Assembly (NCBI GenBank): GCA_016191785.1
Contig: JACPVJ010000121.1
Location: forward strand, 1 to 64,000
Direction of reading: 5' to 3'
DNA: 64,000 nt
From: Myxococcales bacterium
GTDB taxonomy: Bacteria > Myxococcota_A > Polyangia > Polyangiales > Polyangiaceae
A program made the translations under genes and the position numbers. Below, piece by piece: positions 1 through 64,000 of the stretch (its first letter is position 1; the number at the start of each line of letters is the position of its first letter). The notes beneath the pieces are model-generated. The model ran no database searches. It was not told the DNA's origin and was given only the letters and a program-made list of their open reading frames with translations.

Positions 1-148
1 AGGACAAAGCGCGTGGGTCACTGCGTTGAGCCGCGGTCGATGACCACCGGGAGGACAAGAAGCGTGGCTCACTGCGCTGAGCCGCGGTCGATGACCGCCG
101 GCAGGCCAAAACGCGTGGGTCATGCCCACGGGGAGGACAAGACGCGTG
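1..148. repeat. Imperfect 51-bp tandem repeat
   Basis: Two full units (1-51 and 52-102) match at about 44 of 51 positions by eye. A third unit begins at 103 but is cut to about 31 bp, and a fourth partial copy starts at 134 (AGGACAAGACGCGTG). Each full unit carries the short inverted repeat GGTCGATGACC. The array may continue upstream of the window. A reading frame runs through it, but its repetitive translation and the better start at 226 argue against coding. The function is unknown. Confidence 0.75.
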
Positions 149-225
149 CGCGTTTTCCGCGCGTCGGCCCTGACCCCTTGCCTCCGGCGCCGCTCGGGCG
201 AAGATTGCGGTCGGCTCGGCCTCCC

Positions 226-1314
226 ATGCACCTGCCTGACCTCGTCTTTCCGGCCATCGCGCTGGTGCTCGGAACCTGGCTCGCGCTCTGGCTCCACTTG
301 CGGTTCTGGCAGCGGCGCCTGGGCGTCAGCGTGCGCTACGACCTCGAAGAGCGCATGCAAACGCCGGACGGCTCGCGCATCGAGCTCCGGCGGCTGCCCC
401 TTCCTGCCGAGCCCACCGGCCTGCCGCCGGTGTTGCTCGTGCACGGGCTCGGCGCCAACCACCGCAACAACGACCTCTCGGACGATCTCTCGCTCGCGCG
501 GCACCTCGGCGCGTCGGGTCGAGACGTGTGGCTGCTCACGCTGCGGAGCGGCGTGCCGATGCGCTCGTTCCTGGACGCCTGGCGGGTCCGGTTCTCCGCG
601 ATGGTCCACCACGACGTGCCCATCGCGGTGGCCGAGGTGCTGGCGCGCACCGGCGCCACGCAGCTCGACTACGTGGGGTTCTCGATGGGGGGCATGCTGC
701 TCTACGCCTCGCTCGCGCACACCCTCGACGTCGGGCACGTCCGTCGCGTGGCCATCGTCGGCTCCCCCGCAATCGTGCGGCCGCCGATCCGCGTGCCGGT
801 GCCGGCCCTTCTGGCGAAGATCCCGGGGCGACTCTTCCCGACCTTGCGCCTGCGCCTAGCGGCGCGGCTCTGGGCGTTCGCCGCAGAGTGGTTCCGCACC
901 CCGGCGCACCACTGGGTCTACAACCCGCGCAACGTGTCGCCCGGCGTCGGCCGTGCGGCGCTGGCCAACGTGGTCGAGGACATCCCCGGGCCACTCAACC
1001 GTGACTTCGCAGCCTGGGCGGCCGGGCCCGGTGGTGCGCTGACGCTCGACGGAAAGCCCGTGCTCGATCGCCTGCACGACGTCACGGTGCCCGCGATCTT
1101 CTTCGCCGGCGTGGCCGATCGCCTGGCGCCCCCAGACGCGGTCCGGGCGGCTTACGACGCCTGGGGCCTCAGCGCGAACCCGGACAAGGCCCTGGTGCTG
1201 CTCGGTAGCCAGCACGGCTCGCGCGCGGACTACGGCCACGGCGATCTGGCGGTGGGCACTCACGCCAGAGAGGACGTCTTCGAGCCGCTCTGCGCGTTCC
1301 TGGCGTGCGGGTGA
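226..1314 (+). CDS. Membrane-anchored alpha/beta hydrolase
   Basis: This 362-residue protein has the alpha/beta-hydrolase fold. Residues 1-25 form a hydrophobic N-terminal anchor, so the enzyme probably sits at the membrane facing the periplasm or cytoplasm. The oxyanion-loop motif HGLGANHRN is followed by the nucleophile elbow GFSMGG (Ser in G-x-S-x-G), then a late Asp in VADRLAPP and a His in GSQHGS or DYGHGD that can complete the triad. The start at 226 is chosen because the earlier in-frame sequence is a tandem repeat without coding character. Substrate is unknown; lipases, esterases and polyhydroxyalkanoate-type hydrolases share this layout. The stop lies 2 bp from the convergent gene. 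Confidence 0.75.
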   Translation: MHLPDLVFPAIALVLGTWLALWLHLRFWQRRLGVSVRYDLEERMQTPDGSRIELRRLPLPAEPTGLPPVLLVHGLGANHRNNDLSDDLSLARHLGASGRDVWLLTLRSGVPMRSFLDAWRVRFSAMVHHDVPIAVAEVLARTGATQLDYVGFSMGGMLLYASLAHTLDVGHVRRVAIVGSPAIVRPPIRVPVPALLAKIPGRLFPTLRLRLAARLWAFAAEWFRTPAHHWVYNPRNVSPGVGRAALANVVEDIPGPLNRDFAAWAAGPGGALTLDGKPVLDRLHDVTVPAIFFAGVADRLAPPDAVRAAYDAWGLSANPDKALVLLGSQHGSRADYGHGDLAVGTHAREDVFEPLCAFLACG

Positions 1315-1316
1315 GA

Positions 1317-1970
1317 TCAGAACTGACCTGCGAGCCCAAAGCTGGCGCCGTGGCGACCGATCCCCAGCCGAGGCGTCGCCGCGAGCGTGCCGCCTCGGGT
1401 CCTGGGCCGCGCGGGTTGCTCTTGGTACGCGATCACCGACGCGTCGATGGCGCTGGCAGCGATCACGCCCGCGCCCAGCCCGAGGACCGCGCCCGGGAGA
1501 CAGCCCCAATCCCCCGAGTCGCCGCTGATCGCGCAGCCGCCCAGCGCGCCGAGCATCGGCATCGCGACGCGCACGCCGAAGCTCCCCACGGAGTTGCCCC
1601 CTTCGCCGTGCGCCGCGTGCACGATGGGCCCCCCGAACAGGTAGCCGACGGCGCCCACCGGCGGGGCGGCGAACAGCAGCGTGATCGACGCGACGTCCGC
1701 CAGCAGGATCTCGCCCCCATACCAGCGCTCGCGCGGCTTCTGCTCCGGGCGCTGCCGCGGCTCTTCCCGCTCGTCATCGACCGGGGCCTCGTCGGCGTGG
1801 GGTTCCGCTTCGAACGCCGGGTCGGCGGGGAATTGCGCCGGAGGCGGCGGCGCTGCGCCGGGTTCGCCCGCGGGGGAAAGAGCCCACGGGTCGGGCGGTT
1901 CGTCCGCGCGGCTCGGCGTCGTGCTGCCGAAGAGCACCACGAACAGCAGTGCGCATCGCCGCCGATTCAC
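1317..1970 (-). CDS. Hypothetical exported protein
   Basis: I do not recognise this 217-residue protein. It opens with a basic n-region and hydrophobic stretch ending near TTPSRA, a likely signal peptide. A Pro/Ala/Glu/Asp-rich linker follows (about residues 25-85), then Gly/Ala-rich segments that could form two or more short membrane-embedded hairpins (residues about 90-170). The end has a short basic tail. The composition resembles small envelope proteins of myxobacteria that carry a glycine-zipper-like region. It lies 9 bp downstream of the SDR gene on the same strand, so it may be co-transcribed with it. Confidence 0.55.
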   Translation of the reverse strand: MNRRRCALLFVVLFGSTTPSRADEPPDPWALSPAGEPGAAPPPPAQFPADPAFEAEPHADEAPVDDEREEPRQRPEQKPRERWYGGEILLADVASITLLFAAPPVGAVGYLFGGPIVHAAHGEGGNSVGSFGVRVAMPMLGALGGCAISGDSGDWGCLPGAVLGLGAGVIAASAIDASVIAYQEQPARPRTRGGTLAATPRLGIGRHGASFGLAGQF

Positions 1971-1979
1971 GCGTTCACC

Positions 1980-2708
1980 TCACAGCCCCCAGCCGCCGCT
2001 CGAGATGATGTTGCTGCCGTTCACGTAGCGCGCGTCTTCCGACAACAGGAAGCGCGCGGCGGCCACCGCGTCGCGGAGCTCGCCCAGGTGACCTGCTGGG
2101 ATGGTCTTCACCATCTTCTCGAGCTCTTCGGGCGGCGCCGACCCGGACGCGATGAACCCCGGGGCGATGGTGTTGACCGTGATGCCGTGGGGGGCCAGGG
2201 CCCGGGCCAAGGTTCGCGCTAGCACCAAGACCCCGACCTTGGCGACGTAGTGCGCGGTGACCCCCGGCTGCGCGCCGGCCCGATCGGCGTTGGCCATCGA
2301 GAACGCGATGATGCGACCCCACTTCCGTTCGATCATCGCCGGCGCGGCGCGCCGTGCGCAGTAGAAGAACGAGTCGAGGTTCTCACCGAGCATGGTGCGC
2401 CAGCCCTCCGGCGTCTCCTTCATCACGTCCACGCGGTGGTACGGCCCGGCGGCGTGGATCAAGGCGTCGGGTGAGCCCAGCTCCCGCTCGACGGTCGCGA
2501 ACAGTTCCTCGACCTGCTCGGGATCGCCGACGTTGGCGCGCACCCCCAGCCCGCGCGCGCCCTGGGCCGCCAGCGCGGTCTCGGTCTCTCGAGCCGCGGC
2601 TTCGCTCGTGCGATAGCAGAACGCCACGTTCACTCCGCGCGCCGCGAGCTCGAGCCCGATCGCTCGCCCGATGCCGCGCGCCCCCCCGGTGATCAGCGCC
2701 GTCTTCAT
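1980..2708 (-). CDS. SDR-family NAD(P)-dependent oxidoreductase
   Basis: A classical short-chain dehydrogenase/reductase of 242 residues, the usual length of FabG-like enzymes. The nucleotide-binding motif TGGARGIG is at residues 7-14, HAAG replaces NNAG near 85-88, Asn110 is in place, and the catalytic Tyr154 and Lys157 form YVAK. Ser137 is a candidate catalytic Ser; the Ser-Tyr spacing is a few residues longer than usual. APGFI after the active site is the family's PG motif. FabG-like 3-oxoacyl-ACP reductase is possible, but the enzyme is isolated from fatty-acid genes, so the substrate is open. It is a soluble cytosolic enzyme by sequence. Confidence 0.85.
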   Translation of the reverse strand: MKTALITGGARGIGRAIGLELAARGVNVAFCYRTSEAAARETETALAAQGARGLGVRANVGDPEQVEELFATVERELGSPDALIHAAGPYHRVDVMKETPEGWRTMLGENLDSFFYCARRAAPAMIERKWGRIIAFSMANADRAGAQPGVTAHYVAKVGVLVLARTLARALAPHGITVNTIAPGFIASGSAPPEELEKMVKTIPAGHLGELRDAVAAARFLLSEDARYVNGSNIISSGGWGL

Positions 2709-2806
2709 GAGGGGCGAGGTTAGTTCGAAATGCCCACGAGGGCAGCCCGATCCGCCGGGCGAGCGCGACTACCGGTCCGTGACGGGGTCGTGGCACCATC
2801 CCCCGG

Positions 2807-4681
2807 GTGACCGTCGTTCGGGCCCTGCGCTCGCTTCTGCTCCTGGGTCTCTCGGCCTGGGCTCTGGCGAGCGCGTGCACGCACACCGACGTCGTCGCGC
2901 GGGGCCTGCTCGACGACGCCGGCGTCGGTGGCACGGGCGGAAGCGGGGGGTCGATCGTGATCGACGGCGGCGACGCAGGTCCAGGCTGCGTGCCGTGCTC
3001 GGACGATTTCACCCAGGTGCTGAACTGCGACGGCAGCGTGAAAGAGGTCTGCCCGGAGTCGCAGCTGTGCGGCGCGGGGACCTGCATGGCGCCGTGCGAC
3101 GCCGCCGCAGCCAACCGCTCGACCGTGGGCTGCGACTACTACGCAGTGACGCTCGACGCCATCGGGGCCGGCTTCGGCGGCTGCTTCGTGGCGTTCGTCG
3201 CCAACACGTTCAAAGAGGCCGTGCACGTTCAGGCCAGCTGGGGCGGGACGGCGATCAGCATGGCGGCGCACGCCAAGATCCCCAAGGGCACCGGGCTCGG
3301 CATCAGCTATCAACCTTACGACCCGGCGGTGGGCATTCCGGCGGGCGAGGTCGCGATCCTTTTTCTGGCCAACGACCCGGTGCCGCACGGCAACTGGCTC
3401 GCGCCGGCGGCGTGTCCCGTCCCCGCCGCGATCGGCCTCGACGCCCACGTGCACTATGGCCTGAACCTGAGCAACGGTCGGGGCAAGGCCTTCCACATCA
3501 CCACCGATAGGCCGGTGGTCGCCTATCAGATGTTGCCATATCGCGCGGCGTTCGCCGCCACCACCGGCGCGACCCTGCTCTTGCCGACCAGCGCGTGGCA
3601 CACCAACTACATCGCGGTCGAGGCCTGGGGCGCGGCCTACGACCAGGGGCTGCCGATCCCGCCGTCGTTCGCCTTGGTGGCCCAGAGCGACGCGACCACC
3701 GTGAAGTTCGTGCCGAAGCACGCCATCAAAGACGGCATCGACCTGAAAGGCGTGTCCGCCGGCGCCCTCGCGACCTACACCTTGAACGCCGGCGAGACCA
3801 TCGAGATCCTGCAGGAAGAGGACTTCACCGGCAGCCCCATCGAGTCGGACAAACCCATCGGCCTCTTCGCCGGCCACCTGGGGCTCAGGATCCCCTCCGA
3901 CGTCAACTGGAGCGATCACGCCGAGCAACAGATCCCGCCGGTGCGCGCCCTCGGCAGCGAGTACGCAGTGGTCAGCTACCGCGACCGCGTCCCGGGCGTG
4001 CCCGAGAAGCGGCTCCACCGGATCGTGGGTGCGGTCGGCGGCACCGCCCTCGAGTTCGACCCGCCGCTGCCCAACGCGCCCAGCACCATCGGTCTGGGCG
4101 ACGTGGCCGTGGTCGAGTCCGACGAGCCCTTCGTCGTGAAGAGTCAGGACGCCGACCACCCGTTCATGGTCTTCACCTACATGTCCGGATCCGACCAGCT
4201 GGCCTCGCAGGGCGCCCCCGCCGGCTATGGCGATCCGGAGTTCTTGCGCATCGTCCCCGGTCTTCAGTACTTGCGCCGCTACGTGTTCTTCACCGATCCG
4301 ACCTACCCCGAGACGAACTTGGTGGTGGTGCGGCGCAGGGGCAAGACCGGCTTCGCCGACGTCGAGCTCGACTGCGCCGGCGCGCTCGGGGGCTGGAAGC
4401 CCGTCGGCGCCGGCCAGACCTACGAGTACACGCGCGTCGATCTCAGCCGGCACAACTTCGAGCCGCAGGGGAAGTGCGACAACGGCCGCCACGAGATGAA
4501 GAGCGCCGAGAGCTTCGGGCTCTGGGTCTGGGGCTGGGGGTCACCGGAAACGCGGCCCGGCAAGTTCCCACCCTGCGCCGTGACCGAGCCCGACAACTCG
4601 TGCGACGTGAGCTACGCGTACCCCGCGGGCGAGAACGTTCGGCCGATCAACCAGGTGTACGTGCCGCCGATCCCGAAGTGA
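2807..4681 (+). CDS. IgGFc-binding-domain-like lipoprotein
   Basis: A 624-residue secreted protein starting at GTG. The signal peptide ends at a lipobox-like LASAC, giving a lipid-anchored Cys24. A short Gly/Ser linker follows (about residues 40-50), then a small Cys-rich segment (about 60-105) resembling myxobacterial cysteine repeats. The remaining ~500 residues resemble the bacterial IgGFc-binding N-terminal domain family (DUF-like beta-rich surface domain). The hallmarks are the ETNLVVVRR segment, the YEYTRVDLSRHNF segment and a Trp/Gly-rich end. Family assignment is from memory of its pattern. It is likely on the outer surface; ligand unknown. Its end is 7 bp from the convergent lipoprotein gene. 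Confidence 0.7.
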   Translation: MTVVRALRSLLLLGLSAWALASACTHTDVVARGLLDDAGVGGTGGSGGSIVIDGGDAGPGCVPCSDDFTQVLNCDGSVKEVCPESQLCGAGTCMAPCDAAAANRSTVGCDYYAVTLDAIGAGFGGCFVAFVANTFKEAVHVQASWGGTAISMAAHAKIPKGTGLGISYQPYDPAVGIPAGEVAILFLANDPVPHGNWLAPAACPVPAAIGLDAHVHYGLNLSNGRGKAFHITTDRPVVAYQMLPYRAAFAATTGATLLLPTSAWHTNYIAVEAWGAAYDQGLPIPPSFALVAQSDATTVKFVPKHAIKDGIDLKGVSAGALATYTLNAGETIEILQEEDFTGSPIESDKPIGLFAGHLGLRIPSDVNWSDHAEQQIPPVRALGSEYAVVSYRDRVPGVPEKRLHRIVGAVGGTALEFDPPLPNAPSTIGLGDVAVVESDEPFVVKSQDADHPFMVFTYMSGSDQLASQGAPAGYGDPEFLRIVPGLQYLRRYVFFTDPTYPETNLVVVRRRGKTGFADVELDCAGALGGWKPVGAGQTYEYTRVDLSRHNFEPQGKCDNGRHEMKSAESFGLWVWGWGSPETRPGKFPPCAVTEPDNSCDVSYAYPAGENVRPINQVYVPPIPK

Positions 4682-4688
4682 GCGCGTT

Positions 4689-5849
4689 TCAGTCCGCGCC
4701 AGAGTCCTTCGACCCGCAGCTCACGCCGTCGCCGCCCCCGTCGGGCGGGTCGAAGGCGTGGGTGAGCTGCACCGCGCCGGACACGGTGTACGCGTCTGCG
4801 GCGAAGCTGAGCTGATTGCCCGCCGGTACCTTGAATCCGCCGCCGGTGACCTCCACGGCGGCCAAGGCGCCCGACAGGTTCTGGGCGCCGAGGCCGTAGT
4901 CGTCGAGCGACGCCGTCAACCAGTACGGGCCGGTGCCGACAACGATGCCGCTCACCGTCACCTTGCCGCTGCCCGAGACGTCGCCGCACGCGACGTTGCC
5001 CCCGCCGAACATCGCGGAGGAGGACGTGAGCTGGGGCTTGTCAGTGAGCAAGACCGTCACCGGCCCTTGCCCGTTGCCCTTCGGCGCCACGCTCGCGGCG
5101 CGCGTGACCTCGACCGTGAGCTTGCGCAGCGCCCAGAGCTTGCGGGTGACGCCTGTGCCCTGGCCGGCGGTGAGCGGCAAGGCCGCGAGGGGAGCGTTTT
5201 CGACGATACCCCCGGAGAGATCGATGCCCGCGACCCACACGCCGGGGAAGGGGAAGTCCATCGGCGTGCCGAGCAAGCTAGTGTCGTCGATGAACAACGC
5301 CCGCGCGTAGAGCTGGGCCGGCATCGGCAGGTTGTCGAACCGGATCGGTTGGGCGGTGAGGTTGGCGAGGGTGTCTTCGGGCTGGCCGCCGTCGGGGCTG
5401 GTGGCCGGCAAGACGGCGCCGGCGACCGCTTTCACCTCGCCGCCGTCGGCGAGCTCGATCTGCGCCGTGTCGAAGATCTGCACGACCAAGACTCCCTTGC
5501 CGTCCAGCTTGGGATCGCTCGGCAAGAACTTCATCGCCTCGGGGGCGAGCTGGATGCAGGCCGCAGCGAGCGTGCTGGTGGTCGGCGGAGCGCAGGGCAC
5601 CGTCACCGTGCCGCCGGTCCCGCCGGAGCCCCCAGCGTCGCCGCCCGACCCCGCCGTGCCGCCGCTACCGGCCGTGCCGCCGCTACCGGCCGTGCCGCCC
5701 CCTGCGCCCGCGGCGCCGCCGCTGCCTCCGCCGCCGTCCTTGCCGCCCGTGCCGGCCTTTCCGCCCCCTTCGTCCGAGTCGTCGCCGCAGTGGAGCAGCA
5801 CGGTCGAAACACAGCAAATCGCGAGAGCGCCCCAGAGTCGTCGGACCAT
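4689..5849 (-). CDS. Gly-rich-linker lipoprotein, function unknown
   Basis: A 386-residue lipoprotein: signal peptide followed by the lipobox LLHC (Cys20), then a low-complexity linker of about 55 residues built from GSGGTA repeats. The linker DNA contains near-identical 18-bp units on the complementary strand around 5650-5700. The rest is beta-rich with no motif I recognise, and two Cys-containing segments near the C-terminus (VACGD and VSCGSKD). This linker style recurs in other lipoproteins of the window and is typical of Polyangia. It may be a surface-exposed domain on a flexible tether. No function is assigned. Confidence 0.6.
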   Translation of the reverse strand: MVRRLWGALAICCVSTVLLHCGDDSDEGGGKAGTGGKDGGGGSGGAAGAGGGTAGSGGTAGSGGTAGSGGDAGGSGGTGGTVTVPCAPPTTSTLAAACIQLAPEAMKFLPSDPKLDGKGVLVVQIFDTAQIELADGGEVKAVAGAVLPATSPDGGQPEDTLANLTAQPIRFDNLPMPAQLYARALFIDDTSLLGTPMDFPFPGVWVAGIDLSGGIVENAPLAALPLTAGQGTGVTRKLWALRKLTVEVTRAASVAPKGNGQGPVTVLLTDKPQLTSSSAMFGGGNVACGDVSGSGKVTVSGIVVGTGPYWLTASLDDYGLGAQNLSGALAAVEVTGGGFKVPAGNQLSFAADAYTVSGAVQLTHAFDPPDGGGDGVSCGSKDSGAD

Positions 5850-5899
5850 CCGCAGACGATATCACGCGGGCGCCCCACCGGATCTACACTCGGCGAACC

Positions 5900-6282
<383 letters not shown>

Positions 6283-6283
<1 letters not shown>

Positions 6284-7074
6284 TGCGGCTCGCCGCGTCG
6301 CTGGCCTGCGCGGTGGCGCTCTTCGCGCACGGTGAGCCCGCCTCGGCGTGCTCGTGCGTCGAGCCGGAGCCACAGCTGCTCTCGCCCGGGAGCGTGGGGC
6401 TTTCGCCGCTCAACGCCCGGGTGCGCGTGGCGCTGCCGGGGCCGGGGACCGGCGCGGGCCAGCACCAGATCGTGCTCCGCGCGCGGGGCGGCAGCGCCGT
6501 TGTCGTGAGGCGCGTCGAGAGCCTGCTCTCGAGTCGGGTCTACGTCGAGCTCGTCCCCGAATCACCCCTCGCTCCCGACACGCGGTACGAAGTCGCGCTG
6601 GTGGTCAAAGATCGGCGCCCGGGCACGCTGGTGTTCGGCACCTTCGAGACCGGCTCCGAGACGGACACCACCCCGCCCATCGGCGGCACGCTGGGCAAGC
6701 CCGAGGTGTACAAGACCTCGCCGTGGTCCGGGACGTCCTGCTCGATCGGCACGCCCTGGGTGTCGATCCCGGTGACGGCCCGGGGCGCCGATCCGGGACA
6801 CGTCGGCGTGCGGCCGCTGTACGCCGTGTGGGCGGCAGATGCCAGCGGACGGCTGGACACCCGCGGACCCGCGACGACGTTCCTGCACCCGAGCGAAGGC
6901 GCGCTCACCTTGGGCAAGACGTCGTACTGCGATCCGGACGACTTCCCGCTGCCGCGTCGCGGCCGGCTGACGATCGGTGTCGCCCTGATCGACGACGCCG
7001 GCAATCGTGGCGCAGTCCAGCGCATGGTGATCGACGTCTCGGCGGCGCGCGCATACCCCTCGAGGCGGCGATGA
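6283..7074 (+). CDS. Exported Ig-like-domain protein
   Basis: A 263-residue exported protein. The N-terminus is a signal peptide ending around PASACS, either a lipobox-like site or a conventional cleavage. The body is beta-rich with an Ig-like or SbsA-like fold: repeated segments such as SPLNARVRVALPG and LAPDTRYEVAL resemble bacterial Ig-like (Big/SbsA) domains found next to myxobacterial lipoproteins. Two Cys in the second half (TSCSIG and SYCDPD) may form a disulfide. The start is the ATG that shares one base with the preceding TGA; the end overlaps the next gene as ATGA, so the three genes likely form one transcript. Confidence 0.6.
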
Positions 7075-8246
7075 GAGCGGCGATGGCGGCGATCGTGCTC
7101 GTCGGGTGCGCGGCCGCGCCGGCCCCACCCTCACCGCGCGTCGTCCCGACGGCCGGGCCGCGCCCGGAGCCGACCCGAGCCGAGGGGACCGTCGCCAAGG
7201 CGCCGCCGACGATCGAGATCGCGCTCGGCGGCTTCGCCGCGTGCCTGCGCCTGCGGGGTGCGCTGCACTGCTGGAAGCGCGACGCGCCCGTGACGCCCCC
7301 GCTCTCGAAGAGCGTTCCGTCCATGCCCGGTCTGAATGCCGTGACCCACGTCGGGTTCGGCTACGGCCACGCCTGTGCCCTCGCCGCCGGCGGGCGTGTC
7401 TGGTGCTGGGGCGACAACGAGCACGGCCAGCTCGGCGTGGGCAGCGCCGAAGAGCGGCGCGGTGCGCCCGAGCGCGTCCCCGGTATCGAAGGCGCGACCG
7501 ATCTCGCCGTCGGGCTGTTCCACACCTGCGCACTCTCCGGCGACCGAAGCGTGACCTGCTGGGGTTGGAACCGGAACGGGCAAACCGGGAGCGACACCGA
7601 GTACGCCCCAGCGGCGCGCGAGCTGGTCCTGCCCGAGCCCGTGCCGGGCCTGACCGGCGCCGTCGAGATCGAGGCCGGACGCAACCACACCTGTGCGCGC
7701 ACGGTGCGCGGCTGGGAGTGCTTCGGATCTGCTCAGTTCGAGAGCCAGCGCTCGCGCACCGGTGGCCAGAGCCCGGAGCCCGCGCCGGTGGACGAGCTTT
7801 CGGACTTCGCCTCGCTCTCGCTGCACGACGAGACGGCGTGCGGCGTCACGTCGAGCGGGGTCGCCTGCTACGGCAGCGGTGCGTTCAGCTTGCTCGTCAG
7901 TCGGCCGATGCGCACCGACCGGCCCATCCCCGTGGCCGTCCCCGGTGCGACCTCGGTGGCCGTCGGTGCGTACCACGCCTGTGCCATCACCCAGCGAGGG
8001 CGGGTGGTTTGCTGGGGCCTGGACACCGATGGGCGCCTGGGGCGCGGCCGTGTGATCGAGGGCTACGAGCCGAACCCGCCGGAAGAGGTCGCGGGCCTGA
8101 CCGGCGTTCGGTCGCTCGCGCTCGACGCCACGGGCACCTGCGCCCTCACCGTGCGGGACGAGCTCTATTGCTGGGGATCGCTGCCGCACCTGCCGGTGGC
8201 CCCGCGAGCCGCGAGCGCGATTCCGGTCCGCATCGCGGTCGAGTGA
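7071..8246 (+). CDS. RCC1-repeat lipoprotein
   Basis: A 391-residue lipoprotein (lipobox IVLVGC, Cys13) with RCC1-type repeats forming a seven-bladed beta-propeller. Repeat hallmarks are CALAAGGRVWCWGDN, then CWGWNRNGQTG and later CWGLDTDGRLGRG, each followed by a G-rich turn. Several units carry a CxxxxxG....CWG pattern, so the blades may be stabilised by disulfides. Such propellers are common in myxobacterial envelopes and act as binding scaffolds; the ligand is unknown. It is coupled to the preceding gene by a four-base ATGA overlap. The stop is 16 bp from the convergent gene. Confidence 0.75.
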   Translation: MRAAMAAIVLVGCAAAPAPPSPRVVPTAGPRPEPTRAEGTVAKAPPTIEIALGGFAACLRLRGALHCWKRDAPVTPPLSKSVPSMPGLNAVTHVGFGYGHACALAAGGRVWCWGDNEHGQLGVGSAEERRGAPERVPGIEGATDLAVGLFHTCALSGDRSVTCWGWNRNGQTGSDTEYAPAARELVLPEPVPGLTGAVEIEAGRNHTCARTVRGWECFGSAQFESQRSRTGGQSPEPAPVDELSDFASLSLHDETACGVTSSGVACYGSGAFSLLVSRPMRTDRPIPVAVPGATSVAVGAYHACAITQRGRVVCWGLDTDGRLGRGRVIEGYEPNPPEEVAGLTGVRSLALDATGTCALTVRDELYCWGSLPHLPVAPRAASAIPVRIAVE

Positions 8247-8262
8247 ACCCCAGAGCCAGCCG

Positions 8263-8799
8263 TCACTCGCAGTATTGCTCGAGATACGAGTCGTCGCAGC
8301 CGTCCCCCGACGTCGGCGAGAACTGGGTGCCGGCCTTGGGGCCCGAGTCGCAGACGCAGCTCCACGCGCCCTCGGCCATTTCGCAAGACAGAACCGTCGC
8401 GCCGCACTTGTACGTGCACGAGCTTTCCGAGCCGCCGCTGCTGCAGGTCATCCCCGGATCGCACTTCGCGAGCGTCACGGCCGCCTCGGTGCACGCCGGG
8501 GCGAGCTTCAAGTCACCATCGGGGTCGCAGGCGGACGGGTTCTTCGCGACGCAGGACACCGCCGCGTCGAACTCGGCACCGCAGCCGGCCTGCTCGGCCT
8601 TCGCGCGATCCTCGGCGAGCTCGGTCTCGCAGGCGGTCGCGCTCTGGGTCTCGGCGCAGGGCAGCTTGGCGATGGCCTCGCACGCGGCCTTGGCGTCGCC
8701 GGCGCCCCCGCCCTGGCTCACCCCCGTGACCTGCCCCGAGCCCGACGAGCCGCACGCCGCCAGGCCGAGGGCGACGACCGTTCCCAACCCGCGTCGCAT
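8263..8799 (-). CDS. Cys-rich lipoprotein, function unknown
   Basis: A 178-residue lipoprotein: basic n-region MRRGL, hydrophobic core and lipobox LAAC (Cys15). The mature part has about a dozen Cys spread in pairs, with a helical Ala/Glu-rich stretch in the middle (about residues 40-80) and a Cys/Ser-rich end. That fits a disulfide-stabilised periplasmic or surface domain. The start at 8799 gives a proper signal peptide; the longer upstream extension (to 8937) is not signal-like. No family is recognised. Confidence 0.6.
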   Translation of the reverse strand: MRRGLGTVVALGLAACGSSGSGQVTGVSQGGGAGDAKAACEAIAKLPCAETQSATACETELAEDRAKAEQAGCGAEFDAAVSCVAKNPSACDPDGDLKLAPACTEAAVTLAKCDPGMTCSSGGSESSCTYKCGATVLSCEMAEGAWSCVCDSGPKAGTQFSPTSGDGCDDSYLEQYCE

Positions 8800-8998
8800 G
8801 CGACTCGTGATAGCACGCCGGCCGGGTTTGTCGCGCCCCGCCCCGGAATTCCACTCATGAAGTCGCCTGGCGGCGCCTGCGCCCTTCGCGGTGACGCTTC
8901 GCGGCGCGCCCGCGCGCGGATTGCCCGAGCACTCCACCGCTGCTACGGAGACGCGCCCGCGCTACACTCGGGCGTTGATCGGGTCGAGGAGGCTTATC

Positions 8999-11719
8999 GT
9001 GAAACGAGCTTTGGCGGTCATCCTGGCTGCGGTGTGCACAGTGCTGGTTGCGTGCGCGTCGACGGACGAAGGCAGTACAGGATCGTGTGGCAACGCCGTC
9101 AAGGACGGCGTCGATCAGTGCGACGGCGCGGACTTTGGCGGGCAGACCTGCCAGACCCTGGGCTTCAAGGGCGGCACGCTCGCCTGCAATCCGGCGACCT
9201 GTCAGCTCGACATCGCCACCTGCTGCCAGGACACCTGCATGCAGGTCGGCGACACGCAATGTCAGGGCAACCTGCTCCAGACCTGCACCCAGCAAGCCAG
9301 TGGCTGCCGGGGCTGGGCGCCGACCGCTGACTGTGCGCAGACCGCCGGGGGCGTGTGCCAGGGTCAGAGTGGCAAAGCCGCGTGCTCCACCAGCTGCGTC
9401 AGCGCGTGCCCGACCACGGGCGCCACCCAGTGCAACGCCGGCGCCATCGAGCAGTGCAACGCCAACACCGCCACTGGCTGCAACGAGTGGCAGAAGCTCG
9501 ACGACTGCGCGGCCAAGGGCCTGAGCTGCGACCAGAGCAGCGGCATTGCCATCTGCGGCGCGACCTGTACCAACCAGTGCACCAAAGTGGGTGACACCGT
9601 GTGCAGCGGCAACGTGCTGCGCACCTGCCAGCAAGGAACCGACGGCTGTCTGACCCTGGCCACCACCGCGGATTGCGCCGCGACCGGCCAGGCGTGCACC
9701 ACCGTCGGGGGCAAGGCTCAGTGCACGACCTCGTGCAACAACAAGTGTAGCTCGGTGGGCCTGCAGAACTGCGTGGCCAACGTGCTCTCGACGTGTGCCA
9801 CCGACGCCAACGGCTGCCTGGTGTGGAACTCGACCGAGGACTGCTCGCTCAAGAACATGTACTGCAAGCTGGCGGGCGCCGGAAAGGCGAAATGCGAGGG
9901 CATTTGCACCGATCCGTGTCCCACGCTGAACGCCAAGAAGTGCAATGCCAACCTGATTCAAGAGTGCAAGGTGGGGGTCAACGGCTGCCAGGACTGGCAG
10001 GTCACCACCACCTGTGCGCTCGGTCAGAAGTGCGAGGCCAGCGGGTCGACCTATTCGTGCGTGGCCGGCAACTCCACCGGCGAGGACTGCGGCGGGGTGG
10101 TGCCGATCAAGGCGGGCAAGAACACCATCAACTGGACGGCGACCAAGAACGACTACTTGAACTCGATCCCTGCGGCGTGCTCGGCATCGAGCTACTCCCT
10201 TCTGGGTCCCGACCTGGTCTTGGTCTACCAGGCTGGCTTCACCGGTAGCCTCGAGTTCAGCGTCGACAAGCCCGTGAGCTCGTACATGGTGGTGGCCGTG
10301 GCCAGCGGCACCTGCGGCAGCATCGGCACGCCGGCGGCGTGCGTCGCCCTGAAGGACTACTCGTACACCACCGTCAGCGGCAGCGTGAACGTGACCGCCG
10401 GGACGACTTACTTCTTCTACGTCGGCAAGCTCAACTACAGCACCGCCACGCCGCTCGACAACCCGCTGGTGATCACCCTGGCAGAGGTCAATTGCAGCAC
10501 CTTCGCCGCCAGCGCCGTGACCCTCAGCCCCGCCAACGCGGGGACCAGCAGCTCGCTCAAGCCGACGCTCACTGCAGACTTCGACGTGCCGCTGAGCACC
10601 ACCTCGAGCTGGACGGTCAAGGTGACGGGCACCAAGGGCACCAACCTCACCTTCAGCTATCCGAACTCGGCGGTCACCTGGACCAACGCCAACAAGACGA
10701 TGAACATCGCCCTTCCGGCCGCGCTGCCGGCGGGCGAGGTGGTGACCGTGGATCTTTCCGGTTTCACCGACACCAAATGCACGAAGGCCATCGCCAAGCC
10801 CACCTGGCAGTTCACGGTGATCACGCCGCCCTGTCAGCCGGGCGCCGGTGGGCTGCTCGGGACGACCAAGACGATGATGGGCTCAGTCGGCACGAGCTAC
10901 ATCTACTACACGGGCGCGGATCAAGACGCGAACGGCTACGTCTACTTCGGCCACACGAGCAGCCTGTGGCGCATGCACAAGGTCACCAAGACCAAGGAGC
11001 TGCTCACCTCCGACAGCGGTGTGCTCGGCTACGGCATGCTGATGAGCGGCGCCACGCCGTTCGCCATCGAGTACAAGCTGATGTCCGCGGGCTTGTCCGG
11101 CTACCTGTTCAAGCTGGTGCCTCCGACCTGGGGCTCGCAGGACTTCCTGGTCTTCCCGTCGACGCCCGCGCCGGCTTCGTCCGGGTACCCGCGCTCGGGC
11201 GCCGAGTACAAGGGCAAGCTCTACCTGATCAACGGCGTCAGCACCACGAGCTACGCGACCGAGATCTGGTCGGTCAGCGCTTCCGGCACCGCGCCGGTGA
11301 CGGCGACCCTCGAGGCCTCGTTCACCGGCGAGGCGTACTGCAACGGCCTGGCCGTCGACGACAAGTACTTCTACGCGGCGTGCGGCAACCTCGAGCGCCT
11401 GGTGCGCGTCGATCGGAGCACCAAGGCGGTCACGCTGATCACCAACGCCTTCGATCTGTACAACAGCACGTACGCGAACGGCCTCGCCGCTCACGACACG
11501 AACAACGACGGCACGGCCGACTTCCTCTACTTCCGAGGCGCCCGGCCCGAGGTCTACTTCGTGTGCAACCCCGCGAGCGCCACCCCCTATGCCGACGTGC
11601 TGACCGCCTTTGGCACCAGCACCAGCACCAGCTCGTACACCGGCCTGGGCTTCGACGCGGCGAACAAGACCCTCTACGCCATCGACAACAGCACCTACCA
11701 GCTCTGGTCGGTCAAGTGA
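8999..11719 (+). CDS. Large Cys-repeat/Ig-like/propeller lipoprotein
   Basis: A 906-residue lipoprotein starting at GTG 8999 with a GAGGAG ribosome-binding site 6 bp upstream. The lipobox is VLVAC (Cys19). Residues about 30-360 hold five to six repeats of ~55 residues with the pattern C-x3-C-x3-G-x3-C-x3-L...C-x8-C-x-W, resembling myxobacterial disulfide-rich repeats. Residues about 365-500 are a beta-sandwich, then an SbsA/Ig-like domain (about 505-620). The last ~280 residues look like a beta-propeller or SMP-30-like fold with ANGLAAHDTNNDG and LYAIDNSTYQLW. It is likely a long surface adhesin or scaffold. The upstream longer reading frame lacks a signal sequence. Confidence 0.65.
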   Translation: MKRALAVILAAVCTVLVACASTDEGSTGSCGNAVKDGVDQCDGADFGGQTCQTLGFKGGTLACNPATCQLDIATCCQDTCMQVGDTQCQGNLLQTCTQQASGCRGWAPTADCAQTAGGVCQGQSGKAACSTSCVSACPTTGATQCNAGAIEQCNANTATGCNEWQKLDDCAAKGLSCDQSSGIAICGATCTNQCTKVGDTVCSGNVLRTCQQGTDGCLTLATTADCAATGQACTTVGGKAQCTTSCNNKCSSVGLQNCVANVLSTCATDANGCLVWNSTEDCSLKNMYCKLAGAGKAKCEGICTDPCPTLNAKKCNANLIQECKVGVNGCQDWQVTTTCALGQKCEASGSTYSCVAGNSTGEDCGGVVPIKAGKNTINWTATKNDYLNSIPAACSASSYSLLGPDLVLVYQAGFTGSLEFSVDKPVSSYMVVAVASGTCGSIGTPAACVALKDYSYTTVSGSVNVTAGTTYFFYVGKLNYSTATPLDNPLVITLAEVNCSTFAASAVTLSPANAGTSSSLKPTLTADFDVPLSTTSSWTVKVTGTKGTNLTFSYPNSAVTWTNANKTMNIALPAALPAGEVVTVDLSGFTDTKCTKAIAKPTWQFTVITPPCQPGAGGLLGTTKTMMGSVGTSYIYYTGADQDANGYVYFGHTSSLWRMHKVTKTKELLTSDSGVLGYGMLMSGATPFAIEYKLMSAGLSGYLFKLVPPTWGSQDFLVFPSTPAPASSGYPRSGAEYKGKLYLINGVSTTSYATEIWSVSASGTAPVTATLEASFTGEAYCNGLAVDDKYFYAACGNLERLVRVDRSTKAVTLITNAFDLYNSTYANGLAAHDTNNDGTADFLYFRGARPEVYFVCNPASATPYADVLTAFGTSTSTSSYTGLGFDAANKTLYAIDNSTYQLWSVK

Positions 11720-11832
11720 TTCGCCTCCGCCCGTCTTTTCCGCCCGATTCGTGCTACTCTGGACCCGCTGGCGCAGTGTGAGCCCGAGGCTTCAGGCGCG
11801 AGCGTGTAGGGTCTAGCTTTGGAGACAATGTC

Positions 11833-13275
11833 ATGAATGCACCCCTTCGTTACGCCGGCTATGCCGCCATGGGTTTGATCTTGGGCGCTGCCCTCTCGAG
11901 CGCGTGCAGCGCCAGCGACACCGGTAACAGTGGCGGTGGTGGTGGCGGCGGCGCCGGCGGCAGCAGCGCTTCGGGTGGCAGCGGCGGTGGCAGCGCTTCG
12001 GGCGGGACGGGTGCGGGCGGTCAAGACGGCGGGGGCACCGGTGGCGGAATCGTGATCGACAGCGGCGGGGACAGCCCGATCAACCCCGACGCCGCGTGCG
12101 ACCTGCAGAAGTACGAGGCCACGGTCACCAAGGCTCCGGTGGACGTGATCTTCGTCGTCGACAACTCGTGCTCGATGGGCGAGGAGATGAAGGGCATCCA
12201 GGACAACATCAACGTCAACTTCGCTCAGATCATCGCGTCGAGCGGGATCGACTATCGGGTGATCATGATCGGCGAGCACGGTGGGTACAACACGCCGTCG
12301 AGCTACGAAGCGTCGATTTGCATCGGCCCGCCCCTCGGCGGCAAGCCCTGCACCGGCGTCGGGCAGAACACCGCGCCCAGCAACAACCCGCCGGTCTTCT
12401 ACCACTACGATCACGACGACGTCGAGAGCACCGACGCGTGGTGCAAGATGCTCGACTGGTACAAGAAGCCCGATCGCTACAACCTGGCGCCGGGCGGCTG
12501 GTCCGAGTGGCTGCGCAAGGAGGCCCTCAAGACCTTCGTGCTGGTGACCGACGACGCGATGAGCTGCAAGTGGCCGTACACGGGGACGTACCCGCCGTCG
12601 TGCAGCGCCAACGGTACCGGGTGCTACACCGACGGGAGCTCCGGGTCCCAGGCGTCGGCCGCCGCTCAGGCCTTCGACACCGACATTCTGGCGCTCGATC
12701 CCGTGCAGTTCGGCACCGCGCAGAAGCGCAACTACGTGTGGCACAGCCTGAGCGGGGTCATCAAGAACTCGGCGTCTACCTTGGGGGAGTACCAGCCGAC
12801 GGACCCCATCGTGCCGTACTCGTCCAAATGCACGACGGCGGTCAACTCGGGCCCCGGCACCCAGGCCCTCAGCATCTTGACCGGCGGCCTGCGCTACCCG
12901 GTGTGCGACGGTGCCGGCTTCGACGTGGTGTTCAAGAAGATCGCCGAGGGCGTGATCAAGGGCGCCAAGATCCAGTGCGACTTCCCGATCCCCGCTCCGC
13001 CCACCGGCAAGGAGCTGGATCCGAAGACCATCCAGATCCAGTACACCCCCAGCAAGGGGGGCAGCGCCGAGACCTTCACGCAGGTGGCCGACGCGAGTCA
13101 GTGCAAGCCGGGCGCGTTCTACATCTCCGGCGATCTCGACGCGGGAACGGGGGACGCGGCGGACGGCGGCGGCGCCAAGTTGGTGCTCTGCACCGACGCC
13201 TGCAACAAGGTCCAGGGCGACGACTCGGCCAAGATCGAGATCCTGGCGCTCTGCAAGACCGGCGGGCCGAACTGA
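11833..13275 (+). CDS. VWA-domain lipoprotein
   Basis: A 480-residue lipoprotein with lipobox ALSSAC (Cys25), then a Gly/Ser linker of ~50 residues (residues about 33-80). A von Willebrand A domain follows: strand VDVIFVVDN, the metal-ion-dependent adhesion site D-N-S-C-S (DxSxS) and helix MKGIQDNINVNF. The fifth MIDAS-type Thr/Asp region is plausible near LVTDDA. An extracellular lid-like segment with several Cys is inserted. A putative RBS (GGAGAC) precedes the ATG. Related VWA lipoproteins in myxobacteria are thought to be secreted or surface anchored; role unknown. A second VWA lipoprotein lies at 23671-24720. Confidence 0.75.
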   Translation: MNAPLRYAGYAAMGLILGAALSSACSASDTGNSGGGGGGGAGGSSASGGSGGGSASGGTGAGGQDGGGTGGGIVIDSGGDSPINPDAACDLQKYEATVTKAPVDVIFVVDNSCSMGEEMKGIQDNINVNFAQIIASSGIDYRVIMIGEHGGYNTPSSYEASICIGPPLGGKPCTGVGQNTAPSNNPPVFYHYDHDDVESTDAWCKMLDWYKKPDRYNLAPGGWSEWLRKEALKTFVLVTDDAMSCKWPYTGTYPPSCSANGTGCYTDGSSGSQASAAAQAFDTDILALDPVQFGTAQKRNYVWHSLSGVIKNSASTLGEYQPTDPIVPYSSKCTTAVNSGPGTQALSILTGGLRYPVCDGAGFDVVFKKIAEGVIKGAKIQCDFPIPAPPTGKELDPKTIQIQYTPSKGGSAETFTQVADASQCKPGAFYISGDLDAGTGDAADGGGAKLVLCTDACNKVQGDDSAKIEILALCKTGGPN

Positions 13276-13334
13276 GCGGCCGGCTCTAACGCTGGGCCCG
13301 GCTCGGCTGTCATCGTATCGAGCCATGACGAGCC

Positions 13335-13880
13335 GTGCTCTCCGATGACGCCACTCGAGCCTGGGTCCACCGCGCGCGGCGGGGCGAGCCCGCCGCCTTC
13401 GAGGCGCTGGTCCGCGCCTATCTGCGCCCGGCGTACGCCGTCGCCCTGGCCATCGTCGGGCGGCCGGCGGACGCCGAGGACGTCGCCCAAGACGCCCTCG
13501 TGCTGGCCTTCGAGCGCCTCGAGACCTGTCGGGAGCCCGAGCGGTTCGGCGCCTGGCTGCTCCAGATCGCGCGCAATCAGGCCAAGAACTGGCTCGACCG
13601 GCGAAAGTTGCGGGACGTGCCAGCCGGCGAGGGCGCTGAGGAAGTCGACCCGGGCGCCCTTCCTGACGCGAGCGCCGAGCGCGGCGCGTTGCTCCGGGCC
13701 CTCGGGGCGCTCAGACCCGCCGAGCGCGAGGTGGTGCTGCTCCACGACCTCGAGGGCTTCACCCATGGCGAGATCGCCTCGGCCCTCGGGATCTCCGAGG
13801 TCCACTCGCGCCAGCACTTGTTCCAGGCCCGACAGCGGCTTCGAGCCGCGCTCGGCTCGGCATCGGAGGGCCACACATGA
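13335..13880 (+). CDS. ECF-type RNA polymerase sigma factor
   Basis: A 181-residue sigma-70 family factor of ECF length. Region 2 spans about residues 15-85, with AFEALVRAYLRPAYAVAL, DAEDVAQDALVLAFERL and FGAWLLQIARNQAKNWL typical of sigma-2. A short linker follows, then region 4 with the helix-turn-helix ALRPAEREVVLLHDLEGFTHGEIASALGI. No C-terminal extension domain is seen. The start is GTG 13335; the nearby ATG at 13325 is out of frame. It is followed, with a 4-base ATGA overlap, by a one-TM protein likely to be its anti-sigma factor, and then a Spy/CnrX-like sensor. Confidence 0.85.
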   Translation: MLSDDATRAWVHRARRGEPAAFEALVRAYLRPAYAVALAIVGRPADAEDVAQDALVLAFERLETCREPERFGAWLLQIARNQAKNWLDRRKLRDVPAGEGAEEVDPGALPDASAERGALLRALGALRPAEREVVLLHDLEGFTHGEIASALGISEVHSRQHLFQARQRLRAALGSASEGHT

Positions 13881-14218
13881 CTGACGATCCGGTCGATCTG
13901 TCCGCGCTCGATCCCGCGCGCGACTCGGCCCGCTGGGAGGCGCGGATCGGCGCCGTCACCACCCGGGTGCTCGCGGCGCGACGGCGCAAGGTGAGCGTGG
14001 GCGACCAGCTCGCGCTCTGGGCCCGCCCGTCGATGGCGGTGGCCGCGAGCCTGGCGCTGGTCACCTGGGCCGGCGTCTGGGCGTTCGGCGGCCTAGCCCC
14101 CGCCGTCCAGCGATCGAGCGACCCTGCGATCGAGCTGGCACGCTGGGCGTCGACCGGCGAGCTGCCCGCGACGCCGCAGTTGATGAAGCTCCTGGGAGAC
14201 TCGCATGGCCGAGACTGA
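13877..14218 (+). CDS. Putative anti-sigma factor, one TM
   Basis: A 113-residue protein with a cytosolic N-terminal half of about 53 residues, rich in Arg and Asp, one hydrophobic membrane segment (about residues 54-75, SMAVAASLALVTWAGVWAF) and a short periplasmic tail. It has no zinc-binding HxxxCxxC motif, so it is not a ZAS-type anti-sigma factor. Position and topology resemble CnrY-like anti-sigma proteins, which bind an ECF sigma through a short N-terminal region. ATGA coupling with the sigma gene supports a one-to-one complex. Sequence similarity to CnrY was not shown; the role is inferred from context and topology. Confidence 0.6.
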   Translation: MTDDPVDLSALDPARDSARWEARIGAVTTRVLAARRRKVSVGDQLALWARPSMAVAASLALVTWAGVWAFGGLAPAVQRSSDPAIELARWASTGELPATPQLMKLLGDSHGRD

Positions 14219-14666
14219 ATCCAGCCCGCGCACGGTGCGGTTGATGACCGCGCTGCTCTTGGTCGGCACCTTCGCGGCGGGCACGCTGACCGGCGCGGGT
14301 CTGGTGCGCTTCGTCGGACCGCCCGGTCCGCCGCCGATGGGTCCACCTGGTCCGCCGGGCCCGCTCGGGCCGTTTCCGGCCGACGAGCTCGGCCTCTCGC
14401 CCGAACAGCGGCGCCAGGCCCACGCCATCATCGAGCGACATCGGCCCGAGCTCGACGCAGTGCTCAGGAGCACCTTCCCACGAGTGCGCGAGATCAACGA
14501 TCGCATCGAGCGCGAGCTGATCGAGATCCTGACCCCCGAGCAGCGCCAGCGCCTCGAGCAGATCAAGGCGACACGTCCGCCGCCGCCGTTTCCGCCGCCG
14601 CCGGGCCCGCCACCGCCCGGCGCGCCGCCACCGCCCGGCGCGCCGCCGCCCGGCGCGCCGCACTAA
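14205..14666 (+). CDS. Spy/CnrX-like periplasmic sensor, Pro-rich
   Basis: A 153-residue protein with an N-terminal membrane segment (about residues 13-35), then a collagen-like GPPGPPP/GPPGPPGPLGP stretch (about 37-55). A helical core follows with two LTPEQ-type motifs: LSPEQRRQ (about 61-68) and LTPEQRQRLEQ (about 110-120). These are the signature of the Spy/CpxP/CnrX superfamily. The C-terminus is a second Pro/Gly-rich block. It begins 14 bp before the anti-sigma-like gene ends. The predicted role is a periplasmic sensor controlling the sigma/anti-sigma pair. Metal-binding His/Met clusters typical of CnrX are not obvious, so the ligand is open. Confidence 0.65.
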   Translation: MAETESSPRTVRLMTALLLVGTFAAGTLTGAGLVRFVGPPGPPPMGPPGPPGPLGPFPADELGLSPEQRRQAHAIIERHRPELDAVLRSTFPRVREINDRIERELIEILTPEQRQRLEQIKATRPPPPFPPPPGPPPPGAPPPPGAPPPGAPH

Positions 14667-14716
14667 CGAAAGCTCTCGCTCGTCGGTCTTGGTCTCGACA
14701 CCAAGGAGAAACGAAG

Positions 14717-15340
14717 ATGACGAAAGCTCGGCAGATGATCTGGTCCGCGACTGCGATTCTGCTCTTCGGTTGCAGCGGCGCCGAAGGCCCCCCGGTCGGC
14801 GACTCGAGTCGCGCGGTGGTCGCGCCTCCCGCCTCGGCGGGCGAAGCTCCGCGGCCGCCCCACGGCCCGCCCCCGGAAGCGCTGGCGGCGTGCCAGGGCT
14901 CGTCCGACGGTGCACCGTGCAGCGTCGACCTCGCGGAGCTCGAGATCCCTGGCGTGTGTCGCAAGGGCCCCAAGGGCGAGCCTCAGCTAGCGTGCGTGCC
15001 GAGCGCTCCTCCGCCCGGACATCCGGGGCCGCCGCCCGAGGCCATCGGCGCGTGCAAAGCGCAGAGCGCCGACGCAAGTTGCAGTGTGAAGCTGGGCGAC
15101 GAGATCATCACCGGCAAGTGCCTCGGGCCGCCCCAGGGTGAAGGGCCGCTCGCGTGCATCCCCAAGAATCTTCCACCCCAAGGTCCGCCGCCCGAGGCCC
15201 TCGCGGCTTGCGCGGGCCTCACTGCCGACGCGGCCTGCAGCGTGAAGCTGCCTCCGAAGACGATCGACGGAACGTGCCGGAGCGGTCCCGGCGGAACGGG
15301 GCCGCTGGCGTGCGCGCCGAAGCCGCTGCCGGTTCCCTGA
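14717..15340 (+). CDS. Three-repeat Cys-rich lipoprotein
   Basis: A 207-residue lipoprotein: lipobox LLFGC (Cys18) followed by three repeats of ~55 residues separated by Pro-rich linkers. Each repeat reads roughly PPPEA..AC, then an A/P-CSV core, a G-x-C turn, and LAC-x-P. The repeats carry four Cys each, suggesting two disulfides per unit. A purine-rich segment (AAGGAG) lies ~10 nt before the ATG and could serve as the RBS. It follows the ECF cassette by ~50 bp and shares the Pro-rich style with the sensor, so it may be a regulon output or a component of the sensing complex. Function unknown. Confidence 0.6.
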   Translation: MTKARQMIWSATAILLFGCSGAEGPPVGDSSRAVVAPPASAGEAPRPPHGPPPEALAACQGSSDGAPCSVDLAELEIPGVCRKGPKGEPQLACVPSAPPPGHPGPPPEAIGACKAQSADASCSVKLGDEIITGKCLGPPQGEGPLACIPKNLPPQGPPPEALAACAGLTADAACSVKLPPKTIDGTCRSGPGGTGPLACAPKPLPVP

Positions 15341-15408
15341 CGCAGCCCGCTCGGTCAGGCAGCCTTCGCGCCGTTGACGACCCGGACCGGTGAGATACAA
15401 AACACTAC

Positions 15409-15699
15409 ATGGGCGACTACACCCGCAGCCGCGTCTTGAGCCTGCGCATGGACGCTGCCCTGCTCGAAGCCGTTCGCGAGAGCGCGCGCAGGGACGGACG
15501 CAGTGTTTCCGGGCAGATCGTCTTCTACGTGCGCGACCGAGTCGAGCCTGCCGTTGCGGGACCGAAACCGCTTCGATGGATCAGCGGCTGGCTATCGGAT
15601 CGCGGCGACGCGGGAAGCTTGTCGCAGTTCCAGAGCGGGCGCGCCGAGGCCAGCGCCAAGCTGCGCGCTGCGGTGCGCCGAAAGGCGCGCCGCAGATGA
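15409..15699 (+). CDS. Arc/VapB-like ribbon-helix-helix protein
   Basis: A 96-residue basic protein whose first 45 residues look like a ribbon-helix-helix DNA-binding domain: strand SRVLSLRMDAALLEAVRESA, then RRDGRSVSGQIVFYVRDRV. The C-terminal half is Arg-rich and could bind the toxin. Its stop overlaps the ATG of a PIN-domain fragment (ATGA), the usual arrangement of VapB antitoxin and VapC toxin. RHH-type VapB genes are typical neighbours of PIN toxins. Autoregulation of the upstream region is likely but no operator is clear. Confidence 0.6.
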   Translation: MGDYTRSRVLSLRMDAALLEAVRESARRDGRSVSGQIVFYVRDRVEPAVAGPKPLRWISGWLSDRGDAGSLSQFQSGRAEASAKLRAAVRRKARRR

Positions 15700-15842
15700 A
15701 GGAGTATGTGCTCGACACCCATGCCTTCGTGTGGTGGGCGCAGAGCCCGAAGCGGCTCGGGCGGCTGGCCCGCCGCGCGCTCGGGGCGGTGGACACCGGC
15801 AGGGCGCGCGCCTGGAGTCTCGTCGAAGTGGTTTGGGACTGA
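15696..15842 (+). pseudogene. Truncated PIN-domain toxin (VapC remnant)
   Basis: An ATGA-coupled reading frame of 48 residues begins MKEYVLDTHAFVWWAQ, the canonical start of PIN-domain ribonuclease toxins with the first catalytic Asp7 in LDTHA. It continues through RLARRAL to LVEVVWD, where the second conserved acidic position (Glu) sits, and then stops at 15842. Complete VapC proteins have about 125-140 residues and need further acidic residues downstream, none of which is found in any frame after the stop. This is a decayed toxin and is not expected to be active. The antitoxin-like gene remains intact. Confidence 0.7.
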
Positions 15843-15930
15843 CCGCCGCCCCCACGAAAACCACCGGTCCAGGCTGAGATCCGCGGGTGCCAGTTGCGCG
15901 CCCTGCCGGGCGGGGGTACCTCGCCCGGCG

Positions 15931-16983
15931 ATGACACTCCGAGCTTCGACCGCGGCCGCGGTACTGGTTCTCTTGGGCGCCACCGGCTGCGGGGGTGGCG
16001 ACGACGACACCGAGAGGAAGAACCAGAGCACCGAAGATCTGATCTTCGTCGCCGACGAGGACAGCGGCACCATTTCGGTGATCGAAGAGCACGCAAATCG
16101 CGTCCTCACAGCGATCGCGCTGCCGGACATGTACATGCCGCACAACGTGCAGGCCTCTCCCGACGGCAAGAGCGTGTGGGTCGCGGCGCCGCCGATGATG
16201 GCCGGTCATCCGGATCAGGCCATCGTGATCGATCCGCAGACGCTGAAGATCACGTCCACCATCGACCTCGGGGACGACCTTCACGTCGCCCACGTGGTGC
16301 TCGACCCGGCGTCGAAGCACGCCTACGTCACGGCCAACGAGGGCAACCGCGTGATCGAGATCGACGCCGAGACTCGAGCGGTGACGCGCACCATCGACCT
16401 GGGGGCCGGCAGCGGCCCGCACGGCGCGCGGTTCTGTCGCGATCGACTGTACGTGGCGGGCATGAGCTCGAAGAGCCTGATCGTCGTCGACCTGGCGAAG
16501 GGCACCTCCACCGAGGTCGATCTGGGCGGCGTGGCCGTGCAGACCGCCTGCACCCCCGACGGCAAGTTCGTGCTCGCGTCGCTCTACGACACCAAAGAGG
16601 TCGTGCGCTACGAGATCGACACCCAGAAGCTCGCCCGGGTCGCGCTGCCGGCGGGGTCCCAGGGCCCGGTGCAGCTCTATCCCTCGCCGGACTCGGGCAC
16701 GGTCTGGGTCTGCGACCAGGGCATGCTCGAGGGCCGACCCGCCTCCAACAAGCTCTACGCCGTGGACGTGGGCCAGGCGAAGGTGTCCGGCACGGTCGAG
16801 GTCGGAAGCGGCGCGCATGGCGTGGTGGTCAGCGACGACGGCGCCCTGGCCTACGTGACCAACGTGGCCGACGACTCGGTGTCCGTGGTGGACACCGCGG
16901 CTCTGTCGGTGGTGGCCACGATTTCGGTCGGGACCAAGCCCAACGGCATTTCCCACTGGCACCGCACCGGCGGCATGCCCTAG
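15931..16983 (+). CDS. YVTN/YncE-like beta-propeller lipoprotein
   Basis: A 350-residue lipoprotein: lipobox LGATGC (Cys20) and a short acidic linker, then a seven-bladed beta-propeller with ~40-residue repeats of the YVTN type. Repeats show VDLGGVAVQTACTPDG, AYVTANEGN, YVTNVADDSVSVVDTA and similar Ser/Val-rich strands ending in IDL or VVDT. Such propellers bind proteins or carbohydrates; catalysis is not indicated. The start at 15931 gives a signal peptide, and the longer upstream frame does not. It is about 90 bp downstream of the truncated toxin and 38 bp upstream of glutathione peroxidase. Confidence 0.75.
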   Translation: MTLRASTAAAVLVLLGATGCGGGDDDTERKNQSTEDLIFVADEDSGTISVIEEHANRVLTAIALPDMYMPHNVQASPDGKSVWVAAPPMMAGHPDQAIVIDPQTLKITSTIDLGDDLHVAHVVLDPASKHAYVTANEGNRVIEIDAETRAVTRTIDLGAGSGPHGARFCRDRLYVAGMSSKSLIVVDLAKGTSTEVDLGGVAVQTACTPDGKFVLASLYDTKEVVRYEIDTQKLARVALPAGSQGPVQLYPSPDSGTVWVCDQGMLEGRPASNKLYAVDVGQAKVSGTVEVGSGAHGVVVSDDGALAYVTNVADDSVSVVDTAALSVVATISVGTKPNGISHWHRTGGMP

Positions 16984-17021
16984 GGCTTGCGCCGGCCGGG
17001 CCCGGGCCCAACACACTGGCC

Positions 17022-17501
17022 GTGACCCAGCTTCACGAGTTCCAGGTCAAGACCATCGACGGCGTCGAGCAGACGCTCGAAGAGTTCGCGGGCAAGACCC
17101 TGCTGGTGGTCAACGTCGCCTCGAAGTGCGGCTTCACGCCCCAGTACCGCGGCCTCGAAGAGGTGTATCGGCGCAACAAGGACCGCGGGCTGGTCGTGCT
17201 GGGGTTCCCCTGTGACCAGTTCGGCCATCAAGAGCCCGGGGACGAGGCCGAGATCGCGTCGTTCTGCACCACCAAGTACGACGTGACCTTCCCCCTGTTC
17301 GCCAAGGTGGCCGTGAACGGCAAGGGCGCTCACCCGCTGTTCGTGCACCTGAAGCAAGCGGCCACCGGCGTGCTGGGCACCGAGGCCATCAAGTGGAACT
17401 TCACCAAGTTCCTGGTCGACAAGACCGGCAAGGTGGTCAAGCGCTACTCACCGAACGACACGCCCGAGAGCATCGAGGAAGAGATCCGGCAGCTGCTCTG
17501 A
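17022..17501 (+). CDS. Glutathione peroxidase family protein
   Basis: A 159-residue enzyme of the GPx/BtuE family, which reduces peroxides with glutathione or thioredoxin in the cytosol. The GTG start is at 17022. The catalytic Cys36 sits in NVASKCGFTPQY, followed by the FPCDQFG motif (Gln in the tetrad) and WNFTKFLVD with the conserved Trp and Asn. The Cys in FPC may act as resolving Cys, as in thioredoxin-dependent bacterial homologues. No signal peptide. Length is typical. The stop is 3 bp from the convergent polyphosphate gene. Confidence 0.9.
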   Translation: MTQLHEFQVKTIDGVEQTLEEFAGKTLLVVNVASKCGFTPQYRGLEEVYRRNKDRGLVVLGFPCDQFGHQEPGDEAEIASFCTTKYDVTFPLFAKVAVNGKGAHPLFVHLKQAATGVLGTEAIKWNFTKFLVDKTGKVVKRYSPNDTPESIEEEIRQLL

Positions 17502-17504
17502 GCC

Positions 17505-18974
17505 TCACACGTCGCGCTCGAGCCCCGCGATCACGGCCTGGAGCACGCTCAGCCGCGCGGACTTCTTGTCGTCCGCGGCGATCAGATCCCAGGGGGCGTA
17601 CTCGGTGCTGGTGCGCTCGAACATCTCGTGGGCCGCTTGCTCGTACGAGAAGCGCTTGTCACGGTTGCGGAAGTCCTCTTCCGTCAGCTTGTGCTGCTTG
17701 TGGGCCAGGTGCTTGCGCTCGTCGAAGCGCTTCATCTGCTCTTCGGCGCTGACGTGCAGCCAGAGCTTGACAAGGGTGACCCGGTCTTGAACCAGCTGCT
17801 CCTCGAAGTCGTTGATCTCTTTGTAGGCCTGTCGCCAGTCGCGCTCGGCGGCGAAGCCCTCGACGCGCTCGACCAACACCCGACCGTACCAGCTGCGATC
17901 GTAGAGGGTGACCTGCCCGCGCCCCGGCAGGTGCCGCCAGAAACGCCACAGATAGTGGTGCGCCCGCTCTTCGTCGGTGGGCGCGGCGATGGGGATCACG
18001 CGGTATTGCCGGGCGTCGAGCGCCCAGATGATGCGTCGGATGGCGCCGCCCTTGCCCGCGGCGTCCCAGCCCTCGAACACCACGGTGAGCGAGCGGCCCT
18101 TCTTCGGCAGCCGGCGGCAGAGCTTGGCGAGCCGCGCCTGGAGCGCCGGCAGCTTCTCGTCGTACTCCTCTTCGGACACCTTGCGGCTCAGGTCGAGGCT
18201 GTCGAGGAGCGTGGTCGGGTCGTCGGTGCGCACTGGCGGGGCGGGCGTGGCCGAGCGCGCGGGCCTCGCGAGCGCGGCCTTCAGCCGTTCGACCAAGTGC
18301 TCGGCGACCGTCACGTCGCGGTAGCGGGCGTCGGCGGACTCGATCACCGTCCACGGCGCGACGCCGGTGCTGGTCTTGCGCAGCGCGCGCTCGCACACGT
18401 GGCGAAAGTCGTCGTAGTGCTTGGCGAACGCCCAGTCGCGCTTGGTCACGCGGAAGCTGGTGGCCGGGTCCTTCTCGAGCTCACGGAAGCGCCGAGCCTG
18501 GTCGCGCTTGCTGACGTGGAGCCAGAGCTTGATGATCACCGTGCCGTCGGCGGCCAGCGCTTCCTCGAAGTCGACGGCGCGGCCCAGCGAAAGATCGAGC
18601 TCGGCGTCGGTGGTGGTGCCGAGCACCCGCGACACGATCGGGTCGGTGTACCAAGACCCCAGGAACACGCCGATGTGTCCGCGCTGGGGCAGCGCCATCC
18701 AGTAGCGCCAGTAGCGCGGGCGGGCGGCCTCGTCCTCGCTGGGCGGCCCGAAGGCTCGGGTGTGCAGGTAGCGCGCGTCCATCCACTCGAAGAGGTGGTT
18801 CAGCACCTCGCCCTTGCCCGCCCCCTCGACGCCGCCAATCAAGATCAGCACCGCCGGTGCCCCCTTTTCGAGCATCGCGTGTTGCAGGTTCAAGAGCTCG
18901 ACGCGCGCCGCGTCGATCCGGGACTGGTACTCTTTCTTGCTCAGCTCTCGGCCGAGCTCCGCGGTCTCGAACAT
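17505..18974 (-). CDS. pap: Polyphosphate:AMP phosphotransferase (PPK2)
   Basis: A 489-residue two-domain PPK2 protein that transfers phosphate from polyphosphate to AMP, making ADP. Each half is a P-loop kinase: the N-terminal domain has GGVEGAGKG (about residues 48-56), and the C-terminal domain has FEGWDAAGKGGAIRRI. Arg-rich lid motifs follow: RPRYWRYW, YLWRFWRH and DRSWYGRVLVERVEGF. The tandem architecture and length match Pap proteins such as that of Acinetobacter and Pseudomonas. The N-terminal Walker A has Glu where the catalytic domain has Asp, as in the inactive half of such proteins, so the C-terminal domain is probably catalytic. It is the last gene of a minus-strand run. Confidence 0.9.
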   Translation of the reverse strand: MFETAELGRELSKKEYQSRIDAARVELLNLQHAMLEKGAPAVLILIGGVEGAGKGEVLNHLFEWMDARYLHTRAFGPPSEDEAARPRYWRYWMALPQRGHIGVFLGSWYTDPIVSRVLGTTTDAELDLSLGRAVDFEEALAADGTVIIKLWLHVSKRDQARRFRELEKDPATSFRVTKRDWAFAKHYDDFRHVCERALRKTSTGVAPWTVIESADARYRDVTVAEHLVERLKAALARPARSATPAPPVRTDDPTTLLDSLDLSRKVSEEEYDEKLPALQARLAKLCRRLPKKGRSLTVVFEGWDAAGKGGAIRRIIWALDARQYRVIPIAAPTDEERAHHYLWRFWRHLPGRGQVTLYDRSWYGRVLVERVEGFAAERDWRQAYKEINDFEEQLVQDRVTLVKLWLHVSAEEQMKRFDERKHLAHKQHKLTEEDFRNRDKRFSYEQAAHEMFERTSTEYAPWDLIAADDKKSARLSVLQAVIAGLERDV

Positions 18975-19016
18975 GCTTTTTTGGTGCCACGAAGTCGGGG
19001 CACAAAGCGAGCACCA

Positions 19017-19298
19017 TCAGCGGGCGCGCAAGGCTTGCCGGGCGGCGGCCAAGAGGACCAGGACGGCGGCGCCCGACAGCACGCCCAGGCTGGCGCGCGA
19101 CCCAGGGGCGCCGAGCCCGCACTCGAAGCCCTGGTCGTACCGGGACGCGGGAGTTGCCGGCGACCCGGCGGCCCCGGCGGCCCCGGCGGCCCCGGCGGCC
19201 CCCGCCGCCCCGGCCGCGCCGGCCGCGCCATCACCCCCGTCTTCGGCCCGCGCGAGCGAGCAGAGCAAGACCACAGCAAGAGCCCACGGTGCGCGCAT
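19017..19298 (-). CDS. Small AG-repeat protein, C-terminal anchor
   Basis: A 93-residue protein with an N-terminal signal peptide, a low-complexity linker of G-A-A triplets (about residues 22-45) and a C-terminal Cys, Gly-rich spacer, hydrophobic stretch and Arg-rich end (FECGLGAPG ... LGVLSGAAVLVLLAAA ... LRAR). That C-terminal layout resembles MYXO-CTERM-type sorting domains, which mark surface-anchored proteins in Myxococcota. Match to the model was not tested. It starts 2 bp after the TonB receptor gene ends, suggesting joint translation. No enzymatic domain is present. Confidence 0.55.
   Translation of the reverse strand: MRAPWALAVVLLCSLARAEDGGDGAAGAAGAAGAAGAAGAAGAAGSPATPASRYDQGFECGLGAPGSRASLGVLSGAAVLVLLAAARQALRAR
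19164..19226. repeat. 9-bp tandem repeat in AG-rich coding region
   Basis: About seven imperfect copies of a 9-bp unit (CCCGGCGGC on the plus strand) encode the G-A-A triplets of the small anchored protein. The first four copies are perfect; the rest differ by one to three bases. Such in-frame units can change number by slippage without breaking the frame, giving length variation of the linker. Confidence 0.7.
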
Positions 19299-19300
19299 GC

Positions 19301-22261
19301 TCAGAGCTCCACGTTCATGCCGGCCAAGAAGGTGCGGCCGGGTTGGGGGATGGTGGTCATCCGGAACTCGCCGCTGACCGGCGCCGAGTAGTGCCAGTCC
19401 GCGACGTTGTAGGCGCCGAAGTTGTACCGCACCTTCGAGCCCATCATGTCGCCGCTGAACACCACGTCCCACACCACGCCCGCGTCGGTCTTGGCCTGAG
19501 CCGGCTCGGCCGTGGTCTCGCGCCGGTCGTAGCGGCTGCCGTCGAGGGTGACGCGACTCATCACCGAGAGCGAGCGGCCGATGATCGGCACGGCGCCTTT
19601 CACCGAAGCCAGGTGCGTCGGGGAGTTGGGCACCTTGCGCAGGTCGGTGTCGTTCTTCACGTAGCGGGCGCGCGAGAACGAGTACTGCGCTGCGACCATC
19701 CAGCCTTCGCGCCAGTCGCGCCGCAGCTCGGCCTCGCCGCCCAGCACCAGCACCGGCGAGCTCGAGTTGGCCAGGTAGAGCGGATCGGCGGCCGTGCCGC
19801 TGCCGCGCCCCACGATCAAGTTGTCGACGTAGTTCGCGTAGACCGCGCCGGTGGCGTGCACGGCGCGTGTGAGGGCGTGGGTGTGCTCGAGCTCCCCCGA
19901 GTAGACGGTCTCGGGCTCGAGGCTCGGGCTCGGACGCTGCACGGAGCTCTGATAGAAGAGCTCGTAGACGGTGGGCGCTCGGAAGGCGCTGCCGCCCATC
20001 AGCTTCGTGACCCCACCCGCGTAGGGCTTGGCGATGACCGCGGCCCGGGGGTTGAGCGAGCCCTTCGACGTCTCGGGGATGCTGGTGAACTCCCACTTGA
20101 AGTAGTCGTAGCGAGCGCCCGCGTGGAGCGCGAGCGCGTCGCCGAGCTCGACGTCGCCCACGCCGTAGGCGCTCATCACCCAGAAGGGGTTCTTGTCGTC
20201 GGGCAAGAACACGCCGCCGTCGTCCTCGCCGCGCAGGCTGGCGCGGAAGTGGCGCTGGCCCTCCCCGCCCAGGGTGAAGCGCAGGGGCTTCGACGGCTGG
20301 ATCACGAAGCGCTGCTCGAGCCCTGCCCACTGGCCGACGTATTTTTCCTTGGCGAGCCCGCCGTCGGCTGGGTCGTAGGGCGAGCCGGACTCGAAGACGT
20401 AGAGATTCGCGTGGGCGCGCGTCAGCGACTGGAACTGTTCGCCGAGCTTCGGCTCGAAGCGCGCCTCGACGAAGCCCCGCTTGTCGACGAAGCGGTTCCG
20501 GGGGTCGCCGAACAGGGTTTCGTACTCGGCGTGGGGCAGGGTCTTCTCGCGCTGGTGCCACAGCCACTGGACGGTCAAGTCGCGGTACCACGCGCGCCCT
20601 TGGAGGGTGGCGAGCGTCGTGTCGTCGAGCCCCCGGGCTTCGCCGTTCAGGCCGGACGGGTCGTTGCGGTACTCGGGGAAGTAGAAGTCACGCCCCGCGC
20701 CCCGCGCTCCCGCCACGCTCAGCCACACCCCGGCGTCGCGGCCGAACCGCTGGTAGGCATGGGCGCGGCCGCGCAGCATGCTGTGCTCGACCGCTGACGC
20801 CCCGACCTCGACCTTCGAGGGCTGGTCGCGCTCGTGGGTCACCACGTTGACCACGCCGAACACGGCACCGGTGCCGTAGAGCGCCGAACCCGGGCCGCGC
20901 ACCACCTCGATGCGCTCGACGTCCTCGATGTCGGTGCGCCCCTCGAACCCTGGGAAGGACTGGTAGAGGATGTTGTCGTTGTACGGGTGCCCGTCGTAGA
21001 GGATCAGGATCTTGTTGCCGTAGTCGCCTGGCCGCGAGAACCCGCGGAAGCCCAAGGTGACGTAGCTGCGATCGTCGGTCAGGTAGATGCCGCGGACGCC
21101 CCGGACGGCCTCGGCGATGGTCGGGTAGCCCATGGCGCGCAGCTCTTGGCCGGTGATGATGCTGACCGACGACGGGGCCTCTTCCACGAGCTGGGTGGTG
21201 CGGCTGACGGCGCTGACCTGGGCCTCGCGCGCCAGCTCGAGGTTCAGGCTCGACTGCTTGTTGGCGTTGATCTCGACCCGGCGCTCGATCGGGCGGAAGC
21301 CCGAGAGCGACACGCGCACGCTGTGGGGGCCGACCGGGATGGTCACCACCGCCGGCGTGAAGCCCTTGGGCTCACCGTCGACCTCGATCAGCGCGTCACG
21401 CAAGTCGCTGGCGACCACCAGCGTGCCGGTCTCGAGGACCAGCCGCGGACGAATCACCGAGGTCTTGTTGGGGGCGATGTCGACGTCGACTTCAGCGGGG
21501 CGAGTCCCCGGCTTGGTCACGAACACGCGGTGCGAGCCCGGCTCCAGGCTGATGTCGGCGGGCGCCTTTCCCACTACGGGACCGGTCGGATCGTCGATGC
21601 GGATCGCGGCGCCGGCGGCGCCCTCGACCCTCAGCCTGCCGAAGATGCTCTTCAGCTTCAGCTTCACGCTGGTCTTCGAGCCGGCGGTGACGGTGAGCAG
21701 CTGCGACTGGGCCGCCTCGTACCCCGGCCGCTCGAGGATGATGGTGTACTTGCCAGCGGCCAAGCCCAAGTCGCGGGGCGCCGAGCCCCGCGGGCCCAGA
21801 TCTTTGCGGTCGACGTAGATCGTGGCGTCGGGAGGATCCGACTCGACACGGATCACCGCGACGTTGGGCGCGATGCGATTGAGCGAGTCCTGAATGGCGG
21901 ACTTCTGTTTCGGGTCGGTCTCGTTGTCGAGCGAGGTGGAGTAGAAGCGCCACGCGTTCGGAAATTGGCCGAGCTGCTCGTAGCACCGCGCGATGTTGAA
22001 CAGGACGTTCTTGTTGGCCACGAGCCGGTTCGACAACAAGAAGTGCTCGAGCGCGCCGCTGAAGTCGCCCGCTTGGTAGCGTTTGGCGCCCAGCTGAAAG
22101 TGCAGGTCGGCCTCGTCGGCGAGATCGCTCGCGCCGGCCGGTGGGCTGAGCGCCACGAGCAGGGCCACGAGCAGCCCCGCCAGCGCGCGGGCCTCAGCGC
22201 TCCATCTTGATCTCGAGCGGGGGCTTCGGGGATTCGGTCGCGGACGCGGCGGGTGGGGCAT
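19301..22261 (-). CDS. TPR-PEGA-TonB-dependent receptor chimera
   Basis: A ~986-residue protein with an unusual domain order. After a hydrophobic signal segment (about residues 22-44), a TPR-like region (about 45-125) is followed by three PEGA-like beta domains (about 130-350, with PPDATIYVDRKDLG and VDGEPKGFTPAVVT). Then comes a TonB-dependent receptor plug (about 365-475) with GFRGFSRPG, YDGHPYND and VVRGPGSALYGTGAVFGVVNVVT, and a long beta-barrel ending near the C-terminus. Colicin/siderophore-type receptors lack the TPR-PEGA front. The start is uncertain: 22261 overlaps the kinase by 68 nt; GTG 22168 gives a short signal sequence. It likely binds something in the outer membrane, possibly coupled to the adjacent kinase. 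Confidence 0.65.
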   Translation of the reverse strand: MPHPPRPRPNPRSPRSRSRWSAEARALAGLLVALLVALSPPAGASDLADEADLHFQLGAKRYQAGDFSGALEHFLLSNRLVANKNVLFNIARCYEQLGQFPNAWRFYSTSLDNETDPKQKSAIQDSLNRIAPNVAVIRVESDPPDATIYVDRKDLGPRGSAPRDLGLAAGKYTIILERPGYEAAQSQLLTVTAGSKTSVKLKLKSIFGRLRVEGAAGAAIRIDDPTGPVVGKAPADISLEPGSHRVFVTKPGTRPAEVDVDIAPNKTSVIRPRLVLETGTLVVASDLRDALIEVDGEPKGFTPAVVTIPVGPHSVRVSLSGFRPIERRVEINANKQSSLNLELAREAQVSAVSRTTQLVEEAPSSVSIITGQELRAMGYPTIAEAVRGVRGIYLTDDRSYVTLGFRGFSRPGDYGNKILILYDGHPYNDNILYQSFPGFEGRTDIEDVERIEVVRGPGSALYGTGAVFGVVNVVTHERDQPSKVEVGASAVEHSMLRGRAHAYQRFGRDAGVWLSVAGARGAGRDFYFPEYRNDPSGLNGEARGLDDTTLATLQGRAWYRDLTVQWLWHQREKTLPHAEYETLFGDPRNRFVDKRGFVEARFEPKLGEQFQSLTRAHANLYVFESGSPYDPADGGLAKEKYVGQWAGLEQRFVIQPSKPLRFTLGGEGQRHFRASLRGEDDGGVFLPDDKNPFWVMSAYGVGDVELGDALALHAGARYDYFKWEFTSIPETSKGSLNPRAAVIAKPYAGGVTKLMGGSAFRAPTVYELFYQSSVQRPSPSLEPETVYSGELEHTHALTRAVHATGAVYANYVDNLIVGRGSGTAADPLYLANSSSPVLVLGGEAELRRDWREGWMVAAQYSFSRARYVKNDTDLRKVPNSPTHLASVKGAVPIIGRSLSVMSRVTLDGSRYDRRETTAEPAQAKTDAGVVWDVVFSGDMMGSKVRYNFGAYNVADWHYSAPVSGEFRMTTIPQPGRTFLAGMNVEL

Positions 22262-23663
22262 CGGGAGGGGGTTTCTTGGCAGAGGGGGCTGCGCGGGCGG
22301 TGCGCACCGGTGCCGCGGGCTCGGCGAGCTTGGTGTCGGCACGTGGATCGACCGCGGACGGGGCGGGCTCGGGCGGAGGCGGCGGCGAAGACGACTCGAC
22401 CGGGGCGGCAGCGGCCACGCTCGTGGTCGGGGTGGCGATCGGGCTGACGGCGGCTGGGTCGGGTCGCCGCGCTGCCCAGATGGCGACCCCAAGCCCCACC
22501 GCCAGCACCGCCCCAGCGGCGAACCAGACACCCAGCGGGGTGCCGTGGCCCTTTCGCTCGGCCGTGAAGTCGTTGGTCCGTGTCACGACCAGGTCGAGGG
22601 GGACCGGGGCCGACGGCGGGATGGGAAGCGGCGCGGAGGCGCGGTCGGAAGCGCCCGGCGCCACCGAAGCCAGGTGCACGCGGGTCAGGCCCGCCAGCCG
22701 CTGGATCCGCGTGATGTGCTCGACCGTCCCGTGCTGGCGGCGGTGGGCGAAGGGCAGCAGATCCATCGCCAGCTCGGCGATGCAGGGGTAGCGATCGCCG
22801 GGGTGCTTCGCCAGGCAGCGCGCGATCACGTCCGCCAATCGCTCGTCCACCTCGGGCCTGAGCTCGCGGACCGGGGTCGGCTCCGCTTCCAGGATCAACG
22901 CGCAGACCTCGGGCAGCGAATCGGCGAGGAACGGCGGCCGATGGCTGAGCAGCTCGTAGAGCACACAGCCGAGGGACCAGATGTCGGCGCGGGGGTCGGC
23001 GTCCCGGCTTCGCCGCACTTGCTCGGGTGACATGTACAGCGGCGTGCCGACCATGCTGGAGGTCTCGTGCAGCGCCTCTTGAACGGCTCCGCCGGTGAGC
23101 GCGGTCTTCGAAACGCCGAAGTCCAGCAGCTTGACCTGCCCGCGCCCGTGTCGCTCGATCAGGAACAGGTTCTCGGGCTTCACGTCCCGGTGCACGATCC
23201 CGTTCACGTGGGCCTCGGCCAGGGCGTCACAGGCCTCGAGCACCCAGTCCACGGCGTCGGCGACGTCGATCGCGCCGCGGCGCATCACCGCCGCGAGGTC
23301 TTCGCCCTCGAGCAGCTCCATCACCATGAACGGCGTGCCGTCATCCGTCTTGCCGACGTCGAGCACCCGGGCGGCGTGCTCACTCCTGAGCTTCACCACC
23401 GCGCGGGCCTCTCGGGCGAAGCGCGCCACCAGCTCGGGCTCGCCGACCCAGGCCGCTCGCAGGAACTTCAAGGCGACGGGCTCGTCCAGCTCGGCGTGGC
23501 GCGCGCGCACCACGATGCCCATCGCTCCGCGGCCGACCACGGACTCGATGACGTACTTGCCGGCGACGACCTGCCCCGGCTCGTACGTCGATTCGGTTTC
23601 AGAGGCCGATCCCCGCACGGCAAACCAGCATAGGGCAGTCTCCCGCGGGCAGACAGCCCCCAA
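22194..23663 (-). CDS. Ser/Thr protein kinase with TM segment
   Basis: A 489-residue Hanks-type kinase. The glycine loop GRGAMG and invariant Lys (ALKFLRA) open the kinase domain; the catalytic loop HRDVKPEN and the DFG motif LLDFGVSK follow, then APE-like MSPEQ. A Pro/Ala-rich linker leads to one TM helix (GVWFAAGAVLAVGLGVAIWAA, around residues 395-415) and a Pro/Ser-rich extracellular tail ending in SPKPPLEIKMER. Its gene is 7 bp downstream of a VWA lipoprotein gene. An alternative start is GTG 23618. It is a likely receptor kinase, phosphorylating unknown targets at the inner membrane. Confidence 0.85.
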   Translation of the reverse strand: MGAVCPRETALCWFAVRGSASETESTYEPGQVVAGKYVIESVVGRGAMGIVVRARHAELDEPVALKFLRAAWVGEPELVARFAREARAVVKLRSEHAARVLDVGKTDDGTPFMVMELLEGEDLAAVMRRGAIDVADAVDWVLEACDALAEAHVNGIVHRDVKPENLFLIERHGRGQVKLLDFGVSKTALTGGAVQEALHETSSMVGTPLYMSPEQVRRSRDADPRADIWSLGCVLYELLSHRPPFLADSLPEVCALILEAEPTPVRELRPEVDERLADVIARCLAKHPGDRYPCIAELAMDLLPFAHRRQHGTVEHITRIQRLAGLTRVHLASVAPGASDRASAPLPIPPSAPVPLDLVVTRTNDFTAERKGHGTPLGVWFAAGAVLAVGLGVAIWAARRPDPAAVSPIATPTTSVAAAAPVESSSPPPPPEPAPSAVDPRADTKLAEPAAPVRTARAAPSAKKPPPDAPPAASATESPKPPLEIKMER

Positions 23664-23670
23664 TTTTCTG

Positions 23671-24720
23671 TTACTTCACCGGGGGCACGTACTTGTCGCA
23701 GCCCTCGTCGATGACCTTCACGGCTTGAGCGAAGGTCGTGGAGTAGTCCCCCGCGCACACGGACGCATGTAGGTTGAACGGGAACTTGGCGACGAACTCG
23801 GCCCAATGCGCGCCCTTCGGCGTGCCGCTGCCCGGGCAGGTCGGGAAGGCCGGCGTGAAGCCCACGACGACCGCGGCCTTCGGGTCGCCCTTCTTCGCTG
23901 CCACGACCGCGTCGTACCAGCTCTGCGGCGTACCCTTGTCCTCGTAGTTCGGGTCGTCGCTGATGAAGGTGACGACCAAGAGCGCGTCGTCGCGCAAGAA
24001 GCCCTCGTTGCACCCGCCCGAGCCGTTCAGCTTGGGCGAGATCGCGGCCAAGAGCGACTCCATCGGGCGCTCGGACGAGTGCCCCGCCGTCCCCACCTGC
24101 GCGGCGCACGCGAATGCCCCCGGGATGTCGGTGTCCCCCTGCTGCAGCCAGCGCCGCCCCGCCGGGAAGCCACACTTCTTGTTGCTGGCGTACTGCCCCG
24201 CCGGGTGCACCACGCCGGCGCCCCAGGTGCGGTCGCACTCGTCGAACACGGTCTGCTTGATGTACGCGTTGCAGGTGGTGCTGCTCGGATCGATCCCGGT
24301 CCAGGGGTTGGCGGTGTTGCAGCGACCCCAGGCGTCGGTGTCGGCGACCATCACGTGCACGTTGCTGCCGGCGTTGACCGTGGTCTCGATCGACTTGATG
24401 AAGTTGGGGAAGGCAGCGACCAGCTGGGCTTGCTGGTCTTGCATCGACACCGAGTTGTCGACGATGAACAAGAAGTCGATCTTCTCGCAGCCCGCGCCCG
24501 CGCTGCCGCCGCCGCCGTCGGACGTGCCGCCGCCGATGTTCACGCCACCGCCGGTGCCAGCGCCGCCCGCCGCCGTGCCCCCCGAGCCGGTCGCGCCGGT
24601 CGACCCGGTGCCGACGGCGCCGCCGTCCCCACCCGCCGTGTCGCCCGGGTCGTCGGAGCAAGAGGCCAGGGCGACGGCGCAAAGGGCCACGGGAATCAAC
24701 GCGGATCGGATGCTCGCCAT
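23671..24720 (-). CDS. VWA-domain lipoprotein
   Basis: A 349-residue lipoprotein: lipobox ALASC (Cys21) and a Gly/Thr-rich linker (about residues 32-70), followed by a von Willebrand A domain. The MIDAS-type motif is D-N-S-V-S in IVDNSVSMQDQQ. Cys-rich segments lie in the insert (ADTDAWGRC, TTCNAY, KKCGFPAG). The start at 24720 has a strong Shine-Dalgarno (GGAGG) 5 bp upstream, which decides it over 24753. Similar in layout to the VWA lipoprotein at 11833; the C-terminal half differs. Its gene opens the minus-strand run ending at pap. Confidence 0.75.
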   Translation of the reverse strand: MASIRSALIPVALCAVALASCSDDPGDTAGGDGGAVGTGSTGATGSGGTAAGGAGTGGGVNIGGGTSDGGGGSAGAGCEKIDFLFIVDNSVSMQDQQAQLVAAFPNFIKSIETTVNAGSNVHVMVADTDAWGRCNTANPWTGIDPSSTTCNAYIKQTVFDECDRTWGAGVVHPAGQYASNKKCGFPAGRRWLQQGDTDIPGAFACAAQVGTAGHSSERPMESLLAAISPKLNGSGGCNEGFLRDDALLVVTFISDDPNYEDKGTPQSWYDAVVAAKKGDPKAAVVVGFTPAFPTCPGSGTPKGAHWAEFVAKFPFNLHASVCAGDYSTTFAQAVKVIDEGCDKYVPPVK

Positions 24721-24800
24721 GGTTTCCTCCACCGGGTGATCGAAGCCTACCAAAGTCCAGCCCGCTCGGCATGCGAGAGGCCCGGTGCTACACCGCGACC

Positions 24801-25118
24801 ATGACTTTCGCGTACGACTGTCGCGCTTGCTCGGCGTGCTGTCGGGACGGATCGGACGGTCGGATCGGGGTCAGCGCAGAGGACATCGTGCGCTGGAAGC
24901 GGATCGGCCGGGCCGACATCGCCCAGGGCCTGGTGCCCGGGCACTTCGGCGTGCAGGCCTTTCCCGCCCGCGACGACGGTGCCTGCGTCCATCTGGGCAC
25001 GGCGCAAAACCCCCACGACTGCTCGATCTACGAGATCCGCGGCAGCGTCTGCCACCAGCTGCAGCCCGGCGAGCCCCAGTGTTTGGCCTACCGCCGCGTC
25101 GCGGGCCTGCCGACCTGA
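24801..25118 (+). CDS. YkgJ-family Cys-cluster protein
   Basis: A 105-residue protein of the YkgJ-like family, a small putative zinc- or Fe-S-binding fold. Cys arrangement is CRACSACC in the first 12 residues, then Cys in ACVHL, DCSIYE, SVCHQL and PQCLAY, near the usual spacing. The start at 24801 is chosen because it begins close to the conserved cluster; an in-frame ATG exists at 24771. Function of the family is not established; a role in metal handling or as a co-factor carrier is often proposed. It may share a transcript with the hydrolase gene 18 bp downstream. Confidence 0.75.
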   Translation: MTFAYDCRACSACCRDGSDGRIGVSAEDIVRWKRIGRADIAQGLVPGHFGVQAFPARDDGACVHLGTAQNPHDCSIYEIRGSVCHQLQPGEPQCLAYRRVAGLPT

Positions 25119-25135
25119 GTTAAGCTCGCGGGGCG

Positions 25136-25963
25136 TTGAGGGCGGTGAAGCGAGTGCTCGGGTGGGTCGGAGTCGTGGCGCTGGCCTACGGTGCCCTGTG
25201 CCTCGCGGTGTGGTCCGGTCAGCGCAAGCTCTTGTTCCCCGCACCGAAGCGCGGCGAAGAGCCGCGCATGGACGACGCGATCTTGACCCGAGTCACCGCG
25301 CCGAGCGGCCGCACGGTGTTCGCGCTCCACGTTCCCCCCGGGAAGAAGGGCGCGGTGACGATCGTGCACTTCCACGGGAATGCGGAGGAGCTGGGGCAGC
25401 TCACCCCGCTGGCGTGGTCGTTCAAGCGCGCCGGGCTCGGCTTCTTCGCCGTCGAGTACCCGGGCTATGGTCTGGCGAAGGAGTACGCGCCGAGCGAAGA
25501 GGCGCTCTATGCCGACGCCGAAGCCGCGCTCTGGCACCTGCACAACGGCCTGGGCGTCCCTTCGCCCGAGGTGGTGCTCCAGGGTCAGTCGCTGGGCACG
25601 GGGGTCGCGGTGGAGATGGCCCAGCGCGGCCACGGCGCGCGCCTGGTGCTGATCGCGCCGTACACCAGCATCCCCGACCTGGCCTCCGCCAAGCTCCCGG
25701 TCTTGCCCGTGCGCTGGCTGATCAAGGACCGCTTCGACAACCTGAAGAAGGCGCCCGCGCTCCCCTTGCCGGTGCTGGTCGTCCACGGAACGGACGACGA
25801 GGTGATCCCCTTCGGGATGGGTGAGCGCCTCTCGAAGGCGTTCCCCACCGCCACGCTCTACGGCGTCAGGGGTGGCCACCACAACGACCTATTCGTCCGC
25901 GATGGCCGGATCATCGTCGACCGGATCGTGGAGTTCGCGACCGCCGGATACGCCGGGAGGTGA
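25136..25963 (+). CDS. Membrane-anchored alpha/beta hydrolase (BEM46/S33 type)
   Basis: A 275-residue hydrolase with a single N-terminal anchor (about residues 5-25, WVGVVALAYGALCLAV). The fold motifs are HFHGNAEELG (oxyanion), the nucleophile elbow GQSLGTG (Ser), DDEVIP (Asp) and RGGHHNDLF (His). This pattern matches the BEM46/YqkD-like family of unknown-substrate serine hydrolases. The start is TTG 25136; GTG 25145 is an alternative. It is unrelated in sequence to the hydrolase at 226. The stop is 3 bp from the convergent lipoprotein gene. Confidence 0.8.
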   Translation: MRAVKRVLGWVGVVALAYGALCLAVWSGQRKLLFPAPKRGEEPRMDDAILTRVTAPSGRTVFALHVPPGKKGAVTIVHFHGNAEELGQLTPLAWSFKRAGLGFFAVEYPGYGLAKEYAPSEEALYADAEAALWHLHNGLGVPSPEVVLQGQSLGTGVAVEMAQRGHGARLVLIAPYTSIPDLASAKLPVLPVRWLIKDRFDNLKKAPALPLPVLVVHGTDDEVIPFGMGERLSKAFPTATLYGVRGGHHNDLFVRDGRIIVDRIVEFATAGYAGR

Positions 25964-25966
25964 CGG

Positions 25967-27673
25967 TCAGAAGGCCTCGACCAGCGAGGGCGCCGCGGTC
26001 GTGCTGCCCGAGTCGGGGATCGCGCGCGCGAGCCACTCGAGCCTGGGCGTGATGCGGTACTCGATGCTGCGCTGTGGGGCGCGGTTCATCACCGGCTCCC
26101 AGCTCTGGATGCGCGGCCGGCCCGCGTTGCCCGCGAGCAACATCGGCATGCCGGTGAGGGGGTCCGACTCGTAAACGAAGAAAGCATGGAAGTGGGGGAC
26201 GTTGTAGTGGTCCCAGGGCGCGTAGCCACGGATGATCACGATCGTCCCGGGCGCGTAGCGATCGGCCTCTTTCGCCAGGTGCCGGTAGAACTCGCGCTTG
26301 AAGACGTAGGGGATGCGCTTCGGCGAGGGCAGTAGCTCGTGATTGAACTCGTCGGGATGGTCCCGGGTGTACTGGATGAAGCTCGTCACCTGGCGCCGGC
26401 CCTTGCCGAGCAGCGCGTCGAAGTCCAGCCCGCCTTGATCGCGCCCCGGCGGCTCGCCGCGGCTGCGCCACCAGGTGCCGCTGGCGCGCTCGAGCGTCTC
26501 GGTGACGAAGTCGATGCACACCTCGGGCGGCGCGGGGCGCCCGTCCGGACGAAACACCGAGTAGAGGTCGCCCTGGAACGAGAAGTGGGTTTCCCCCTTC
26601 TGGTAGGCCGACAGCCAGTGGTTTCTGAGGTGGCCGTCCTGCTGCCCCCACTCGGTCTTGGGCTCGTCGAACGGCAGCTCTTCGTCGACGGCCGCGAGCA
26701 TCGCGGTGCGGAGTGCCGCCACCACCCGAGCCCGAGCTCCGGCCTCGGCGCGCGCTCGGCCGAGGGCGTCGATCCCGCGCTCGTCGACGATCTCGCAGCG
26801 TGGGCGCAGGCGGGCGCCCTCGACGTCCAGCACGACGCGCACCCAGTGCTCGCCGTAGCGCAGCCGGGCCAGTATCCCCTCCGTGGTTTGTCGCTCGACC
26901 TTCATCCGATCGAACCCGAGCGCGTGGGCGAGCCCGCGGGCGTCGCGGTGCAAGGGCGGGCGCTCCGGTTCGGTGGCCACGGTCACGCGATCGAACAGCA
27001 AGATGCGCGCGGCCTTCCCGGTGTCCGGACCGTCGGCGTAGACGTAGCCCCGCTGGCTGTCGCGCAGCACCGTCAGTCGCGAGCTTCCTCGCTCGATCGC
27101 CAGCCTCGGCTCGTCGAACAGGTGCTCGAGGCGCACTGAGTCCCAGAGCGACCACGCCAGATCCGCCGAGTCCGCATACAGGTAGCCGTCTCGGAGCAGC
27201 ACCTCGCGCCCGACCCGGGGCGCATAGCGAAAGCGGTCACGGATCTGGCGCAGCGTGTCCCATGGAAAGCGAGAGTCGGCCAGCGCCTTGCGATAGCCGC
27301 GCACGATCGCGCTCTTCGAGCGCGGCCACTCGGGTGGGCGCGCGAAGAACACCGGCTCGCCTTTGGCCCGGGCGAGCGATTCGGCTCGTTGCGGGTCGAG
27401 CCTGGGTGTTCCCGGCAGCGCTGGGAGCTTCGCGAGGCGATCCCACTCGCTGCTGCACCCGTCGCGCTCGGCCAAAGAGGCGGGCTTCTCGGGGGGCTTG
27501 GGGTTCGGTCGCTTCACCCGCACGCCCGAGATCAGCGGCTTGGCCAGAGCGCCGAGCCCAGCGCGCAGCGCCGGTCGGGGTGGGTCGTCCGCCGCGTGGC
27601 AACCGCTGAGTGCCACGCACGCGCACAAGGCGCATCCGGCGGCGAAACGTAACGACACGAAGCTCATCGTCAT
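25967..27673 (-). CDS. Uncharacterised lipoprotein, possible papain-like fold
   Basis: A 568-residue lipoprotein: signal segment from ATG 27673 and lipobox LSGC. The middle is rich in Arg, Asp and short beta strands without a recognised family. In the last third, PEVCIDFVTETL (Cys about 386) and NVPHFHAFFVY (His about 494 and 496) give a Cys...His pair reminiscent of NlpC/P60 or transglutaminase-like folds, but the remaining triad residue is not clear. Function is open. An alternative start is 27667. It faces the convergent hydrolase gene 3 bp away and is divergent from the extensin-like gene. Confidence 0.5.
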   Translation of the reverse strand: MTMSFVSLRFAAGCALCACVALSGCHAADDPPRPALRAGLGALAKPLISGVRVKRPNPKPPEKPASLAERDGCSSEWDRLAKLPALPGTPRLDPQRAESLARAKGEPVFFARPPEWPRSKSAIVRGYRKALADSRFPWDTLRQIRDRFRYAPRVGREVLLRDGYLYADSADLAWSLWDSVRLEHLFDEPRLAIERGSSRLTVLRDSQRGYVYADGPDTGKAARILLFDRVTVATEPERPPLHRDARGLAHALGFDRMKVERQTTEGILARLRYGEHWVRVVLDVEGARLRPRCEIVDERGIDALGRARAEAGARARVVAALRTAMLAAVDEELPFDEPKTEWGQQDGHLRNHWLSAYQKGETHFSFQGDLYSVFRPDGRPAPPEVCIDFVTETLERASGTWWRSRGEPPGRDQGGLDFDALLGKGRRQVTSFIQYTRDHPDEFNHELLPSPKRIPYVFKREFYRHLAKEADRYAPGTIVIIRGYAPWDHYNVPHFHAFFVYESDPLTGMPMLLAGNAGRPRIQSWEPVMNRAPQRSIEYRITPRLEWLARAIPDSGSTTAAPSLVEAF

Positions 27674-27746
27674 TTTCCCACGCCCCGACCGGCTCGCCAG
27701 TTTTCCCTCGAAATCGGCCGAGAGAAGCGAGACGCTCGCCGGCCCG

Positions 27747-28454
27747 ATGCGCTGGCTCGCGTCCTTCGCCGTGCTGGTCGTCGCGCTCTTCGCAGCGCCG
27801 GCGGAGAGCTCTGCGGGCAATCCGCGGGTGGTGTTTCCCCAGCGCCCGGAGCGGCTGCGCGCCCTGCGCTACCACGCCGAAGACTCGGAGCAGTGCCTGG
27901 CGGAGCTCGGCGTGCGCGAGGTGCCGTTCGCGCGCGGGCCCAAGGTGCCGACCATCGATACGCCCGTGCGCCTGACCGGACCGCTGCGCGGCGTGGTCTT
28001 CGAGATGCACCACCCCACGGTGCGCCACCCGAAAGAGGGGCCCGTGATGGACTGCCGACTTCTGCTCGCGCTCGACGACCTGGCGACGGTGGTCGCGGAC
28101 CGCGGGGTCGGCCGCGTGCGCTTCAACAGCATCCACCGCGGGCGGTGGGTGCAGCGACGCGGCTGGCGGCACGCGGCGGGGGTCGCCATCGACATCGTCG
28201 AGCTGGTGAAGACCGACGGCGAGGTGCTGAACGTGCTTCGGGACTTCGAGGGGCACGGCGTCGGGTCAGACACCTGCGGTCCGGACGCAGCCCCGGTCCG
28301 AAGGCCCAAGGCCCGCGCCCTGCGCGAGGTGGTCTGCGCCGTCGACGCGCTCGGCAGCTTCAACTTGATCTTGACCCCCCACTACGATCGCCGGCACAAG
28401 GACCACCTTCACCTCGAGGTTCGGCGCGGCATCGATTGGTTTTTGACGCAGTGA
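27747..28454 (+). CDS. Extensin-like C-terminal domain protein
   Basis: A 235-residue exported protein. The signal peptide (about residues 1-24, WLASFAVLVVALFAAPAESSAG) is followed by the extensin-like C-terminal fold related to D-alanyl-D-alanine carboxypeptidases of the LAS superfamily. Zinc-ligand motifs are RHAAGVAIDIVEL (His, Asp) and DHLHLEV (His). It has a Cys pair at SDTCGP and VVCAVD. The usual role is cleavage or binding of peptidoglycan peptides in the periplasm. Two start options lie upstream in the reading frame, but 27747 gives the only signal-like N-terminus. Confidence 0.75.
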   Translation: MRWLASFAVLVVALFAAPAESSAGNPRVVFPQRPERLRALRYHAEDSEQCLAELGVREVPFARGPKVPTIDTPVRLTGPLRGVVFEMHHPTVRHPKEGPVMDCRLLLALDDLATVVADRGVGRVRFNSIHRGRWVQRRGWRHAAGVAIDIVELVKTDGEVLNVLRDFEGHGVGSDTCGPDAAPVRRPKARALREVVCAVDALGSFNLILTPHYDRRHKDHLHLEVRRGIDWFLTQ

Positions 28455-28503
28455 AGCCGGGCGGACTCGTGGTAGAGGTACGCCCTCGACGGAGAATCGA
28501 CGT

Positions 28504-29256
28504 ATGAGCGGTCATTCCAAGTGGGCCACCATCAAGCGCAAGAAGGGCGCGCTGGACGCCGCGCGCGGCCGCCTGTTCACCAAGCTGATCCGCGAGATCG
28601 TGACGGCCGCGCGGATCGGCGGCGGCGACATGAACGCGAACCCGCGGCTGCGCAAGGCGGTGAACGAGGCCAAGGGCCAGGCCATGCCGGCGGACACCAT
28701 CAAGCGGGCGATCGGCCGGGGCACCGGCGAGATCGAGGGCGCTGCCTACGAAGAGGTGCTGTACGAGGGCACCGGGCCGAGCGGTTCGCTGTTTCTGGTC
28801 GAGGGCATGACCGACAACCGGAACCGCACGGTGGCCGAGCTTCGGAAGATCTTCGAGCGAAACAACGGCCTTTTGGGCACCTCGGGGACGGCGGGGTGGG
28901 CCTTTGACCGATTGGGATCGATCTCGCTCGACAAGGCGCAGGTCAGCGAAGACAAGCTGATGGAAGCGGCGGTCGAAGCCGGCGCCGACGACTATCGCGA
29001 CGAGGGCGACGTGTGGATGGTCTACACGCCGAAGGAGCAGCTGTACGAAGTGGTGGCGGCGCTCGAGAAGGCCGGCCTGCCGCTGGGCGAGAGCAAGATC
29101 GCCTACGTCCCGAAGAACAAGAAAGAGGTCTCGGGGCGCGACGCCGAGGTGTGTCTGAACCTGGTGGACGCCCTCGACGAGCACGACGACGTGCAGAGCG
29201 TGTTCTCGGATTTCGACGTGTCGGACGCCGAGCTCGCGCGCATCAGCGGTGGCTGA
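28504..29256 (+). CDS. yebC: YebC/PmpR-family regulator
   Basis: A 250-residue member of the YebC/TACO1 family, a cytosolic protein linked to transcription control and to translation of proline-rich sequences. The N-terminus MSGHSKWATIKRKKGALDAARGRLFTKL is canonical, as are GGGDMNANPRLRKAVNEAK, YEGTGPSG and NRNRTVAELR. Length is standard. Its end overlaps a lipoprotein gene by 8 bp. Proline-rich proteins are numerous in this window, so a translational role would fit. Confidence 0.95.
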   Translation: MSGHSKWATIKRKKGALDAARGRLFTKLIREIVTAARIGGGDMNANPRLRKAVNEAKGQAMPADTIKRAIGRGTGEIEGAAYEEVLYEGTGPSGSLFLVEGMTDNRNRTVAELRKIFERNNGLLGTSGTAGWAFDRLGSISLDKAQVSEDKLMEAAVEAGADDYRDEGDVWMVYTPKEQLYEVVAALEKAGLPLGESKIAYVPKNKKEVSGRDAEVCLNLVDALDEHDDVQSVFSDFDVSDAELARISGG

Positions 29257-30982
29257 GCGCGCACGCTGGGTGCTCGGGCTCTTGATCGCCGGTGGGTGTG
29301 CCGGTGCGCCGCCCGAGCCGCGCGCCACCCCGATGCCGTCGGCGTCGAGCGGGCCGGTGCGGCCTACGAACGTCCCCGCCGACCCGAGGCCTCGGCTCGA
29401 AATCACGCTCTCGCCCCAGCTCTCGCCGGGTCCGGTGGTGCGCGTGGCCGTGGTCGCTAGCGGCCCGCCCCTGGCGCTTCGTCGCCTGGCGGTTGCCCGC
29501 GCCGCGCCGACGGCGCTGAGCGACGTGCGGGCGCGCGACGCCCAGGGGCCGCTGGTGGTCGAGAGCTCGCCCAGTGGCGACGGGGTCGCGCTCGCGTTCG
29601 ACCGCGAGCCCGTCCCGCCCCTGTCGGTGAGCTACACCCGCGCGGCAGAGGCGTTTTCGACCGGGCTCCTCGGGGTGTCCCTCGATCCGAACCGGATGGC
29701 GGCCAGCGGCGACGCGCTCCTGGTTCTGCCCGTGGCGTGGGCCGACCAGCCCGTCCCGACCACGGTGGTGATCGAGGCCAAGAATCTCTTGCCCGAGGCG
29801 CGCGCTGCATCGAGCCTCGGGATCGGCGAGCGGCGCACGCTCGAGGTCTCGAGCGCCGCACTTGGACGCATGACCTTTCTGGCCGGGCAGATGGGTCACG
29901 CCGTGCTCGACGGTCCGGAAGGCCACGACGAGGTCGCGTGGCTCGGGTACACGAGCTTCGACCCCCGCTCGATCGCGGCCGAAGTGGCCAGCTTTCGCAC
30001 GGCGGCCCGCGAGTACCTGGGCGACAAGCGGAGCGCACCCTTCACGCTGCTCTTGGTCTCGGACGCGCGGCCGAGCGGCGGCTTCGAGGTCGCCCGTCAG
30101 ACCGCCAGCGTGGTGGTCCACGTCGGCGTGGGCCAGGCCTACGGGGGTCCGATGCGCGTCGCGGTCGCGCACCAGCTCTTGCGCGAGTGGCTCGGACCGG
30201 TGCTGTGGGTCGGCCCCGCGGAGCCCGAGCGCCGTGCCGAGGCGGCGTGGTTCGTCGAGGGCGTCACGCGCTTTCTGGCGCGGGAGCTCGCGTTTCGCTT
30301 CGGCCTGCTCACGCCGGGGGAGTACCTGGCCGAGATCGACGAGATCGAGCGCCTGCTGGTCACTTCGCCCGACGCGCAGAGGCCGCTCGCCGAGGTGGCC
30401 CGCGCCGGGGCCGGGACACTGCTCGTGGCGCGAGGCGCGCGCCACGCGGCCAGCGCCGACGCGCGCATTCGAAGCAAGAGCGGCGGCAAGCGCTCGCTCG
30501 ATCACGTGCTTCGCGCGCTCTACGCCCAGGCGATGAAGACCGGTGGACCGCTGCCCGAGAGCGCGTGGGCCGCCGCGCTCGAGGGCGAGCTGGGCGCGGC
30601 AGGCAGCGCGCTCGTGCAGGGCGAGGTCGGCGCCGGCACGCTGCCCGAGCTCCCCGGCGACGCGCTCGGACCGTGCTTCGCTGCCGGCCCGAAGAAGTAC
30701 GCCCCCTTCGACCTCGGCTTCGAGCTGGACGGCGATCTGACCCGGCTGCCCGCGGCCGTCCGCCGCGTGGCCGGTCACGCGGCGCGCGCCGGTCTACGCG
30801 CCGGCGATCGCGTTCTGAGCGTGCAGCATCAGCCCGGGTCGCTCGTCGTGCCGGTGCGGCTCGAGATCGAGCGGGCCGGCCAGAAGCAGCGCCTCGAGTA
30901 TCGCCCCGTCGGGCCCGAGGTCACGGCGCGTGGCTTCACCCGGCTCGCGCGCGTTCCCGACGATCGGTGCGTGCGGCGCTGA
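29249..30982 (+). CDS. Pseudo-M61 peptidase lipoprotein with PDZ end
   Basis: A 577-residue lipoprotein (GTG start; lipobox AGGC, Cys17). The central region matches M61 glycyl aminopeptidases: the zinc motif position reads His308-Gln-Leu-Leu-Arg-Glu-Trp instead of H-E-x-x-H-x-W, so the catalytic Glu and second His are missing, while the downstream WFVEGVTRF with Glu337 is kept. The C-terminus has a PDZ-like segment (GLRAGDRVLSV). It is therefore probably an inactive peptidase-like binding protein of the envelope. It overlaps the yebC stop by 8 bp, so it may be translated from the same message. Confidence 0.7.
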   Translation: MAERARWVLGLLIAGGCAGAPPEPRATPMPSASSGPVRPTNVPADPRPRLEITLSPQLSPGPVVRVAVVASGPPLALRRLAVARAAPTALSDVRARDAQGPLVVESSPSGDGVALAFDREPVPPLSVSYTRAAEAFSTGLLGVSLDPNRMAASGDALLVLPVAWADQPVPTTVVIEAKNLLPEARAASSLGIGERRTLEVSSAALGRMTFLAGQMGHAVLDGPEGHDEVAWLGYTSFDPRSIAAEVASFRTAAREYLGDKRSAPFTLLLVSDARPSGGFEVARQTASVVVHVGVGQAYGGPMRVAVAHQLLREWLGPVLWVGPAEPERRAEAAWFVEGVTRFLARELAFRFGLLTPGEYLAEIDEIERLLVTSPDAQRPLAEVARAGAGTLLVARGARHAASADARIRSKSGGKRSLDHVLRALYAQAMKTGGPLPESAWAAALEGELGAAGSALVQGEVGAGTLPELPGDALGPCFAAGPKKYAPFDLGFELDGDLTRLPAAVRRVAGHAARAGLRAGDRVLSVQHQPGSLVVPVRLEIERAGQKQRLEYRPVGPEVTARGFTRLARVPDDRCVRR

Positions 30983-30990
30983 GCGGCGCG

Positions 30991-31416
30991 CTACCACTGT
31001 CCCTGGTTCTTGCGCGACGCCCACGGCTCTTTGGGTGGCAAGGCCTCCCCCCGCTGCAAGAGCTCGATCGAGATCTCGTCGGGCGAGCGCACGAAGGCCA
31101 TGTAACCATCGCGGGGCGGACGCAAGATGGCGACGCCGTGGGCCTCGAGGCGCTCGCACGTGGCGTAGATGTCGTCGACCCGGAAGGCCAAATGGCCGAA
31201 GTTGCGGCCCCCGGTGTAGGGCTCGGTCTGGTCCCAGTTGTGGGTGAGCTCGATCTCGGCGTCGTCGCCCGGGGCGCCGCTGCCCAGGAACACCAGCGTG
31301 AAGCGGCCCTGGGGGTGGTCTTTGCGCCGTAGCTCGGTGAGGCCGAGGGCGCCGACGAAGAAGTCGAGGGCGCGATCGAGGTCCCGGACGCGGACCATCG
31401 CGTGCAGGAACCGCAT
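30991..31416 (-). CDS. gloA: Glyoxalase I (VOC family)
   Basis: A 141-residue lactoylglutathione lyase-like VOC protein that isomerises the methylglyoxal-glutathione hemithioacetal. The metal ligands can be placed as His5 ([10 protein letters not shown]), Glu in [11 protein letters not shown], His in NFGHLAFRV and Glu in ISIELLQ. The ATG at 31416 gives the canonical start MRFLHAM; the longer upstream frame has no coding support. Length matches the standard single-domain enzyme. It converges with the M61-like gene 8 bp away. Confidence 0.85.
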
Positions 31417-31546
31417 GCCCAGCTCATCGCTCCGAAATGCACCGGCGGCAAGATCGAATCCGGGCGTCGAGCGTACCCAACGCCGACCCGACAGTCGGTG
31501 TCGTAGCCAGGTGCCCCGGGGGTGAGGGGCGCCCCGGGAGGTTTCC

Positions 31547-33643
31547 ATGCTTCGTGAGCGTCTTGGACCATTGGTGTTGCTGACCCTGCTCAGCTCCGGC
31601 TGCTCGGCCAGCCTGTCGCAACGACCGGTGAAGACCGACGCCGAGCTCGGTCGGGTGATCGTCTATCGCAGCGGCGTGGCCTACTTCGAGCGGCACGCGC
31701 GGGTGGTGGACGGCAAGCTGGTGATGAACGTCCCTGCCGAACGGGTCGACGACTTCCTGAAGTCGCTCCGGATCCGGGACATCAAGAGCGGCAAGAGCTT
31801 GCCGGTGTCGTTCCCGACGCTGGTGCGACACGGGGACGTGGTCGAGCTGGGGCTCGAGCTGCCGAAGGACGCATCGCGCGAGATCGCCATCACCTACGTG
31901 ACCGAGAGCCCGGCCTGGAAGCCGAGCTATCGCGTGGAGCTGGGCGCCCAGGGCAAGGCGAAGCTCGAGGCCTGGGCCGTGGTCGACAACGTGTCGGGCG
32001 AAGACTGGGACCGGGTCACCGTCGGAGTCGGGAGCACGTCGGCGCTGTCGTTCAAGTACGATCTGCACAGCGTCCGGTTCGTGGAGCGCGAGACGCTGAA
32101 CGAGGGCCCGGCCGTGGCACTGGCGCCACCGACCGGCGGCACGCCCTACGCGGTGGCTGGCGGGCAGGTCGCGGTGGTCGGCAACCTCGGTCTCGACGAG
32201 GTCGAGCAGCTGACCGAGCGAGCGGGCACCGCCGCAATCTCGGATCTCGACGCGGGGGAGGGCCGCGGCGCGGCCGGTGGCGGGAAGCGGCCGGTGGCGA
32301 CGAAGGCCCGGGCCCGGGCGCTCCACCTGGCACCTCTGCCCGGGTCCGAAAAGGTGATCACGCTGGCGTCCAAGCTGAAGACCAGCGGGCAGCGCATCCG
32401 CGTCGAGGGCTACGCCAAGCCGGGGGAGAAGGACCAGAAGCAGGCCGCGCTCGGGCGCGCGAACGCGGTCAAGAACGCGCTCCTCGCCAACGGCGTGCCG
32501 GAGCGCCAGATCGAGGTCGTGGCGACGGGCAAGATCTCCGATCGCGACGGGGTGCGCTTGGTGGCAGCACAGGACGACGCCAAGCCGGCGCAGGCGAAGC
32601 CCGCCGCCGCGGCCAGCGCCCCGAGCGACCCGATCGGCAGCGCGCTCTTCATCGCGCCCACGCCGCTCAGCATCAAGAAAGACCGCTCGGCGCTGCTCAA
32701 CATGCTGAACGTCACCACCCGCGGCGAGCAGGTCTACTACTACGACCCGGTCTCGAGCCGCGGCTCGAAGCGCTTCGCGTTCCGCGCCGTGCGCCTGGAC
32801 AACCCCAGCGAGCACACCCTCGAATCGGGCCCTTTCACCGTCTATGCCGAAGGCCAGTTCCTGGGCGAGGGCCTCAGCGAGCCGATCCCTCCGAAGAGCG
32901 CGGCGTTCATCCCCTTCGCCCTCGACAAGCAGCTCTTGGTCGAGCCGGTGGTCGACACGCGAGAAGAGATCGAGCGGCTCGTGACCATCCAGCGGGGCAT
33001 CGTCCGCACCGAGGCGCAGACCATCCGGCGCACCAAGCTCGCGCTGGCGAACCGGGGCGACGCCCCGGCCAAGGTCTGGGTGCGGCACGCGGTGCCCGAG
33101 GGGTGGAAGCTGCGCGACTCGAAGGTGAAGGTCGAGAAGCTGCGCGGTGCGCACCTGTTTCCGGTCACCGTGCCCGGGCGGGGTGCCCTCGAGCTGGTGA
33201 TCGAAGAGAGCCAGCCGCTGGAGAAGACCATCGACATCAACACCGACGCCGGGGTCGAGACGCTGGCGCTCTTCTTGAACAAACAGAAGCCCGTGCAGCC
33301 CGAGTTGGCGAAGCAGCTCGACGAGATCGTGCGCCTGTACAAAGACATGGTCGACACGCGCGAGCACGTCTCGACCCTCGAGTCGCAAATGAGCACCTAC
33401 CGCGAGCGGGTGGACGAAATCCACGCGCAGCTGGTGACGCTGAGGCGGGTCAACGCCGCGGACAAACTGAGCCGCCACCTGGCAAAGAAGATGGAAGAGA
33501 TCAGCGAGCGGCTGCAGAAGGCGACGATCGAGGTGACCGATCTCAAGGGCAAGTTGATGACCGGCAAGGTGGCCCTGGCCGACCGCCTGGCAGAGCTCAC
33601 CCTCGAGACCAAGCCGCCCACCGCCCTGGCCGACAAGCGCTGA
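31547..33643 (+). CDS. DUF4139 lipoprotein with inserted OmpA-like domain
   Basis: A 698-residue lipoprotein (SD GGGAGG, lipobox LLSSGC, Cys19). The mucoidy-inhibitor-like DUF4139 half-domain shows [13 protein letters not shown] and [16 protein letters not shown] (about residues 120-165). It is interrupted by a ~75-residue OmpA-like segment (about 260-335, [12 protein letters not shown] and [16 protein letters not shown]) that keeps the Arg but lacks the GhTD Asp. The second DUF4139 half follows ([14 protein letters not shown] to [17 protein letters not shown]). The end is coiled-coil-like (about 590-690). Role unknown; cell-wall attachment is possible. Confidence 0.7.
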
Positions 33644-33739
33644 CCCTGCGAAAAGTCCGGACCCGGGCTCGAGTCGCGGGGGTGCAAGTCGACCGTCGGC
33701 CCGCTCGATTTTTGTCTATGATGCCGCTCGGGTAGTTCC

Positions 33740-36478
33740 GTGGCGGATCCTGCAGCGGAAGACGAAGTCAGCCTCGCCAAGCGGCGAATCGGCAGCACGC
33801 TGGCCGGCCGATGGCCGCTCGAGCGGCTGATCGGCATGGGCGGCATGGCGGCGGTCTACGCCAGCCGCGACGAGGCCGACACGCCCGTGGCCGTCAAGGT
33901 CATGCACAGCTCGTTCTCGACCAACGACGGCGTGCGCCAGCGCTTCATTCGAGAAGCGCAGCTGATGCAAGCGGTCGACCACCCCGGTCGCGTCCACGTG
34001 TACGACGAGGGGGTCAGCGAGGAGAACGATCCGTACTTCGTGATGGAGTTCCTCCAGGGCTCCACCCTCGACAAACTGTGGAAGAAGCACCAGCGAGTGC
34101 TGGACGTCGAGTTCGCGCTCGAGGTCGCCGACTGCGTGCTCGACTTCCTGGCCGTGTGTCACGCCGAGGGGATCGTCCATCGCGACCTGAAGCCCGCGAA
34201 CATCTTCATCACCGATGCCGGCGAGGTGAAGGTGCTCGACTTCGGCGTGGCCAGAAAACGCGAAGCCGGCGTCGACCCGACCCTGGCGGGCACCGCCCTG
34301 GGCACCCCTGCGTACATGGCGCCCGAGCAGGCCCTGGGCGCCAACGATCGGATCGACGGGCGGACCGACATCTTCGCGGTCGGCGCCGTGCTCCACGCCA
34401 TGGTCACGGGCCAGCGCTTGCACGAGGGGCGCTCGCACCAAGAGGCCTTCGTGCTCGCCGCGACCCAGCCGGCGTCGTCGGTCTCGCAGGTCGCTCCCGA
34501 GCTCGGGCCCGAGGTGGTGGCCCTGATCGACCGCGCGCTCTCGTGGGACCCGCGCAATCGCTTCCAGAACGCCGGCGAGATGCGCGACGCCATCGCCAGC
34601 GTGCTCGCCACGCTGCGTGGCACGCCCGTCTCCGCGGCCCCCGAGCCGCAGAAGCCCCACGGCCGCGCCCAGCTCTTGGCGGCGCTGGCCGAGACGGCCG
34701 ACAGTGAAGAGGTCGCGCGAGAGCTCACGCCCGCCGAGCTCGAGGCGGTCGAGCGCATCAAAGAGATCTTCGTCCGCATCGAGCGCGCCCTGAACGCGGT
34801 GCGCCAGTACTCCGCGGGTCACAAGGTCGTGGTCGGCCACATGCAGTCGGTTCACGAAGTGGTCCAGGCCTACCTCGCGCGTGAGCCGCGCGGGCTCTCG
34901 TGGGAGGTGAAGCCGCACTCTTTCACCCACCGCAACGTGGTGCTGTGGGAGCCGCTCCACCCCTTCGACGAGATCCCCTACAACCTGTTCGCCAGCGGGT
35001 TTCGCGAGTTCACCGTCACGCCGGGGGTGACCGTGGACGAAGTGGCGACGTTGATCGACCTGATGCGTCGCGATCCGATGCGCGACTTCTCGCCCGAGGA
35101 CGACCTGGCGACGGCGTTCTGGGAGAAGCAACTCGAGCACGTGCGCTATCAAGTCGTCAGCTCGTTCTTGACGGTGGGCGCGTCCGACGAGCTCGACCGT
35201 GAGTACGACGACCTGATGGAGACCGGGCAAGACCTGGTGCAGAGCGCGGTGCGCAAGAAGCGGGCTGGCGCCGACCTCGACGCCGAGCCGATGTCGAACG
35301 AAGAACGCGCGGCGATGATCACCGCGCACCAGGTCGCCCTCCGCGCCGTGCGATCGGCCGGCGCCGCAGCACTGGACGAGCGAGCCCGCCAGATGATCGC
35401 GGCCGCGCTCGACATGCCCGAGGCCGAGTGGGAGGCGCGCTACGTCAAGGTCCTGGCCCATGCGGCGAGCGACGTGATGACCCACGGAAACCTGGCGCTG
35501 GTCTCGGTGCCGCTGCAGGCGGGGTTGCACGAAGCGGCCGCGAGTCAGACCCTCGAGGTGGCGCTCGGTCGCACGCTGGCGGTGCTCGCACAGCTGGTGG
35601 TGCGCGCCGGCCCGGCGGCGCGCGCGGCGCTGGCTCGCGAAGTCTTCGACGACGCCACGCTGGGTCTGGTGTTGAAAGAGCTGGCGCGCCCCGTGCCCGA
35701 ACGCGAGCGAGAGGCCGTGGCGCGCTCGGCACCCTACCTGGCCGAGCTGATCGTCGAGGCCAGCCCGCAGGCGTTCGACACCGTCCTCGCCGCGCTGGCC
35801 CGCGCCGACCTCGAGCCGATCCGTGACGCGCTGCTCCGCTATCTCGAGCTTCACGCGGTCGGGCGCGAAGAACAGATCGGGGCCCTCTTGGGCGAGGCGG
35901 ATCTGGCCCGGGGGCGCGCCATCTTGGGCTTGCTCGGCCGGCTGGGCACCGAGGCCGCGGCGCGGGCGCTCAAGGCCGCCGAGTCGAACGCCTTCCCCGA
36001 GCTCCGGGTCGAGGCGGTCGCGGTTCGGGCCAAGACCTCGCCCGAGGGGCTGCGGGACGAGCTGTCGCGCCTGCTCTCGGACCGCGATCCAGGTGTGCGC
36101 ATGGCGGTGCTTCGGACCATGGCGCGCTACAAGGTCAAAGAGGCCGGGCCCACGCTGGTGCAGCTGATCGGCGATGCGTCGTTCCACAAGCTCCCCGTCG
36201 ACGAGCGTCAGCTCGCGCTCGAGACCTTGTGGGAGCTCTCTCCCGCCCGAGCCGAAGCGCTGGTCAAAGACCTGGCGTTCAAGGCTGGCATGCTCAGCCG
36301 CGAGGCGGTGGACGACACGCGGATCATGGCGATCCACTTGCTCGAGCGGATGAGCGACAGCCGCGAGATCATCGCCGAGCTGGACAAGGCGGCGGACAAG
36401 TGGACCAACTCGCAGGCCGTGCGCGACGTCGCGGCGCAGGCCGCCGCGGCCATGCGGCGGAGGTTCGCCGGCCGATGA
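33740..36478 (+). CDS. Ser/Thr kinase with HEAT repeats
   Basis: A 912-residue protein starting at GTG. The kinase domain (about residues 24-295) has [31 protein letters not shown] and MAPEQ. A conserved module follows (about 330-450) with [17 protein letters not shown] and [22 protein letters not shown]. Then a helical region (about 560-905) has the pattern of HEAT repeats, including [25 protein letters not shown]. No TM helix is seen, so it is cytosolic. ATGA overlap links it to the next gene, which carries a second copy of the module. Targets are unknown; the HEAT array suggests a scaffold. Confidence 0.85.
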
Positions 36479-39279
36479 CCGAGCCCGCCGCCGAGACCGC
36501 GCAGCTCTTGATGCGCAACGTGGCCGAGCTGGCGCAGCGGCAGCAGGCCCGCGAGCGCGGGTCGTCTCTCGCGGGGCAGATCTTCCGCTTGCTCAAGGTC
36601 GTGCAGTTCCACGCCCTCGACAACATGGCGGTCTTGCAGGCGCTCGACCAGACGGTCGAGGCGCTCAGGGCGTTCGGAGCTCAGACCGGCGAGCCGCTCA
36701 CCCTGCTCTTCGCCAAGAGCACCGTGTTCGTCTGCGGGCAGCTGCTCAAGGCGTCGCGCGCCGAGTACGAGTCTGCCCTCGAGCTGTCGGACCTGGTGCG
36801 CCGGCTCGGGGTCAACCAGCTGACCCTCCAGACCGACGCGGACCGGGCCGACCTGACGGCCATGGCGCGCTTGTTCCAGCCGCCCCACAAGACACGGGCC
36901 GAGCACGGGGTGCTCGAGCCGTCTCCCCGCGTCCGCCTGCGCTACGTCAGCGCCGCGCGCCTCGACGAGAACGACCAAGAGATGTCACCGGAGGATCAGA
37001 TCCTCCGGACCTACGCCACCACCGTGGTGGTCATGCGCCGGGTGTACGAGAACCTGCAGGCTGGCCGCTTTCAGCTGCCGAACCAGGTCAAGCGCCTCGC
37101 GCAGCGCTTGGTGGTGCTCTCAGAGGGGGACACGCCCGCGTTCTTGGGCGTCACCGGGATGCGCAGCTCGAGCAGCGACGCCGCGGGCCGCGCCGTCAGT
37201 CGCGCCATCTTGGCGGTCTCCATGGGGCGGCAGCTCACGCAGGACCTCGCCACGCTGTCACGCATCGCGATGTCCGCGCTGTTCATGGACGTGGCCACGC
37301 CGATGGTCAGCGGGAGCGCCGGCACGGGCGGCGTCGTGACCCGCCTGACGCCGAGCGCAGAGCAGCGCCTCCCGGCGGCCACCGCGGCGGTGCTCACCGC
37401 GCTCGGGCAGGTCCGCGAAGCGTCGATGGTTCGCACGGTGATCGCCTACGAAGCACACTGGCTCCGCCAGGCCGCGCGGCTGGGCCCGATGTACGACGGC
37501 GAGTACAAGCCGATGGTGGCGGCGCGGATCGTCGCCACCGCGCATCGATTCAACCAGCTGATGCAGCCGGACTTGGCCGCCGATCAGGCCCCCGGCGTCG
37601 ACGACGCCATCGCCGCTCTCCGGGCCGAGGCCCGGGACACCCTGGACCAAGCGATGCTCGTGCTCCTGGTGGGCGCCCTCGGCGTCTTCCCCCGGGGCAC
37701 CCCGGTGCAGCTTTCGACGGGGGAGAGCGCGGTGGTCTTGCGCTCGCCCGACAACCCGGCCGACTACCCCCGGCCCACGGTGCGGCTGGTGTACGACGCT
37801 GCTGGCCAGCCGCTTCGCATGAAGGTGGCACTCGACCTAGCGGCCGACGACCAGCGTCAGGTCGAGCGCGTGATCGCCCAGCCCGACCCGACGCTGCTGC
37901 AAGTCTGCCAGGCCGTGTTGGCTGCCGCTTCCCCGGCCGAGCCGGCGCGCGCCGAGGTCGCCGCACCACCCCGGTCCGCCCCCGTGCAGAGTCCGTCCAT
38001 CGCCGACGTCGAGACCGAGACGGTTCGTCCGCGCGCGCCGTCGCCTCATGACCTGACCCCGTCGGCCCAGCGGCGGATCCCGTCGGTTCAAGAGCTGACC
38101 CCCGTACCCCAGATCCGGCTGTCGTCGGAGCCCGAGCTGACGCCGGCCCCGCGCGAGCGGGCGCCCTCGGTGACCGAGCTGACGCCGAGCCCGTCGGCGC
38201 CGGTGAGGATGCGCCGGGCGCGCACCGCACTGGTCGAGGTGGTCGACGCGCCCCGGTCGCGGCGCGACCCGCGCTCCGAGGACTTCGACGAAGAAGAGGC
38301 GCCGCCCTCGGTCAAACCGTCACCGCCGCCACGCCAGCGCAAGCTGAGCCAGCAGCTGACACGCCGACCGTCCAGCGCCTCGGAGACCGAGGGGCTGCCC
38401 GAGCTGATCCCGGACACGGACGATCTGGTCGCGGTCGAGCCCTCGGATCCGTCGTCGCACTGGCGGCGCGCGCCCGCCACGCTCGAGCCCCCCGCCGGCC
38501 CGGAAGAGGGTCCCGGCGCCGACACCCACGCGCCGAGCGCCAGCGGGTCCCTCGAGCGGACGCCGTTCTCGAACGTGTTCCTCTACGTGCTCGACCGCGC
38601 GCTCTCCGGCACGCTGGTCCTGACCGAGCCGGCGGACCACGAAGGGGACGACCCCGTCCAGCACGCGGTCTTGTTCCAGGACGGCATCCCCACCAAGGTG
38701 CACGTTGCCGCGCGCGTGGCAGCGCTCGGCCCGATGCTGGTCGCCTTCGGCGCGATCGAACAAGACCAGCTCCAGAACGACCCCATCACCCAGCCTCCGA
38801 CCCACGAGGCCACGCTCGAACAAGAGCTGCTCGCGTCCGGCCTGTGCCAAACCGAGCAGATCGCCGAGGTGCGGAACGAGCAGATCGTCGAACGCATGAG
38901 CTTCCTGTTCGGGTTGCCGCCGGCGACCGAGTACGCGTTCTACAACGGGTTCGACCTGGTGCAGGTGCTCTGGGGCGACGTGCCGGGCGTCACCTCGCCG
39001 CTCGGCGCGCTGACCCGCGGTCTGCGCGAGCACCCCGAAGAGTCCGCGATGGACGCGATGCTGCTCCGGCTCGCGGCGGTGCCGCTAGTGCTCCACGAAG
39101 AGGCGGATCCGACGGTCTTCGACTTCGGTGACGACGAGCTGGCCGTGGCCAGCGCCTTGGTCGGTGCTCCCCTGTCGATTCCGGATCTGATCGAAGCGGG
39201 TCATCACCCCGACGTGGTCCGGCGGGTGGTGTACGAGCTCTTGCTCACGCACTGCCTCGCCCCGGCCAGCGCCCAGTGA
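36475..39279 (+). CDS. Degenerate HD-GYP/DUF4388-like signalling protein
   Basis: A 934-residue protein. Residues about 20-145 resemble the module found in the upstream kinase (LLKVVQFHALDNMAVLQALDQ). Then a segment aligns with HD-GYP proteins: SRAILAVSMGRQLTQDL, SALFMDVATP where LLHDIGK is expected (Met271-Asp272), YEAH where HHE is expected, and the typical tail FPRGTPVQLSTGE followed by TVRLVYDAAGQP. Metal ligands are largely lost, so cyclic-di-GMP hydrolysis is unlikely. A disordered Pro/Ser region (about 500-680) leads to a DUF4388/PATAN-like end (LSGTLVLTEP, AVLFQDGIPTKVHVAARV). It is probably a signalling scaffold. Confidence 0.65.
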   Translation: MTEPAAETAQLLMRNVAELAQRQQARERGSSLAGQIFRLLKVVQFHALDNMAVLQALDQTVEALRAFGAQTGEPLTLLFAKSTVFVCGQLLKASRAEYESALELSDLVRRLGVNQLTLQTDADRADLTAMARLFQPPHKTRAEHGVLEPSPRVRLRYVSAARLDENDQEMSPEDQILRTYATTVVVMRRVYENLQAGRFQLPNQVKRLAQRLVVLSEGDTPAFLGVTGMRSSSSDAAGRAVSRAILAVSMGRQLTQDLATLSRIAMSALFMDVATPMVSGSAGTGGVVTRLTPSAEQRLPAATAAVLTALGQVREASMVRTVIAYEAHWLRQAARLGPMYDGEYKPMVAARIVATAHRFNQLMQPDLAADQAPGVDDAIAALRAEARDTLDQAMLVLLVGALGVFPRGTPVQLSTGESAVVLRSPDNPADYPRPTVRLVYDAAGQPLRMKVALDLAADDQRQVERVIAQPDPTLLQVCQAVLAAASPAEPARAEVAAPPRSAPVQSPSIADVETETVRPRAPSPHDLTPSAQRRIPSVQELTPVPQIRLSSEPELTPAPRERAPSVTELTPSPSAPVRMRRARTALVEVVDAPRSRRDPRSEDFDEEEAPPSVKPSPPPRQRKLSQQLTRRPSSASETEGLPELIPDTDDLVAVEPSDPSSHWRRAPATLEPPAGPEEGPGADTHAPSASGSLERTPFSNVFLYVLDRALSGTLVLTEPADHEGDDPVQHAVLFQDGIPTKVHVAARVAALGPMLVAFGAIEQDQLQNDPITQPPTHEATLEQELLASGLCQTEQIAEVRNEQIVERMSFLFGLPPATEYAFYNGFDLVQVLWGDVPGVTSPLGALTRGLREHPEESAMDAMLLRLAAVPLVLHEEADPTVFDFGDDELAVASALVGAPLSIPDLIEAGHHPDVVRRVVYELLLTHCLAPASAQ

Positions 39280-39287
39280 GCGAGGCC

Positions 39288-39956
39288 CTACATTCCGGGC
39301 CAGCGGAACTGCACCACTGAAAAATAAGAGAACGCCAGGTGCGAGACGATGACCGGCGGGAGCCGGCGGGTCATCTTGGCGGTGAAGGTCCAGACCAGCC
39401 CCGCGCCGAGCGCCGCCATCACGAGCAGCGGGTTCGGGCCGGCGATGGGGTCGGCCAGCGCGGCCACCGAGGGCAGATGCGCAGCGGTGTAGGCCAGCGC
39501 CGCGACCACCCAGCCCGAGCGCGTGCCGAAGCGCGACTCGGCAGTCGGCAGCACATACCCGCGCCAGATCAGCTCCTCCGACAGCGCGATGCCCAGGAGC
39601 ACGGTCGTGAGCAACAGCGAGCGCTGCACCGTGTCGGCGTCACCGACCTGGGCGTAGAGCCGCAAGAACCACAAGTGGCGCTCGCTGCCCGCGGGGACGA
39701 TCAGACTGCGCGCCGTCCAGGTCGCTCCGAGCAGCACGGCCGCGGTCAAGAAGCCGAGGCTGAAGTCCCCCCACCGAGGCTTCATCACGTCGAGCAGCGT
39801 CCCCGAGTCCCAGAGAAACCAGAGCGCAAAGCCCGCGAGCACCGCGTACGGCGCGCCGAGCAGGACCCAGAACTTCCAGGTTCCGGCGAAGTCCAAGCGA
39901 AAGGCGAGGGCGTTGGCCGCTGCGACGATCGAGACCACGAGCGCGATCGGCCGCAT
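39288..39956 (-). CDS. CPBP-family intramembrane protease
   Basis: A 222-residue membrane protein with about six to seven hydrophobic segments. The CAAX/CPBP protease signature is present: Glu127-Glu128 in LSEELIWRGYVL, His160 in YTAAHLPS and His206 in VIVSHLAFSYF. These residues form the active site in the Rce1/CPBP fold. In bacteria such proteases are tied to bacteriocin immunity or prenyl-protein processing; no bacteriocin gene is visible here. The ATG overlaps the coaBC stop by one base, so it is the third gene of the aag-coaBC-CPBP unit. Confidence 0.8.
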   Translation of the reverse strand: MRPIALVVSIVAAANALAFRLDFAGTWKFWVLLGAPYAVLAGFALWFLWDSGTLLDVMKPRWGDFSLGFLTAAVLLGATWTARSLIVPAGSERHLWFLRLYAQVGDADTVQRSLLLTTVLLGIALSEELIWRGYVLPTAESRFGTRSGWVVAALAYTAAHLPSVAALADPIAGPNPLLVMAALGAGLVWTFTAKMTRRLPPVIVSHLAFSYFSVVQFRWPGM

Positions 39957-41179
39957 CAGCCCTGCTCTCTCAGCTTCTGCGCGACGAAGTCGAGGATCGG
40001 ATCGGCGAGCTCGGATTTCGGCGCCGGCCCGAGCGCCTGCACGCCGTCGCGCGTGACCAGGCTCACCCGATTGTCGTCCTTGCCGAACGCGTCGGCGGCG
40101 TGATTCGCGACCACCACGTCCACGCGCTTCGAATCGAGCTTGGCCCGCGCGTACGCGACGACCTGCGCTTCGGTGTCGGCCTCGACCGCGAAGCCCACCA
40201 GCACCGGGCGGGTGCCGCCGCGAGCCGCGCCGACTGTCGCGAGGATGTCCGGGTTCGGAACGAGCTCGAGCTCGAGGGCGCCTGGGCCGCGCTTCAGCTT
40301 CTTTTCGTGGGCTCTCGCGGGGCGGTAGTCCCCGACCGCGGCGGCCATCACCAGCGCGTCCGCGGCGCCGAGATCCGCGCCCAGCGCGCGATCGACCGCG
40401 GCCTGCATCTCGATCGCGCTGCGAACGTCGATCCTCGTCACGCCCACCGGCGTGGGCAGCGCCGTGGGCCCCGAGATCAGCGTGACGTTGGCGCCGCGCG
40501 CCGCGGCCCGGGCGGCGATCGCGAACCCCATCTTGCCGCTCGACCGGTTGCTCAGGAAGCGCACCGGATCCAGGTCCTCGACGGTCGGCCCGGCGGTGAC
40601 CACCACGTGCCGATCGAGCAGATCGCGAGGTGCGAGAGCCGCCAGCGCCGCCGCGACGATCGCCTCGGGCTCGGACATGCGCCCGACGCCGTGATCTCCC
40701 GAGGCGACCTCGCCGTGGACCGGCCCCACCAGCCTCACCCGGCCGTCACCGACCAGGGTCCCGACGTTGCGCTGCGTGGACGGGTGCGACCACATCGCCG
40801 GGTGCATGGCCGGCGCCGCGACGACGGGACAGGTGCAGCACAGCGCAGTCGCCGCCACCAGGTCGTCGGCGCGCCCGCTCGCCAGCCGGGCGAGCAGATC
40901 GGCCGTGGCCGGGACGATCAGCAAGAGCTCCGACCGCTTTGCGATCTCCACGTGCCGCTCGCCCGCCGCATCGGACGCGAACATCTCGCACAGCACCGGG
41001 CGCCCGGTGATCCCGGCGAAGGTTGCTGCCCCCACGAACTGGCTGGCCGAACGCGTGAACAGCGCCTGCACTTCGGCGCCCTCGGTCACCAGCAGGCGCG
41101 CGACGAGCGCGGCCTTGTACGCGGCGATGCTGCCCGAGACCGCGAGGGCGATGCGCCGGCCGTGAAACGCGGGGGTCAT
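39956..41179 (-). CDS. coaBC: Bifunctional CoaBC (4'-phosphopantothenoylcysteine enzyme)
   Basis: A 407-residue fusion that makes 4'-phosphopantothenoylcysteine (CoaB) and decarboxylates it (CoaC, FMN-dependent), on the route to coenzyme A. CoaC (residues about 1-185) has SGSIAAYKA, the His in RHVEIAKRS and the motif PAMHPAMW; the canonical Asn is His and the canonical CGD Cys is Ser (VASGDHGVGRM). CoaB (about 190-405) has TAGPTVEDLDPVRFLSNRSSGKMG and NPDILATVG. ATGA overlap with aag upstream suggests coupling. The CoaC variants resemble those I recall from actinobacteria; activity may be kept. Confidence 0.9.
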   Translation of the reverse strand: MTPAFHGRRIALAVSGSIAAYKAALVARLLVTEGAEVQALFTRSASQFVGAATFAGITGRPVLCEMFASDAAGERHVEIAKRSELLLIVPATADLLARLASGRADDLVAATALCCTCPVVAAPAMHPAMWSHPSTQRNVGTLVGDGRVRLVGPVHGEVASGDHGVGRMSEPEAIVAAALAALAPRDLLDRHVVVTAGPTVEDLDPVRFLSNRSSGKMGFAIAARAAARGANVTLISGPTALPTPVGVTRIDVRSAIEMQAAVDRALGADLGAADALVMAAAVGDYRPARAHEKKLKRGPGALELELVPNPDILATVGAARGGTRPVLVGFAVEADTEAQVVAYARAKLDSKRVDVVVANHAADAFGKDDNRVSLVTRDGVQALGPAPKSELADPILDFVAQKLREQG

Positions 41180-41853
41180 GCGCCGCGCAGCCTACCTTCC
41201 GGCGGTCGCGAGACGTAGCGGTTTCCCGGCTCGAGGAACCGCCACGCGCGATTTGCCCAGGCCCCCGCGTAGTCGATGCCGATGCGGCGCGCCGTCACCA
41301 CCCGGGTTTCCGGAGCATCGGCCAGGTAGAGCCCGCCCGTGCCGGCCAGATCGACACCGTAGTGACGGCGGTCGATCCCGAAGGCCGCGCAGAGCTTGCC
41401 CGGGCCGTTGGTCAGCTCGCGGCGGTCTGCCGTCATCTTGCGGCGGCGCGCCATCAGCTCGAGCCCGACGACCGGCTCCACCGCGCGGATCAGCACCGCA
41501 TGCGGCTCGCCCGCGCTGCCGGTCACCAGGTTCATGTGCCAGTGCATGCCGTACACGAAGAATACGTAGGCATGGCCGGCGGGGCCCCACATGGCCTCGT
41601 TGCGCGGAGTGCGACGGCCGCCGGCGCTGTGTGCGGCCCGGTCCTCGGGGCCGCGGTACGCCTCGGTCTCGACGATCCGGCCGACCAGCGTCCGCCCGCG
41701 GACCTGGTGCACGAGCAGCTTGCCGACCGCTGCGCGCGCCACCTCGACCACCGGCCGGCCGTAGAATTGTCGAGGAAGCCTGCGCAGTTGATCGAGCGGC
41801 GGCAGGGGGTGGTGCGTCGCGTCGGAGTCGGTGTAGGTGCCGCGCCCGGGCAT
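41176..41853 (-). CDS. DNA-3-methyladenine glycosylase (AAG family)
   Basis: A 225-residue alkyladenine DNA glycosylase of the AAG/MPG type that excises alkylated and deaminated purines. Hallmarks: FYGRPVVEVARAAVGK, the catalytic Glu in RIVETEAYRGPEDRAAHS, GGRRTPRNEAMWGPAGHAYVFFVYGMHWHMN and NGPGKLCAAFGID. The start at 41853 is an ATG shortly before the domain; longer upstream frames are non-coding in character. First gene of the aag-coaBC-CPBP unit, with ATGA coupling to coaBC. Confidence 0.9.
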   Translation of the reverse strand: MPGRGTYTDSDATHHPLPPLDQLRRLPRQFYGRPVVEVARAAVGKLLVHQVRGRTLVGRIVETEAYRGPEDRAAHSAGGRRTPRNEAMWGPAGHAYVFFVYGMHWHMNLVTGSAGEPHAVLIRAVEPVVGLELMARRRKMTADRRELTNGPGKLCAAFGIDRRHYGVDLAGTGGLYLADAPETRVVTARRIGIDYAGAWANRAWRFLEPGNRYVSRPPEGRLRGA

Positions 41854-41907
41854 TTTCAGCCTGTGATTACCAGAGCCTAGCGCCGTCTGATAGCCTAGGC
41901 AGCGTCC

Positions 41908-43539
41908 ATGCAAGTCAGTCCCGTGCCGCTCGCCGAGCCGCGCATCGTCGGGCGATATGCGCTCTACGGCGAGATCGCCGCCGGCGGCATGGCCACGGTT
42001 CACTTCGGCCGGCTGGTGGGCGCCGTGGGGTTCTCACGGACCGTCGCGGTCAAGCGGCTCCACCCGCAGTACGCCAAGGACCCCGACTTCGTGTCCATGT
42101 TCCTCGACGAGGCGCGGCTGGCGGCGCGCATCCGGCACCCGAACGTGGTCAGCACGCTCGACGTGGTGCCCCTCGACGACGAGGTCTTCCTCGTCATGGA
42201 ATACATCCACGGCGAGGCCCTCTCGAAGCTGATCCGCTCGGCTCGGCGTCAAGGCGAGCTCGTGCCGCCCCGAGTCGCAGTCGCGATCATGGCCGGCGCG
42301 CTCCACGGGCTGCACGCCGCCCACGAGGCAAAGAGCGAGCAGGGCGTGCCGCTCAACATCGTTCATCGCGACATCAGCCCGCAGAACATCTTGGTGGGCA
42401 CCGACGGCGCGCCCCGGGTGCTCGATTTCGGCGTGGCGAAGGCCGCGGCCCGGGTGACCTCGACCCGGGATGGCCAGATGAAGGGCAAGGTCGCCTACAT
42501 GGCCCCGGAGCAGCTCCGGGGAAAGGGAGTGGATCGGCGCAGCGACGTCTTCGCCTCGGGGATCGTGCTCTGGGAGACGCTCACCGGGCGGCGCCTGTTC
42601 GATGGCGACGATCCGGGCGAGATCATGGCCAAGCTGCTGCAGGCCGAGATCCCCTCGCCGTCGAGCGTGGAGCCGAGCGTTCCCGCCCACCTCGACGCGA
42701 TCGTGATGCGCGCGCTGACGCGTGAAGCCGAAGCTCGCTGGCCGACCGCTCGCGAGATGGCCATCGCGCTCGAGCACTCCGGTCCCATCGCCATGGCGCG
42801 GGAGGTCGGCGAGTGGACCGAGCGAGTCGGCGAAGAGACCATCGGAAAACGCGCCCGGCAGGTGGCCGAGATCGAGAGCGGCTCGTTGGCCCACATCCGC
42901 GCCGTCGATTCCGCCCCCATGTCCGCGCCGCCTTCGATCGCGTCTCAACCGGTGCACCTGGCCCCCGCCGATCCCGTCCCGACCAGCTGGCCCGCCGGCG
43001 GCGCGCCGGGGGATCCGATCACCTCGCCCTCGCAGGTGTCGCACGTGACCAGTGCGTCGCGGCCGTCGGTTGGGACCTCGCCCACGCACGCATCGGGGCT
43101 GTCGGTCGCGCATTCCGTGGCGCCGCGACGTCGGGGCGTGTTCGCGGCGTTGATCGGAGTCGCGGTGGCGCTCGGGGTCGCGATCACCGTTTTCGCGGTG
43201 ATCCTGCTCTGGCGGAAGAAGCCCGAAGCTTCCGACGTCGTGGCGAGCGACCCGCCGCCGGCTCAGACCACGCCCGCGGCGGTGTCGCCCGACCCTGCGC
43301 CGACGCCGGAGGTGCCGCCCGCCGGGGCGAGCGTCGCGCCGCCGGCGGCGAGCGCCGAGCCGCCAGCGGCCAGCGCGGAACCCGAGCCCAAGCCCGCTGC
43401 CAAGCCCGCAGCCCGACCGGCCGTCGGTGGCGGCGTGAAGAAGCCCGCGGCGCCGCCGAAGGCGCCGGCCGACGGGTGCGATCCGCCGTTCACCATCGAC
43501 AAGAACGGTGTGCGTCGGGTCAAGCCCGGCTGCATGTAG
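41908..43539 (+). CDS. Ser/Thr protein kinase with TM segment
   Basis: A 543-residue Hanks-type kinase: GEIAAGGMATVHFG (glycine loop), VAVKRLH (Lys), the catalytic loop HRDISPQN (Ile-Ser in place of Leu-Lys, a variant common in myxobacterial kinases), VLDFGVAKA and MAPEQLRG. A linker of low complexity follows, then one TM helix (RGVFAALIGVAVALGVAITVFAVILLW split around residues 410-435). The extracellular tail is Pro/Ala-rich with a short Cys-containing end. The downstream gene (43592) encodes a PEGA-like exported protein, a common pairing in Polyangia. Confidence 0.85.
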   Translation: MQVSPVPLAEPRIVGRYALYGEIAAGGMATVHFGRLVGAVGFSRTVAVKRLHPQYAKDPDFVSMFLDEARLAARIRHPNVVSTLDVVPLDDEVFLVMEYIHGEALSKLIRSARRQGELVPPRVAVAIMAGALHGLHAAHEAKSEQGVPLNIVHRDISPQNILVGTDGAPRVLDFGVAKAAARVTSTRDGQMKGKVAYMAPEQLRGKGVDRRSDVFASGIVLWETLTGRRLFDGDDPGEIMAKLLQAEIPSPSSVEPSVPAHLDAIVMRALTREAEARWPTAREMAIALEHSGPIAMAREVGEWTERVGEETIGKRARQVAEIESGSLAHIRAVDSAPMSAPPSIASQPVHLAPADPVPTSWPAGGAPGDPITSPSQVSHVTSASRPSVGTSPTHASGLSVAHSVAPRRRGVFAALIGVAVALGVAITVFAVILLWRKKPEASDVVASDPPPAQTTPAAVSPDPAPTPEVPPAGASVAPPAASAEPPAASAEPEPKPAAKPAARPAVGGGVKKPAAPPKAPADGCDPPFTIDKNGVRRVKPGCM

Positions 43540-43591
43540 ACGGGCCGGTTCTTGTCGGCGACCGGGGGAGATGCGCTAAGCTCCGGATCCA

Positions 43592-44464
43592 ATGCCGAGA
43601 ACCTGGTTCCCAGCGCTCCTCGCGACCCTGATCGTGGTGGCTGCGAGGCCGGCGAGCGCGGACACCAAGAAGGACTGCGCCGCCGCCTACGAGGCGTCCC
43701 AAGAGCAGCGCGGCAGCGGCAAGCTCCGCGCCGCCAAAGAGAGCCTGGTCACCTGCTCGCAGTCGGCGTGCCCGGCGTTCATCAAGAAGGACTGCGCGAA
43801 GTGGCTGTCCGACGTCGAGGGCTCGATTCCGACGGTGGTGTTCGGCGCAAAGGCGGGCAACGAGCAGCTGAGTGACGTCAAGGTCACCGTGGGGGATCAG
43901 GTGATGGCCGAGTCGCTCGATGGCAAGGCCGTGCCGATGGACCCCGGCACCCACACCTTCGTGTTCGAGAGCGCGAAGCACGGCAAGAAAGAGCTCAAGC
44001 TGGTCGTCAAGGAGGGCGCCAAGGCCCAGCAGGTCGAGCTCGTGTTCGATGCACCCAAGGGGGCCGGCGACGACCAGCCGTCGACACAGACCCGAGACAC
44101 CGCCACGGTCGGCACCGAGACGGTCAAGGGCAGCAAGACCCTGGCGTACGTGCTGATGGGCGTCGGCGCGGTCGGCCTCGGCGGGTTCGCCTACTTCGGT
44201 CTGAGCGGGAACAGCGACAAGTCCGCGCTCGAGTGCGCGGACTCGAAGACCTGCACCGACGACGATCTGGCTCCGATCGAGAAGAAGTACCTCTACGCCG
44301 ACATCGCGCTCGGCGTCGGACTGGTGTCGCTCGGCGTCGGGACTTATCTCTTGCTCGCGCCCAGCAAGAAGTCCGAGGCGGCTGCCGAGCAGGCCAGGCG
44401 CTTCCGGGTGGACGTCGCGGCGCGCCCCGGCGGCGGGTTCGCCACGGTCGTCGGCAGGTTCTGA
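43592..44464 (+). CDS. Exported protein, PEGA-like fold, two TM
   Basis: A 290-residue protein with a signal peptide (LIVVAARPASA), a Cys-containing helical N-terminal region (about residues 27-75, TPR-like: AAYEASQEQRGSGKLRAAKESL) and a PEGA/Ig-like beta segment (about 80-150, DVKVTVGDQVMAESLDG). A low-complexity linker and two hydrophobic segments near the C-terminus follow (about 185-205 and 230-250). The layout matches a widespread Polyangia family that often follows kinase genes. It is probably anchored in the membrane and exposed to the periplasm. Function unknown. Confidence 0.65.
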   Translation: MPRTWFPALLATLIVVAARPASADTKKDCAAAYEASQEQRGSGKLRAAKESLVTCSQSACPAFIKKDCAKWLSDVEGSIPTVVFGAKAGNEQLSDVKVTVGDQVMAESLDGKAVPMDPGTHTFVFESAKHGKKELKLVVKEGAKAQQVELVFDAPKGAGDDQPSTQTRDTATVGTETVKGSKTLAYVLMGVGAVGLGGFAYFGLSGNSDKSALECADSKTCTDDDLAPIEKKYLYADIALGVGLVSLGVGTYLLLAPSKKSEAAAEQARRFRVDVAARPGGGFATVVGRF

Positions 44465-44467
44465 CGG

Positions 44468-46651
44468 TCAGCCCAGCCCGAGCCAGCGCCCGCCCTGGTA
44501 CACCAGCAGGCTCGCCAGGTACGCGAGCGTCGTCATGTAGGCGAACAGGAATGCCGGCCAACGCCAGCTCCGGGTCTCGCGGCGCACCACCGCCAGCGTG
44601 CTCATGCACTGGCAGGCCAGCGCGAAGAACACCATCAACGAGAGGCCGGTCAGCGCCGAATGGACCGGCGTGCCGTCGGCGCGCGTCTCGCTCTTGATCC
44701 GCTGGCGAAGCGGCGAGGTGTCCTCGTCGGCGGCGCCGACGCCGTAGACCACCCCCAGGGTCGAGACGAAAACCTCGCGGGCGGCGAAGGCGCCGATCAG
44801 CCCGATGCCGATCTTCCAGTCGAAGCCCAGCGGCTCGAGCGCCGGCTCGAGGGCCTTGCCCAGCCGGCCGCCGTAGCTCCGCTCGAGCGCGGTCGCCCGC
44901 ACCGCAGCGTCGCTCGGGGCGGGCTGGGTCACCGCGACGGCGGGCGGCGCTGGAGTCGGCTCGACGCGAGGGAAGCTGAGCAGGGCCCAGAGCACGATGG
45001 TGCAGGCCAAGATCACCGTCCCCGCCTCTTTCAGGAACACCCACGCACGCTCCCACATCATGCGGAGCACGCCGCGCAAGAGCGGCACGCGGTACGGCGG
45101 CAGCTCGAGGATCAGGGGCACGCGCCGCCCCCGCACCACCGTCCGGCCGATGACGGCGGCCGCGAGCAGGGTCATCACGATGCTGAAGACGTACATCGCG
45201 ACCATCAACACGGCGCCCAGCGGCAAGAACCCGAGCAGCGTGCGGTCGGGGAAGAGCGCGGCGATGATCAACGAGTAGACCGGCAGTCGCGCCGAGCAGG
45301 TCATGAGGGGCACGACCATCATGGTGAGCAGGCGGTCGCGCCGACGCTCCATGGTGCGGGTCGCCAAGATCGCCGGTACGGCGCAAGCAAAGCCCGAGAG
45401 CATGGGGACGAACGCCCGCCCGTGGAGGCCGAGCGCGCGCATGATGCGATCCATCAAGTAGGCGACGCGTGCCATGTAGCCGCTGTCCTCGAGCAGGCCG
45501 ATGAACAGGAAGAGCAGCAGGATTTGCGGCAAGAACACCAGCACGTTGCCGACGCCGCCGATCACGCCGTCGGTCAAGAAGTCGCGCGCCACCCCCGCGG
45601 GCAAGCGGGCCTTGGCGAGCTCGGCGAGCCCGCCGAACGCCGCTTCGATCAGCGCGATGGCTGGCTCTGCCCAAGAGAACAGCGCGAGGAACATCAGCAG
45701 CATGATGCCGACGAAGGCGAGGAAGCCGAACACCGGGTGCAAGAGCACGCGGTCGAGCCGGGCAGAGCCGGCGCGCTTCGGCGGGTGCTTCGCAGTGCGA
45801 CCGAAGATCCGATCGGCGTGGGCGTCCAGGAACGCGTAGCGCGCGCCGATCACCTCGAGGTCCAGATCGCGACCGGCCAGGTCGCGCTGGACGTCGAGGC
45901 AGCGCTCGCGGAGCGCCGGCGGGACCGACTCGAGCTCGTCTTCCGGATCGATGCTCGTCAGGGCCCACAATGCCAGCGCGCGGTCCCGCTCCACGTTCTT
46001 GTGCCAACCCTGGGGCAGAGCGTCGGCAACCCGGTCCAGTGAAGCGCGCAGATCGGCGGGGTAGGCGAGGTCGAGTCGAGCATCGGTGTGCTCGTTCAGG
46101 CAGCGGGCGATCTCGGTCCGAAGCGCCTCGATGCCCTCGCCGCTGCGCGCGTTGGTCGCGAGGGTGGGCGCGCCGAAGAGCTGGGCCACCGCCGCGGGGT
46201 CGGGGCGCGGTTCGCTCGCCTCGTCGATCATGTTGAGCACGACCAAGAGCGGCACCCGCAGCTCGGCGAGCTGGAGCACGAGGTAGAGGTTCCGAATCAG
46301 CTGTCCGGCGTCCACGACGGCCACCACGAGATCGGGGGCCTCGAAGCCGCCGATGCCGAGCGTCGAGTTGATGGCCAGCTGCTCTTCGGGGGATCGCGCG
46401 GTCAGCGAGTACGCGCCGGGCACGTCCACCACCTCGGCGACCCCGTCGTCGCCAAGCGCGAGATCACCCGACCGTCGCTCGACGGTGATGCCCGGATAGT
46501 TTCCGACGCGTGCGTTCTGGCCCGTCAGACGGTTGAACAGCGTGGTCTTGCCCACGTTGGGATTGCCGACCAGCACGACCCGCCGGCGCGGCGCGGCGTC
46601 GGCGGGTTGCGCGCTCTCGATGGCTGGCTCGTGGCAGGCTTCGGCGCTCAC
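44468..46651 (-). CDS. feoB: Ferrous iron transporter FeoB
   Basis: A 727-residue Fe(II) importer of the inner membrane. The N-terminal G domain (about residues 24-195) has GNPNVGKTTLFN (P-loop), NYPGITVE, DVPG and NMIDEA. Helical Feo-associated sequence follows, then a membrane domain with about eleven to twelve hydrophobic segments, including FLPQILLLFLFIGLLEDSGYMARVAY and GFACAVPAILATRTM (two Gate motifs). The start codon overlaps the feoA stop as ATGA. It is preceded by feoA and a Fur-box-like palindrome. Confidence 0.95.
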   Translation of the reverse strand: MSAEACHEPAIESAQPADAAPRRRVVLVGNPNVGKTTLFNRLTGQNARVGNYPGITVERRSGDLALGDDGVAEVVDVPGAYSLTARSPEEQLAINSTLGIGGFEAPDLVVAVVDAGQLIRNLYLVLQLAELRVPLLVVLNMIDEASEPRPDPAAVAQLFGAPTLATNARSGEGIEALRTEIARCLNEHTDARLDLAYPADLRASLDRVADALPQGWHKNVERDRALALWALTSIDPEDELESVPPALRERCLDVQRDLAGRDLDLEVIGARYAFLDAHADRIFGRTAKHPPKRAGSARLDRVLLHPVFGFLAFVGIMLLMFLALFSWAEPAIALIEAAFGGLAELAKARLPAGVARDFLTDGVIGGVGNVLVFLPQILLLFLFIGLLEDSGYMARVAYLMDRIMRALGLHGRAFVPMLSGFACAVPAILATRTMERRRDRLLTMMVVPLMTCSARLPVYSLIIAALFPDRTLLGFLPLGAVLMVAMYVFSIVMTLLAAAVIGRTVVRGRRVPLILELPPYRVPLLRGVLRMMWERAWVFLKEAGTVILACTIVLWALLSFPRVEPTPAPPAVAVTQPAPSDAAVRATALERSYGGRLGKALEPALEPLGFDWKIGIGLIGAFAAREVFVSTLGVVYGVGAADEDTSPLRQRIKSETRADGTPVHSALTGLSLMVFFALACQCMSTLAVVRRETRSWRWPAFLFAYMTTLAYLASLLVYQGGRWLGLG

Positions 46652-46947
46652 ATCGCGCTCCGCGTCTCGAGCTCGGGCTCGAGACGCGTGCTGTTCGGTC
46701 GAGGCTCACGGGCGGCCTCGACCCCGACGACCACGACCTGCTCGGCTTCGGCGCGCCGGATCGACAGGCACGAGCCGCGCAGCAGAAGCTCGATGGGGTC
46801 GCCAAGGGGCGCGACGCCGACCAGCTCGACGCGCGTGCCGGGGACCAGCCCGAGCTCCATCAACCGGCGCCGGAACGCGCGCTCGCCGCCGACCCGCTGG
46901 ACGGTCAACACCTGGCCCCGTTCGGCCGCCGCTAGGTTCGAGCTCAC
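46648..46947 (-). CDS. feoA: FeoA, Fe(II) transport partner
   Basis: A 99-residue SH3-like FeoA protein that interacts with the G domain of FeoB. The core is ELGLVPGTRVELVGVAPLGDPIELLLRGSCLSIRRAEAEQVVV, a typical FeoA fold, with a short N-terminal extension and a C-terminal tail. It is the first gene of feoAB and ends in ATGA overlap with feoB. A Fur-box-like site lies 20 bp upstream of its ATG, which supports iron regulation. Confidence 0.9.
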   Translation of the reverse strand: MSSNLAAAERGQVLTVQRVGGERAFRRRLMELGLVPGTRVELVGVAPLGDPIELLLRGSCLSIRRAEAEQVVVVGVEAAREPRPNSTRLEPELETRSAM

Positions 46948-46966
46948 AGCTGGGGTCTAGCTCAGC

Positions 46967-46981
46967 TGAAAACGGTTTTCA
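46967..46981. promoter_or_regulatory. Fur-box-like palindrome upstream of feoAB
   Basis: The 15-bp sequence TGAAAACGGTTTTCA is an exact 7-1-7 inverted repeat (TGAAAAC, G, GTTTTCA). It lies 20 bp upstream of the feoA start on the minus strand, overlapping or next to the expected promoter. Its form fits the 7-1-7 Fur-box model (TGATAATNATTATCA) at most positions. Iron-dependent repression of feoAB is therefore likely. It is also one of the few AT-rich patches of the window. Confidence 0.75.
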
Positions 46982-47032
46982 ATTTCAGCCTGCAGAAAGC
47001 CCGACAAATGACCAGTGTTGGCCTGACGCCCG

Positions 47033-47983
47033 TCAGCCCCGGGCGCGCAGGCGCTCCCGCACCTGGCGGATGCTGCCTGCCAGGACCGGGCCCGAGGTCG
47101 AGTCGGGGAAGACCCGTAAGACCTCGCGCAGGGCCTCGAGCATCTCGAGCGCCGAATCGAACCGGCGGCGGGGATCGCGCTCGAGGGCCCGGTGGACGGT
47201 GGTGGTCAGGCCCATCGGCAGCTCGGGTCGTTTGACCGAGAGCAGCGGGATGCGTGGGTCCTTCAGCATCGCCAAGACCTGGATGTCCGTCGCCGCATCG
47301 AACAGGCGCTGTCCGGCCAGGGCCTCCCACAGGCACACGCCCAGGCTGAACAGGTCGCTCTGCACCGTGGCCTCGTCACCGCGGACCAGCTCGGGCGCCA
47401 GGTAGCTGAGCTTACCCTTGACCACGTTGGGCTGGGTGATGCGGCCGCGATCCATGGCGCGGGCCATGCCGAAGTCCGCCAGCTTCACGATCCCGCTGAC
47501 GTCGAGCAAGATGTTCGGGGGAGACACGTCGCGGTGCAGCACTGGCGCCAGCTTGCCGGCTTCGTTCCGGGTGGTGTGGGCGGCGTCCAGGGCGCGCAGG
47601 ACCTCGATGGCAATCGCCGTCACGATGGGCCAGGGCGCCGTCTTGTCGAACCCCTTCTGATAGTCGCCGAAGTGCAGCCCCTCGACCCACTCGGTGACCA
47701 GGTAGTACTGCCCCTCGCCGTCGATGCCGAAGTCGTGGATCTGCACGATGTTGGGGTGCCGCAGCATGGCGCCGACCCGGGCCTCTTCCACGAACATCTG
47801 GATGACCTCGGGGAAGTCGTTGAACGCCTCGTTCAGGCGCTTCACCGCCACGGTGCGGCGGAACCCCTCGGCGCCGTAGACCAACGCGCGCCAGACCGTG
47901 CCCATGCCCCCGATGCCGATCTGCTCGATCAGCGCGTACTTCGCGTCCACGATCGCGCCGGGCGTGTCCGAGCCAATGGTCAT
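47033..47983 (-). CDS. Ser/Thr protein kinase (soluble)
   Basis: A 316-residue Hanks-type kinase that consists essentially of the catalytic domain. Motifs: GIGGMGTVWRA (glycine loop), VAVKRLNEA, LHRDVSPPN (Val-Ser variant of HRDLKPxN), LADFGMARAM and LAPELVRG. No TM helix. The C-terminal 35 residues are a short tail. It is co-directional with a small lipoprotein gene (48011-48262) 27 bp upstream and is likely cytosolic. It is separated from feoAB by about 85 bp on the other side. Confidence 0.85.
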   Translation of the reverse strand: MTIGSDTPGAIVDAKYALIEQIGIGGMGTVWRALVYGAEGFRRTVAVKRLNEAFNDFPEVIQMFVEEARVGAMLRHPNIVQIHDFGIDGEGQYYLVTEWVEGLHFGDYQKGFDKTAPWPIVTAIAIEVLRALDAAHTTRNEAGKLAPVLHRDVSPPNILLDVSGIVKLADFGMARAMDRGRITQPNVVKGKLSYLAPELVRGDEATVQSDLFSLGVCLWEALAGQRLFDAATDIQVLAMLKDPRIPLLSVKRPELPMGLTTTVHRALERDPRRRFDSALEMLEALREVLRVFPDSTSGPVLAGSIRQVRERLRARG

Positions 47984-48010
47984 CAGGCTCGAGATCCTAG
48001 CACGCGGCGC

Positions 48011-48262
48011 TCACTCGGGCGCCGAATCGCTCGCGGCGTCGGAGGCGTCCGGCAGGTTCGGGTAGCTGCCGTCGAGCACCGTGCAGAAGCACCGACTCCA
48101 CGCGCCGGGCTCGACGCATTGCTGGGCGCCGCGGCAGTGCTCGGTCTCGCAGGCGCGAAACTGATTGACGGTACACGGCGCCTCGAGGGACGGCTGAGCG
48201 GGCTCGGCCGAGCAGCCCCCGAGGAGCAGCGCGGCGGAAAATGTCTGGATCGGGCGCCGCAT
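48011..48262 (-). CDS. Small Cys-rich lipoprotein
   Basis: An 83-residue lipoprotein with lipobox LLLGGC (Cys17) and six further Cys in the mature part (PCTVNQFRACETEHCRGAQQC, then SRCFC), which suits three disulfides. The C-terminus is Asp/Ala/Ser-rich. It is too small for a known catalytic domain. The start 48262 gives a proper signal peptide; the longer frame upstream overlaps the divergent gene. It lies 27 bp upstream of the soluble kinase gene on the same strand. Confidence 0.6.
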   Translation of the reverse strand: MRRPIQTFSAALLLGGCSAEPAQPSLEAPCTVNQFRACETEHCRGAQQCVEPGAWSRCFCTVLDGSYPNLPDASDAASDSAPE

Positions 48263-48310
48263 CGCGTTCGACGTTCTGCACCGGCCGTCGCGTTGGTGCA
48301 AACTGATCGC

Positions 48311-48916
48311 GTGGCCCATGACGGTTTGCGCCTGCTGGTCTATGACGCCCACGCGGGCGGCCTGAGCTTCGCCTGGGCGACCGGCGCAAGGTGGTATCGG
48401 GCCCGCGGCTGGCTCGATCGCGCGAAGGGCGCCAAGAGCTGGGACGAAGCCCTCGAGTTCTTGGAGACCACGGTCCCTTCCCGCAAGGTGTCCGAGATCC
48501 AGTTCTGGGGCCACGGCAAGTGGGGTGACGCTCGCTTCGGTAACGAGCGGCTCGAGCTCGCCTCCCTCGCCCAGGGCCACCCCCAGGGTGAGCGCCTGCG
48601 GCGCGTCGCGGCGCGCTTCGACGCCGGCGCCCTGCTCTGGTTCCGCAGCTGCGAGACGCTGGGCGCCCGCTCCGGCCAGGCCTTCGCGCAGGCGCTGGCG
48701 GGCGAGCTCGGGTGCACGGTGGCGGGGCACACCTACGTGATCGACCTGTTGCAGAGCGGGCTGCACGCGCTCCGGCCCGGAGGGGCGCCGGACTGGGATC
48801 CGGAAGAGGGCCTCGCCGAGGGCAGCGCCGAGCGACCCGTGCGTGCCCTGCGTTCGTCTCCGAGCGCCCCGAGGACCATCACCTGCTTCGACGGGCGCTT
48901 GCCCGACTGGGCCTGA
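48311..48916 (+). CDS. Caspase-fold-like protein, no recognised family
   Basis: A 201-residue protein starting at GTG. Its core has the pattern of caspase/clostripain-like folds (DUF4347-like): strand SEIQFWGHGKWGDA with His68, then ALLWFRSCETLG with Cys114 followed by SGQAFAQALAGELGCTVAGHTY. His and Cys could form a catalytic dyad. Alignment to a defined family was not done; a beta-alpha-beta core without proteolysis is also possible. No signal peptide or TM. It is divergent from the small lipoprotein gene and convergent, 3 bp away, with the PHP hydrolase. Confidence 0.5.
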   Translation: MAHDGLRLLVYDAHAGGLSFAWATGARWYRARGWLDRAKGAKSWDEALEFLETTVPSRKVSEIQFWGHGKWGDARFGNERLELASLAQGHPQGERLRRVAARFDAGALLWFRSCETLGARSGQAFAQALAGELGCTVAGHTYVIDLLQSGLHALRPGGAPDWDPEEGLAEGSAERPVRALRSSPSAPRTITCFDGRLPDWA

Positions 48917-48919
48917 GCG

Positions 48920-50302
48920 TCACTTCACGTAGATGGCGTTCGAGTAGATCCAGACGAACTCTTTTTCCCCGAGGTCGGCGTACGAGGACAGGTACTTCGT
49001 GAGGTGACGGGGCTTCATGCGCACCTCCACGCGGTAGGCGCCGGGCTCGCTGACGGGGTGGGCGAGGGCTTCCGCGGCCTCGTGCACCACGTCCCAGCCG
49101 CCGACCTTGGCCCGGAGCAAGCGCACCACCAGATCGGGCGGCTTCGCGCCCCAGCCGCCCTCGGCGGTCGGCACCGTCGCGTGGAGCACCGGCGAGGCGG
49201 CGGCGGGCACCTCTCCGCCCATTTCGGTCACCTCTCCGCCCGTCGCGGCGTGAAAATCGAAGCCGATCGGGAAGCCGAGCACCTCGAACGCGCCGTAGGC
49301 GCGCCCCGCTCGGAGGGCCGCCTTCAGCCCGAGATCGTCGAAGCCGCCCTGGCCGCCTGGCGCGACCAAGAGGTGGTTCGAGAACCAACCCATCATGCGG
49401 CGATAGCTGTCGATGCGCTCGCCGTCGGGCAAGAGGTCCTTGAACGAGTTGCGGTGGCAGTCGGTCCCCATGGTCGTGACGCGCTTCTTGCCCGCAGCGA
49501 GCACGCTGCCCCAGCGCTCGAGGTAGCGCTTGTCCTCGCTCACGATGGGCAGCAGGACCAGGTCCGAGAAGGGCAGAAGCTCGGGCTCTTTCATGCGCTG
49601 GATGAGCTGGATCACCGCGCCGGCACCGAGGAACGTGTTGGCGTGCAGGTTGTACATCTCGAAGCCGTCGATCGGCAGATCGCTCAGCTGTTCGACGCTC
49701 CAGTCTTCGGTGTGCTGGAGCAGCACCACCGCGCCCAGCTTCTTCACCGCGGCGATGGTCTCGGGGGTCTCGGCGCCGTAGATCGCGTCGCGCTCGGCGG
49801 CTGTCGGCGCGACGTGCCGCTCGAGGCCCACGGGCATGAAGCCCGACTCGGTCCCCGCGATGATCAGCGGCGTGCTGCCGTCGGGACACGCGAGCCAGCT
49901 GGCGACCGGTGTGCCGCCGCGCTCGAGGAGCACGTCGCCCTTGCTGGCGTCGTACAAGAGCGCGTCCGGGAACTCGGTGTTCGCGAACGAGTCCTTGTGG
50001 TCGGTCAGCATCACGAAGTCGTGTCGGGTCGAGCACAGGCCCTGGCGGAAGTCGTCGAGGCACGGTGCGTTGACCTTGCCCTTCGCGTCCTTGGGCTCGC
50101 CGTCGCAAGCGTCATGGCTGTGGACGCTGTGGGCGTGGATCAGACCGCGGCGGTCGAGCCAGCCCCGCGACGTCGGCTCGCGCGTGGTGCCGACGACCGT
50201 GCCGGGCGTCCAGCCGGACGCCGAGGCGCTGCCCGCGTCGTCCGACGAGCAAGCGAAGAAGAACGAACCCAGGGCCAACCAGGCCGCGACCGCTGCGCGC
50301 AT
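48920..50302 (-). CDS. PHP-domain metallohydrolase lipoprotein
   Basis: A 460-residue lipoprotein (lipobox FFFAC, Cys17) with a PHP-type metal-binding fold of the CehA/McbA kind. Metal motifs are IHAHSVHSHDACDG (H-x-H), MLTDHKDS, ESGFM, LLQHTED and GTDCHRNS. Such enzymes hydrolyse phosphate or ester bonds, but the substrate is not inferable. The start at 50302 is chosen for the signal peptide; the longer frame to 50575 is not signal-like. It is convergent with the caspase-fold-like gene. Confidence 0.75.
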   Translation of the reverse strand: MRAAVAAWLALGSFFFACSSDDAGSASASGWTPGTVVGTTREPTSRGWLDRRGLIHAHSVHSHDACDGEPKDAKGKVNAPCLDDFRQGLCSTRHDFVMLTDHKDSFANTEFPDALLYDASKGDVLLERGGTPVASWLACPDGSTPLIIAGTESGFMPVGLERHVAPTAAERDAIYGAETPETIAAVKKLGAVVLLQHTEDWSVEQLSDLPIDGFEMYNLHANTFLGAGAVIQLIQRMKEPELLPFSDLVLLPIVSEDKRYLERWGSVLAAGKKRVTTMGTDCHRNSFKDLLPDGERIDSYRRMMGWFSNHLLVAPGGQGGFDDLGLKAALRAGRAYGAFEVLGFPIGFDFHAATGGEVTEMGGEVPAAASPVLHATVPTAEGGWGAKPPDLVVRLLRAKVGGWDVVHEAAEALAHPVSEPGAYRVEVRMKPRHLTKYLSSYADLGEKEFVWIYSNAIYVK

Positions 50303-50381
50303 GCGGCGCAGTGTGGCAGGACCATTGTCGCTGTCGAGGGGAGAGGCCGCGAGAGTTGCGCCCGAACGGGCGGAAATCGAG

Positions 50382-51311
50382 TCAGAGCGCGTTCGCACAG
50401 CAGCGTACGCCGGTCTGCGCGCCGAAGTAGTACTCGTCGTGGCCGGTGGTCGCTGCCACGCAGTTGTTGCGGCCCGCGAGCCACCACCCACCGCGCAGCG
50501 ACGACCGCCACGGCCGTTGCATCCCGTCCCGGACGGTCCACTCGTCGACGTTGCCGACCAGGTTGCGCACGCCAAAGGGGCTGACGCACGCGGGACGGTC
50601 TGCCGGCCTCACGCGCTTATCCCGCAGCTTGCCGCGGTACTCGAGGCCGGTCTGATCGTGGTTGCAGAGCTTGGCGTTGCGCTGGAAGCCATAGGGGTAG
50701 GGCCGCAGCGCCTCGCCCTGGCACGCGAACTGCCACTCGGACTCGAAGCACAGGCGCTTGCCCAGGCTCTCGCAAAGATCCTTCGCCATGGTCCAAGACT
50801 GGTCGACCAGCGGCTTGTCGGCGCCGGGCGGGACGTACTCGTCGCGGTCGATGCAGAAGCGCCGGTGCTCGCGCGACGCCAGGCACTGGGGGGTCGTGTC
50901 GAACTCGGCGCACCGATGATGGCTCAGGAACGCACCGGGCACGCCGTCGTCCAGGTATCGCAGGCAGCGGTGGCGCACGTCGGGGCAGTACATCCCCTCG
51001 ACCAAGATCATCTCCGTGGGGCAGGCCGGGGGGGGCGCGGAGGCGTCGCTCTCGGGAGGGAGGGGCGGCGCCGCGTCGGCCCGGTAGCGAGCCCACCACG
51101 GTTCGGGCCCGCCAGCGGTGAAGCACATGTCCGATCCGGACTCGGCGGGTGCGCCCGGGCGCGTCACCGGGTCGAAGCGACACTCGCGCAGCGGCGGCGG
51201 CGCCGACGGCAAGTCGACCAGCGAGATGGGGGCCGGTCGGGTCGCGGGTCGCAGATCGTCGCAGCCGACGGTCACGGTCACGAGCAGCGCGGCGGCGACC
51301 CGTGGGCTCAA
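50382..51311 (-). CDS. SUMF1/FGE-fold lipoprotein
   Basis: A 309-residue protein that begins at TTG overlapping the upstream stop (TTGA), with a signal segment and lipobox TVGC (Cys17). The last ~220 residues have the formylglycine-generating enzyme-like fold: MAKDLCESLGKRLCFESEWQFAC, FGVRNLVGNVDEW, SLRGGWWLAG and GVRCC. The first active-site Cys expected after GGSW is Leu/Ala here, so it probably does not make formylglycine. Myxobacteria use such folds as binding modules. It is coupled to the small lipoprotein gene upstream. Confidence 0.7.
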   Translation of the reverse strand: MSPRVAAALLVTVTVGCDDLRPATRPAPISLVDLPSAPPPLRECRFDPVTRPGAPAESGSDMCFTAGGPEPWWARYRADAAPPLPPESDASAPPPACPTEMILVEGMYCPDVRHRCLRYLDDGVPGAFLSHHRCAEFDTTPQCLASREHRRFCIDRDEYVPPGADKPLVDQSWTMAKDLCESLGKRLCFESEWQFACQGEALRPYPYGFQRNAKLCNHDQTGLEYRGKLRDKRVRPADRPACVSPFGVRNLVGNVDEWTVRDGMQRPWRSSLRGGWWLAGRNNCVAATTGHDEYYFGAQTGVRCCANAL

Positions 51312-51709
51312 CGGCAAGCCGCTTCGGCCTCGCTGAAGCGCTTCTGCGCCGAGTCGAGCAGGCCCTTGAACCCGACGTACTTGTCCTTGTCGAAGTAGCC
51401 GTTGAACTCCTTGACCACCCGGTCGCGCGCCCGGGTCCCGGTGGTCCACGAGATCTTCTTGAACGCGAACGACTCGAAGACCAGCTGGGCCTGCTGCTCC
51501 ATCACGGTGAAGGTCTCGAGGTGGTTGGTCTTCAGGGCCGCGTTCATCTCTTCGTAGCCGGCGACCCCCTGGAACTTGAAGCGGCCGGCCTCGTTCCGGA
51601 CCTTCTCCCACTCGTTGGCCGTGGCCATCCGAGCGCGCTCGCACTTCTCTTCGTCCTGGCAGCCCCAGACGACCAGCGAGAGGCAGAGGGTGGCGATGGC
51701 CTGCTTCAT
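51308..51709 (-). CDS. Small helical lipoprotein
   Basis: A 133-residue lipoprotein: lipobox VVWGC (Cys17) and a helical mature part rich in Lys, Glu and aromatic residues (EKCERARMATANEWEKVRNE, then a coil to FDSAQKRFSEAEAACR). The start 51709 is chosen because it gives a compact signal peptide; a second ATG is at 51724. No family is recognised. The stop overlaps the TTG start of the SUMF1-like gene, so the two are likely translated together. Confidence 0.65.
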   Translation of the reverse strand: MKQAIATLCLSLVVWGCQDEEKCERARMATANEWEKVRNEAGRFKFQGVAGYEEMNAALKTNHLETFTVMEQQAQLVFESFAFKKISWTTGTRARDRVVKEFNGYFDKDKYVGFKGLLDSAQKRFSEAEAACR

Positions 51710-51808
51710 CGGACCGTTCACCACCAGGCTAGCCCGACCCGACGGTTCTGGCCCAAGAACGGGAACGGCAGAAGGGCCGACTGCCGCCGGACGCGCGCTC
51801 TGGCCGCG

Positions 51809-52333
51809 CTAGCCGCCCCAGGGCGGCGCGCCCCGCGAAGGCCGCGACGCGATGTTGCTGACCAGCTTCGGGAACTGGTCGAAGACGAAGCGGGCCACGT
51901 CGCGCAGCGAGATCACGTGGATGGGCTCGCCCCGGTCGTTGACCACCGGCACGTGACGGTACCCGCCGACCTGCATGTGGTTCATCACGAACTTGACCGC
52001 GTCGTCGAGCTCGAGCGCGTCCGGATCACGGGTCATGACCTCGGTCACCGGGCGTCGGCGCCAGGCCTCGCCCTCGAGCCCGACCTTCATCATGAGGTCG
52101 CGCTCGGTCACGATCCCGCTCAGCTTGCCGTTCTGGGTGACCACCACGGCGCCAAAGCGATGCCGGCGCATCAGCTCGACCGCTTGCTCGACGGTGGCGT
52201 CGGTGTTGACGGTGATCGCGGGCTTCTTGCAGAGCACGCGGAGCGGCTGCTCGAAGTGGTCGGCGTCGATCACGGCGCGCTGCCGGGCCCGCTCGGACAT
52301 GATCTCGAGCTCGTCGTCCAGGTAGTCGTCCAT
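51809..52333 (-). CDS. CBS-domain pair protein
   Basis: A 174-residue cytosolic protein with two CBS motifs, one Bateman module. CBS1 (about residues 34-90) has [28 protein letters not shown], and CBS2 (about 95-150) has [36 protein letters not shown] pairs bind adenosine nucleotides and gate partner proteins, but no enzyme domain is fused here. It is divergent from the cyclophilin gene. Confidence 0.85.
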
Positions 52334-52490
52334 GGGGTTCCCTCTAGTCCGAAGCGTAGTTCAGCTCGGTCGTGTCGGCGACTGGCCCCCCGGAAGCTCG
52401 CGACAAATCAGGACCCCGCCCCGGGGCCCGGGTGGGGCCTCGCCACCCCCCTGGAACCGCCCGACGGACTCGTCTAGGTTGCGCCTCACC

Positions 52491-53003
52491 ATGGCGAACC
52501 CGACCGCAGTTCTCGAGACCAGCTTGGGCGACATCACGGTGGAGCTCTACACCGACCAGATGCCCATTACCGCCGGCAACTTCGTCAAGCTCGCGAAGAG
52601 CGGCTTCTACGATGGCCTGCACTTTCACCGAGTCATCAACGGCTTCATGCTGCAGTTCGGCTGCCCGCACAGCAAGGACCCGTCGAGCCCCCGCGCCGGC
52701 ACCGGCGACAGCCCCTTGGGCCCGCTTCAAGACGAGCACACCGCGAAGCTGTCGAACGAGCCCGGCACCCTCTCGATGGCCAACACCGGTCGCCCGAACT
52801 CTGGCAGCTGTCAGTTCTTCATCAACACCGTCCACAACGCGTATCTGGACTGGTTCTCGCCCGGCGCGTCGAAGCACCCGGTGTTCGGCAAGGTCATCGC
52901 CGGCATGGACGTGGTCAAGAAGATCGAGACCACCAAGACCGATCACGGCGACCGGCCAGTCACGCCGGTGAAGATGAACCGCGTGCGGGTGGTCGAAGGC
53001 TGA
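52491..53003 (+). CDS. Cyclophilin-type peptidyl-prolyl isomerase
   Basis: A 170-residue cyclophilin that catalyses cis-trans isomerisation of peptidyl-prolyl bonds in the cytosol. Active-site motifs: [15 protein letters not shown], the insertion [40 protein letters not shown], and [12 protein letters not shown]. The start at 52491 begins at the domain; an upstream frame to 52332 is probably non-coding. No signal peptide. It is convergent with the Kelch lipoprotein gene 28 bp away. Confidence 0.9.
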
Positions 53004-53031
53004 GGTCGGTCCGGGCACGACGCCCGGACCG

Positions 53032-53982
53032 CTACGGCGCGTACGACTCGACCGCGTTGCTCGCGCCGCCGGCGGCGGCCTCGCCACCGATCACGTACAC
53101 CCGCCCTGCGGCGGACACGACCGCGGCGCCGATGCGCGGCGTCGCCAGCGGCGGCCCGCTGGACCAGGCGCTGCCGTCCCACACGTCCACCGTGCCCGCG
53201 GCGTCCCCGCCGACCACGTACGCCTTGCCGTCGAGGACCGCGGCGCCGAGCCCGTCACGCGGGTGCGGGAAATCAGCGACGCTGGTCCAGTTGTCGCTCT
53301 TCGGCTCGTAGACGTCGACCTTGTTCGTGACGCCGCCGCTCTCGCTCTGCCCTCCCACCGCGTGGACCCACCCCGAGAGCACGAACCCGGCGAAGCCCAC
53401 CCGGGGGTTCGGGATCGCGGCCTTCACCGACCAGCCGTTCGTGGCCGGGTCGAGCACCACGCTGTCGCCCAGGAGCTTGGTGTCGCCCCGGCCGGCGACG
53501 ACGATCAACTTGCCGGCCTCGTGCTCGGCCGCGTAGCCACCGGCGCGATTGAGCAGCAGCGAGGCCACCTTCTTCCAGGCCGAGGCCCCCGGCTCGAGCA
53601 CGAAGGTCGAGTCGGTGGGGGAAGCGTCGGGGTCCGAGTAGCCGCCGACCGCGTAGAGCGCCTCGCCCACGCGGCCCAGGGCGACCCGCTCGCGCGCGAG
53701 CGGAAGCTCGGGCCCCGCCGCCCAGGTGTTCGCCGCGGGATCGTACGCGTAGACCTTCTGGCTGACCGCGCCGCCGGCGACCCCGCCGGCCACCCAGATC
53801 TTGCCGCCCAGCTCGGCGCCCGAGAGGTGCGCGATGGCCTCGGGCAGCGGCGCGTCGGTGCGCCAGGGGCCCGAGCCGCCGGCGCCGCCGGCGCCGCCGG
53901 TTCCGCTCTTGCCCGACTCGTCGTCGCTCGAGCCGCAACCCAGAACCGAAGTGCAGGCGACCAGAACCCACGTGAAACGCAT
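53032..53982 (-). CDS. Kelch-repeat lipoprotein
   Basis: A 316-residue lipoprotein (lipobox TSVLGC, Cys16) with a Gly/Ser-rich linker (about residues 25-36) and six Kelch-type repeats forming a beta-propeller. Repeats carry GG doublets and Tyr/Trp: [36 protein letters not shown] and [12 protein letters not shown] are typical. Likely surface-exposed and used for protein or polysaccharide binding; ligand unknown. It is divergent from asnS and convergent with the cyclophilin gene. Confidence 0.8.
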
Positions 53983-54060
53983 GGCGGCGGGACGATACCT
54001 CGCTGTCGCTTTCCCAGCCAGCCCGATTGGGTATCATCCGCGCCTTCGGTCGAGGAACGG

Positions 54061-55464
<1,404 letters not shown>

Positions 55465-55511
55465 CGACTCCCGGGTTCCATCTCGCCGAAGGCAGCTCTA
55501 GACACCGGGCT

Positions 55512-56408
55512 GTGACTCGCCGCGCTTCCACCGCCCTCGCCCTGGCCGTCTTCGCCGTCGCCGCGCCGCTTGCGGCGCAAGAGCCCCCGCCCGAGCCGCC
55601 GCCGCCGCCCGCCGAGCCGGCCCCACCGCCTCCGGCGCCGGAGCCCCCGCCGGCGCCGAACACGGCGCCGGCTCCGTCGCCTGCCGGCGAGCCCGAGGCC
55701 GCGCCTCCCGTCGCCCAAGATCCGAACCTGCCTCCGCTCGACTACTCCGCGGGCGGGCCGCCGCCGCCGCCCCCCGAGAAGCCCAGCAAGGGCTTCGAGA
55801 TGCCGCCGTGGTCGGCGCGGGTCGATCCGTTCAACTGGTTGCTCGAGGGTCGCCTGGGGCTCGAGCTCGAGGTGGGGCTGCTCGACTTCCTCTCGATCGA
55901 GGTGGTGCCCGTCTTCGTGGCGAGTCAGAAGCCACCGACCCTGAACTTCCGGGGCGCGAATGACGTGCTGCAGAAGTCCGGCGGTCTCGGCCCCCTCAGC
56001 GGTGCTTCCGTCGATCTCGGCTTTTGGCTCGATGGCAAGGTGTTCCGCGGGTACGTGATCCGCGCCGGCATCACCAACTATGGCTACGAGTATCGAACCG
56101 AGGACGACGCCGGTGTCGTCGATCAAGTCGACGTCACCGAGCGCGAGGCGTTCTTCATGTTCGGCTCCCACTCGCGCTGGGGCGCGTTCACCATCTCGGG
56201 TGGCATCGGCTTGGGGGTGCACCTGAAGAAGCAACAGCGGTGCTTCCCCAAGGGTGCCACGTCGCCCAGCCAGGCCACGAGCGAGGGCTGCGACAACCAG
56301 CTCTTGATCGCGCTGGACCGCGACGCGAAGGACGCCGTCGACCTGAACGGACCGCTGTTCCCGGCGGATCTGATCGGCCGGTTCTCGCTGGGCGTGACCT
56401 TCGACTGA
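55512..56408 (+). CDS. Exported Pro-rich outer-surface protein
   Basis: A 298-residue protein, GTG start, with a signal peptide (TALALAVFAVAAPLAA) followed by a Pro/Glu/Ala-rich disordered stretch (about residues 23-95, PPP and PAEPAPPP blocks). The last ~200 residues are beta-rich with alternating strands (VDPFNWLLEGRLGLELEVG, IRAGITNYGYEYR, FTISGGIGLGVHLKK), suggesting a small outer-membrane barrel or a sheet domain. It follows asnS by 47 bp on the same strand. Function unknown; polyproline may explain a need for factors such as EF-P or YebC. Confidence 0.6.
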   Translation: MTRRASTALALAVFAVAAPLAAQEPPPEPPPPPAEPAPPPPAPEPPPAPNTAPAPSPAGEPEAAPPVAQDPNLPPLDYSAGGPPPPPPEKPSKGFEMPPWSARVDPFNWLLEGRLGLELEVGLLDFLSIEVVPVFVASQKPPTLNFRGANDVLQKSGGLGPLSGASVDLGFWLDGKVFRGYVIRAGITNYGYEYRTEDDAGVVDQVDVTEREAFFMFGSHSRWGAFTISGGIGLGVHLKKQQRCFPKGATSPSQATSEGCDNQLLIALDRDAKDAVDLNGPLFPADLIGRFSLGVTFD

Positions 56409-56434
56409 GCCAGGCGTGCTAGGCTTTCGCCTGC

Positions 56435-56517
56435 GGCCCCGTGGCGGAACGGCAGACGCAGTCGACTTAAAATCGACGGCCCGCGAGGGCGTGAGGGTTC
56501 GACCCCCTCCGGGGCCA
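56435..56517 (+). tRNA. tRNA-Leu (anticodon TAA)
   Basis: Class II tRNA of 83 nt. The acceptor stem GGCCCCG (56435-56441) pairs with CGGGGCC (56510-56516), with discriminator A at 56517. The anticodon arm is GTCGA, loop CTTAAAA, TCGAC, giving anticodon TAA at 56468-56470 (Leu, reads UUA and likely UUG). A long variable arm follows, then the T arm GAGGG-TTCGACC-CCCTC. CCA is not encoded. A UUA-reading tRNA in a genome of this GC content would serve a rare codon. Confidence 0.95.
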
Positions 56518-57133
56518 CGCCGACAGTGCTCAGAGGCTGTGAAAGTTTCGCCTGCCGCCGGTGGTCGCGGGCGGGGCCGCTCGCGGCCCTTCCGGGGCGC
56601 CGGCAAGGAACGACGCTGAAAGAGCGCCTGTCGCGCCGTGACTCGGGGTGAGGCTCGTGGGTCCGTTGCTGGATCTGGCGCAGCAGTTGCCGTGGCGGAG
56701 ATGGGCGCGCCGCAGGGCTTCAACTCCATCCCGCACGCTCATGCGCTCGATGGCGAGACAGCGCGGCGAAGAGTCAGAGCTCGCGGCGCGGTTCCTTGCC
56801 CACGGCGCTGCCGCTACCAAGACCACAGAGGGCATCCCGTGCACGCCCACCCCGTCGGCCCCTCGGGTGTCGCGAAGCGCGTCCTTTGTTGGGGGCGTGC
56901 AGGCACCGTCCCAGCACTTCGTGTCGCGGGAGAAAGAGCGGCGTCACGTCGGATTTGTGTTGACGTACTTACAGGCGACACGCGCTCGCACTTCGTCAGG
57001 CACATCGCTCGATGCGTCGCCATCGCGCGACGATGCTTGCTGATCGCGTTTCGCGCGCGCGACGATTCGCGAAGCGTCCGGACGCTCGGAGCGCGCTCAG
57101 CGTGTCAGCAGCGAGGCTGAAAATCCCCGTGAT
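56518..57133. other. Non-coding gap next to tRNA, accessory DNA
   Basis: This 616-bp stretch has no reading frame with convincing codon use. It holds a GC-rich hairpin at 56574-56589 (GGGCCGC, TC, GCGGCCC) and the left inverted repeat arm (56798-56902). Near the HNH start, a sequence TTGACG lies in a slightly AT-richer stretch at about 56960, a weak candidate promoter. No recognisable gene remnant was found. Confidence 0.6.
56798..56902. repeat. Left arm of ~100-bp inverted repeat
   Basis: The plus-strand text from GCCCACGGCGCTGCC through CACCCCGTC and GTCGCGAAGCGCGTCC to GGGGGCGTGC matches the reverse complement of 58375-58470. By eye, identity is near 80 percent, with an 8-nt insertion (around 56858-56865) in this arm. 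It lies about 230 bp upstream of the HNH gene start. The pair encloses 57134-58366 and may define the ends of a mobile unit. Confidence 0.7.
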
Positions 57134-58366
57134 ATGCCAGTATTCATGCGCGCTCTCTCCTCGGTCTCCGATCGCGAGCTTCGCGAGCGCCTCACGGCCG
57201 CCGTCAGCGCCGAGCGCATGGCTGCCGCCGACGTCATCTATCACCTGGTGGAGTTGGACCGCCGTCAGCTCTACCGGGAGGACGCCTGCTCCTCGCTCTA
57301 CGCTTACTGCGTCGAGCGGCTCGGCTACTCCGAGGACGGCGCGACCAAGCGAATGCGCGTTGCCCGCATCTCTCAGCAGTTCCCACAGATCCTCGACGAG
57401 CTCGCGAGCGGCGCCATCCACTTGACTGGACTGTTCCTGCTCTCTGGGCACCTCACGGAAGAGAACGTCGACCGTCTGCTCGCCGAGGCTCGGGGCAAGT
57501 CCAAGCGGCAGCTCGAGGAGCTCTTGGCTCGCTGGTTTCCCAAACCCGACGTGGCGGCGACCATCACCCCGAGCGTGCCCGAGCCGGCCCAGGCGGAGCT
57601 ATCAACAATGTCCGGGGCAGGTAGCTCGGGCCCGCCGCCAGCGCCGCCGGTGCCCGCGGCCCGGGCTCGGGTCGAGCCGCTCTCCGCCACGACCTTCCGC
57701 GTGGAGTTCACTGCCAGCGCCGCGCTGCGCGACAAGCTCGAGCACGCCCGGAACCTGCTCAGCCACGCCGTCCCGAGCGGAGATCTCGCGGCGCTCATCG
57801 AGAGGGCCATCGACGAGCTCATCGCCGTCGAGACGAAGCGGCGGTCGGGGACGGGAAAGCCGCGCAAGCATCGGCAGACGAAGCCGGGCTCACGGCACGT
57901 GCCAGTGGAGGTCCAGCGCGCGGTGCGAGAGCGGGATGAAGATCAGTGCGCTTTCGTCGACGCCGAGGGGCGACGCTGCTCCGAGAAGCGCTTCTTGACC
58001 ATCGAGCACCTCGAGCCTTTCGCGCTGGGTGGGCCAACGACGGTGGAGAACTGCTGCTTGCTTTGCTCGTCTCACAACGCCTACCGAGCACGCCAGGTGT
58101 TCGGCGAAGAACACGTTGCTCGGAAGGTCGAAGAGGCTCGAGCGGACCGGGACGCCGCAGCTGCAGAGCCTGCGGAGCCCACGGAGCCTGCCGCACCTGC
58201 GGCCCCACCCGAGCGAGACGCGTTCCAGAAGGTCCAGTACGCCTTGGTGCACATGGGCTTCAAGGCGACGCAGGCAAAGCGCGCCCTCGAGGAGCTGCGC
58301 CGGCGCGGGGTCGAGCCTCAGCCCGCGCCGCTGCTCCGCGCGGCGATCACCGTGCTCATGCCTTGA
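57134..58366 (+). CDS. HNH endonuclease with RuvA-C-like tail
   Basis: A 410-residue protein with a long helical N-terminal domain (about residues 1-165) typical of multi-copy HNH genes in myxobacteria, a Pro/Ala-rich linker, a middle helix region and an HNH nuclease domain. The domain has Cys pairs QCAFVDAEG/RCSEK and CCLLC, His292 in IEHLEPF, Asn306 in VENCC and His314 in SSHNAYRA. The final segment (about residues 365-400) has VQYALVHMGFKATQAKRALEEL, resembling the RuvA C-terminal three-helix domain. It is enclosed by inverted repeats and is followed by a transposase remnant. Function unknown; nicking or mobilisation is possible. Confidence 0.75.
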   Translation: MPVFMRALSSVSDRELRERLTAAVSAERMAAADVIYHLVELDRRQLYREDACSSLYAYCVERLGYSEDGATKRMRVARISQQFPQILDELASGAIHLTGLFLLSGHLTEENVDRLLAEARGKSKRQLEELLARWFPKPDVAATITPSVPEPAQAELSTMSGAGSSGPPPAPPVPAARARVEPLSATTFRVEFTASAALRDKLEHARNLLSHAVPSGDLAALIERAIDELIAVETKRRSGTGKPRKHRQTKPGSRHVPVEVQRAVRERDEDQCAFVDAEGRRCSEKRFLTIEHLEPFALGGPTTVENCCLLCSSHNAYRARQVFGEEHVARKVEEARADRDAAAAEPAEPTEPAAPAAPPERDAFQKVQYALVHMGFKATQAKRALEELRRRGVEPQPAPLLRAAITVLMP

Positions 58367-58374
58367 GACGCGTC

Positions 58375-58470
58375 AGGCACACCCCCACAAAGGACGCGCT
58401 TCGCGACACCCGACGGGGTGGGTGTGCCCGAGTGCGCTCGGTGGCCTTGGTAGCGGCAGCGGCCGTGGGC
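58375..58470. repeat. Right arm of ~100-bp inverted repeat
   Basis: Reverse-complement match of the left arm. It starts 8 bp after the HNH stop and includes GGACGCGCTTCGCGACACCC and GTGGCCTTGGTAGCGGCAGC. Within the arm, GGCACACCC (58376-58384) pairs with GGGTGTGCC (58420-58428), so it can also fold as a hairpin with a 35-nt loop. It may act as a transcription end or a processing site as well as an element end. Confidence 0.7.
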
Positions 58471-58562
58471 ACGAGTGCTGACGAGCACCAGCAGCGTGCC
58501 TGGCTCGAAGCCGCTCGCGATTCTCGTTGCATTGCCCGAGCGCGAATGGATAGAACCTGCTC

Positions 58563-59337
58563 GTGAAGAGCTCGTCCTACTCGGACCCGAAACGCGGGGC
58601 GCGACTTCGGCAAGCCAACCGCGGGCAGCTCGCTTGGGGGCGCATCGACCTCGACGCGCAGGTGCCCTACGACCACCCAGTGCGTGCCATCGCAGCGGTC
58701 ATCGAGCGCCTCGACCTCTCCAAGCTCTACGCACGCATCGACGCCCGCGACTCGAACCCCGGCGCGCCGGCCATCGATCCCAAGCTCTTGCTCGGGCTGT
58801 GGGTGTACGCGACCAGCGAAGGGGAGAACAGTGCTCGGGAGATCCAGCGCCTGACCGAGTTGCACGCGGCCTACCGGTGGCTCTGCGGCGGGGTGTCGCA
58901 GAGCCACCACACGCTCAGCGACTTCCGCAGCACGAGCGCCGAGGTGTTCGACGACTTGCTCACGCAGGTGCTAGTGCTGCTCATGAGCCAAGACTTGGTG
59001 GAGGGGATACGCCAAGCACGACGCCATCGACGAAGCGGCTCTGCGCGACGTCACCACCTACGCCCCGCTGCCCAAGCCCCGCGACGGCTCCGAGCCCAAC
59101 CAGCCGAGGGAGGGTGACAGCAAAGCCGCCGCCGCTTGGCGGCAGCGCAGGGCTACCGACGAGGCCAAGCAGATCTACCGGCACCGGGCCGCGACCGCGG
59201 AGACCGTCAACGCGGACGCGAAAACGCACCGCGGGCTCGACTCGCTGACGCTACGTGGCCTCGACAAGGCCCTCGCCAGCGTCACGCTCTTTGCTCTCAC
59301 CTACGATATTCTGCGCGCCATCACGCTCGGCGCCTGA
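58563..59337 (+). pseudogene. IS1182-type transposase remnant
   Basis: The first ~145 codons (MKSSSYSDPKRGARLRQANR..., LLLGLWVYATSEGENSAREI) match the N-terminal region of IS1182-like DDE transposases. After ...QDLVEG at about 59005 the correct continuation changes frame by +1 to GYAKHDAIDEAAL..., which is the C-terminal part (TTYAPLPKPRDG, WRQRRATDEAKQIYRHRAATAE, RGLDKALASVTL). The catalytic middle of ~200 residues is absent. This indicates an internal deletion, so the element is dead. It begins about 90 bp after the right inverted repeat arm. Confidence 0.75.
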
Positions 59338-59501
59338 CGCCGCCGCCCTGGCAACACACCGGCGGTGTCCGAACGGGGCGCTTGCGCTACCCGTACCGAC
59401 GCCTTCCCGTCGAGCCGGGCGCTTTGCTCTCGCGCCTCGCGCTCGCCAGCTCGCGCGGACGCGGAGGCCGAAGCTCGACGAACCGATAGTTTCTCAGCCT
59501 C

Positions 59502-60080
59502 TCAGTCCACCGCCAGCCGGTCCGACCGTGCCATTCGGTACAAGAGCCAACCCCCCAGGGCGAAGGCGGCGACCATGGCCAGCGTGGCGAGGGCGCGCAG
59601 CGCGAACGCGAACGTGCCGCAATGGTTGAGCAGGTGCCACTGGGTGAGCAGCGTGTCCCAGTCGTGCAGCACCTTGTCCCCCATGCCGACCAGCGCCAGC
59701 TGGTTCTTGTTGGCGTCGTCCACATAGGTCGCGAGCTCGAAGGTGCTGAACGACAGCCACGACACGCCCACCGAGAGTCCGAACCAGTCGCGCTGGAACA
59801 GGAGCAAGTAGACGGCGACCAGCGTGGGCGCGGCGAGCTGCGTCAGGCTGCCGCCGAGCAACATCAGGGTCTGGCCGAAGGCGCTGAAGAGCAGGTGCCC
59901 GAGCTCGTGCAGCACCAGCGTGAGCCCGCCGAACCACGAGCGATACATCGGATCGAACAGGTGGCGCACACCGGCGTACACCAGGTAGAGCAACAGCGGC
60001 AGGCGCGCCCACGGCGAGCGCGAGTCGGACCAATCGCGGGCGTCGTCGACCAGGCCTTCCAGGGTGTCGCGCAGGGTCAC
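59502..60080 (-). CDS. Membrane protein with HELGH motif
   Basis: A 192-residue integral membrane protein with about four hydrophobic segments. VLHELGHLLFS (His58, Glu59, His62) is the zinc motif of M50-like site-2 proteases, but a third ligand (usually Asp) is not obvious. It could be an inner-membrane metalloprotease or a structural homologue. No signal peptide. No substrate is visible nearby. Confidence 0.6.
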   Translation of the reverse strand: MTLRDTLEGLVDDARDWSDSRSPWARLPLLLYLVYAGVRHLFDPMYRSWFGGLTLVLHELGHLLFSAFGQTLMLLGGSLTQLAAPTLVAVYLLLFQRDWFGLSVGVSWLSFSTFELATYVDDANKNQLALVGMGDKVLHDWDTLLTQWHLLNHCGTFAFALRALATLAMVAAFALGGWLLYRMARSDRLAVD

Positions 60081-60148
60081 GTCGGGCGTCGAGCTTAGAG
60101 CGTTCGGGAAGGATTGTCGTGCTACTCTCGTAGCATCCCAGGAGCACG

Positions 60149-60775
60149 GTGTTGTCGCGCTGGGACGAACTCTTCAGTCGCATGCGTCGCGTCGAGGCCG
60201 AACGGCTCGAGGCCGAGCGGCGGCAGCGCGAAGCCGAAGCGGCCATCCGCGACCACGAGGCCTGGGCCGAGGCGGCGCTGGACGAGATGTGGCGAGCCGT
60301 CATGACCGAGGTCGAGGCACGGGTGGCCGAGTTCGCCGCGTCCACCGGGCGACGCATCGACGTCGTGCGCCACCTCAGGACCCTCGAGGCCAGCACCGGC
60401 AGCGCGGCGCTCAGGATCTTGGAGCTTCGGCTCGGGGACTCGGTCGTCTACCTCTATTCCCACCACGCCGCCGGCTCGGCCGTGCACGTCCACGTGGCGC
60501 AGTGGCCCGCACCCGAGGGAAAGCACCGCCGTCACCACCGCATGATCAGCCTGCCGGTCTGTACGCTGGAGCGCGTCGCATCCCGCGACTGGGCCCTCTG
60601 CCGAGTGTCGCCGAATGCCGCGTCCCGTAGCTTGAAGGTCGAAGACGTGGTGTACCGGGCCTTCGAGCTCCTGGTCTTCGGTCTCGAGCGCTCCGATCCG
60701 CGCGTTTTGGGCCTGCGCGTAGTGAGCGACGCCGATCCGCGCTCGAGCAAGACCGTGATGCAGTTCCCCGATTGA
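60149..60775 (+). CDS. Hypothetical protein with N-terminal coiled coil
   Basis: A 208-residue soluble protein, GTG start. Residues about 10-60 form a charged helix likely to coil (RMRRVEAERLEAERRQREAEAA). The rest is mixed, with no recognised fold; it has a His-rich stretch (KHRRHHRM) and several short strands. It sits upstream of the amtB leader in the same direction, with a hairpin/T-tract between. No function is assigned. Confidence 0.55.
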   Translation: MLSRWDELFSRMRRVEAERLEAERRQREAEAAIRDHEAWAEAALDEMWRAVMTEVEARVAEFAASTGRRIDVVRHLRTLEASTGSAALRILELRLGDSVVYLYSHHAAGSAVHVHVAQWPAPEGKHRRHHRMISLPVCTLERVASRDWALCRVSPNAASRSLKVEDVVYRAFELLVFGLERSDPRVLGLRVVSDADPRSSKTVMQFPD

Positions 60776-60786
60776 AGGGCCACGGG

Positions 60787-60815
60787 GTGGGACAATGTCC
60801 CACGCGATTTTTTTT
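60787..60815 (+). terminator. Perfect palindrome followed by T8 tract
   Basis: GTGGGACA-A-TGTCCCAC (60787-60803) is an exact 8-1-8 palindrome, followed after GCGA by eight T residues (60808-60815). In RNA it could fold as GTGGGAC with a three-base loop. It begins 12 nt after the stop of the upstream gene, which fits an intrinsic terminator. The one-base centre also fits a dimeric operator for amtB. The reading as a terminator is favoured by the T-tract; the two roles are not exclusive. Confidence 0.6.
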
Positions 60816-60832
60816 CGGGCCGTGCACCTCGG

Positions 60833-60865
60833 GAACACTCGGCCGAAACACTCGCGAAACACCCG
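60833..60865 (+). promoter_or_regulatory. Three direct repeats in amtB leader
   Basis: GAACACTCG (60833-60841), GAAACACTCG (60845-60854) and GAAACACCCG (60856-60865) repeat with spacing of about 11-12 bp, close to one helical turn. They end about 18 bp before the amtB ATG. Direct repeats at helical spacing are typical binding sites for a regulator that binds cooperatively on one face of DNA. No sigma-54 -24/-12 element (TGGCAC-N5-TTGC) was found in the leader. Confidence 0.55.
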
Positions 60866-60883
60866 CGGGTCAGGCTTTCGTGC

Positions 60884-62191
60884 ATGAACGAGATCAACGG
60901 AGGCGATACCGCATGGGTATTGGTCTCGACCGCACTGGTGCTGATGATGACCCCGGGCCTGGCGCTGTTCTACGGCGGCATGGTGCGCGCGAAGAACGTG
61001 CTCTCGACGTTCATGCACAGCTTCTTCGCGATGGGCCTGGTGACGGTGGCGTGGGTGACCGTGGGCTATTCTCTCGCCTTCGGTGAGACCCGCGGGGGGC
61101 TGGTCGGTGGCTTCGGGCACCTGTTCTTGAACGGGGTCGGGCTCGAGCCCCGCGCGGGGACCACGGTGCCGCACCTGCTCTTCTGCGCGTACCAGATGAT
61201 GTTCGCGATCATCACCCCGGCGCTGATCTCGGGAGCGTATGCCGAGCGGCTGAAGTTCTCGACCTACGCCGTGTTCACCTTGCTCTGGTCGGTGCTGATC
61301 TACGCGCCGCTCTGCCACTGGGTGTGGGGCCCCGGCGGGTGGCTGCTCGGGCGCGGGGCCCTGGACTTCGCCGGCGGCACGGTGGTCCACCTGTCGTCCG
61401 GCGTCTCGGCGCTGGTGTTCGCCATCGTGCTGGGGAAGCGCTTCGGTTACCCGAAGCGGAAGGCTCCGCCGCACAACCTGACGATGACCCTGCTCGGGGC
61501 CGGCCTGCTCTGGGTCGGCTGGTTCGGCTTCAACGCCGGCTCGGCGCTGGGCGCGAACGGCCTTGCGGCGCTGGCCTTGGTCAACACCCACATCGCGGCG
61601 GCGGTGGGCGCCGTGGCCTGGGCCGGCGTCGAGTGGGTGCGACACGGCAAGCCCTCGTCCCTCGGCGTGGCGTCGGGGCTGGTGGCAGGGCTGGTGGCCA
61701 TCACGCCCGCGGCGGGCTTCGTGGGTCCGATGAGCGCGGTGGTGATCGGCCTGCTCGCAGGCGCGGCTTGCTACGGCGGCGTGCTGCTCAAGCACAAGCT
61801 CGGCTACGACGACAGCCTGGACGTCTTCGGGGTGCACGGGATCGGCGGCATCCTCGGCGCGCTGCTCACCGGCGTCTTGGCGTCGAAGGTGTGGAACCCC
61901 GCCGGCCAAGATGGCCTGATCCGTGGCGGCACCGGGGTGTTCGTCGAGCAGCTGATCGGCGTGGCTGCCGCGGCGTCGTTCGCGGCCGTGGGCACCTTCG
62001 CCTTGCTCAAGCTGCTCGACAAGGTGATGGGCCTGCGTGCGGCCAAGGACGAGGAGCTCGAAGGGCTCGACGTGACGCTGCATGGCGAAGAGGCGTTCAG
62101 CTTCGCCGAAGGCGCGGGCGCGCGCGCGTTTCTCGCGCCGGCGCCGCCGACCCCGGACGAGCGCGGCGAGCTGGTCGAGTCGGAGGCGTGA
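60884..62191 (+). CDS. amtB: Ammonium transporter AmtB
   Basis: A 435-residue inner-membrane ammonium channel. Conserved segments: MMTPGLALFYGGMVRAKNVLS, MMFAIITPALISGAYAER, the twin His in DFAGGTVVHLSSG and VFGVHGIGGILGALL, and GWFGFNAGSALGANG. About 11 TM helices. The C-terminal ~50 residues are Glu/Ala/Pro-rich and longer than the usual GlnK-binding tail. No glnK gene is adjacent, which is unusual since amtB and glnK are normally linked. Confidence 0.95.
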   Translation: MNEINGGDTAWVLVSTALVLMMTPGLALFYGGMVRAKNVLSTFMHSFFAMGLVTVAWVTVGYSLAFGETRGGLVGGFGHLFLNGVGLEPRAGTTVPHLLFCAYQMMFAIITPALISGAYAERLKFSTYAVFTLLWSVLIYAPLCHWVWGPGGWLLGRGALDFAGGTVVHLSSGVSALVFAIVLGKRFGYPKRKAPPHNLTMTLLGAGLLWVGWFGFNAGSALGANGLAALALVNTHIAAAVGAVAWAGVEWVRHGKPSSLGVASGLVAGLVAITPAAGFVGPMSAVVIGLLAGAACYGGVLLKHKLGYDDSLDVFGVHGIGGILGALLTGVLASKVWNPAGQDGLIRGGTGVFVEQLIGVAAAASFAAVGTFALLKLLDKVMGLRAAKDEELEGLDVTLHGEEAFSFAEGAGARAFLAPAPPTPDERGELVESEA

Positions 62192-62212
62192 AGGTGCCTC
62201 GTCCGGCGCGCC

Positions 62213-62995
62213 TCAGGCCGACGCGGCGCGAGCGAAATCGAGGCCGGTCAGGATGCCCTCGAGCCTGCGGTTCTTCACCGCGATGATGCGACGCGCGTCC
62301 ATGGCCCGGGCCTGTTGGGCTGCGCGATAGAGGGGGGTCTCGACGTCCAGGCAGAGCATGGCGGGCGACAGGGCCTGCTCCACCGGCGTGTCGCGAGCCA
62401 GGTCCTTCGCCTCCAGCGCCTCGATCTGGGTGAACACTCCGATCGGCCAGTCCTCTTCCATCACCACCAGGCCCGAGACGTGGGCCTTGTCCAAGCGCTC
62501 GACCGCCACCGCCACCGAATCGTCGAAGCTCACGCTGAACACCGGGTGCGACATGAAGTCGCTGATCGGCGAGGCGACCCGCTTCTCGATCACCGCGGAC
62601 ATCAGATCTTTGGTCGACACCACGCCCAGGAGCGTGCCGCCGTCCTCGACGAACAGGCGGTGAACGCGGTGGCGAAGCATCAATTTGGCGGCTTCGGACA
62701 GGGGCGTGTCCGCCGTGATGGTGAGCACGTCGGGCTCCATGACCTCGTGCACCGCTTTGCGGGGCAGCACCAACACGCTCGCGCCGCTGCGGGTGCTGGC
62801 CTGACGCCTGCCCAGGCGCAGGAGGTCGGTCCGGGACACCACGCCGACCAAGCGCTGCCGCTCGTCCACCACCGCGACTGCGGAAAACGCCCGGCTCGAC
62901 AGCGCTGCCTGAACCCGATCGAGCTCGTCCGTGGGGAGTACGGATTCGACGGCCGTCGTCATGTAGGCGCTGACCGGCAACGCGAAGTGGCTCAT
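62213..62995 (-). CDS. Protein with four CBS motifs
   Basis: A 260-residue cytosolic protein made of four CBS motifs (two Bateman modules): AYMTTAVESVLPTDELDRVQAAL, EVMEPDVLTITADTPLSEAAKLM, FMSHPVFSVSFDDSVAVAVERL and ALSPAMLCLDVETPLYRAAQQA, each with a G-x-(V/I)-x-x-x-D segment. Such proteins sense adenine nucleotides. No fused effector domain. It is convergent with amtB, 21 bp away. Confidence 0.85.
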   Translation of the reverse strand: MSHFALPVSAYMTTAVESVLPTDELDRVQAALSSRAFSAVAVVDERQRLVGVVSRTDLLRLGRRQASTRSGASVLVLPRKAVHEVMEPDVLTITADTPLSEAAKLMLRHRVHRLFVEDGGTLLGVVSTKDLMSAVIEKRVASPISDFMSHPVFSVSFDDSVAVAVERLDKAHVSGLVVMEEDWPIGVFTQIEALEAKDLARDTPVEQALSPAMLCLDVETPLYRAAQQARAMDARRIIAVKNRRLEGILTGLDFARAASA

Positions 62996-63048
62996 GTCCG
63001 CCGTCTTAGCAGGAACCGGGAGCGGCGTGAGTGCGATACTGTCCGGGC

Positions 63049-64000
63049 ATGGCGACCCCAGAAGTGCTCGTGGTCGATCGACTGTTCGACGGCGAGCGGT
63101 TCGCTCTGGGCGAGCACGAGATCAGCATCGAGGGCGGCACCATCACGGCGGTCCGGAGCCGAGATCGCGGATTGCCGGCGCCGCCGGGCGCGCAGGACTT
63201 GCGCGGCTCGACGCTCTTGCCCGGCCTGATCGACGCCCACTGTCACATCGCGCGGGTGGGGCAGTTCGAGGCCCACGAGCCGCCCCACCCCCCCTCGGTC
63301 GCCGCCAACTTGAGCTCGGCCCTGAAGGCCGGCGTCACCACGGTGGGAGACATGGGCTGTCCGGCGCCGATGATCGCGAGGCTTCGCGGGGCGACCGGCG
63401 ACGACCCGAGTCAGGGGCCGGCGATCCGGGCAGCAGGCCCGCTGCTCACCGTGCCGCTGGGCTACCCGCTGGACTGGATGAGCCGACTGCACGGCTGGCT
63501 GGGAGCGGCGCTGCCCTGCGCGGACGAGGCGAGCGCGCGCCGAGCGGTGAACGCCGTCGCTCGTTCGGGCATGGACCACGTGAAGATCTGCATCATGCAC
63601 CGGGGTTACGACCTGTCGGCGCTCCCCACCTTCTCGCACAAGACGGCGCGCGCGGTGGTGGACGAGGCGCATGCGCTCGGGCTCCGCGTGCTCGCTCACG
63701 CGCACTGGAATGCCGACTACCGCGTGGCGCTGGCCGCCGGGGTCGACGCCCTGATGCACTCGGCGTTCGATCCGCTGGACGCAGAGCTGGTGCAGCGGGT
63801 CGCCGACGCGGGCGTCTCGGTGTGCCCGACGCTCTGGGTGTTCCACTCGGCATGTCTCGGGGCCGAGCAGCGCTGGGACCAGGACGCCGAGCGGCTGCGT
63901 GGGGTCACCGCGCCGGTGCGCCGCTCGTGGCGGCGGTTCGCGGAGGCCTACGCGGTCAGTGGCGACGTGTTGCCCGACGGCATCGCCGGGGGCCTGCCCA
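63049..64000 (+). CDS. Amidohydrolase, N-terminal part (runs off window)
   Basis: An open frame of at least 317 codons from ATG 63049 to the window end, with no stop. It matches the metal-dependent amidohydrolase superfamily: MATPEVLVVDRLFDGERF, LRGSTLLPGLIDAHCHIAR (the HxH motif that binds metal), ALKAGVTTVGDMGC, VLAHAHWNADYRV and ALMHSAFDPL. The C-terminal motifs lie beyond the window. It is divergent from the four-CBS gene. Imidazolonepropionase-like or prolidase-like members share this layout; substrate unknown. Confidence 0.85.
   Translation, partial: MATPEVLVVDRLFDGERFALGEHEISIEGGTITAVRSRDRGLPAPPGAQDLRGSTLLPGLIDAHCHIARVGQFEAHEPPHPPSVAANLSSALKAGVTTVGDMGCPAPMIARLRGATGDDPSQGPAIRAAGPLLTVPLGYPLDWMSRLHGWLGAALPCADEASARRAVNAVARSGMDHVKICIMHRGYDLSALPTFSHKTARAVVDEAHALGLRVLAHAHWNADYRVALAAGVDALMHSAFDPLDAELVQRVADAGVSVCPTLWVFHSACLGAEQRWDQDAERLRGVTAPVRRSWRRFAEAYAVSGDVLPDGIAGGLP

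Follow-up and report, generated by a model that had tools for sequence, protein, structure and literature searches.

Two overlapping genes in a member of the Myxococcales, one for a Ser/Thr kinase with a HEAT-array tail and the other for a degenerate HD-GYP protein, each carry one copy of the same protein module. Both lie in a 64,000-nucleotide stretch of contig JACPVJ010000121.1 (hereafter, the window). The kinase and its partner are probably one signaling unit, because both carry the module and the two genes stay paired in many relatives. On balance, we favor the reading that they encode subunits of one signaling complex, with the twin modules perhaps joining them and the dead HD-GYP subunit controlling or docking the kinase. 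The features of the pair are as follows.

33740 to 36478, + strand: kinase-module-HEAT gene (912 amino acids, GTG start)
33821 to 34567, + strand: Ser/Thr kinase domain, residues 28 to 276 (Pfam PF00069, E 6.1e-43; catalytic motifs intact)
34742 to 35074, + strand: shared module, kinase copy, residues ~335 to 445 (hhalign; each Pfam family matches at most 1 of 33 copies)
35177 to 36475, + strand: helical HEAT array, residues ~480 to 912 (Pfam HEAT_2, E 2.8e-8)
36459 to 36463, + strand: GGAGG, candidate ribosome-binding site of the partner, read from the sequence, 11 bases upstream
36475 to 36478, + strand: ATGA stop/start overlap (a 4-base offset is also available in 39 of 58 distinct pairs)
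36475 to 39279, + strand: partner gene (934 amino acids; sequence from the chosen ATG conserved in locus L014)
36547 to 36885, + strand: shared module, partner copy, residues ~25 to 137 (hhalign)
36982 to 37884, + strand: degenerate HD-GYP domain, residues ~170 to 470 (24-row profile A1; 2 of 7 metal ligands)
37885 to 38529, + strand: Pro/Ser-rich linker (sequence composition)
38530 to 39264, + strand: DUF4388-like region with an MshEN-like stretch (member profiles; neither 24-residue c-di-GMP motif)

The ATGA overlap that an initial annotation had described as joining the two long genes is present, with the kinase stop TGA at 36476 to 36478 and the partner start ATG at 36475 to 36477. A start codon giving the overlap is available in 28 of 45 plus 11 of 13 distinct pairs, and in 25 of the 29 pairs whose upstream gene matched the kinase HMM; these counts depend on inferred start codons. 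Note that 4-base overlaps are common in operons, and that a TGA stop preceded by A, G or T gives one whenever the frames fit. A promoter scan found none, and terminator-like sites were at the expected level (two found versus 2.1 expected). From this arrangement we infer coupled translation, by which kinase and partner would be made together.

The proposal that a segment of about 120 residues is common to both proteins was borne out by profile-profile comparison. The kinase-side and partner-side modules aligned above background, with an hhalign probability of 93.3% (E 2.7e-7, 107 columns; profiles of 20 kinase-side and up to 24 partner-side rows) against at most 1.26% in 18 controls (7 other segments, 1 reversed, and 10 column-shuffled). 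Without the divergent rows L059 to L063, the probability was 72.8% (E 3.2e-5). Modules from kinase-free loci (19 upstream and 20 downstream segments, aligned apart, all except L117 outside the window's family) gave 97.95% (E 3.2e-13, 136 columns) against at most 0.8% in 13 controls, although these segments were picked with a combined profile (A7), a choice that may favor the result. Furthermore, in distant pairs the partner-module HMM matches the upstream protein directly (per-domain values of 3e-8 in L060, 2e-7 in L059, and 9e-4 in L062). Judged by these alignments, the kinase and partner segments are homologous, and the module is definable as a new protein domain. The sole PDB match better than 0.1 was to a designed protein (0.006). 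Each copy would comprise two helices, three strands, a helix, a strand, and a helix. Predicted models of both proteins, built from four rows each and of low confidence in the module, have helices, three strands, a strand, and a helix; the helix between strands three and four appears in the partner model, not in the kinase model.

The upstream protein is, as had been proposed, a HEAT-array kinase. Pfam and a motif check place the catalytic Lys, HRD, and DFG in its Pkinase domain, and the window kinase is apparently intact. HEAT_2 scored 34.3 bits, above the Pfam cut-off of 27.7, and was matched in 18 of 20 family members at E ≤ 0.1. In the predicted model, pLDDT is mostly 76 to 93 over approximately residues 600 to 910 and low N-terminal to that; the array matches HEAT/ARM solenoids weakly, among them the PP2A A subunit, and may present partners or substrates. 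PknB-like bacterial Ser/Thr kinases are alike in kinase domain and catalytic motifs, whereas the window kinase has a tail of module and HEAT array, with no PASTA match in Pfam. Among 23 kinase rows, Lys, HRD, and DFG are intact in 18, with L050 cut and L058, L063, L075, and L076 degraded. Eight further kinase-bearing pairs were examined, and seven passed the pattern test (L128 fails at DFG). We did not retain L063 as a pseudokinase, as Pfam finds no kinase there and the kinase HMM used had itself included L063. With regard to a possible role in defense, the match to PADLOC models (anti-phage kinase PD-T4-6) is confined to the kinase end; the partner matches none of them. Three further kinase-domain frames lie in the window, at 22194 to 23675, 41899 to 43539, and 47033 to 48010.

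The partner's central domain was recognized through its family. Profile A1 (24 rows, first 490 residues) matched the HD-GYP structures 5z7c (best, 4.4e-14), 4r8z, 4mcw, and 3tm8, in one run whose rows included four or five from kinase-free loci, with sites more intact. Individually, 11 of 24 partner members matched Pfam HD_5 at E ≤ 0.1; the window partner alone had no HD match in Pfam at E ≤ 1, and nothing relevant there except a sub-threshold DUF4388. Its predicted model has a mean pLDDT of 47. The HD-GYP cyclic-dinucleotide phosphodiesterases PmGH (4mcw) and V-cGAP3 (5z7c) resemble the domain in fold and sequence, but in the window partner it is attached to the unnamed module and a DUF4388-like region, and it has lost most of the active site. 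According to Bellini and co-workers, PmGH has eight metal ligands, seven of them common to both HD-GYP subgroups; replacing H189, H221, D222, H250, H276, or H277 by alanine left essentially no activity, and replacing D305 lowered it (PMC4159591). Against the active set H, H, D, H, H, H, D, the seven columns of the window read R, M, D, L, A, H, H. What survives is D272, the Asp of HD, and H328, one of the two HH histidines; the remaining five columns hold R239, M271, L299, A327, and H357. The GYP motif is absent, with L, G, and P at those columns. The claimed loss of metal-binding residues thus applies to most of them, five of seven being replaced, but not to all, as D272 and H328 remain.

Because only two of the seven metal ligands are kept, the partner should not hydrolyze c-di-GMP, and the ligand table agrees with its earlier description as non-catalytic. 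That the partner is instead an active c-di-GMP phosphodiesterase, as its HD-GYP fold might suggest, is scarcely credible with five ligands replaced. Bd1817 (3tm8) is likewise a non-catalytic HD-GYP protein, matched by the partner profile at 7e-4; it is described as having a binuclear iron center (PMC4159591), whereas most ligands are gone from the window partner and a kinase gene is paired with it. Across a 63-row table, all 28 kinase-linked rows keep one or two of the seven ligands, a label that includes L049 (kinase end missing) and L050 (kinase end cut), both at contig ends. The 30 kinase-free rows divide into 17 with at least five ligands and 13 with two or fewer. Four of five pseudokinase-linked rows have dead HD domains, and L063 keeps six ligands; L063's kinase is without Pfam support, and L074 took its label from resembling L076, as the contig end cuts its own upstream gene.

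Beyond a linker in which [DE]LTP occurs four times in the window and three times in L014 (none in 16 other partners tested), the partner ends in a region like DUF4388, a family also called the PATAN domain. We rejected the LTP repeats as kinase sites, because the window TP count was reached by 120 of 500 shuffles (lowest values, 34 of 500 in L053 and 46 of 500 in L052). At E ≤ 0.1, 13 of 14 members matched DUF4388; the window copy differs from DUF4388 proteins in scoring 14.1 or 17.4 bits, under the Pfam cut-off of 25. In the L057 partner, a long tail past DUF4388 seems by eye to include a J-domain. The C-terminal profile matches the c-di-GMP domains of PilF (5.3e-10) and MshE (3.5e-6), and 11 of 14 members are picked up at E ≤ 0.1 by the NCBI c-di-GMP motif model NF053729 (top value, 1.1e-11), with the window at 17.7 bits versus a cut-off of 38. 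The MshEN receptor for c-di-GMP has two 24-residue motifs (PMC5013675). The strict form of the motif occurs in 0 of 17 C-terminal regions, and one relaxed half occurs in L053 only; the window has none. Because the motif is missing and the NF053729 score is below cut-off, the window copy is a weak candidate for a c-di-GMP receptor; certain relatives may be stronger ones. We therefore dropped c-di-GMP binding via the MshEN-like stretch for the window copy only, where the motif test was negative, given that the model matches most relatives.

These matches bear on an alternative that we regard as unlikely, namely, that the dead HD-GYP or DUF4388-like region is a nucleotide or small-ligand receptor signaling to the kinase and that the modules may be structural only. 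Degenerate second-messenger enzymes can serve as receptors. Enough of the HD-GYP fold survives for solved HD-GYP proteins to be recognized by the family profile, and the NF053729 matches suggest that some members may bind c-di-GMP. However, the window partner lacks the GYP motif and five of the seven ligands, its NF053729 score is well below cut-off, and neither 24-residue motif is there.

The separation of the two genes in relatives, which would count against a functional pair, was not what we found: we placed 59 adjacent pairs, 58 of them distinct, L045 (which repeats the stretch of L014) and L077 (which repeats the L060 locus) having been removed before counting. The kinase tail was found in 10 of 20 genomes (own genome included), and the partner adjoins it in every locus examined, a check that left out the weak hit G002:C3 and the contig-start piece G008:C312. 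The module occurs in 16 of 37 genomes drawn from the phylum and in 19 of 38 drawn from the order, the two samples overlapping. Outside the window's own genome, the 24 phylum-sample loci are two-gene pairs in 19 cases, a fusion in one, and single copies in four. Only one module was found at L061, L112, L118, L119, L121, L136, L138, and L139, of which at least L061 and L136 are at contig ends; since some loci have a single module, a neighbor with a second module is not obligatory. Pairs of a module-HEAT and a module-HD-GYP gene with no kinase are common. Thus, of the proposed kinase-HD-GYP signaling pair, the conserved overlapping arrangement stands, but it is not restricted to kinases.

Each of three genomes of the genus has three paralogous module-bearing pairs, and the two genes of a pair branch alike. 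A fourth paralogous pair, with no module detected, was seen in L074 (own genome, C136; cut by the contig end), L075 (G002:C1), and L076 (G001:C8). All three keep one of seven HD ligands; the kinase motifs of L075 and L076 are degraded (HGA, GFG), and in L076 a kinase piece shares its frame with the HD domain, and a HEAT piece is in a different frame. Across 20 loci (first 12 clusters), the genes flanking the window pair were seen again in L014 alone, including an upstream gene at 31547 to 33643 with DUF4139 and OmpA matches, and other flank families recur in at most five loci (L011, L015, L016, L047, and L048). Larger "conserved flank" clusters (17, 13, 7, and 6 loci) were dropped, as by eye they resemble frames antisense to or overlapping the pair. 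In L102, L108, L118, and L119, 4 of the 22 phylum-sample loci without a fused kinase, the gene immediately downstream in the same orientation encodes a kinase with intact motifs, a count to be set against the 26 to 115 kinase matches that these genomes have. L118 and L119 encode module-dead-HD proteins without a HEAT gene, with the kinase gene immediately after.

Kinases are very numerous in the window's genome (138 Pkinase matches at 1e-10), which might favor plain co-transcription of a kinase with an unrelated protein and a likeness due to chance. This is contradicted by the module homology and the conservation of the pair, and we consider it very improbable. It is also rather unlikely that the twin modules bind one small ligand independently while the operon merely keeps levels equal. 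Such a role would suit a module found in both genes and alone at a few loci; however, the module is not known to bind a ligand and lacks a convincing Pfam or PDB match, and adjacency and fusions suggest closer cooperation.

Two such fusions come from different families. L107 (G025:C17, 4572 to 9554) is a single 1660-amino acid frame in which kinase, module, and HEAT are followed by another module copy (weak, at 20 bits), a dead HD in two pieces, and DUF4388; Pfam confirms the kinase and DUF4388, and the tail is TPR-like by eye. L122 (G066:C14, 3490 to 7038) is a single 1182-amino acid frame joining two modules to an HD domain that has seven of seven ligands, with no kinase and no HEAT detected. 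Furthermore, the trees of upstream and downstream genes agree (mirror-tree r 0.973 over 23 pairs, with 0 of 2000 permutations as high), an agreement that in part reflects shared species history. With this, our preferred reading of a two-subunit complex takes the following form. The two proteins likely touch, and the twin modules would most likely pair with each other; the subunit with the dead HD-GYP and DUF4388-like regions may sense, or dock, and so control the upstream kinase. Contact, pairing, and control are all inferred.

The order in which this arrangement arose can be read from a quick tree with ligand columns masked, which has two changes for dead HD domains and two for kinase presence. 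Of the 45 dead HD domains, 43 fall together in a single 43-row group (support 93, not starred), in a tree whose root was not inferred and where long branches meet. This group comprises all 28 kinase-linked rows, 11 kinase-free rows, and 4 pseudokinase rows. Active HD-GYP is generally viewed as ancestral, which is our basis for the direction of change. The simplest reading is that HD-GYP catalysis was lost first, and the kinase is probably a later graft, because the dead-HD group also holds kinase-free pairs. We did not keep the idea that loss of HD catalysis correlates independently with kinase gain, as the tree yields only two independent pairs and the uncorrected rank test (P = 0.004) ignores kinship.

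The pair had been called undescribed, and we found no title or abstract describing it in the open-access literature (HD-GYP with HEAT, kinase, Myxococcus, or operon; degenerate HD-GYP; DUF4388/PATAN; MshEN; and the myxobacterial kinome). Protein kinases are very abundant in myxobacteria, and, to our knowledge, the inputs of most are unknown. A conserved neighbor with a dead second-messenger enzyme is a concrete candidate regulator for this kinase family. More tentatively, the pairs may represent a widespread, as yet unnamed two-subunit signaling scaffold of Myxococcota joined by two copies of a new domain, in which the HD-GYP died first and a kinase was grafted later onto the other subunit, converting a second-messenger module to one of phosphorylation. 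Running from intact HD-GYP pairs to kinase-bearing ones, the series suggests a way in which one signaling chemistry may replace another.
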